Assembly (NCBI GenBank): GCA_027055805.1
Contig: JALUMR010000077.1
Coordinates: 1-33,708 of the forward strand
Direction of reading: 5' to 3'
Source of the DNA: Campylobacteraceae bacterium
GTDB lineage: Bacteria; Campylobacterota; Campylobacteria; Campylobacterales; Sulfurovaceae
DNA: 33,708 nucleotides
Position 1 is the stretch's first letter. Each line of letters starts with the position of its first letter. The notes beneath the pieces are model-generated. The model made no database searches. It had not been told where the DNA came from and was given only the letters and a program-made list of their open reading frames with translations. Both the position numbers and the translations under genes were made by a program. Of the stretch, positions 1 through 33,708 are shown in pieces.

Positions 1-2
1 CA

Positions 3-527
3 AAACGGCTACTAGAAGTGACCGAATTGAGCCAATTAGCCAAGCGACGACCTAACACACTAAGTGGAGGGCAAAAACAGCGTGTGAGCCTTTGTAGAGC
101 CTTAATGAACCGACCTAAATTGCTACTGATGGACGAACCTCTCTCTGCTCTTGACCCTGCTATGCGTAGCAAACTTCAAAATGAGATACTCCTGCTTCAT
201 AAAGAGTTTGGAACCACCACCATTATGGTGAGTCATGACCCCTCGGAGATTTATCGTTTGGCTTCTCGTGTGCTGGTTTTAGAGCAAGGAAGAGTTATAG
301 ATGATGGTCTGCCTAAAGAGGTGTTGTTAAAAACAAATGGTTCTCAAAAGTTCTCTTTTGAGGGGGAGTTGCTTGAACTTATAAAAGTAGATGTTATGTT
401 TGTGGCTATCGTAGCGATTGGTCAGCAACTCGTAGAAGTGGTACTCTCACCCATGGAAGCCAAAGGGTTAAAAGTTGGAGAAAAAGTTAGCATAAGTACT
501 AAGGCTTTTGCTCCGACTATTGTTTAG
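3..527 (+). CDS. modC: ABC transporter ATP-binding protein, probably molybdate ModC (5' end truncated by window)
   Basis: ABC signature LSGGQKQR, Walker B LLLMDEP, H-loop MVSHD; C-terminal MOP/TOBE-like segment. Frame stays open upstream of the listed GTG to the window edge (KRLLE-VTELSQL). Confidence 0.75.
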   Translation, partial: KRLLEVTELSQLAKRRPNTLSGGQKQRVSLCRALMNRPKLLLMDEPLSALDPAMRSKLQNEILLLHKEFGTTTIMVSHDPSEIYRLASRVLVLEQGRVIDDGLPKEVLLKTNGSQKFSFEGELLELIKVDVMFVAIVAIGQQLVEVVLSPMEAKGLKVGEKVSISTKAFAPTIV

Positions 528-594
528 AAATGGGTCGGTATTGATATACTGGGGGCAGTGACTTTCACTCCAAGGGTATTTCTGAGGGGTAGTC

Positions 595-656
595 GCTGTT
601 ATCTATTCCATGGACTAAAGTCCATGCTCCTAAAACACTCAATATGTGAAGTGTAA
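595..656. repeat. REP-like palindromic repeat, copy 1 (inverted relative to 14907-14969)
   Basis: gctgttatctattCCATGGACTAAAGTCCATGctcctaaaacactcaatatgtgaagtgtaa matches the reverse complement of 14907-14969 with about 4 substitutions and 1 indel; core CATGGACT-AA-AGTCCATG palindrome. Confidence 0.85.
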
Positions 657-659
657 AAC

Positions 660-1988
660 TTATTGACAACTTCCTGTGTCAACATAATGTAGTGCAGCTT
701 TTAACATGCCCTCATTTTTGTCACCCATTTCATGGAATGGGTCGTCATCTATGGTACAGCCTGAAGTGGTTGGAAAGCCTTCAAAGTAATCATAAAAGCC
801 AAGAGAGTTTTTGACTACAAAGTTTATGAGAAAGTAGTAGTAGTTTGCATCGGTTTTTCCACCCATACCTACAGGTTTACCATGTGTTCTGTCACCGATG
901 ATTACAACATTGTCTTCACTAAGGTAAGGTTTCATAGCAGATATAACAAGTTCAGAAGCAGAAGCAGTACCACGTGTGGTTAGAAAGAGAATCTGCTCTA
1001 AATCTAATGAGTTACTATCTTTTTCAAAACGGTATGTTTCATTGTTCTTTTTGTAGTCATCATTCCATGCCAAAGTAAATTGTTCATTTTCGCTTTGGGT
1101 AGTGCTAAGTTTGTCTAAGAGTTTAGAGGCAACTGTAACTGAACCACCACCATTGTAGCGAAGGTCAATAACCAGTTTTTTAATGTTCTCTTTTTTAAAG
1201 TTGTCAAAGGCATCATCTATTTGAGTTACGATGTTCTCTGCACCCATAAATGAGTCTAGGCGAAAGTATCCAACTTTTTCATTTTTAGGGGAGTGAATAA
1301 CTTCTCCTTTGGCAACTTTATAGGTATAGTCACGAGGAGTTACTGAACCAGTACACGTTTCATTGGTGTTTTTACGCTTAACTGTAAAGGTTGCAATTTT
1401 TTCTAACTCTTTACCTGTTTTATATATAGCGTCATGCGTAGCTTTTTTTCCATTAATTTTAGTAATAACATCGGAGCGTTTAAGACCAATTTTGTCAGCA
1501 GGTGAGTCTATTCTTACATAGGTAACATGACATCCAGTGGTTACATCTTGACAGGAAAAACCAAAACCACCAGATTTTTGAGAAGTAAGGTTTCCATAAT
1601 CTTCTTTGGTCATAGCAAAACTCCATCTATCTTTACTGTTTTTTAGGTCATCAATAAGTGCTTGAGGTGAAGTGTAGTTGGAGTAGTCAAAATTTTTGAC
1701 TGTTTCATCTGCCCAGTAGTACTCTGTTTGAAAAAGTTCATAAATACCTTTTTTGTCAAAGGCTAAAGGTGTGGTAGAAAAAGTTGGATTGTTTGCTAGT
1801 AAAATTTTTGGTTCGTTTATAGGGTTATTTATGGAAAAAGTCTCTATATCTGTCTTAGAAAAAATGTTTACACTTGTTGTAGGTTGGCAACTCATTTTAC
1901 TGTCTTTATATTTAGAGCTTGAACTACCTCCACCCCCACAAGCCGTGAAGAGTAGAATGGTAGTTAGTAGTGTTATTCGTAAATTCAT
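660..1988 (-). CDS. S41-family C-terminal-processing-type peptidase with PDZ domain, lipoprotein
   Basis: Lipobox LLFTACGGGG; PDZ-like VRIDSPADKIGLKRSDVITKINGKKA; S41 core KLVIDLRYNGGGSV and TTRGTASASELVISAMKPY. Confidence 0.85.
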   Translation of the reverse strand: MNLRITLLTTILLFTACGGGGSSSSKYKDSKMSCQPTTSVNIFSKTDIETFSINNPINEPKILLANNPTFSTTPLAFDKKGIYELFQTEYYWADETVKNFDYSNYTSPQALIDDLKNSKDRWSFAMTKEDYGNLTSQKSGGFGFSCQDVTTGCHVTYVRIDSPADKIGLKRSDVITKINGKKATHDAIYKTGKELEKIATFTVKRKNTNETCTGSVTPRDYTYKVAKGEVIHSPKNEKVGYFRLDSFMGAENIVTQIDDAFDNFKKENIKKLVIDLRYNGGGSVTVASKLLDKLSTTQSENEQFTLAWNDDYKKNNETYRFEKDSNSLDLEQILFLTTRGTASASELVISAMKPYLSEDNVVIIGDRTHGKPVGMGGKTDANYYYFLINFVVKNSLGFYDYFEGFPTTSGCTIDDDPFHEMGDKNEGMLKAALHYVDTGSCQ

Positions 1989-2037
1989 ATTGTTTCCTGT
2001 AGTATTATTTATCTATAAATATTATACAGGAGAAGTT

Positions 2038-4353
2038 TTAAACCACCCAAACCAAAGAGAGTTCATCGACATGAATGTCACTTTTTCTTGGTTTCATGTT
2101 TGACTCTTGAATGGTCACATTCTCTACATCGTATTTTAAAGAGAGTTCATCTATTTTATCTTCTAACTCTTCTGCTAAAAGTTCTATCTCCTCGTGTAGT
2201 TCGGCTAGTGCTTCTTCGGCTCTTCCTATGTCTCCACGCTCTTTGTAGGCACGACTTCCACGGGAAAAGGCATGACCAAGTTTGGCTGTTGATGTTCGAC
2301 CGAACAAGGCTCCTAAAATAGCAATACCTGTATCAACCATAGACTTACTTGCATCGGCTTCTTCTTTCGCTACTTTGTCTTGGGCTCTTTGTAGGCGTTT
2401 TAGAAGGGTTTTTTCTTTCTTTTCATAACGCTCTTGAAGCTTATCTATCTCTTGCTCTTTCTTGTCATCTAGTTGGTCTTTTATGCGTACTTTAAAATCA
2501 CCCAAACTCTCATAAGGCAGAGATGAGAGACGTGGTGAGGTACATCTAAAAGTCTTTAAACGTTTGGTTCTATATACCCAATCAATTAATGATTTTTTGC
2601 TCTTTTTTAAATCTTTATCCATAGCTATATCATTACTTAAAGGAGCAAATGAAGCATTACTTGGTTCTGAGTCGGAAAATTGTGGACACTCATCCATATT
2701 TTGGGCATTGTTCCAGTCTAACTTCTCATCTTCATAAAGTTCAAGGTTTAGACAGAGAGTTTCATTTTCATCAATACCTTTAGAGGCGTTAAAGTAGTGA
2801 AGCTCTACCTTTCCTTGTAGGGTGGCTCTAAAGTTGTTTTGACCTGTAACGTCCATGGCAAATTTTTGGTCGATGCTTTTGTCAATATTTACAAAGCTTT
2901 CAAAACCATCCTCTTTGACAGTTTTACTCATAAGTGTTTGAGGTGTAGCAGATTTTTTAGCAGCCATAAGTTTTGAGATTTCAGTAGCTTTTAGAGGACC
3001 TTTTAGGTAAGACATTACCCAACGCGTAGAGAAGACGCGTATGTCATCAAGGTGAGCAGACTTTAGGAAGAATGTACGTTTTTGTAGGTTGGCAAGTAGG
3101 TCTTTGATTTCTGATTTAGAGTAAGAAGCCCCAACTTTACCACCTAGACCGTCGATAACACGCTCAATATCTTGTGCTGTTTGTAGACGACCAATAAACC
3201 ATGTACCAATGTTTGAAAGCCCCTTGTAGTCCAAGTCAACAGGGTTTTGTGTACTGAGTATGATACCCACACCAAAGGCACGAGCTTGTTTAAGAAGTAG
3301 AAGCATAGGTTCTTTTGATGGTGGGTTTTTACTTGGTGGGAAGTAACCGTAAATCTCATCCATATAGAGTAGGGCTTTAAGTGCCGATGTTCCTGACTGT
3401 CTTCTCATCCATGCGATGTATTTATTAAGTAAGAGTGTTACAAAAAACATACGTTCGGCATCAGAGAGATGAGCAATGGAGAATATGGCTACTTTTGCTT
3501 TACCATTTTCATCGTAAAGTAGCTTTTGAATGTCCAAGTCTTCACCTTGTAGCCATGATGAAAATGTAGGAGAAGCAATAATAGAGTTGAACTTAGTAGC
3601 CAATGTAAAACGCTTATCTTGAGGGTAAAAAGCCTCCAAAGGTAAAACACCTATTTTGTCAAATGAAGGAGAGATAATATCGCCTATCAGTGCTTCTAAA
3701 GAGATACTTTTCCCTGCCATCCATTTGTTTGCCAGTATTTGTGCAATGAGTAGGTACTCTTTCGAGCTTACAGGGTCTGCCTCTATTTTGACCAATGAAA
3801 GAAGAGAAGACACGGTACTTTTTAAGTAGGAGGCAAAGGTGTCAGAGTCGTTTAAAACTTCAGCTGGAGGTGCTTCAAGTGAACCTAAAATATTTACAGA
3901 GATACCAGAAGAACTCCCAGGGGTATAGATGCTCTTCTCTACGGCATGAAGTTTGGCTACACGACTTCTGTCTTGAAAGTCACGTTCTATGCCCTGCTCC
4001 CACATGGTTGCAATATCTGCTGCATAGGTAGCAACATCTTTCTCTTTACTTCTTGCTTCATCTTCTACCCAAGGTTCAAAGTTTTTTGGGTTGAAAGTAG
4101 GGTCAGTTAAAAGCAGGTTTCCCATGTCTCCCTTTGGGTCGATAAGAATGGAAGGAATATTGTCTATGGCAGCCTCTTCTATGAGACCAATACCCAAACC
4201 AGTTTTACCAGAACCTGTCATACCTATGATGGCAGCATGGGTTGTAAAGTTTTTATTTTTTAGTAGAGTGAGTGTTTCACTAGGTTTTTGCGTGGTTTTG
4301 TCGATGTCTCGACCGAGGTAAAAGAGTCCAATTTTTTCATAGAGGTTTGTCAT
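2038..4353 (-). CDS. HerA-like/DUF853-type ATP-binding protein
   Basis: Walker A GMTGSGKTG, SILIDPKGDMGNL, Walker B LLYMDEIYGYFPP, ILSTQNPVDLDYKGLSNIGTWFIGRLQT; C-terminal coiled coil. Confidence 0.8.
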   Translation of the reverse strand: MTNLYEKIGLFYLGRDIDKTTQKPSETLTLLKNKNFTTHAAIIGMTGSGKTGLGIGLIEEAAIDNIPSILIDPKGDMGNLLLTDPTFNPKNFEPWVEDEARSKEKDVATYAADIATMWEQGIERDFQDRSRVAKLHAVEKSIYTPGSSSGISVNILGSLEAPPAEVLNDSDTFASYLKSTVSSLLSLVKIEADPVSSKEYLLIAQILANKWMAGKSISLEALIGDIISPSFDKIGVLPLEAFYPQDKRFTLATKFNSIIASPTFSSWLQGEDLDIQKLLYDENGKAKVAIFSIAHLSDAERMFFVTLLLNKYIAWMRRQSGTSALKALLYMDEIYGYFPPSKNPPSKEPMLLLLKQARAFGVGIILSTQNPVDLDYKGLSNIGTWFIGRLQTAQDIERVIDGLGGKVGASYSKSEIKDLLANLQKRTFFLKSAHLDDIRVFSTRWVMSYLKGPLKATEISKLMAAKKSATPQTLMSKTVKEDGFESFVNIDKSIDQKFAMDVTGQNNFRATLQGKVELHYFNASKGIDENETLCLNLELYEDEKLDWNNAQNMDECPQFSDSEPSNASFAPLSNDIAMDKDLKKSKKSLIDWVYRTKRLKTFRCTSPRLSSLPYESLGDFKVRIKDQLDDKKEQEIDKLQERYEKKEKTLLKRLQRAQDKVAKEEADASKSMVDTGIAILGALFGRTSTAKLGHAFSRGSRAYKERGDIGRAEEALAELHEEIELLAEELEDKIDELSLKYDVENVTIQESNMKPRKSDIHVDELSLVWVV

Positions 4354-4415
4354 CAGTATATCCTTAAAAATTTAAGTTCAATTATTATACTGTATGTGAG
4401 ATTTAAAAACAAGGG

Positions 4416-4515
4416 AAGGTATCTTATTCGTTAAGAAGATACCTTTGAAAAGTTTTTTATGATTTGGGAGAATTATAAGGGTTATTTCGATTTAAAAATC
4501 AAGTATCTTCTTAAC
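4416..4515. promoter_or_regulatory. Candidate alternative-structure RNA element in the intergenic region
   Basis: 4416-4425 aaggtatctt pairs with 4436-4445 aagatacctt (10 bp); 4430-4442 gttaagaagatac pairs perfectly with 4503-4515 gtatcttcttaac (13 bp). The two pairings are mutually exclusive. Confidence 0.5.
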
Positions 4516-4600
4516 TAAGGACAGTTTAACAAAGAGAATCTTTATTAAACCTTATTTTTTTAAATTATTTTAATAAAAACAGTTAATATTAATTTATATA

Positions 4601-5665
4601 TTAAAAAACTTGACAAATAAGCTTAGTAATTACAAATCCACCGACTACTAACCAAATAAACATTCCTAATGCCGTATAGACAGGAGCCAATCCTAAACCT
4701 TTAAATTTGGCAAAACGTGTACCCATACCAAGTGCTGTCATTGCCATGGTAAGCAAGAAGGTATCAACAATGTTAATATTGCTAACAATACTTTCAGGTA
4801 CTAAGTGAAATGAATTAAAAGCAGCCACCCCAATAAAGTAAACAGCAAACCAAGGAATGACCAACTTCACATCGGCACCTTCTCCACCCTCTTTTTTAGC
4901 TTGATAACTAAGGTAGAGACCAAGAACTATAAGCATAGGTGCAATCATAATAACTCTGGTCATCTTAACGATAACAGCTGAGTTTGCCATTTCTACAGGT
5001 GCATTGGGTACAGAAGCTGGAACAGCAACAACTTGCGCAACTTCATGAATGGTTCCACCAACATAGATACCAAACTCACGAGGTGACATGTGAAGAAAAC
5101 CAGTTGCATGTTCAATAATGGTTGTGTAGAGTACAGGGTACAAGAACATTGAGATGGTACCAAAAAGAACCACCATAGAGACAGCAATGGCTGTTTTATG
5201 CTCTTCAGCTTTAAGTACAGGCTCTGTTGCTAAAACAGCAGCAGCACCACAAACGGCAGCTCCAGCTGCAGTTAACATAGAGGTATCTTTTTCCATACCA
5301 AAGATTTTACTTCCTAACCATGTACCAAGTACAAAAGTAGTTGAGAGCATAATTAGTGAAACTAAAAATCCTTCAACGCCAACTTCCATGATTTGTTGGA
5401 ATGTAATTCTAAAACCATAAAGAACAATGGCAAAACGTAAAATCTTTTTACCTGAAAATGTAATTCCACTCTCCCAAGCAGTTGGTAGTTTGTTGTGTAG
5501 AGTATTGGCATAAAAAATACCCATTACAATACCAATAACAAGAGGGGAAAGACCCAACTTATGGATAGGAGCTAAACCTGCAATAAAAGTAGCAGCAGCA
5601 GCAAAGATAGCAACAAAGATGATACCACTAAGAGTACCTGCACGTTTTTCTGGTGAAAATGCCAT
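4601..5665 (-). CDS. YeiH/UPF0324 family putative sulfate exporter
   Basis: Multi-TM protein with LSPLVIGIVMGIFYANT, SGKKILRFAIVLYGFRITFQQI, GAAVCGAAAVLATEPVLKA, GGTIHEVAQVVA. Confidence 0.88.
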   Translation of the reverse strand: MAFSPEKRAGTLSGIIFVAIFAAAATFIAGLAPIHKLGLSPLVIGIVMGIFYANTLHNKLPTAWESGITFSGKKILRFAIVLYGFRITFQQIMEVGVEGFLVSLIMLSTTFVLGTWLGSKIFGMEKDTSMLTAAGAAVCGAAAVLATEPVLKAEEHKTAIAVSMVVLFGTISMFLYPVLYTTIIEHATGFLHMSPREFGIYVGGTIHEVAQVVAVPASVPNAPVEMANSAVIVKMTRVIMIAPMLIVLGLYLSYQAKKEGGEGADVKLVIPWFAVYFIGVAAFNSFHLVPESIVSNINIVDTFLLTMAMTALGMGTRFAKFKGLGLAPVYTALGMFIWLVVGGFVITKLICQVF

Positions 5666-5746
5666 AACAATCCTTTTTATAAAATTGTTGAAAGTATACT
5701 CTTTTTATGATGATAATAAAAATAAATTTGATTGATGTCTTTTATC

Positions 5747-5780
5747 AAAAAAAAGAGCTACAAGCTGTAGCTCTTTTTTT
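5747..5780 (-). terminator. Rho-independent terminator, possibly bidirectional
   Basis: aaaaaaaaGAGCTACaagctGTAGCTCttttttt: A-rich and T-rich arms around a perfect stem; overlaps the stop codon of the 5779-7401 CDS. Confidence 0.85.
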
Positions 5781-7401
5781 ATTTTATAAGCTCTCTCATT
5801 CTTCTTATATATTCAGAGTTTGTTAGTCCATCATAATTGTTATGTCTATCACTGTTTCCATCTTCTTGAGCTGTATCTGTTTGAGTATTTGAGAATATTT
5901 CATCGTATCCATCTTCTTTTGCAGGTGCAGGGATGTTACAGTTAACTGCAATGTTTGGATAGAAATTTCCTTGAATTGGTACACCTCCTGTTCTAACAGA
6001 TTTATCGACTACTAATTTATTTAAGTCAACACGGAAGAATTGCCCACCATCTGTCCAAAAGTTGTAGTAGTAGTTACCACTTTCATCTATATATTGTGAA
6101 TGTGATGTAGTAATTGAAGTAATATCTTCATTTGGGAAATTTAATGGAATATTTTTAATAAATTTGTGTTTTTTATAATTAATAGCTGTAACAAATTTAT
6201 CTTTATGATTAGTTACTATAGCTATTCCTTTTTGTTTTGAAAAAGCAACATGACCAGCACCATAACCTGTTTTTATAAAGTTAACAACCCTCATGCTAAA
6301 TGAGTTAAGCACAAATACACCACCTGGTGCAAGTTTACCATTAACAAAAGTTGCTCCTACAGGGGCATAAAGATATCTTCTATCTGGTGTTATAAATAGA
6401 TTGTGTCCATTGATACCTTCTATTTTAGTTCTACCTTGAGATGGTTGGAATATTGGCAATCTTGGGAATAGTCTATTCTCTTGAATATCATTATTATCAG
6501 ATGCAAAATTATGACTATAATAAACTAGTTTTTTAAATTTGATTTTAATAAGTCTTGAACCTATTTTTCTATATTTATAAACACCAGCTATCTTTTCTCT
6601 ATCTCCAGTACTCTCTGTACTTCCATAGAATGTATGATTATATCTACCTTTATTTTTAGGTATTAGCTGATGTAAAGATGTATCTGTTTTTAATGTTTGA
6701 ACTAAATGAGTTTTCCATTGATTTTTATGTTTTTTTATTCCATAAATGTGTAGTAATCTATTTGACCTATCTAAAATGGCAAAAGTTTTAGAGTCAATCC
6801 AGATAGGGTGACCTGAAACTTGGTCTCCACCAAAGTCATATGTATTACACTTGAGATTAGGTATATCATTATCGGCATAAAGGCCATCGTATGGAGGTAA
6901 AATATTAGGTTTATTACAGGTTGTATTGAATCCAGCTTTTCCTACAAGTTTAAGAGAAGTGGCATCTATAAGTACTGCAGCAGGTCTATCTCTTGAGTTT
7001 AGAAGGACTAAGTTGTATTTTTCATTATATGCATCAGCAGAGCGAGGTCTAAATGGGAGACGGATTTTCTTTACAAAATTTCCTGATTTGATATCTCTTA
7101 TGGTTACAAAATTTGAACCCTTTGCTACCATCATCAGATAATTCGCTTTATCTACTGGTCCCATAACATCAGCGTGATGATTAAGTGAGCCTTCAACCTC
7201 TCTAGTATCTAAAAGTTCCATAGTTTTGTAGTTGAGTGTAATCAATCTATTATGAGGATCATGCTCATCTGCAAAGTGTACAATGTTCTTTTTGTAGTTT
7301 ACGACACACTCTTTATCATTTTCAAGGGCAAAACTACTTGTTACTGTACTTATACAAAACAAAGTAATTAAACTTACTCTTTTAATGTTTTTCATTATCA
7401 A
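5779..7401 (-). CDS. Secreted protein of unknown function, predicted beta-propeller
   Basis: N-terminal signal peptide (MKNIKRVSLITLFCISTVTSSFA); repeated blade-like segments such as GHNLFITPDRRYLYAPVG and GHVAFSKQKGIAIVTN. Confidence 0.65.
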   Translation of the reverse strand: MIMKNIKRVSLITLFCISTVTSSFALENDKECVVNYKKNIVHFADEHDPHNRLITLNYKTMELLDTREVEGSLNHHADVMGPVDKANYLMMVAKGSNFVTIRDIKSGNFVKKIRLPFRPRSADAYNEKYNLVLLNSRDRPAAVLIDATSLKLVGKAGFNTTCNKPNILPPYDGLYADNDIPNLKCNTYDFGGDQVSGHPIWIDSKTFAILDRSNRLLHIYGIKKHKNQWKTHLVQTLKTDTSLHQLIPKNKGRYNHTFYGSTESTGDREKIAGVYKYRKIGSRLIKIKFKKLVYYSHNFASDNNDIQENRLFPRLPIFQPSQGRTKIEGINGHNLFITPDRRYLYAPVGATFVNGKLAPGGVFVLNSFSMRVVNFIKTGYGAGHVAFSKQKGIAIVTNHKDKFVTAINYKKHKFIKNIPLNFPNEDITSITTSHSQYIDESGNYYYNFWTDGGQFFRVDLNKLVVDKSVRTGGVPIQGNFYPNIAVNCNIPAPAKEDGYDEIFSNTQTDTAQEDGNSDRHNNYDGLTNSEYIRRMRELIK

Positions 7402-7565
7402 TTCCTATTTTTTATATATTCTAAATAATGCATTAAATAGAATATAAAATAATATCACATCACAACTTATAATACTATAAAACAAAATAAAATAAAATAT
7501 AATATAACACAACAATGGATGTATTTAAATATTGTTTTGATACAATTTCTTAAAAAGAGGGAGTT

Positions 7566-8165
7566 ATGATAAATTTTAAATATGCTATAGTCTTAACAGG
7601 TGGGATTGCTACAGGTAAAAGTACCGTAGCTAATTTTTTTGTTTCAGATGAATTTACGGTAATAGATGCCGATAAAGTTGCTCATGAAATGTTAGCGTTA
7701 CATCAAGAGAAAATAGCAGAACTTTTTGGTGATAATTATATTAAAGAAGGAAGAGTCGATAGAAAAGCTTTGGGAAGTTTAATTTTTTCTAATAAAGAAG
7801 AGAAGTTACGTTTAGAGGGACTTTTACACCCTTTAATATTTGAAGAGATAAAAAAACAAGCCAGTGAACAAGATAAACTTAAAAAGCCTTATTTGATTGA
7901 TATTCCACTCTTTTTTGAGAGCAAACGTTATCCTATTGAAAAAAACATTGTTGTTTATACCCCTAGATATAAACAGTTGGAGCGTTTAATGGAGCGTGAT
8001 GGTTCGAGTATAAAAGAGGCACAACAGCGTATAGCCTCTCAAATAGATATAGAAGAAAAGAAACACTTAGGAACTTATATTATTAACAATTCACAAGATT
8101 TGAAACATCTTCAGCAGGAGTATGATAGAATTAAAAAGGAAATATTAGATTCTTTTAAGGGGTAG
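7566..8165 (+). CDS. coaE: Dephospho-CoA kinase
   Basis: P-loop LTGGIATGKSTVANFF, VIDADKVAHEML, YLIDIPLFFES. Confidence 0.93.
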   Translation: MINFKYAIVLTGGIATGKSTVANFFVSDEFTVIDADKVAHEMLALHQEKIAELFGDNYIKEGRVDRKALGSLIFSNKEEKLRLEGLLHPLIFEEIKKQASEQDKLKKPYLIDIPLFFESKRYPIEKNIVVYTPRYKQLERLMERDGSSIKEAQQRIASQIDIEEKKHLGTYIINNSQDLKHLQQEYDRIKKEILDSFKG

Positions 8166-8167
8166 CC

Positions 8168-8665
8168 ATGCTTTTTCGTATTATTTTAACACTTTCTCTC
8201 TTCTCTCTTTCTCTTTTTGCCGATATGATTTTTATGGCAGACAAGGTAATAATCAAAAAATCTACACGTATGCTCTACCTCTCTCAACAAGGTGAGATTT
8301 ATAAAAAATATCATATTAGTTTGGGTCAGATTCCTAATGGAGCTAAAGAGTTTGAAGGTGATATGAAAACTCCTGAAGGAGTTTATACTTTAGATTGGAG
8401 ACAGACAAGTAAGGCTTACTATAAATCCATTCATCTCTCATATCCCAATACAAAAGATAAAGCCCATGCCAAAAAATCAGGTAAAAGTGCAGGGGGTATG
8501 ATTATGATTCATGGAACACCTCTTAACTGGTCTCTCTCCCCTCTTGGTGACTGGATGCCAATGTTACTTGATTGGACAGAGGGGTGTATTGCTATGAGTA
8601 ATGATGATATGGATGAGGTTTGGGAGCGTACCAAGAAGAATACGCCTATTGTGATAGTGCCTTAA
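8168..8665 (+). CDS. L,D-transpeptidase (YkuD family), secreted
   Basis: Signal peptide; catalytic motif MIHGTP...DWTEGCIAMSNDDMDEVW. Confidence 0.9.
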   Translation: MLFRIILTLSLFSLSLFADMIFMADKVIIKKSTRMLYLSQQGEIYKKYHISLGQIPNGAKEFEGDMKTPEGVYTLDWRQTSKAYYKSIHLSYPNTKDKAHAKKSGKSAGGMIMIHGTPLNWSLSPLGDWMPMLLDWTEGCIAMSNDDMDEVWERTKKNTPIVIVP

Positions 8666-8679
8666 ATTTTGGTAGAGGT

Positions 8680-10161
8680 TTAAATCCCTCCACCTTGAGT
8701 TGCCATCATGAGTAGTGGCAAGACCGTTGCTGTTAAGTTGTTGTCATTAACTATTAGCTCTTGGTTTTTGTAGTAACCTTTTAAAAGATATTTTCCATTC
8801 TCTTCTTTTATGAAACCTTGGGCTACACCCATTTGGATTTGTTGTTTTAATACCTCAGCATTTGGTAAGTTTTTAATATGTGTGGAGTCTAATCCTAAAT
8901 CAACATTTAGGCTAATCATATTTAGTGCTTTACTTTGTGCTTTTAGGGCTATTTCCTGAAGTGAACCTTCAAATTTCATATCACCTGTATATCCTATTTC
9001 TATAGAAGCATTACTTTTTTTACTATCTTTTGTTTCTATATTGAGTCCATAATTTATGAGTGTTTCATCTTTAACTAGAAGAGTATTGAGTGAATTAATT
9101 ATCTTTCCTATCATCTCTTCTTGTAGAGTTCCAAACTCTTCCATAACTTTTTGCATATCTTCCGGGTTAGAGTTTGATCGCATTTTGGCAAAGAGTTCAG
9201 ACTGTTTCTTTTGCATCTCTTGACTGGCTTCTTGAAACTTAAGCCACCCTTTTATACCCAGTTTTTGCATATCCATTTTGAGAGAAATATTTTTTAAATC
9301 AGGAAGTTCAGGAGGAAGTTTTGTATCTTGAAAATCAATATTTCCATCAAGTTTTGTCGAGAATGTTGTGGGGCTGTCTTTCTTGCTAGTCATGTGCATA
9401 TTGGTAGCAATATTAATATTTTTTAGTTTGGGGTTAGTGTCATCTTCTATACTAAGTTTTTCAATAGATAGGTCAATGGTTCCCATCATTAACTTTTGTT
9501 CTACAAATTCATCTATATCTACATTCATGAGTAAATTTTTAACGGTTAACCCATTGTTAGTACCCTCTTCTTTAAATTCAAGAGAGGCAATTTTAAGATC
9601 ATTTTTACCCTTCAATGTATCTATATCCATCTCTCCATTCATATGTAAAGGAGTCATCGCAAAAATTTTACCCTCATTATTAAATTTAATTTCATTGGTA
9701 GAAGCAGTATAGGAGGCATTTTTTAAAAAAGAGATAATCATGTCACTTGTAATCGTAATATCATCTTTAAACAACTTTAAGAACTCTGTTTTTGCCTCAT
9801 CTGTAAGTAGGGAACTTAGCAATATTTCTTGATGAGCTTTTGCTGCTCCAAAACCTATACCATTTTTAAAAAATATGGGACCATGTTCTATATGATACTC
9901 CATGACAAGTGGTAGCTTAATAGACTTTTGCATTAATGCTAATATTGAGGGGTCAGTAACCTCTAGCTCTATTTTTGCAGTAGATTCAAAAAAAGTTTTT
10001 TTGTAACTATCAATTTTATATTGAATGCCTTTATCAGCATATACCTTGTTTATGTTATTAAAGTGCTGTTCTATATTTTCTTTCATTTGACTACCAACAT
10101 ATGCTGTTGTTCCAGACCAAAGAGCAATGGCAGCAACGAGTGAACCGACTATTTTTTTCAT
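8680..10161 (-). CDS. DUF945/YdgA-like protein
   Basis: N-terminal MKKIVGSLVAAIALWSGTTAYVGSQMKENIEQHF and long repetitive beta-rich body, typical of the family. Confidence 0.65.
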   Translation of the reverse strand: MKKIVGSLVAAIALWSGTTAYVGSQMKENIEQHFNNINKVYADKGIQYKIDSYKKTFFESTAKIELEVTDPSILALMQKSIKLPLVMEYHIEHGPIFFKNGIGFGAAKAHQEILLSSLLTDEAKTEFLKLFKDDITITSDMIISFLKNASYTASTNEIKFNNEGKIFAMTPLHMNGEMDIDTLKGKNDLKIASLEFKEEGTNNGLTVKNLLMNVDIDEFVEQKLMMGTIDLSIEKLSIEDDTNPKLKNINIATNMHMTSKKDSPTTFSTKLDGNIDFQDTKLPPELPDLKNISLKMDMQKLGIKGWLKFQEASQEMQKKQSELFAKMRSNSNPEDMQKVMEEFGTLQEEMIGKIINSLNTLLVKDETLINYGLNIETKDSKKSNASIEIGYTGDMKFEGSLQEIALKAQSKALNMISLNVDLGLDSTHIKNLPNAEVLKQQIQMGVAQGFIKEENGKYLLKGYYKNQELIVNDNNLTATVLPLLMMATQGGGI

Positions 10162-10252
10162 AAGTGTTTCCTTATAGATTATAAATTTATCTATGAAAGT
10201 GTATCTAAAAAGTGAATGAAACTACTTATGATATTAAAGATTATTGAAAGTT

Positions 10253-10281
10253 AACCACTTAGTAACGAGGACTAAATGGTT
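10253..10281 (-). terminator. Stem-loop downstream of infC (weak terminator or processing hairpin)
   Basis: Minus strand AACCATTTAG-tcctcgtta-CTAAGTGGTT: 10-bp stem with one G-U pair; no strong U-run. Confidence 0.4.
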
Positions 10282-10297
10282 ATGAAGGGTAAAATAG

Positions 10298-10849
10298 TTA
10301 TTTTTTAATTGGTGTTACATACATATTAACATAACGACCATCACGTTTGGCATTTTGTTCTAAATTACCAAGATCTTCAAGCATTGGCCATACACGGTTA
10401 AGAACATCAACACCCCATTCAGGGTTTGCCATTTCTCTACCACGTAAGAAGACTCTTAGTTTTACATGCTTTCCAGCTTCTAAAAACTCTCTGGCATGTT
10501 TAACTTTATAGGCAATATCACCATCAGCGATTTTACAAGAAAATTTAACTTCTTTTACATCAATGGTTTTTTGGTTTTTTCTTGCCTCTTTTTTCTTCTT
10601 TTCTAGCTCATACTTATACTTACCATAGTCCATTATTTTGGCTACAGGTGGTTTTGCATCAGGTGACATAATTACTAAGTCTAGTCCTTTGTCATCAGCA
10701 AGTTGTAAAGCTTCATCACGAGAAATAATACCAAATTGTTCACCATCATCACCAAGAACTCGAAGTTCTCTGTCACGAATTTTATCGTTCATTACGGTGT
10801 CGTCTGGTTTCTTTCTTCCTCTGTTGTTTCTGTTGTTTTGTCTACTCAA
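10298..10849 (-). CDS. infC: Translation initiation factor IF-3
   Basis: NDKIRDRELRVLGDDGEQFG, KPPVAKIMDYGKYKYE, VKEVKFSCKI, GREMANPEWG; TTG start overlapping the thrS TGA stop. Confidence 0.95.
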   Translation of the reverse strand: MSRQNNRNNRGRKKPDDTVMNDKIRDRELRVLGDDGEQFGIISRDEALQLADDKGLDLVIMSPDAKPPVAKIMDYGKYKYELEKKKKEARKNQKTIDVKEVKFSCKIADGDIAYKVKHAREFLEAGKHVKLRVFLRGREMANPEWGVDVLNRVWPMLEDLGNLEQNAKRDGRYVNMYVTPIKK

Positions 10850-12660
10850 ATCTTACCTTCATTTAGTTGTTGACTTAATTCTACCATAAATTCATCAAAA
10901 GAAAGATTATATTGCTCTTTTGTTCGTCGATTTCTTATTGCAACTGTTTTATTCTCAACTTCTTCATCACCTATAATGACTACGTAAGGAACTCTTTGTT
11001 TCTCTGCTGTTCGTACTCTTTTGTTGAGTGAATCATTTTTATCAAAGATTTCACAGTCAATGTCAAGGTCGATAAGTTGATTTTTAAGCTCTTTTGCATA
11101 CGCTACATGACTCTCTGAAATTGGTACAAAGATAATCTGTGTTGGAGCAATAAATAGAGGGAACTCTCCAGCATAATGTTCAGTTAAAATCCCAATAAAA
11201 CGTTCAAATGACCCCAAAATTGCACGGTGAATCATAACAGGTGTATGACGCTCATTGTCTTCACCCACATACTCTACTTCAAAACGCTCAGGCAGGTTGA
11301 AGTCAACTTGTACCGTTCCACACTGCCATTTTCTTCCAATGGCATCGGTAATCTTAATGTCGATTTTTGGTCCATAGAAAGCACCACCACCCTCATCAAT
11401 AGTAAAGGGAAGGTTATTTTCATTAAGAGCATCTTTTAGCCCTTGTGTTGCCAATTCCCAAACATCATCGTCTCCAATGGCTTTTTCAGGTTTGGTTGCA
11501 ACCTCCATGCTGTACTCAAATCCAAAGAGTTTCATGACTGAGTCAACAAACTCAACAATGTCGATGACTTCATTAGCAATTTGTTGAGGAGTACAGAAGA
11601 TGTGTGCATCATCTTGAGTAAACTCTCTTACTCTTAATAGACCATGCAATGCACCTGATTGCTCATGACGGTGAACCACACCATACTCATAATATTTCAG
11701 AGGTAAATCACGGTAAGATTTTCCACTCTGTTTAAAAATCTGAATATGCCCAATACAGTTCATTGGTTTTACACCATACTCCTGCTCATCAATGGTAGTT
11801 AGATACATGTTTTCACCATAACAAGCGTAGTGACCAGAGGTTCTCCACATGTCAGCTTTTAAAATCTCTGGACCACGAACAGGCTCATACCCTCTTTTTC
11901 GGTGAGCTTTGTGTAAGATGTTTTCTAGTTTGTAACGAAGACGTGAACCTTTTGGCATCCAAAATGGTAATCCTGCTCCACTCTCTTCATTGAACATAAA
12001 GAGTTCCATCTCTGCCCCAATTTTTCGGTGGTCACGTTTTTTAGCCTCTTCCATCATTTTGATGTAATCTTTTAGTGACTCTTTATCAGCAAATGCAATA
12101 CCATAAATACGGGTTAACATCTCTTTTGTCTCATCCCCACCAAGGTAAGCACCTGCCACACGTGTCAGTTTAAAGTTATGAAGAAATCTAAGAGCAGGAA
12201 CGTGAGGCCCTTGACAGAGGTCTTCAAAGTCACCTTGTTTATATATAGAAACTACTTCATCAGGTATTCTAGTTAATACAGCTTGTTTTAAATCATCAGC
12301 AGCAAATTTTTCTAATGCTTCTGCTTTGGTGATTTCGTATTTCTCTATTTTATACTTTTTCTTGATGAGTTCTTTCATCTTTTTTTCGATTTTCTTTAAA
12401 TCTTCCTCACCAATCTTCTCATCTACTCTAAAGTCATAGTAGAAACCTTCATCTACATTTGGTCCTACAAAGAATTTTGCATTGGTATAAAGCTCAGTAA
12501 TGGCTTGTGCCATTAAGTGTGCTGTCGAGTGTCTAACAATCTCTAGTGATTCAGCAGAGTTATCATACTTAATCGCTTTTGCATCAGGGTTTTCACCTGC
12601 ACTCTGTGTATCTATAATTTGTCCTTGGTTATCAATATAACCTATTAAGTTTTCACTCAA
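10846..12660 (-). CDS. thrS: Threonyl-tRNA synthetase
   Basis: RHSTAHLMAQAI, MNCIGHIQIFK, GALHGLLRVREFTQDDAHIFC, MIHRAILGSFERFIGILTEHYAG. Confidence 0.97.
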   Translation of the reverse strand: MSENLIGYIDNQGQIIDTQSAGENPDAKAIKYDNSAESLEIVRHSTAHLMAQAITELYTNAKFFVGPNVDEGFYYDFRVDEKIGEEDLKKIEKKMKELIKKKYKIEKYEITKAEALEKFAADDLKQAVLTRIPDEVVSIYKQGDFEDLCQGPHVPALRFLHNFKLTRVAGAYLGGDETKEMLTRIYGIAFADKESLKDYIKMMEEAKKRDHRKIGAEMELFMFNEESGAGLPFWMPKGSRLRYKLENILHKAHRKRGYEPVRGPEILKADMWRTSGHYACYGENMYLTTIDEQEYGVKPMNCIGHIQIFKQSGKSYRDLPLKYYEYGVVHRHEQSGALHGLLRVREFTQDDAHIFCTPQQIANEVIDIVEFVDSVMKLFGFEYSMEVATKPEKAIGDDDVWELATQGLKDALNENNLPFTIDEGGGAFYGPKIDIKITDAIGRKWQCGTVQVDFNLPERFEVEYVGEDNERHTPVMIHRAILGSFERFIGILTEHYAGEFPLFIAPTQIIFVPISESHVAYAKELKNQLIDLDIDCEIFDKNDSLNKRVRTAEKQRVPYVVIIGDEEVENKTVAIRNRRTKEQYNLSFDEFMVELSQQLNEGKI

Positions 12661-12849
12661 AATTAACCTTTGTATTCGCCTATAATACGTAATAGGAGAT
12701 GATTTTTTAATGAGCGTATTATAGCTTTTTTAACTTATAGAGGCTAATTTTAAAAAATCTAACATGAAATGTTAAATATTATTAAGTATAGATTAATATT
12801 AAATATTTTATAATGTTATTAATTATTAAAAAATATTAAGGAGTATGTA

Positions 12850-12999
12850 ATGAGAGCAGGATTTACAGGAATAGCAATGGGTGTATCAACAGCAATGGCA
12901 TTAAGAAATGAATACAAATTAACATCACAAGTTGTGACTATTTCTCTTGTTACTGAAATCCTTACTATTATCATCTTTGGATTGGTAGATATATCATAA
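12850..12999 (+). CDS. Small hydrophobic protein, 49 aa (unassigned)
   Basis: MRAGFTGIAMGVSTAMALRNEYKLTSQVVTISLVTEILTIIIFGLVDIS; AAGGAG Shine-Dalgarno at 12838-12843; not in the supplied ORF track because of its length. Confidence 0.55.
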   Translation: MRAGFTGIAMGVSTAMALRNEYKLTSQVVTISLVTEILTIIIFGLVDIS

Positions 13000-13041
13000 T
13001 ATTATGATAAAATTCATCTAATTAAACTCCAAGGAAAGATA

Positions 13042-14379
13042 ATGGAACTGTTTGGAACAGATGGCGTACGTGGTTTGGCAGGTGGAAAATTAAATGCAAT
13101 GACTGTTATACGTTTTGCATTGGCAGCAGGAATACACTTACAAAAAACCAGTAAATATAATAAAATTTTAGTGGGTAAGGATACCCGACGTTCAGGTTAT
13201 ATGATAGAAAATGCACTGGTATCAGGGTTAACAGCAGTTGGTTTTGATGTGGTTCAAATAGGTCCTATGCCCACTCCTGCTATAGCGTTTATTACAGAAA
13301 ATATGCGTTGTGATGCTGGTATTATGATAACGGCATCACATAATCCTTTTTATGACAATGGTATTAAACTTTTTGGTGCAGAGGGAAATAAAATTTCAAA
13401 AGAGTGTGAAAAGGATATTGAAGAGATTTTTAGTGATATAGAGCGTATAGAAAATGCTTTTGTTACAAAAAAAGAGATAGGGCGTTCAGTCCGTATAGAT
13501 GATGTGATAGGTCGATATATCGTCCATATTAAAAATTCATTTCCCCAAAAATACTCTCTATACGGCAAAAGAGTTGTGGTTGATTGTGCCAATGGGGCAG
13601 CTTATAAAGTAGCCCCAACAGTGCTTCGTGAACTTGGAGCAGATGTAATAGAGATGGCAACAACTCCTAATGGATTTAATATAAACACCAATTGTGGTGC
13701 GACTTCTCCTGAACTTTTGGCTCAAAAAGTTATTGAAACACGTGCAGATATTGGAATTGCTTTAGATGGTGATGCAGATAGAATCGTTATTGTTGATGAA
13801 ATAGGACAAATTGTTGATGGTGACAAACTTATAGGTGCATTGGCAATTCATCTTAAAAATGAGAATAAATTGGCAAATGACAAAGTGGTTGCAACGGTGA
13901 TGAGTAACCAAGGTCTTGAAGATTATTTAGCACAACATGGTCTTGTTTTAGAACGTTCTGATGTGGGTGATAAACATGTACTTGAAGTCATGAACCGAGT
14001 TGGTTCAAACTTTGGTGGAGAGCAGAGTGGTCATGTTATATTTTCTGATTATGCAAAAACGGGTGATGGTCTGGTCTCTGCTCTTCAAGCATTTGCTTAT
14101 ATGATAGAGACAAATAAAACAGCGAGTGAAGCTTTTGATATTTTTGACCTTTATCCCCAAGAACAAGCTAATTTAAATATTTCACATAAAATAGCTATAG
14201 AGGAGATAGTTGGAGTAGAAGAACTTTTTGCCGAAATAGAAGCTGCTGGTATGCGTCACTTAGTGCGTTATTCTGGAACAGAAAACCTACTACGTATTTT
14301 ACTAGAGGGTAAGGACCAACATGCTCTTCATCTTATGATGGATAAGACAGTTAAGTTTTTCAAAAAGGCACTCTCTTAA
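13042..14379 (+). CDS. glmM: Phosphoglucosamine mutase
   Basis: [14 protein letters not shown], active-site [46 protein letters not shown]. Confidence 0.97.
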
Positions 14380-14855
14380 TGCGTGCATATACTGTTTTTA
14401 TTTTATTGGTGGTTGGTACTTTTATTATTGACCAAAATTTAAAAGTTATGGCAATGGAAGCTGTGAATAGTGTAGAACATGCTACCATATTAAAAGGTTC
14501 TTGTATTGATTTAGAGTTGTATTATAACCGTGGTGTAGCTTTCTCTATGTTGTTAGAGCTAGGAGATAATTTAAAGTGGGTACAGTTACTACTTATATCA
14601 GGAATAATTTTTTATATTTTTTATGAGGGGTATGTGAAAAAGTACGCTTTTCCCTTAGGGCTTATAATTGGTGGAGCTTTAGGCAATCTATACGATAGAT
14701 TTATTCGTGAAGGTGTGGTTGACTATGTAGCATGGCACTGTGGATTTAATTTTGCTGTCTTTAACTATGCTGATGTCATGATAGATGTGGGTGTTGCTAT
14801 TATTTTGTTACTCTCATTTTTAGAGTATAGAGAAGAGAAGAAGGGCAACGCTTAA
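14379..14855 (+). CDS. lspA: Signal peptidase II (prolipoprotein signal peptidase)
   Basis: DQNLKV, YYNRGVAFSM, GGALGNLYDRFIREGVVDYV, FAVFNYADVMIDVG; TAATG coupling with glmM. Confidence 0.95.
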   Translation: MRAYTVFILLVVGTFIIDQNLKVMAMEAVNSVEHATILKGSCIDLELYYNRGVAFSMLLELGDNLKWVQLLLISGIIFYIFYEGYVKKYAFPLGLIIGGALGNLYDRFIREGVVDYVAWHCGFNFAVFNYADVMIDVGVAIILLLSFLEYREEKKGNA

Positions 14856-14906
14856 ATAAACTTCTAAAACAGAAGGTGGGCATTTTGGGCATCCTTCATA
14901 AGTAGG

Positions 14907-14969
14907 TTACACTTTTACATATTGAGTGTTTTAGGGGCATGGACTTTAGTCCATGAAATAGACAACAGC
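14907..14969. repeat. REP-like palindromic repeat, copy 2 (inverted relative to 595-656)
   Basis: ttacacttttacatattgagtgttttaggggCATGGACTTTAGTCCATGaaatagacaacagc; see copy 1. Confidence 0.85.
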
Positions 14970-14986
14970 CGTATTTTGCCCACTTT

Positions 14987-15094
14987 TTACTGCTCTACCT
15001 TATGTTCATGGATAAATTCATTTAAGTCACCTACTGTTTTACAACCATATTTTATAGCTTCATTGATTATTTCTTTTGTAAAAGTTGTTTTCAT
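14987..15094 (-). CDS. Small protein, 35 aa (unassigned; possible remnant)
   Basis: MKTTFTKEIINEAIKYGCKTVGDLNEFIHEHKVEQ*, preceded on the minus strand by the AAAGGATAG ribosome binding site. Confidence 0.45.
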   Translation of the reverse strand: MKTTFTKEIINEAIKYGCKTVGDLNEFIHEHKVEQ

Positions 15095-15179
15095 AAACTA
15101 TCCTTTAAAATTAATATTATATTTATAATTATATCATTAAAATATAAAAATAAGTATATTTATTAAATATTTTTTAAGG

Positions 15180-16016
15180 TTAGTAGACTATTTCAGCTTG
15201 TCCATAAAGGTTTTCTACTTTGTTTTGTAGTTTTTTCATCACTTCTTGTTGTTTAATTACCTGCTCAATTTTCTTTTTTGCTTTGTTAAAAGTAAGTTTT
15301 CCAGCAGCTTTTTTATTTAAAAGATAAACCACATTGTATCCATGTTCAGTTTTTACTGCTGCATTAAGTAGACGTTTAACTTTGTATTTATAGGCTTTGT
15401 TAAATAGATTTTCAGGAGCATTCCCTTTTCCAAACCAACCCATGTACCCGTTTTGTTTTCTTTCATGAGCAGCTTTCAGAAACGCTTCATCTAAATTAGT
15501 AGCACCTTGTAGTGATTTTAGAAGTTTGTCTGCTTCTGCTTTGGTAGGTACAATGATATCTGCTATCTCTATAGAATCAGGAAAGTTAAAAGCTTCTGGA
15601 TTATTATCGTAGAACTCTTTTAATTGACTCTTGGTTACTTTTGCTTTTTTAAACTCTTTTTGTTGATAAAGAGCAATGGCAATAGCACCTTTTATATTTC
15701 GTAGCTGTTCTTTGTTTAAGTTTTTACCAGTGTTTTTTTTGTATGTCTTTTGAGCAAGACTCTTTTGTTGTTTAAATGCCTTTTTGAATTCTGCACTTTT
15801 AACAAGTGAACTTTTTAATAAATCCTCATGAAGAACTTCTTCTTTTATGAGTTGCTCCATTAAATTGGCACGTTGTGTATCGTTTAGTTTCTCATAGCCA
15901 GGAGGTATAACATCTGTTGTAATTTTATGACCATTTACGGTTACTAGTGTTTGTCCAAAAAGAAGAGATGAGCTTAGTGTTAATGTCGCAAGGAGTGCGA
16001 TGAGTTTTTTTTGCAT
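15180..16016 (-). CDS. Periplasmic parvulin-type peptidyl-prolyl isomerase (SurA/PEB4-like)
   Basis: Signal peptide, LVTVNGHKITTDVI, VPTKAEADKLLKSL, NGYMGWFGKGNAPENLFNKAY, VKTEHGYNVVYL. Confidence 0.85.
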   Translation of the reverse strand: MQKKLIALLATLTLSSSLLFGQTLVTVNGHKITTDVIPPGYEKLNDTQRANLMEQLIKEEVLHEDLLKSSLVKSAEFKKAFKQQKSLAQKTYKKNTGKNLNKEQLRNIKGAIAIALYQQKEFKKAKVTKSQLKEFYDNNPEAFNFPDSIEIADIIVPTKAEADKLLKSLQGATNLDEAFLKAAHERKQNGYMGWFGKGNAPENLFNKAYKYKVKRLLNAAVKTEHGYNVVYLLNKKAAGKLTFNKAKKKIEQVIKQQEVMKKLQNKVENLYGQAEIVY

Positions 16017-16087
16017 TTCTATTTTCCTTATATTGTTAGATTTTTAGATTTTATATCTCTATTGTGAAAAAACTGTGTTTTTATTAT

Positions 16088-16834
16088 TTAGCCAATGGTC
16101 TCGGCAACAAAAGTTTTGGTTACTTGTCCACCAAACTTGTAAGTTTCATCTTCTAAACTGACATAGAGTTCATCTCCTGAGCGAGGAAATACTCTTACAT
16201 TATCATCGACCAAATCTTCACCATTGGCACGTATAAAACAGGCAACCATACCTGTACCACAAGCTAGTGTTTCATCTTCTACACCACGTTCAAAGGTTCG
16301 TACATAAAGTGTATTTTCTTCAATTTTACAGATGTTAACATTACAGTTATATTTGTTGCGTAGACGTGCTGCTTGTTCTAGGTCAAACGCTTCTATGTTG
16401 TCACGTAACGCAACCAAGTGAGGGACACCCGTGTCTATAAACCACCATCTCTCACCCTCTTCATCTATCTCTTTACTCAAGATTACAGGCTTGGTCATGT
16501 CTGAGACCACATAATTACCATTGACTTTGGCTCGTATAACACCAGCACCCGTTAAAAATTCTGCTTCAGCATCTTGAGAGATACCTTTTTCCATGGCAAA
16601 GTGTGCTACAGCACGAGAGGCATTTCCACACATGGTAGCACGACTTCCATCTGAGTTATAAAACTCCCACTCAAAGTCATACTGTTCATGAGGAATAAGT
16701 ACCACCAATCCATCAGCACCTATACCATTTTGACGATGACACAGTTTTTTAGCCAGTTTAGAACGGTCTTTTTTCTTTTTTTTGATTATCATAACAAAAT
16801 CATTGCCATTGGCAGAGTATTTGGTTACAGTCAT
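16088..16834 (-). CDS. dapF: Diaminopimelate epimerase
   Basis: KYSANGNDFVMI, NSDGSRATMCGNASRAVAHFA, ERGVEDETLACGTGMVA. Confidence 0.95.
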   Translation of the reverse strand: MTVTKYSANGNDFVMIIKKKKKDRSKLAKKLCHRQNGIGADGLVVLIPHEQYDFEWEFYNSDGSRATMCGNASRAVAHFAMEKGISQDAEAEFLTGAGVIRAKVNGNYVVSDMTKPVILSKEIDEEGERWWFIDTGVPHLVALRDNIEAFDLEQAARLRNKYNCNVNICKIEENTLYVRTFERGVEDETLACGTGMVACFIRANGEDLVDDNVRVFPRSGDELYVSLEDETYKFGGQVTKTFVAETIG

Positions 16835-16939
16835 TGTTCACCCTTTAGGTTTTAATGTTGTAAGTATACATGAAGAGTATTAATAGATATTTAATCATTA
16901 ATAGATAGTATTTTAGTTGACTAGAGTTTTGAAAGAAGT

Positions 16940-17353
16940 CTATTCTTTAAAAGTATAATATCTAGAAGGATACTCTCCATTAAGTAAAATTTCATTGGAG
17001 TAAAAAGTAAAAAGAGCAGAAGAGTCTTCTGTGGCTCCTACAGGGATGGGTACTGCTTCTGTAATGTTGATTTTTTTCTCTATCTTTTTTAGTAGTTGAC
17101 GGCTTTCATCATCTTTGATTTGAAATTCATCTACAAGTAAATCATAGGCATTTTTTTTACTTTTGTCGTAACGTTGTACCCTCTGGGTTAAAAAAAGAGA
17201 GTTGTCAAGTTCTGCATTTCCTCGTTTCATGAGGTAGGTTGCCATGTCACTGTTTTGTTCTTGTAATTGTAGTGCACCCATTACCACGATTGAGACGATA
17301 ATAACAGACATAATAACTTCTATAAGTGTAAAAGCTTTTTTTCTATTGTTCAT
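16940..17353 (-). CDS. Type II secretion minor pseudopilin (GspI-like position)
   Basis: Prepilin N-terminus NNRKKA|FTLIEVIMSVIIVSIVVMGALQLQ. Confidence 0.75.
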   Translation of the reverse strand: MNNRKKAFTLIEVIMSVIIVSIVVMGALQLQEQNSDMATYLMKRGNAELDNSLFLTQRVQRYDKSKKNAYDLLVDEFQIKDDESRQLLKKIEKKINITEAVPIPVGATEDSSALFTFYSNEILLNGEYPSRYYTFKE

Positions 17354-17371
17354 ATATTTATATTCCTCTAT

Positions 17372-17908
17372 TTAGTAAAATGAGCTACTGTCTTTTAAAT
17401 CATACTTACTCTTTATCCATAACTCTTTGGCTTCATCCATATCTTCTACTTTTTTAGCTTTGCCAAAATAGCTGGGAAGAAAGTAGATGCCTTGGTCATT
17501 TACTACAACCATTTGTGTGGTACTACCATTTGGGTAAAGATGAAATCGAAAGCTTATTTTTTCATCTTTGAATCGTCCCAGTTCCTCTTGTTGTACAAAG
17601 TGGTTATTATTATCTAGTGTATGAATCTCTACATTTTTACCAAATTTTATACCACCATCGTAAGCGCTTATCTTTCCTTTTTGCATCACAGAGCATTCAG
17701 TACATTTTTTAACACAGAAAAGTTCAACATCACCTTGACCTTTAAATGTTTTTTTGAATGTACTAGGAAGCGTAGAAGGGTTTAGCACTTCTACTTTTTT
17801 TTGCTGTTTAATGGCAGAAGAGAAAACTAAAAACCCAACAAGTGAGACAATCATAACAACAACAATAAGTTCTAAAAGAGAAAATCCTGAACGGGTTGTT
17901 GTAGACAT
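17372..17908 (-). CDS. Type II secretion minor pseudopilin (GspH-like)
   Basis: Prepilin N-terminus MSTTTRSG|FSLLELIVVVMIVSLVGF. Start chosen at the ATG ending at 17908, just after the gspG stop, rather than the ORF-track start at 18001 inside gspG. Confidence 0.75.
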   Translation of the reverse strand: MSTTTRSGFSLLELIVVVMIVSLVGFLVFSSAIKQQKKVEVLNPSTLPSTFKKTFKGQGDVELFCVKKCTECSVMQKGKISAYDGGIKFGKNVEIHTLDNNNHFVQQEELGRFKDEKISFRFHLYPNGSTTQMVVVNDQGIYFLPSYFGKAKKVEDMDEAKELWIKSKYDLKDSSSFY

Positions 17909-17909
17909 T

Positions 17910-18437
17910 CTATTTGTTACATCCTGAATATTTAATATCAGCGTATTCGTCAGTTCCACCTTCACGTTTGTCAGCACCATAAGAGATGATATCAAAAGCA
18001 TTACCTGTTTTAATATAGACCATTTTTGAACCCCAAGAGTCTTTTGGAAGGTGTTCTAGGTAAGCAGCTGAAGAGTAATTTGAGTATTTGTCTGCGTCTG
18101 GGTTTGATTGTAGTGCTTCAAATCCTTCTTCTGTATCTGGGTACATTCCATTGTCAAGTTTAAACATTTTGAGTGCATTTGCAGCACCTTTCATATTGAC
18201 ACAAACCAAGTCTACTTTTGCTTTGTCTCCTGCTCCTACAACTCTAGGAACTACGGCTGCTGCTAAAATTCCTAAGATTAAAATAACAACCAAAAGCTCA
18301 AGCAGTGAGAAAGCGTTTTTTGTTGTTGTTAAAGATATTTTATTCTGTTTTTGATTGACTTTATTAATTAAAAAAATATTTTTATTTTTAGTTAAAGTTG
18401 TTGTTTTATGGCTTTTTAGTCCAAATTCTTTAGTCAT
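17910..18437 (-). CDS. gspG: Type II secretion major pseudopilin GspG
   Basis: A|FSLLELLVVILILGILAAAVVPRVVG..., DNGMYPDTEEGFEAL, YLEHLPKDSWGSKMVY, DIISYGADKREGGTDEYADI. Confidence 0.93.
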   Translation of the reverse strand: MTKEFGLKSHKTTTLTKNKNIFLINKVNQKQNKISLTTTKNAFSLLELLVVILILGILAAAVVPRVVGAGDKAKVDLVCVNMKGAANALKMFKLDNGMYPDTEEGFEALQSNPDADKYSNYSSAAYLEHLPKDSWGSKMVYIKTGNAFDIISYGADKREGGTDEYADIKYSGCNK

Positions 18438-18500
18438 GTTTAAAATCCTTAGTTTAAGTTGGTTATAATAGTGCTGATTTTACTTGAATTGAGCTTTATT

Positions 18501-19415
18501 ATGGATAAAACAAAACGTGGTATCGCACTTTTTATTACATTGATGGTGATTGCTTCTATTATGTCTATAATAGCTGTATCGTTTACCTATTTGGAAAAAG
18601 TGCAAAAAGATGCTGGAGCAACATCGGCTATTTTACAAGGGAATCTGTTACAAAAAAATACAGTAAATATTTTAAAACGTTTTTTCCCACAAGGGAAGGA
18701 CAACAGTGAAAAATTAAAATTAATATATACAATGCCTTTGATGTTGAGCGAAGCAAAAAGTGGGTTTGGATTAAATTTGAGTTGTAAGCCATTGATGGTG
18801 GGTGTACCCATCTCTTGGTTGGATCAATCTATTGTTCCAAAATCACCAAAAAAGATGAACTTAGCACGTAAAACACTTAGTTCTGTAATGGAGAATTATG
18901 ATATTGAAGAGCCAAATGAGCTTGAAAAACTTATAATGAAAGCTGTTACAGGAAAAGTGTCACAAAATGAAGATGATGCTCCTAGAATACAAAGCAAAAA
19001 AGGAGTTGTCTCAAAAAGTCAGTTTGATAGGATTATTGCAGACTATCGTTTACGATTTGATGATCCAAAGGTACTATCTATCCCATGGGAGCGTTATTTT
19101 GCATTCGTAAAAGTAGATAAAACAACAAAAATAGATGGAGCCTACTTAACACCTGAGTTTATTTCAGTTGCTTTTGAAGAAGTTTCTATAGAGACAGTAA
19201 AAGAGGATTGGATAATGGGAGAAACCACTTTAGAGAGTTTTTTGAAAGACAACTCTATAATGGAGCCTATAGATAAAAAAATCTATTCCAATCAAGCACT
19301 CAATGCAATGCATTGTGAAGAGACCTATGCTTATAGAGATGGGCAATATAAAATGAATTTTGATTACATTGAAGGAAGGAGTGGCAATTTTGAATTTAAC
19401 GGCAAAGCAGAGTAA
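18501..19415 (+). CDS. GspK-like type II secretion protein
   Basis: MDKTKRG|IALFITLMVIASIMSIIAVSF: prepilin-like N-terminus, size and position match GspK. ATG at 18501 preferred to 18459. Confidence 0.65.
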   Translation: MDKTKRGIALFITLMVIASIMSIIAVSFTYLEKVQKDAGATSAILQGNLLQKNTVNILKRFFPQGKDNSEKLKLIYTMPLMLSEAKSGFGLNLSCKPLMVGVPISWLDQSIVPKSPKKMNLARKTLSSVMENYDIEEPNELEKLIMKAVTGKVSQNEDDAPRIQSKKGVVSKSQFDRIIADYRLRFDDPKVLSIPWERYFAFVKVDKTTKIDGAYLTPEFISVAFEEVSIETVKEDWIMGETTLESFLKDNSIMEPIDKKIYSNQALNAMHCEETYAYRDGQYKMNFDYIEGRSGNFEFNGKAE

Positions 19416-20319
19416 TAGAATATTAATCCATAAAAATATGGAACCTGTAAAATTAGAAAACTCTGTTGAGATTATACTGACACCTCAGTTTTATACTTTT
19501 TTACGTGAAGAGTTGGATATCAAGTTTGCGTATCAAGCAAAACAGATAGCAGGGTCAATGTTTGATGACTATTTAGATACATCTAAAGCGTATCAATATC
19601 ATGTCTATAAATGTGATAACGCATGGTGTTTTTTTGCATATAATATAGAAGAGATAGACCAATTTTTAGAGAGTGTAGGTATAGAGAAACATCGTGTTTC
19701 CAAAATATACTTTGCACAACAGCTTGAAAGTGAGTTGTCTACACCCTTGTTATTAAGTGGCAACCATGCTTTACAAAGTGTTGATGGTATCGTAACCATG
19801 GTTCCTAAACGTTTATTGGGAGATGAAGTAGCATACTCTACACTGGACATTGACAAGCCAAAGCTTAAAAATGGTGTTAGTATGGGGGATTCGCTTGACT
19901 CTTTTGTTTCATTAAAAGAGACCATTGTTTTAGGTTCACTTCTTGCACTTTTAGGTACAACATTTATCGTAGAAGGTCAGCGTATAAAATCATCTATAGC
20001 CAATGAAGATGCTAAGTTAACGATGCTTATTGATGATAATCCAAAATATGGAAGTAGTGCTTTAAGAGCAAGTATTTTAGATAAGTATAAACCAATTGAT
20101 ACCATAGAACGTGCTAAGAGAGATGCGATAAAAGATATATCTACGCTTTTATCAGCAAAAAGTCAACTTAAATCACTGACAATTGATAAAAACATAGTCT
20201 CTGCAGATATTATGACACAAAACGCAAACATTAGTAAGCAGGTTAAAGAGCATGGAAAAGCTAAAAAAATGAAAATATCAGGTTCAGGTCTTAATGTGAA
20301 AGTGGAGGTTCAACTATGA
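19360..20319 (+). CDS. GspL-like type II secretion protein
   Basis: Cytoplasmic domain then a single TM (TIVLGSLLALLGTTFIVEG) and periplasmic coil; position between K-like and M-like genes. Start (TTG 19360 or GTG 19381) uncertain. Confidence 0.5.
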   Translation: MITLKEGVAILNLTAKQSNRILIHKNMEPVKLENSVEIILTPQFYTFLREELDIKFAYQAKQIAGSMFDDYLDTSKAYQYHVYKCDNAWCFFAYNIEEIDQFLESVGIEKHRVSKIYFAQQLESELSTPLLLSGNHALQSVDGIVTMVPKRLLGDEVAYSTLDIDKPKLKNGVSMGDSLDSFVSLKETIVLGSLLALLGTTFIVEGQRIKSSIANEDAKLTMLIDDNPKYGSSALRASILDKYKPIDTIERAKRDAIKDISTLLSAKSQLKSLTIDKNIVSADIMTQNANISKQVKEHGKAKKMKISGSGLNVKVEVQL

Positions 20320-20732
20320 ATTTAATGACACTTCAACGTTATAAAAATGAAATTATTTTACTCTTAGCACTACTCTTTGCTATAGCTGCTTTTTTCTATA
20401 AGCTAAATGCCAGTTCATATGTAAAAGAGAATAAGGCACAAATACAACAGCAGATAGCTGAGATAACAGCTATTAATAAGTATAAAAGTCAATGGGATGG
20501 CAAAGGTATGCCAAACAAAGTTAAAGCTTTAAAAACAGTTGTAGATGCTTCTAAAGTGAAATCTTTTAGTAAAAAATCTAAAAAATTGGTAGCCTCTTAT
20601 GTAAATCTTACAGCAAATGATTTAAATAAAATAAATAATAAATTGATAAATATGCCTGTTCAGATAATAAAACTTCAGGTTACTGAGAGTTCAAAAAATA
20701 TATATTCTATGGAGTTCACATGCAAATGGTAA
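20316..20732 (+). CDS. GspM-like type II secretion protein
   Basis: Short cytoplasmic N-terminus, single TM (IILLLALLFAIAAFFY), coiled periplasmic part; ATGA coupling with upstream gene. Confidence 0.45.
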   Translation: MNLMTLQRYKNEIILLLALLFAIAAFFYKLNASSYVKENKAQIQQQIAEITAINKYKSQWDGKGMPNKVKALKTVVDASKVKSFSKKSKKLVASYVNLTANDLNKINNKLINMPVQIIKLQVTESSKNIYSMEFTCKW

Positions 20733-21238
20733 AACGAATAGTAGGTGGATTTTTACTCTTTCTTGTACTTATGTGGATTCTTGCACCAAAGCAAGAACTC
20801 TATTATCTATTAGAAAAGAAGTTAAAAGAGAATGATATTGTCCTCTCAAATGAGACCGTTACAGACACATGGGTTGGTCTGAATATAAAAAATGCAGATG
20901 TTTATGTTAAGGGTATTAAGATGGCAAATATAGCTGACTTACAACTCAATATTTTCTTTTTTTATAACAGTTTAAACGTAGAAAATATAAATATAGATGA
21001 GTCTCTACGGGCTATGGCTCCCAAAGCCATAGATGAGCTAAATGTTAAGTACTCTTTGCTCAATCCCCTAAATGTAACCATAGATGGTTTGGGCAGTTTT
21101 GGTACAGCATCAGGCACAGTAGCCCTAAAGGCGAAGCAAATTCATATCGATTTTCCTGTAGCAAAAAATATACAAGCAATTAAAAAGTTTTTGAAAAAAG
21201 ATAAAACAGGAGGATGGTACTATGAAACAAGTTATTAA
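20720..21238 (+). CDS. GspN-like type II secretion protein
   Basis: Single N-terminal TM and AsmA/GspN-like DTWVGLNIKNADVYVKGIKMANIADLQLNIFF; embedded in T2SS operon. Confidence 0.45.
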   Translation: MQMVKRIVGGFLLFLVLMWILAPKQELYYLLEKKLKENDIVLSNETVTDTWVGLNIKNADVYVKGIKMANIADLQLNIFFFYNSLNVENINIDESLRAMAPKAIDELNVKYSLLNPLNVTIDGLGSFGTASGTVALKAKQIHIDFPVAKNIQAIKKFLKKDKTGGWYYETSY

Positions 21239-22052
21239 TACTAAATATTTTTCGACAGCCATATTCTTTTTATCTATTATAGTTTTAGTAAAACTTATCT
21301 GGTTAGGAGTTTCACTCTTTTTATTGCCAAGTTCAGGAGAAGAGTATGCCCAAGAGGGAAAAGCAAAAGCTTTATACTATAGAGTAAAATTAACCAATGC
21401 AGCTGCTTCTATTGCTCCTGTAAATACTACTAGAAAAAAAGCACCAGTTGTAAGTTCCATGAGGGGTATTAAGCTTTTAGCACTCTATAATGCTTCTGAT
21501 GCATTGGTCGTTACTGTAGTAAAAGGTTCTAAAACAACCGTACTTGGAAAAGGTGAAAAGATAGATGGGTTTACCCTTACCTCTGCTGGTCCAAACTTTG
21601 CAATGTTTACAAAAGGAGATAAAGAGTTTAAACTCTCTTTGATTAATATTAAAAATTCAGGTAAGTCACGTTCTAGACCTAAGGCTGTATCGTCAAATGA
21701 TAAAAAACCAAATAATGCTATTGTTGAAGAGGGTGGTGTAAAGCATATCAAGAGAGACCTATTAACCTCTTATACTAAAAATGTAGACAAGATTTGGAAA
21801 GATATAGGAATTAGTGAAAATAAAATCTCTGGTAAAATAAATGGATTTAAAATTAACTTTGTCAAAAGAGGCAGTGATTTTGAAAAGCTAGGACTTCAAC
21901 GAGGTGATATTCTCATGGGAATAAATGGCGAAGAGTTAAACTCTTACGGTGCGGCCATGAGCTTTTTTAAAGATATAAATAATATAGAAAATTTAACATT
22001 AACCGTTCAAAGAAATGGTGCAACAGAGGAGTTAGAATATGAAATTAAGTAA
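21222..22052 (+). CDS. GspC-like type II secretion protein with PDZ domain
   Basis: N-terminal TM, HR-like domain (RGIKLLALYNASDALVVTVVKGSKTTVLGKGEKIDGFTL), C-terminal PDZ (FEKLGLQRGDILMGINGEEL). Confidence 0.75.
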   Translation: MKQVINTKYFSTAIFFLSIIVLVKLIWLGVSLFLLPSSGEEYAQEGKAKALYYRVKLTNAAASIAPVNTTRKKAPVVSSMRGIKLLALYNASDALVVTVVKGSKTTVLGKGEKIDGFTLTSAGPNFAMFTKGDKEFKLSLINIKNSGKSRSRPKAVSSNDKKPNNAIVEEGGVKHIKRDLLTSYTKNVDKIWKDIGISENKISGKINGFKINFVKRGSDFEKLGLQRGDILMGINGEELNSYGAAMSFFKDINNIENLTLTVQRNGATEELEYEIK

Positions 22053-24231
22053 ACTGGCATTAGGTTTGATTTTGGCTTTGAGTGTACAAGCTCAGGCAGA
22101 AAAGGTAGATGTAAACTTTAGAGATTTGACCATTAGTGACTTTATTAAAATGGTTGGTAAAATCACAGGAAAAAATATTTTAGTAGATGGAGATATTAAA
22201 GGTAAAATAAACTTTGTCTCCAATACCCCTATTGACAAGAGTGAACTTATTCCTTTAGCCAATGCTATTTTGGGAACTAAGAAGATGACTTTGGTAAAAA
22301 AAGGAAATTATTATCAAGTAGTTAAGTCAACCACAGCTCCAGGTCAAGGACTGGATGTCTCTTCCAGTGTTACCTCTGGTGATGGTACCATGAAAACAGT
22401 GGTTTTTCAACTTTCAAATGTGAACTCAGCTGTTATTCGTACTAAAATTAAACCACTTCTTAGCAAAAGTGCTAAAGTGGTCTCTTTTAAGAAAAACAAC
22501 CTTTTAACCATTACTGATTACCCTCGTAACTTGAAAACGGCTAAAAAACTTATAGATAAGATAGAAAATAAACAGGCAAAGCTAAGTAAAGTGGTCTATT
22601 TACAAAATGCACGTGTTAAAGATGTTTATCCCAATATTCAAAGTATGTCAAAAGCACTTTTCTCTCAAGATATCCCGAGTGAAAAAGTAGCTGTTATGCA
22701 AAACTCAAATGGGAACTCCATTATTTTAGTTGGAAAGCGTTCTAATGTTAAAAGATTAGAAAAGTACATACAACAGCTTGATTTACCTGGTGGAGGTGAT
22801 AGTCAAAGAATGCATGTTATTCCTCTGATGAACTCCAATGTTGAAGAGATGGAGAAAATTTTAAGCAAAATTGTACCACAGTTAACAGGTAGAGGATCTA
22901 TCTCATCAGGAGGCACACCTGCAAGGGCTATGGGTGGAGCACCTGCAGGAGCTGGAGGAATGGCTCCGTCTTCTATAGGTAATGGAAAACCAGCACCTAA
23001 AGCAGTTATTGCTTCTGATGTAGAGAGAAACTCTTTGATTGTGTTGGCAAATGAAGACCAGTATCAGAATATTTTAGAGACTGTAAAACTACTTGATGTA
23101 GAGAAATCACAAGTGTTTATTCAGGCAAAAATTGTGGAAGTCAATACCAACTTGGCAGAAAATATAGGTATTAAGTATGGATTTAATGGGGGAGCCATTA
23201 CCTCAAATGGTCTCTTCTCTTTGGCTGGAAATGCTGGGGCTCCTGCTTTGGCTATTTCGCAGTCACTTCTTGGATTTCTTAGTAATGAAACTTATCATGA
23301 AGGGACAAATGGTAATAGTGGATATACAACAACAGATAGAGCTTTTCAGTTTGATTCTGGTATAAGTAAAGTGTTCTCTCTAGGTGCAAAACTTGACCTT
23401 TTAAAGCAAAATGGTGCAGCCCAAATTTTGTCTAAGCCTTCTGTATTGTCAACCAACAACAAAGAGGCAAGTATCTATGTGGGAAGAACACAGTCAATTT
23501 TAACTCAGTCACAACAGAGTACACAAGGTTCATCAAATGTACTCAACAACTACTCTCGTGAAGATATTGGTATTACTTTGAAAGTCAAACCAAGACTCTC
23601 TTCTAACAATAAGGTTTCACTTGAAATTGAAACCACTATTGAAGATATTGTTCCTGGTTCGGGTGCTACTGCTGACCGACCAACCACAACCAAGCGTTCT
23701 GTTAAAACCAATGCTATTGTTAATCATGCAGAGACCATTATATTGGGTGGACTTATAAAAAGTGCTGATGGAAAGAGTCAAACGAAGATACCTATTTTAG
23801 GTGATATCCCTATTATTGGAAGACTTTTTACCTCTAACGGTAACTCCTCAAGTAAGGTCAATGTGGTTATTTATATCACACCATATATTCTTAAAAAGAG
23901 TGCAGATTTAACCTCTTTACGCGCTCATTTAGATGAACTAGAGGCTGTTCAACAACAGTACAACAAGATAGTATTTGATAGATTAGAAGCAAGAGTAGGA
24001 AACCCTTCAAACGGAAGACATAGTACATTTAATGGTCAGTCAAGTTATGATAATGATTTTGAAAACCCTGTTAAATCACTTCCTAAACCTGTAGAGGTCT
24101 CAAGTGGAAATGATTATGAAGTGTATGAACCAACACCTCCTGTAGTTTCAGACTATACACAGGAGAGTGATTATGTACAGAGTGAATCTATTATGGATAC
24201 GATTGACAATAGTGCAAAAAACAGTTACTAG
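22039..24231 (+). CDS. gspD: Type II secretion secretin GspD
   Basis: Signal peptide, N0/N1-N3 domains, Gly/Ala-rich insertion, secretin core GAQILSKPSVLSTNNKEASIYVG...ILGGLIKSADGKSQTKIPILGDIPIIGRLFTS. Confidence 0.95.
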   Translation: MKLSKLALGLILALSVQAQAEKVDVNFRDLTISDFIKMVGKITGKNILVDGDIKGKINFVSNTPIDKSELIPLANAILGTKKMTLVKKGNYYQVVKSTTAPGQGLDVSSSVTSGDGTMKTVVFQLSNVNSAVIRTKIKPLLSKSAKVVSFKKNNLLTITDYPRNLKTAKKLIDKIENKQAKLSKVVYLQNARVKDVYPNIQSMSKALFSQDIPSEKVAVMQNSNGNSIILVGKRSNVKRLEKYIQQLDLPGGGDSQRMHVIPLMNSNVEEMEKILSKIVPQLTGRGSISSGGTPARAMGGAPAGAGGMAPSSIGNGKPAPKAVIASDVERNSLIVLANEDQYQNILETVKLLDVEKSQVFIQAKIVEVNTNLAENIGIKYGFNGGAITSNGLFSLAGNAGAPALAISQSLLGFLSNETYHEGTNGNSGYTTTDRAFQFDSGISKVFSLGAKLDLLKQNGAAQILSKPSVLSTNNKEASIYVGRTQSILTQSQQSTQGSSNVLNNYSREDIGITLKVKPRLSSNNKVSLEIETTIEDIVPGSGATADRPTTTKRSVKTNAIVNHAETIILGGLIKSADGKSQTKIPILGDIPIIGRLFTSNGNSSSKVNVVIYITPYILKKSADLTSLRAHLDELEAVQQQYNKIVFDRLEARVGNPSNGRHSTFNGQSSYDNDFENPVKSLPKPVEVSSGNDYEVYEPTPPVVSDYTQESDYVQSESIMDTIDNSAKNSY

Positions 24232-24240
24232 GTAAAGAAG

Positions 24241-25755
24241 ATGATGAATTTACCTTTACTAGAAAATAGAGACTTAGAACCTTTTTGGAGTGAAGAGATA
24301 AACAATAAACTGGCAATGAAACACCAGTTACTCTTTGCAAATATAGACAACACTCCTACAGCTGTTGTCAAAAGAGAGAGTTTGGCAATGTCCATTAACC
24401 ACCTCTCTCAAATAGACGTAGATTACCCTTTAGTCGAGCTAGATGAAGGAAGCTTTGAGCGTCTTTATAATAAATTTCAAGAGATACAAACAGGTTCAGA
24501 CTTTGAAAACGTTGACACCTCTACAGGTGATGATGTTATTGAAGTAGAGTCTGACTTACTTGATTTTATACGAAACTCACAAGATTTACTCTCAAATGAA
24601 GAGTCAGCACCTGTTGTAAAGCTGGTGAACTCACTCTTCTTCCAAGCCATTAAAAAAGGTGCATCTGATATTCACATAGAAACTTTAGAGAAAAAAGGTG
24701 AGGTACGTTTACGGGTAGATGGTGCTTTGAAAAAACATCTTGATATTGACAAAAATGTTACAGGTTTGGTGATTTCTCGTATTAAAGTTATCTCCAACCT
24801 TGATATTTCTGAAAAGAGAATACCTCAAGATGGTCGTACACAAGTTACTATCTCTGGAAGAACCTTAGACATTAGGGTTTCTGTTTTACCAACCTATTAT
24901 GGTGAACGTGTGGTTATGAGACTTCTTATGCAGAGTGATACCATTCCTACTTTACAAGACCTTGGGTTTACAGATGAGTTGACAGAAGATTTAAACAAGC
25001 TTCTAACCCATCCACATGGAATGATGTTGGTTACTGGTCCTACGGGGTCTGGTAAATCAACTACTCTACATGCATGTTTACAACATATTGCCACACCTGA
25101 CAAGAATATTATTACAGTTGAAGACCCAGTGGAGTACAATGCTGACAATGTCAATCAAATACAAGTGAACGAAAAAGTAGGTTTAACTTTTGCAGCAGGT
25201 TTACGTTCGATACTAAGACAAGACCCAGATATTATTATGATTGGAGAGATAAGGGACAGCGAAACAGCCGATATCGCTCTGCGTTCAGCACTGACAGGTC
25301 ACCTTATGCTTTCTACCCTACATACCAATGATGCTACCTCAGCCATTTCAAGATTGATGGATATGGGAATTGAGGACTTCTTACTTACTTCAACACTTTT
25401 AGGTGTTTTGGCACAGCGTTTGACTCGAAAATTATGTCCAAAATGTAAAGAGCCAACAACCTTAGCCCCTGTTGTTATGTCAGAATTGAAATTGCCTAAT
25501 ATCGAGTACTTCCAAGCAAAAGGGTGTATCTCTTGTGATTTTACTGGTTACAGTGGACGACAGGCAGTAGGGGAACTCTTTGTAATGGGCGATGAGGTGA
25601 AGCAGATGATAAAAGATGGTTTAAATGACCACCAGATACGAATAGAGATGAAAAAAGCAGGTATGAAAACCATTGCTGATAAGCTTAAAGATATGCTTAT
25701 TGATGGAACAACCTCATATGAAGAGACAGTGCGTATCGGGATAATGGAAGATTAG
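24241..25755 (+). CDS. gspE: Type II secretion ATPase GspE
   Basis: VTGPTGSGKSTTLHA, ITVEDPVEYN, GLRSILRQDPDIIMIGEIRDSETADIALRSALTGHLMLSTLHTNDA, CPKC...GCISC zinc motif. Confidence 0.96.
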   Translation: MMNLPLLENRDLEPFWSEEINNKLAMKHQLLFANIDNTPTAVVKRESLAMSINHLSQIDVDYPLVELDEGSFERLYNKFQEIQTGSDFENVDTSTGDDVIEVESDLLDFIRNSQDLLSNEESAPVVKLVNSLFFQAIKKGASDIHIETLEKKGEVRLRVDGALKKHLDIDKNVTGLVISRIKVISNLDISEKRIPQDGRTQVTISGRTLDIRVSVLPTYYGERVVMRLLMQSDTIPTLQDLGFTDELTEDLNKLLTHPHGMMLVTGPTGSGKSTTLHACLQHIATPDKNIITVEDPVEYNADNVNQIQVNEKVGLTFAAGLRSILRQDPDIIMIGEIRDSETADIALRSALTGHLMLSTLHTNDATSAISRLMDMGIEDFLLTSTLLGVLAQRLTRKLCPKCKEPTTLAPVVMSELKLPNIEYFQAKGCISCDFTGYSGRQAVGELFVMGDEVKQMIKDGLNDHQIRIEMKKAGMKTIADKLKDMLIDGTTSYEETVRIGIMED

Positions 25756-25758
25756 AAA

Positions 25759-26331
25759 ATGATAAAACAGCAACAAAAGGGCTTTACTCTTATAGAAGTT
25801 CTTATATCAATTACTTTGTTGTCTTTAGTGCTTATGGCACTCTATAAAAGTGCTGATATTTTACGTAATTCTAATCTACACCTTTTTAAACATTTGGAGA
25901 AATCTAGCAATACTTTAAAAGGAAGCAGAACACTCTATATGGACTTGACACATGCTGACCATAATATTACTGTGCTAACAGAAGATAAACTACATCGACT
26001 TATTATTGAAAATACAACACACTCTCTCTATGGTCAAGGAGCTGCAAAAGTAACTTGGTTGGTAGCAAAAGAGAACAACACTTTGCTTCGTATAGAAGGA
26101 GGAAACTATACAATTCCCCTTAGAGGTGAACAGCGTGTAGAAGTAGATGAGGTTGCTAAAGATATAGAGATGTTTAAAATTTATAAAAGTAAAAAGAGAG
26201 ATAAAATTTTAGCCATTATACAGATAAAGGGTCAAGAGGCTCAAACTTTTATGGTTCAAAATATTCCTTTACGTCCTGTTGATACAAATGGTACAAAGAA
26301 AAAAAAGCCTACTAAGCCCCAAATAAAGTAA
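25759..26331 (+). CDS. Type II secretion minor pseudopilin (GspJ-like)
   Basis: MIKQQQKG|FTLIEVLISITLLSLVLMALYKS. Confidence 0.7.
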   Translation: MIKQQQKGFTLIEVLISITLLSLVLMALYKSADILRNSNLHLFKHLEKSSNTLKGSRTLYMDLTHADHNITVLTEDKLHRLIIENTTHSLYGQGAAKVTWLVAKENNTLLRIEGGNYTIPLRGEQRVEVDEVAKDIEMFKIYKSKKRDKILAIIQIKGQEAQTFMVQNIPLRPVDTNGTKKKKPTKPQIK

Positions 26332-26373
26332 TATTATATTTTAAGTTTAAATTAATATTAAGTTAAACTACAC

Positions 26374-26471
26374 TATAATACATTTAGAAACAATAAATAA
26401 TATATTTACATGACAACTTTTAGTAAATTACCTATAAAATAATTAAATAATCGTTAGAATTTTACTAAAAG
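26374..26471 (+). promoter_or_regulatory. Candidate promoter (-10 TATAAT 26374-26379) and leader stem-loop upstream of exosortase
   Basis: cttttagtaaatt (26417-26429) and aattttactaaaag (26458-26471) are near-perfect inverted repeats. Confidence 0.4.
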
Positions 26472-26497
26472 CATGGTCATCAAAGGCAACATAAAGA

Positions 26498-26974
26498 ATG
26501 AAAAAATTTTTATTGAGTTATTGGTTAGGTATTGCCATGTTATTTGGGGTGTTTTATTGGGATTTATCTCCTTTAAGCTCCACTATAAATAGTATACAAA
26601 CAAATTTAACAGTATATCTTACCTCACTAAGCTTAGCTGATGGTATGATGGAGGGTTATCGTATCTTAATTAATGAACACTACTCTTTGGTTATTGAGAA
26701 AGCATGTAATGGGATAATTCCCTATCTGTTTTTCTTAGCATCCATTATTGCTTTTCCCTCTACCTTTAAGCATAAGCTCAAATGGGCAGTAATGGGATAC
26801 ATATTTATAACATTTATGAATGTTTTTAGAATTTGGTTTGTAACCCAACTGGTTCTTCAAGCACGTAATAATTTCTCTTTAGCACATGACTACTTAGGAA
26901 ATGCACTATTGATTTTAACGGGCCTTCTTCTTTTCACTTGGTTCGTTAAGAGCCGAGAGAAGAAGGTCTCCTAA
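26498..26974 (+). CDS. Exosortase-family transpeptidase-like membrane protein, compact (XrtH-like)
   Basis: All three family catalytic positions visible: VIEKACNGI (Cys), NVFRIW (Arg), LAHDYLGNALLI (His); multi-TM; IIAFPSTFKHKLKW segment. Confidence 0.85.
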   Translation: MKKFLLSYWLGIAMLFGVFYWDLSPLSSTINSIQTNLTVYLTSLSLADGMMEGYRILINEHYSLVIEKACNGIIPYLFFLASIIAFPSTFKHKLKWAVMGYIFITFMNVFRIWFVTQLVLQARNNFSLAHDYLGNALLILTGLLLFTWFVKSREKKVS

Positions 26975-28521
26975 GCTCTTTCAACTCTCCACTCCTGATT
27001 TTCAGTACCTCTAACTTTTTTGTGAAAACTTTGTAATTTTGTTCCATCTTTGGTTTTTTTATACTTAATATCTAAAACATTTAGGGACCATTTATTAACG
27101 ATAAATACATAACCTTTATCTTTAGATGTTTCTAGTTTCCACTCTTGATGGTCATTTTTACGACTTCTTTTTTTATTTAAAATAATTTTAGAACCATCAT
27201 TGCTATCGCTATCTTTTATCTCTATTACTTTGCCTGTTTTAGCATTTTCTATAAAAAAATACTCTTTATTCTTATTGGCTTTGGTAAATATCCACTGTTG
27301 ATTAGGGTTGCTCTTATCTGCTTTTTCTATAATAATCTCATCATTCTCATTAATACTTATAGCAACATCTGCTAATTTGGAGAGAAGCATAAACTTTTTG
27401 CTATCAATAGGCTCTTTTTCTTCTTTTTTATCATTTTCTTTTGTGACAGTAGTCTCTTTTTCTAAACTCTGCTCCTTTTTACGTTTATAGATTACAAAGA
27501 ATGTCATAATCATTAGTATCACTCCTCCAACAGGAGCAGAAAAGTTTTTTAATAGAGAGGCATATTTTTGTGAGAGTTCCTCTTTAACCTCTTCATAATT
27601 AGTAGAGGGAATATCTTTAGTACTTCCTCCTAGTTGTTTCATTTTTTTATAGTTGCTAACATAAAGATTTTCATCACCTTGAAGCTCTTTTACCATTTGG
27701 TTTTTTCTCTTTTCCCATCTGCTTACAGGGTCCAAGTTGTTCCAAGCTATAAACATTTTTTCTTGACTTTTAGAGATACGTAACCCATAACGGTCTCTCA
27801 TATAGAAGTATACTCGTGCAATATCTCCAAAAACACTTTCTCTGGGTTCTGCTTTTTTATTAGAAAAAGCTATCTCCATATTAACTTTCCCATAAAGGCG
27901 TTTTTCACCTTCTATTATGCCGTACTTAAAGTTACTTCTGTCACCATTAATCTCTCCAATGGCAGGGACAAGGTTGTGCATGTCTGCTTCCATCTGTTTA
28001 AACTTGTTATTGTTTTGTCTACAAGCCATTCGACCACCGTTTTGCCAACAGTGTAGCTGATGTCCAAAGTGCCAAGCAGGAACCACATGTTCCCACTCTA
28101 TTCGATTGGCTCTATTTTTGTTTTTACGATAGTGAAATCCACAAGTTTTTGGTAGAGGTATAAGTTTTTTCTCTTTAATCTTATAGTCACAGTCCGAATA
28201 GAAAGCCTTTTGATGTTCGGGGTAGATTTTGGTAGCAAGTAAGCGTTTAGATTTCCCAAAAGAGAATCGCTCTCCTTTGGCTGTAAATATAGCATCATCA
28301 ATGGTTGCAACATCTTCATCAAAAAGGTCACCATCTTGTTGCATGAAGTACTCATCTCCATTAACAATAATTTTTTTTAATAGTTCTCCCGTTTCAGAAG
28401 TAAAAAAAGTATTGATATCAGAAGCAGAGAAGAACTTTTGAGCTTCGTAGTTTTCATCATTTTCTTGAGAGAGTAACAGTGTAGCAGTAAGTGTTAAAAG
28501 GAGTATTGTTTTTTTCATCAT
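26971..28521 (-). CDS. EndA-like endonuclease I with internal TM and C-terminal ricin-type (QxW)3 beta-trefoil
   Basis: Signal peptide; endonuclease I core ANRIEWEHVVPAWHFGHQ...EADMHNLVPAIGEINGDRSNFKYG; TM PVGGVILMIMTFFVIYKRKK at about aa 330-348; NQQW, HQEW, NQEW motifs. Confidence 0.85.
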   Translation of the reverse strand: MMKKTILLLTLTATLLLSQENDENYEAQKFFSASDINTFFTSETGELLKKIIVNGDEYFMQQDGDLFDEDVATIDDAIFTAKGERFSFGKSKRLLATKIYPEHQKAFYSDCDYKIKEKKLIPLPKTCGFHYRKNKNRANRIEWEHVVPAWHFGHQLHCWQNGGRMACRQNNNKFKQMEADMHNLVPAIGEINGDRSNFKYGIIEGEKRLYGKVNMEIAFSNKKAEPRESVFGDIARVYFYMRDRYGLRISKSQEKMFIAWNNLDPVSRWEKRKNQMVKELQGDENLYVSNYKKMKQLGGSTKDIPSTNYEEVKEELSQKYASLLKNFSAPVGGVILMIMTFFVIYKRKKEQSLEKETTVTKENDKKEEKEPIDSKKFMLLSKLADVAISINENDEIIIEKADKSNPNQQWIFTKANKNKEYFFIENAKTGKVIEIKDSDSNDGSKIILNKKRSRKNDHQEWKLETSKDKGYVFIVNKWSLNVLDIKYKKTKDGTKLQSFHKKVRGTENQEWRVERA

Positions 28522-28522
28522 C

Positions 28523-28993
28523 TTACTCTATGACCAAGCCATCTCTATTGATTTTTTTCCATGTTCCTCCATCTAACATGGATGTTCCATCAGTTTTTTT
28601 CTCTTGACATCCAGTACATATTTCAGCCTCTCCATCATGAAAAGGGAAGGCAAAATCATAAATGGGTTTTAGGACAATTTCTAAGTTTTTGTTAAAGAAA
28701 CCAATTTTTCCATTTACTTTTGTTCTTGCCAATCCATCAGAAAATTCATCGGCTTTTCCATCATAAGTGAGGGTTGAGATTTTTTTACCAGATTTAAGAA
28801 CATAGTAGTATTGACCTTTAATCTTTACAGCTATAAGTTCTTTTCCTTTAAAATCAAGTGTTTGTAGGTAAGCTTTATCCACATAAGATGCAGTGCTATC
28901 GGTTGCCTCATTGGGTATAGGATTGCTTGTAGAACAAGCTACAAAAGAGAAGATAAAGAGTGAAAAGAGGAGGTATTTTAGAAAATATTTCAT
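28523..28993 (-). CDS. WG-repeat-like lipoprotein
   Basis: Lipobox SFVACSTS; EFSDGLARTKVNGKIGFFNKNLEIVLKPIYDFAFPFHDGEAEIC resembles WG-repeat units. Confidence 0.65.
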   Translation of the reverse strand: MKYFLKYLLFSLFIFSFVACSTSNPIPNEATDSTASYVDKAYLQTLDFKGKELIAVKIKGQYYYVLKSGKKISTLTYDGKADEFSDGLARTKVNGKIGFFNKNLEIVLKPIYDFAFPFHDGEAEICTGCQEKKTDGTSMLDGGTWKKINRDGLVIE

Positions 28994-29036
28994 AAAAAGC
29001 CTTTTTTACATTATAGCAATCTTTTATAAAATATGT

Positions 29037-29062
29037 AGGGGTAAACCAATGTGTCTACCCCT
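29037..29062 (-). terminator. Stem-loop downstream of nifU
   Basis: Minus strand AGGGGTAGAC-acattg-GTTTACCCCT: 10-bp stem (one G-U); lacks a long U-run. Confidence 0.5.
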
Positions 29063-29077
29063 GAATTACAAATATGT

Positions 29078-30049
29078 TTAGATAGGTAAAACTCTAATAT
29101 TTGGAGAAAGTTTCTCTTTAAGTATGTTTTCAATGGCAAAAAGTGTACCTGTATCGGCTGAAGCACAACCATTACATGCACCTAAATATCTGATATAAAT
29201 GTCAATATTTTCGCCATTCTCTTTAATGTCAAGAATCTCCATATCACCACCATCCATAATAAGCATTTGACGGATATTGTCATCAATAACCTTGTCTACA
29301 ACCTTTAGTTTTTGAACTACAGTCATCTGCTCAAAGTCAACTGGTCCACCTTGTGCTAGGCTGTCAGCAGTTTTAGCCATTTTTTCTTTTTCATACTCTT
29401 CAAGTAAATCAACCAAGTAGATGTCTTTTGCTTCATGTCCACCAGGGCGAATACATGACTTACAAAATGCACCAGCTTTGGTGTAGTCTGCTATCTGTTC
29501 TACGGTGGTAAGGTCATTGAGTCTAATAACCTCTTGTAGTGTACTAAGAGAGACTCTTGCACACTCACAAACGATGATTTCTTCTTCAAAACTTTCCATA
29601 TCCACATTCATGTACTGGGCAGCAGCTTTTTTAATAACATCATACGCCATTACTGAACAGTGCATTTTTTGAGGTGGAACCGATGGAACATCTGGTGTAT
29701 CTCTCATCGCTTTCTCAACATCAATATTGGTTATTTTTACAGCTTCTTGAACGGTTTTAAACTTACATAGTTCTGCCATAGTGTCTGAAGAGGCAATAGC
29801 AGTTCCACATCCAAAACTCTTAAATTTAGAGTCCATAATTACATCAGTATTTGGGTTAACAAGCCAATATAAACGAACGGCATCTCCACAAGACTCTGCA
29901 CCAAAATCTGCGACAATAAGTTTACCACCTTTCTCTTCTGCTTCTTCGGTTGTAATTTCACCCATATTTTTTGGGTTGTTCATCAAATCTGCTACTTTGT
30001 TACTGTACTCATCCCAGATGGTACCTCCAACTAAACTGTCTAATCCCAT
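29078..30049 (-). CDS. nifU: Modular NifU Fe-S scaffold (IscU-like + BFD-like [2Fe-2S] + Nfu domains)
   Basis: DFGAESCGDAVRLYWLV...SFGCGTAIASS, IVCECARVS...FCKSCIRPGGHE, C-terminal GACNGCASADTGTLFAIE. Confidence 0.93.
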   Translation of the reverse strand: MGLDSLVGGTIWDEYSNKVADLMNNPKNMGEITTEEAEEKGGKLIVADFGAESCGDAVRLYWLVNPNTDVIMDSKFKSFGCGTAIASSDTMAELCKFKTVQEAVKITNIDVEKAMRDTPDVPSVPPQKMHCSVMAYDVIKKAAAQYMNVDMESFEEEIIVCECARVSLSTLQEVIRLNDLTTVEQIADYTKAGAFCKSCIRPGGHEAKDIYLVDLLEEYEKEKMAKTADSLAQGGPVDFEQMTVVQKLKVVDKVIDDNIRQMLIMDGGDMEILDIKENGENIDIYIRYLGACNGCASADTGTLFAIENILKEKLSPNIRVLPI

Positions 30050-30105
30050 GTTTTGTCCTTTCTGTTCAATAATATCGAACGTATAATTTTTTATATCTCT
30101 TTGTT

Positions 30106-31308
<1,203 letters not shown>

Positions 31309-31344
31309 TTAATTCCTTTGAGACAAGCTCATGATTTTTAAATC

Positions 31345-31430
31345 GGACAAACTTAGTCCTAATTAACTTTTCCCATAGTACATGATGAAACCTTAAAGTG
31401 TCATAAAGAGAGAAAAATTTCGCGATTATA
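31345..31430 (-). promoter_or_regulatory. Candidate nifS promoter/leader with imperfect palindrome
   Basis: Minus-strand -10 TATAAT (31425-31430) and GGACTAAGTTTGTCC palindrome (31345-31359) between it and the nifS start. Confidence 0.35.
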
Positions 31431-31663
31431 CTCCCTTGCTGGTTAAAAATGAGTTAGTAGCCATCTCTTAGAGATAAGAACTGTGAAATATTAACAGTGA
31501 TTTCTTTTTAATATTAAAAATTAATTAAAAAAAATAAATATTATTTTAGTATAAAGTAATATCAAAATAAATATTTAAAATGTGTTATAAAAGTTCAATT
31601 TTTTATATTATTTATAGTAAAAATAAGTATAATTTAAAACAAATAAAATTTTAAGGAATAAAA

Positions 31664-32506
31664 ATGGTTGGTACTATTGATTCAATAAGCTATGTAAATC
31701 AGTATAATAGTGGACATAGTATTATTCCTAATAAATTAAAAAAACCTACTTCAGAAGAGTATAGTATATTGGCAGGTATCTATAAAAATATAAAATTAAA
31801 TAGTAAAGTAATTTATTTTTATAATAAATCATTGAAATTAAGAGAAGAGTCTTTAGGTTTTATGAATAAGAAGACAGCAAATAGTTATAGTGACTTAGCT
31901 AATGCTTACTCTGAAGAGAGAGATTTTGAAAAGGCATTAAAGTTACATAAAAAAGCTTTAGAAATTAGAACAAAGCTTTTAGGTGACAAACATAGAGATA
32001 CAGCATCAACATACAGTGCCTTGGCACATATATATTCTCATATGAATAGCTTTGATAAGGCATTAGAATTGTATACAAAGGCTTTAGAGATAAGAAAAGA
32101 AGTATTAGGCGATAAGTACCCCCATACAGCAACCTCTTATCATGATTTAGGGTATTTTTATGCCAAATCAGATGAGTATGAGTTAGCCTGTCCATTATTT
32201 GAGAAAGCATTAGTAATTCGTAAAGATTTATTGAAAATGGCTCATCCTGAAACAGCAAATAGTTATCATAATTTGGCTATCTGTTATTATTATCTTGAAG
32301 AGTACGATAAAGCACTTATTCACATAAAGGAAGCCATTAAAATTCGTGAATTAATTTTTGATAAAAATGATAATGCATTATTGGGTGCTAAAGAAAATTT
32401 AGCAGAGATTTTAAAAAAAGTTTCTAAATATAAAAGGGTAAATTATAGATTCCCTTTTTTTAATTATTTTACAAACATATTGACTCTTAAGAGCGTAGGA
32501 GTATAA
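31664..32506 (+). CDS. Kinesin-light-chain-type TPR protein
   Basis: Repeats of about 42 aa such as ANSYSDLANAYSEERDFEKALKLHKKALEIRTKLLGDKHRDTA. Confidence 0.85.
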   Translation: MVGTIDSISYVNQYNSGHSIIPNKLKKPTSEEYSILAGIYKNIKLNSKVIYFYNKSLKLREESLGFMNKKTANSYSDLANAYSEERDFEKALKLHKKALEIRTKLLGDKHRDTASTYSALAHIYSHMNSFDKALELYTKALEIRKEVLGDKYPHTATSYHDLGYFYAKSDEYELACPLFEKALVIRKDLLKMAHPETANSYHNLAICYYYLEEYDKALIHIKEAIKIRELIFDKNDNALLGAKENLAEILKKVSKYKRVNYRFPFFNYFTNILTLKSVGV

Positions 32507-32507
32507 A

Positions 32508-33257
32508 ATGATATTTATGGAGAATTTAAATAATAAGGTATACACTTTTGTGAAACATATGGAGCGTAATGTCTTAAAACAATTTATTGTAGGTTTTTAT
32601 CAACTTATAAATAAAGAGATACATTATAGTTCTAATTTTGATGTAGAACTTATAGATAGGAAGAGATTAACATTAAAAGTAGTAGATTATTTTGAAAATA
32701 TTACATCTATAGAAGACGAAGTAAAAAAAAGTACTGCTACAGAAGAGATGGCACTATTTTTAACCTATATGGCACATATGTACGCATCGTTAATGGAGAT
32801 AGAAAAAAGTTTACCTCTCTACTTAGAATCTGTAAAAATACGTGAGAAATATTTAGGAGTCAAGCATCTTTTGACAGCTGAAAACTATCAAGGTATCGGA
32901 GCAATTTATGAACAAGGTGGAGCGTTTAACTATGCTTTACAATATTATGGAAAAGCTTTGGTACTAAGAAAAGAACTTGCTTATGTCGAAAATGATCTTT
33001 TAGTGGCAGAGAGTTATAGTAGGTTGGCTTTGGCTTATTACCATCTGGAGCAGTACCCTATGGCTTTAGATTATATGGAGAAGAGTATTAAGATTAGAGA
33101 AAAGGTTCTCTCTTCTGAACATACACTTTTACAAAATAGTTATTATAACTACAAGATTATTAAAAAAGAATCTCAACCTAAAAAAGATTATATAAAAGTT
33201 ATATTAGAACCCATAAATAAAGGAATAGGAGCTTTCATCAATCGTTTAATCGGTTAA
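32508..33257 (+). CDS. Kinesin-light-chain-type TPR protein (second of tandem pair)
   Basis: TAENYQGIGAIYEQGGAFNYALQYYGKALVLRKEL..., VAESYSRLALAYYHLEQYPMALDYMEKSIKIREKVL. Confidence 0.8.
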   Translation: MIFMENLNNKVYTFVKHMERNVLKQFIVGFYQLINKEIHYSSNFDVELIDRKRLTLKVVDYFENITSIEDEVKKSTATEEMALFLTYMAHMYASLMEIEKSLPLYLESVKIREKYLGVKHLLTAENYQGIGAIYEQGGAFNYALQYYGKALVLRKELAYVENDLLVAESYSRLALAYYHLEQYPMALDYMEKSIKIREKVLSSEHTLLQNSYYNYKIIKKESQPKKDYIKVILEPINKGIGAFINRLIG

Positions 33258-33318
33258 AAATAGGCATCTAATCTCCATTTAAGTCAAAAAAAAATATAAT
33301 GCGACCTCTTATTATAGA

Positions 33319-33393
33319 GATCGCGTAACTCAGTGGTAGAGTACTTCCTTGACATGGAAGAAGTCAGCAGTTCAAGTCTGCTCGTGGTCACCA
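33319..33393 (+). tRNA. tRNA-Val (anticodon GAC), CCA encoded
   Basis: Cloverleaf read by eye: acceptor gatcgcg/cgtggtc, D-arm ACTC..GAGT, anticodon arm CTTCC-TTGACAT-GGAAG, T-arm AGCAG-TTCAAGT-CTGCT, then A-CCA. Confidence 0.93.
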
Positions 33394-33529
33394 TATTTAA
33401 AAAAATATTACTTTTATTTTATGCTTAATTATTTTATTTTGTCTTATTATACTTCTTCCTTTCTCTTTTTTTATTTAAATAACAAATTAACAATTTATTT
33501 CTTTACACTTCTATGTTAGAATAGAAACA

Positions 33530-33708
33530 ATGAAAAAATATATTTATATACTACTTCTTATAACTACTGTTATGTATGGGAAAACCTTTGACAATATAAA
33601 ATTTACAGGAGATATTGACCTTATTGCTGGAGAGTTTGATAGGGATACTCTGCTTAAAATTTGTCATATAGAGTACCCAGCTATTTATAAAATTTGGAAG
33701 TCTGACCC
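33530..33708 (+). CDS. Secreted/outer-membrane protein N-terminus, possibly POTRA/TamA-like (truncated by window)
   Basis: ATG at 33530: MKKYIYILLLITTVMYGKTFDNIKFTGDIDLIAGEFDRDTLLKICHIEYPAIYKIWKSDP...; signal peptide then FxG-like POTRA start. Confidence 0.45.
   Translation, partial: MKKYIYILLLITTVMYGKTFDNIKFTGDIDLIAGEFDRDTLLKICHIEYPAIYKIWKSD

Follow-up and report, generated by a model that had tools for sequence, protein, structure and literature searches.

An exosortase encoded beside a type II secretion operon in relatives of Sulfurovum, and a family of C-terminal adhesin tails as its candidate clients

A compact exosortase is encoded directly behind a type II secretion system (T2SS) operon in the window, the 33,708-nt stretch of DNA that was analysed here, and a family of C-terminal tails, found on large adhesin-like proteins, accompanies this enzyme across the genus and beyond. 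We consider it probable (about 0.7) that the exosortase is dedicated to large, Sec-exported adhesins bearing these tails, which would be sorted at the inner membrane, delivered by the T2SS and anchored at the cell surface; the cut site, the anchor and the transport through the T2SS are the parts of this reading that we infer. The genome to which the window belongs is 1.8 Mb in size, 75% complete and distributed over 205 contigs. In the following, genomes are numbered with G, loci with L, contigs of the window's genome with C and genera with g.

The exosortase and the neighbouring secretion operon

The preliminary description of this DNA had reported a 158-aa ORF with the motifs KACNGI, NVFRI and AHDYLGN, located 166 nt after a pseudopilin gene, and had taken it for an exosortase. 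All of these elements were found as stated, and the HMM check of the identity gave 52.3 bits with TIGR04178, the general exosortase/archaeosortase signature model (cut-off 23). The ORF is a member of the exosortase/archaeosortase superfamily. Its putative catalytic residues C70 (KACNG), R111 (NVFRIW) and H130 (AHDYLGN) were invariant across 18 aligned relatives, with identity down to 24% and few other residues invariant, and no loss of the Cys/Arg/His triad occurred among these orthologs. The AlphaFold2 model was mostly helical with long hydrophobic helices (mean pLDDT 89.4, pTM 0.81). A Pfam search with the ORF gave no match, and no solved exosortase was matched when the PDB was searched by sequence and by fold. 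None of the named exosortase subfamily models reached its cut-off with this ORF: XrtX (NF046081) scored 57.6 bits against 170 and XrtH (TIGR04177) 56.0 bits against 86. The earlier designation "XrtH-type" can thus be kept only as a description of the nearest neighbour. The exosortase and the genes of the secretion cluster are as follows.

16940–17353, minus strand: minor pseudopilin (TIGR02532, 24.2 against 16.3 bits)
17372–18001, minus strand: pseudopilin in the gspH position (TIGR02532, 19.8 against 16.3 bits)
17910–18437, minus strand: major pseudopilin GspG (TIGR01710, 125.4 bits, cut-off 88.85)
18459–19415, plus strand: gene in the gspK position, 318 aa (position only, no family match)
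19360–20319, plus strand: gene in the gspL position, 319 aa (position only, no family match)
20316–20732, plus strand: gene in the gspM position, 138 aa (position only, no family match)
20720–21238, plus strand: gene in the gspN position, 172 aa (position only)
21222–22052, plus strand: GspC-like PDZ protein (NF041515 GspC, 88.3 bits, and TIGR01713, 78.2 bits, both below cut-off; PDZ domain)
22039–24231, plus strand: T2SS secretin GspD (TIGR02517, 410.7 bits, cut-off 351.35; N0 domain PF21305)
24241–25755, plus strand: T2SS ATPase GspE (best model TIGR02533 type_II_gspE, 554.8 bits, below the cut-off of 630; PilB, 480.9 bits)
25759–26331, plus strand: pseudopilin, 190 aa, directly 5' of the exosortase (TIGR02532, 30.9 against 16.3 bits; PF07963)
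26498–26974, plus strand: exosortase/archaeosortase family protein, 158 aa, ATG start (TIGR04178, conserved triad, AlphaFold2)

The operon upstream of the exosortase is a T2SS, as had been proposed, with GspD and GspG passing the NCBIfam cut-offs. The genes in the K, L, M and N positions had no convincing match in Pfam or NCBIfam and are named by gene order only. For the gene in the gspN position, 13 homologs likewise gave no convincing Pfam match, and the single-sequence structure model was poor. No gspF was found within the T2SS cluster of the window, in which L and M are assigned by position only, and no exopolysaccharide genes were recognised in the window. The pseudopilin stop (26331) and the exosortase start (26498) are 166 nt apart, and a promoter of its own had been suggested for the exosortase. 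In a 900-bp stretch, 8 matches to the promoter consensus were counted, not clearly more than the 4.6 ± 2.4 of shuffled sequences, and the evidence for such a promoter is weak; the overlap of start and stop codons in relatives (see below) argues for an operon instead.

Convergent with the exosortase, a gene at 26971–28521 on the minus strand encodes an endonuclease I that also has a ricin-type lectin domain. The two domains are separated by a hydrophobic segment with KRKK behind it (around residue 340). This protein, a candidate secreted nuclease, is conserved in the two closest relatives.

A family of C-terminal tails on large adhesins

The preliminary description had seen no substrate tail in the window and had expected the targets to be elsewhere or atypical. 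A scan for transmembrane-basic tails likewise found none in the window, with the reservation that its charge criterion was set too narrowly, so that tails of mixed charge would escape it as well; run with the same strictness on the exosortase loci within the genus, it found none there either. A weak IPTL-CTERM match in G003 pointed to a protein ending in SIPTLGIYGLILIVTFGSIFGASLMRRE, and a search with this tail revealed related C-termini across the genus. In their consensus, C-x-x-Y is followed, after a short spacer, by what is typically S[IV]P; then come the transmembrane helix and a terminal R[KR]E-like stretch, which is of mixed charge and not purely basic. About 36 distinct tails of the CxxY form were collected; since CxxY was required in the collecting search, its presence in 39 of 39 tails holds by construction, and three spurious frames were removed by eye. 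The cysteine before the helix was invariant in all 19 genus tails whose alignment constitutes profile A4.

With A4, 33 of the 34 genus genomes were matched at E ≤ 2e-4, a count that is partly circular, as some 18 genus genomes had contributed tails to the profile, so that the order-wide test described below is the cleaner one. The targets are indeed elsewhere, as motif-transmembrane-charged tails occur in the window's own genome on C50 (3551–3661, 6.7e-18), C63 (4.6e-15), C31 (5.1e-9), C7 (1.9e-5) and C193 (2.1e-4). The sole genus genome lacking a match was G013, whose weight as an exception, with exosortase and without tails, is lessened because its four fetched SdrD-type genes are all cut at contig ends. 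In sister genera the motif is CxC...SGG-like. The variants CGCDRKQVSNDSGGGSAMG (G061), CSSSQTSDSGGAPSLG (G196), CPCEKVKSDGSPAM (G163) and CLCVVQHDSASSF (G128) retain the cysteine, the transmembrane helix and an R-x-E-like end. The tail family matches none of those described, as far as could be found, and is apparently undescribed. IPTL-CTERM itself (TIGR04174) was rejected as the tail, with no protein over the cut-off in 41 genomes and no match whatever in the window's own genome.

Complete tailed proteins have signal-like N-termini, as judged by eye, and contain SdrD_B, CshA-repeat, cadherin-like or laminin-G domains, which are adhesin architectures. The largest tailed open frame, in G009, comprises about 7,100 codons. 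SdrD_B was over its cut-off in 14 of 16 exosortase-positive and in 0 of 8 exosortase-negative family members tested, and in G041, a genome of another family with no exosortase detected, an SdrD_B protein ends without a tail. In both G061 and G196 a gene for a small outer-membrane-type protein stands between the tailed gene, which comes first, and the exosortase gene. The G061 locus (L225, 1–7173) carries SdrD_B adhesin paralogs with identical tails 5' of the exosortase, one of them frameshifted before the tail. Just 5' of the exosortase, a gene for such a small outer-membrane-type protein (about 200–230 aa) is conserved in g26, g27 and g28 (L193, L194, L189, L186).

The co-occurrence of enzyme and tail was assessed in a sample of 200 genomes of the order, 18 of which have an exosortase. 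At E ≤ 1e-3, A4 matched tails in four genomes, and all four were among these 18. A broader profile, A6, matched seven genomes at the same threshold, again all exosortase-positive (hypergeometric value 1.4e-8, although the genomes are related and the counts not independent). A6 is no independent test, because four of its seven positive genomes had supplied some of the tails in it, and the G061 tail used in it had been found by looking beside its exosortase; A4, made from genus tails only, is the cleaner profile. Between E 1e-3 and 1e-2, A6 matched 12 further genomes, mostly without exosortase, and these matches look like background. Enzyme and tails also vary together within genera: in g4, G163 and G174 possess both and G036 and G185 neither, and in g26, G061 possesses both and G060, G090 and G207 neither. 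Nine genus genomes have tails and no detected exosortase; all nine are fragmented assemblies, although some may truly lack the enzyme. Taken together, the pairing of exosortase and tail is well supported.

These distributions also bear on the question of whether the tails are cut by an intramembrane protease of the rhomboid or CPBP (myxosortase) type, the exosortase having other clients. The cysteine motif of the tail does recall MYXO-CTERM, which is cut by a CPBP protease, and many of these genomes do encode a rhomboid. Against this, G015 has tail and exosortase without a rhomboid, G036, G185 and G207 have a rhomboid with neither tail nor exosortase, and G109, G162 and G206 have no rhomboid; the two rhomboids examined scored 52 against the cut-off of 84 for rhombosortase (TIGR03902). 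From this survey, which covered rhomboids, we regard the involvement of another protease as very unlikely. Rhombosortase in particular was rejected as the tail-cutting enzyme, as the distribution of rhomboids does not track that of the tails.

Genomic position of the exosortase

An exosortase was detected in 25 of the 34 genus genomes. In 19 of these 25 it lies directly after the gspE-pseudopilin end of the T2SS operon; the adjacency seen in the window proved to be conserved within the genus, and it recurs in four further genera. In G002, G008, G016, G018 and G023 the exosortase gene overlaps or abuts the pseudopilin gene (-4, -1 and +4 nt are among the spacings from stop to start), which argues for one operon. 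Outside the genus, gspD and the exosortase are no more than about 11 kb apart in g4, g27, g7 and g18, with differing gene arrangements. In g4 (G163, G174) it lies between a pseudopilin gene and gspF on the opposite strand, near gspD; in g27 (G115, G128) and g7 (G162, G206) it is within the same distance of gspD, and in g18 (G109) beside gspF-E-D. No adjacency of exosortase and gspD was seen in g2, g21, g24, g26 and g28, and in six genus genomes (G005, G013, G015, G017, G020, G029) the exosortase is away from the T2SS. A search of genome contigs with profile A2 gave 18 exosortase loci, and the titled ones were all from Sulfurovum or Campylobacterota-type assemblies.

In a tree of 30 exosortases, two clades received 100/100 support, one containing every T2SS-adjacent sequence (16 of its 24 rows), the other XrtH-like with zero T2SS-adjacent members in the sample. 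The tree is compatible with a single origin of the T2SS association, so that its occurrence in five genera is no proof of five separate origins. The tree also bears on the idea that the enzyme might be a normal member of XrtH acting on IPTL-CTERM proteins. XrtH is one of the two best-scoring named models, and G053 and G056, of the same order, have IPTL-like tails together with an extra membrane gene. Yet the score lies under the XrtH cut-off, IPTL-CTERM is over its own in 0 of 41 genomes, the XrtH-like sequences form the separate clade that was never T2SS-adjacent in the sample, and the genus loci that were read showed no accessory membrane gene. Such an assignment can hardly be maintained.

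The exosortase is also conserved as a neighbour of dapF, and this includes G013, G015 and G017, where the T2SS is elsewhere. As the dapF neighbourhood is conserved too, the proximity to the T2SS could be historical: the exosortase would cut the tails, and the adhesins would arrive at the surface by other means, or else remain periplasmic or at the inner membrane. The six genus genomes and five other genera without adjacency agree with this, and dapF conservation provides, in part, a positional reason for the locus of the exosortase. However, the adjacency recurs in five genera with differing gene orders, the exosortase start overlaps the pseudopilin gene in relatives, and in the window's lineage as well as in G008, G012 and G018 the exosortase remains with the T2SS and dapF is separated. 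Moreover, almost all members of the family with an exosortase have a GspD that exceeds its cut-off. A purely historical proximity therefore seems unlikely to us, and a functional link of the exosortase with the T2SS is preferred. A T2SS also occurs without exosortase, in G036, G090 and G185 (GspD over the cut-off) and in G060 (GspD just under it), which indicates that the T2SS is maybe necessary and not sufficient.

Several rearrangements were observed at these loci. Comparison of window positions 15180–26974 with L065, L066 and L078 showed an inversion of the T2SS-exosortase block with respect to dapF-ppiC-lspA-glmM in the lineage of the window, where the exosortase moved with the T2SS and not with dapF. 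In G009, G019 and G023 the exosortase is duplicated in tandem after the T2SS operon (the pair of G023 lies at L046, 13389–14546); copy 1 begins at or near the pseudopilin stop and copy 2 follows 130–260 nt further on. In G005 (L035, 1–1414) an exosortase fragment at a contig end lies directly 3' of a gene for an S41 peptidase, the homolog of which is encoded at 660–1988 of the window. XrtH-like systems were found in other families of the order, in G056 (L037, 2727–7121) and G053 (L038, 5736–9656), where IPTL-like tails of the PISDFAK or PLSPLALG type are encoded beside an exosortase and a gene for a 170–198-aa membrane protein.

A proposed sorting pathway and its relation to known systems

In the proposed pathway, the adhesin would be exported by Sec and its N-terminal signal peptide removed, the tail helix holding the protein in the inner membrane. 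The Cys70/Arg111/His130 centre of the exosortase would then cut near the boundary of motif and membrane, and the new C-terminus would probably be passed to a lipid or another small anchor. Finally, the neighbouring T2SS would export the adhesin through the outer membrane, and the anchor would hold it on the surface. We infer T2SS carriage of the tailed adhesins from the genomic associations described above. By analogy with the MYXO-CTERM model, itself unproven at the lipidation step, the conserved tail cysteine may be the lipidation site. The preliminary description had raised the possibility of secretion followed by sorting. The idea of a sorting system was supported, with tails that co-occur with the enzyme, and the order is more probably the reverse, sorting at the inner membrane before transit of the outer membrane.

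Counting against the pathway are the six genus genomes and the genera g2, g21, g24, g26 and g28 without adjacency, the nine genus genomes with tails in which no exosortase was detected, the genomes with a T2SS and no exosortase, the conserved dapF neighbour and the size of the clients, since we know of no precedent for a T2SS carrying proteins as large as these (up to about 7,100 codons). For the passage of exosortase clients through the Gram-negative outer membrane, on which to our knowledge there is no settled account, an exosortase in a T2SS operon, together with an identifiable client family, offers a concrete and testable route, and the pathway suggests how relatives of Sulfurovum display very large adhesins. 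A further-reaching reading, to which we give slightly less than an even chance, is that this constitutes a third, independently evolved sort-then-T2SS display pathway, in which an exosortase clade evolved as a T2SS partner, the tail cysteine serves as the point of lipidation or hand-off and giant adhesins are displayed through the T2SS. If true, three unrelated enzyme families, with rhombosortase and myxosortase, would have converged on T2SS-coupled anchoring.

The system extends the known C-terminal sorting systems, its new elements being the tail family, unmatched to described ones, and the T2SS-linked exosortase clade. It shares with EpsH/XrtA-PEP-CTERM and XrtH-IPTL-CTERM the superfamily, the Cys/Arg/His signature and motif-transmembrane-charged tails on Sec-exported proteins. 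It differs from them in the tail motif, in the score below the XrtH cut-off and in that no exopolysaccharide genes were recognised in the window, whereas EpsH/XrtA-type exosortases usually adjoin such genes (PMC1569441). In Myxococcus xanthus, myxosortase MrtX, a CPBP protease, cuts the MYXO-CTERM proteins, which have an invariant cysteine, and the T2SS delivers them (PMC11980579). The tripartite tail, the invariant cysteine before the helix and the surface location (here with a presumed T2SS transit) are alike, but MrtX belongs to a protease family unrelated to exosortases, and its tail has a GCGC-type motif and an Arg-rich end in place of CxxY...S[IV]P and the mixed R[KR]E end. The GlyGly-CTERM proteins of Vibrio cholerae are processed by rhombosortase and delivered by the T2SS (PMC6219818, PMC13393428). 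The pathway proposed here would resemble that of RssP in tail processing at the inner membrane followed by T2SS delivery and surface anchoring, although RssP is a rhomboid serine protease and not an exosortase. No particular T2SS subclass was marked by rhombosortase in a survey of 2011 (PMC3237569), unlike the exosortase considered here, which is encoded in or near the T2SS locus. The Gram-positive MSCRAMM adhesins SdrC and SdrD likewise combine SdrD_B repeats with a C-terminal sorting tail; there, LPXTG, sortase and the cell wall take the places of the exosortase and the T2SS. In Acinetobacter baumannii, the T2SS displays lipoproteins in a GspN-dependent manner (PMC12802150). This system also places lipid-anchored proteins on the surface, and the operon of the window has a gene in the GspN position, but the A. 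baumannii clients are acylated at the N-terminus and the window gene is GspN-like by position only.

Papers in the open-access PMC literature name both exosortase and type II secretion, and none was found there that describes their pairing. In the PEP-CTERM paper of 2006, the T2SS E protein was only the 34th match of the phylogenetic profile (PMC1569441).

Other tail types were observed beside exosortases. In G109 (L214, 4636–8279), G162 (L217, 5141–8283) and G206 (L218, 12014–15147), subtilisin-like proteins with GlyGly-like tails of the GGGSAPLFD or HGSAPLVD type are encoded directly beside the exosortase, near the T2SS, in genomes in which no rhomboid was found. G206 (L219, 3838–6686) encodes in addition a second, divergent exosortase-like protein beside a 776-aa protein that ends in IPLANGG, a transmembrane helix and RRR, the two forming a dedicated pair.
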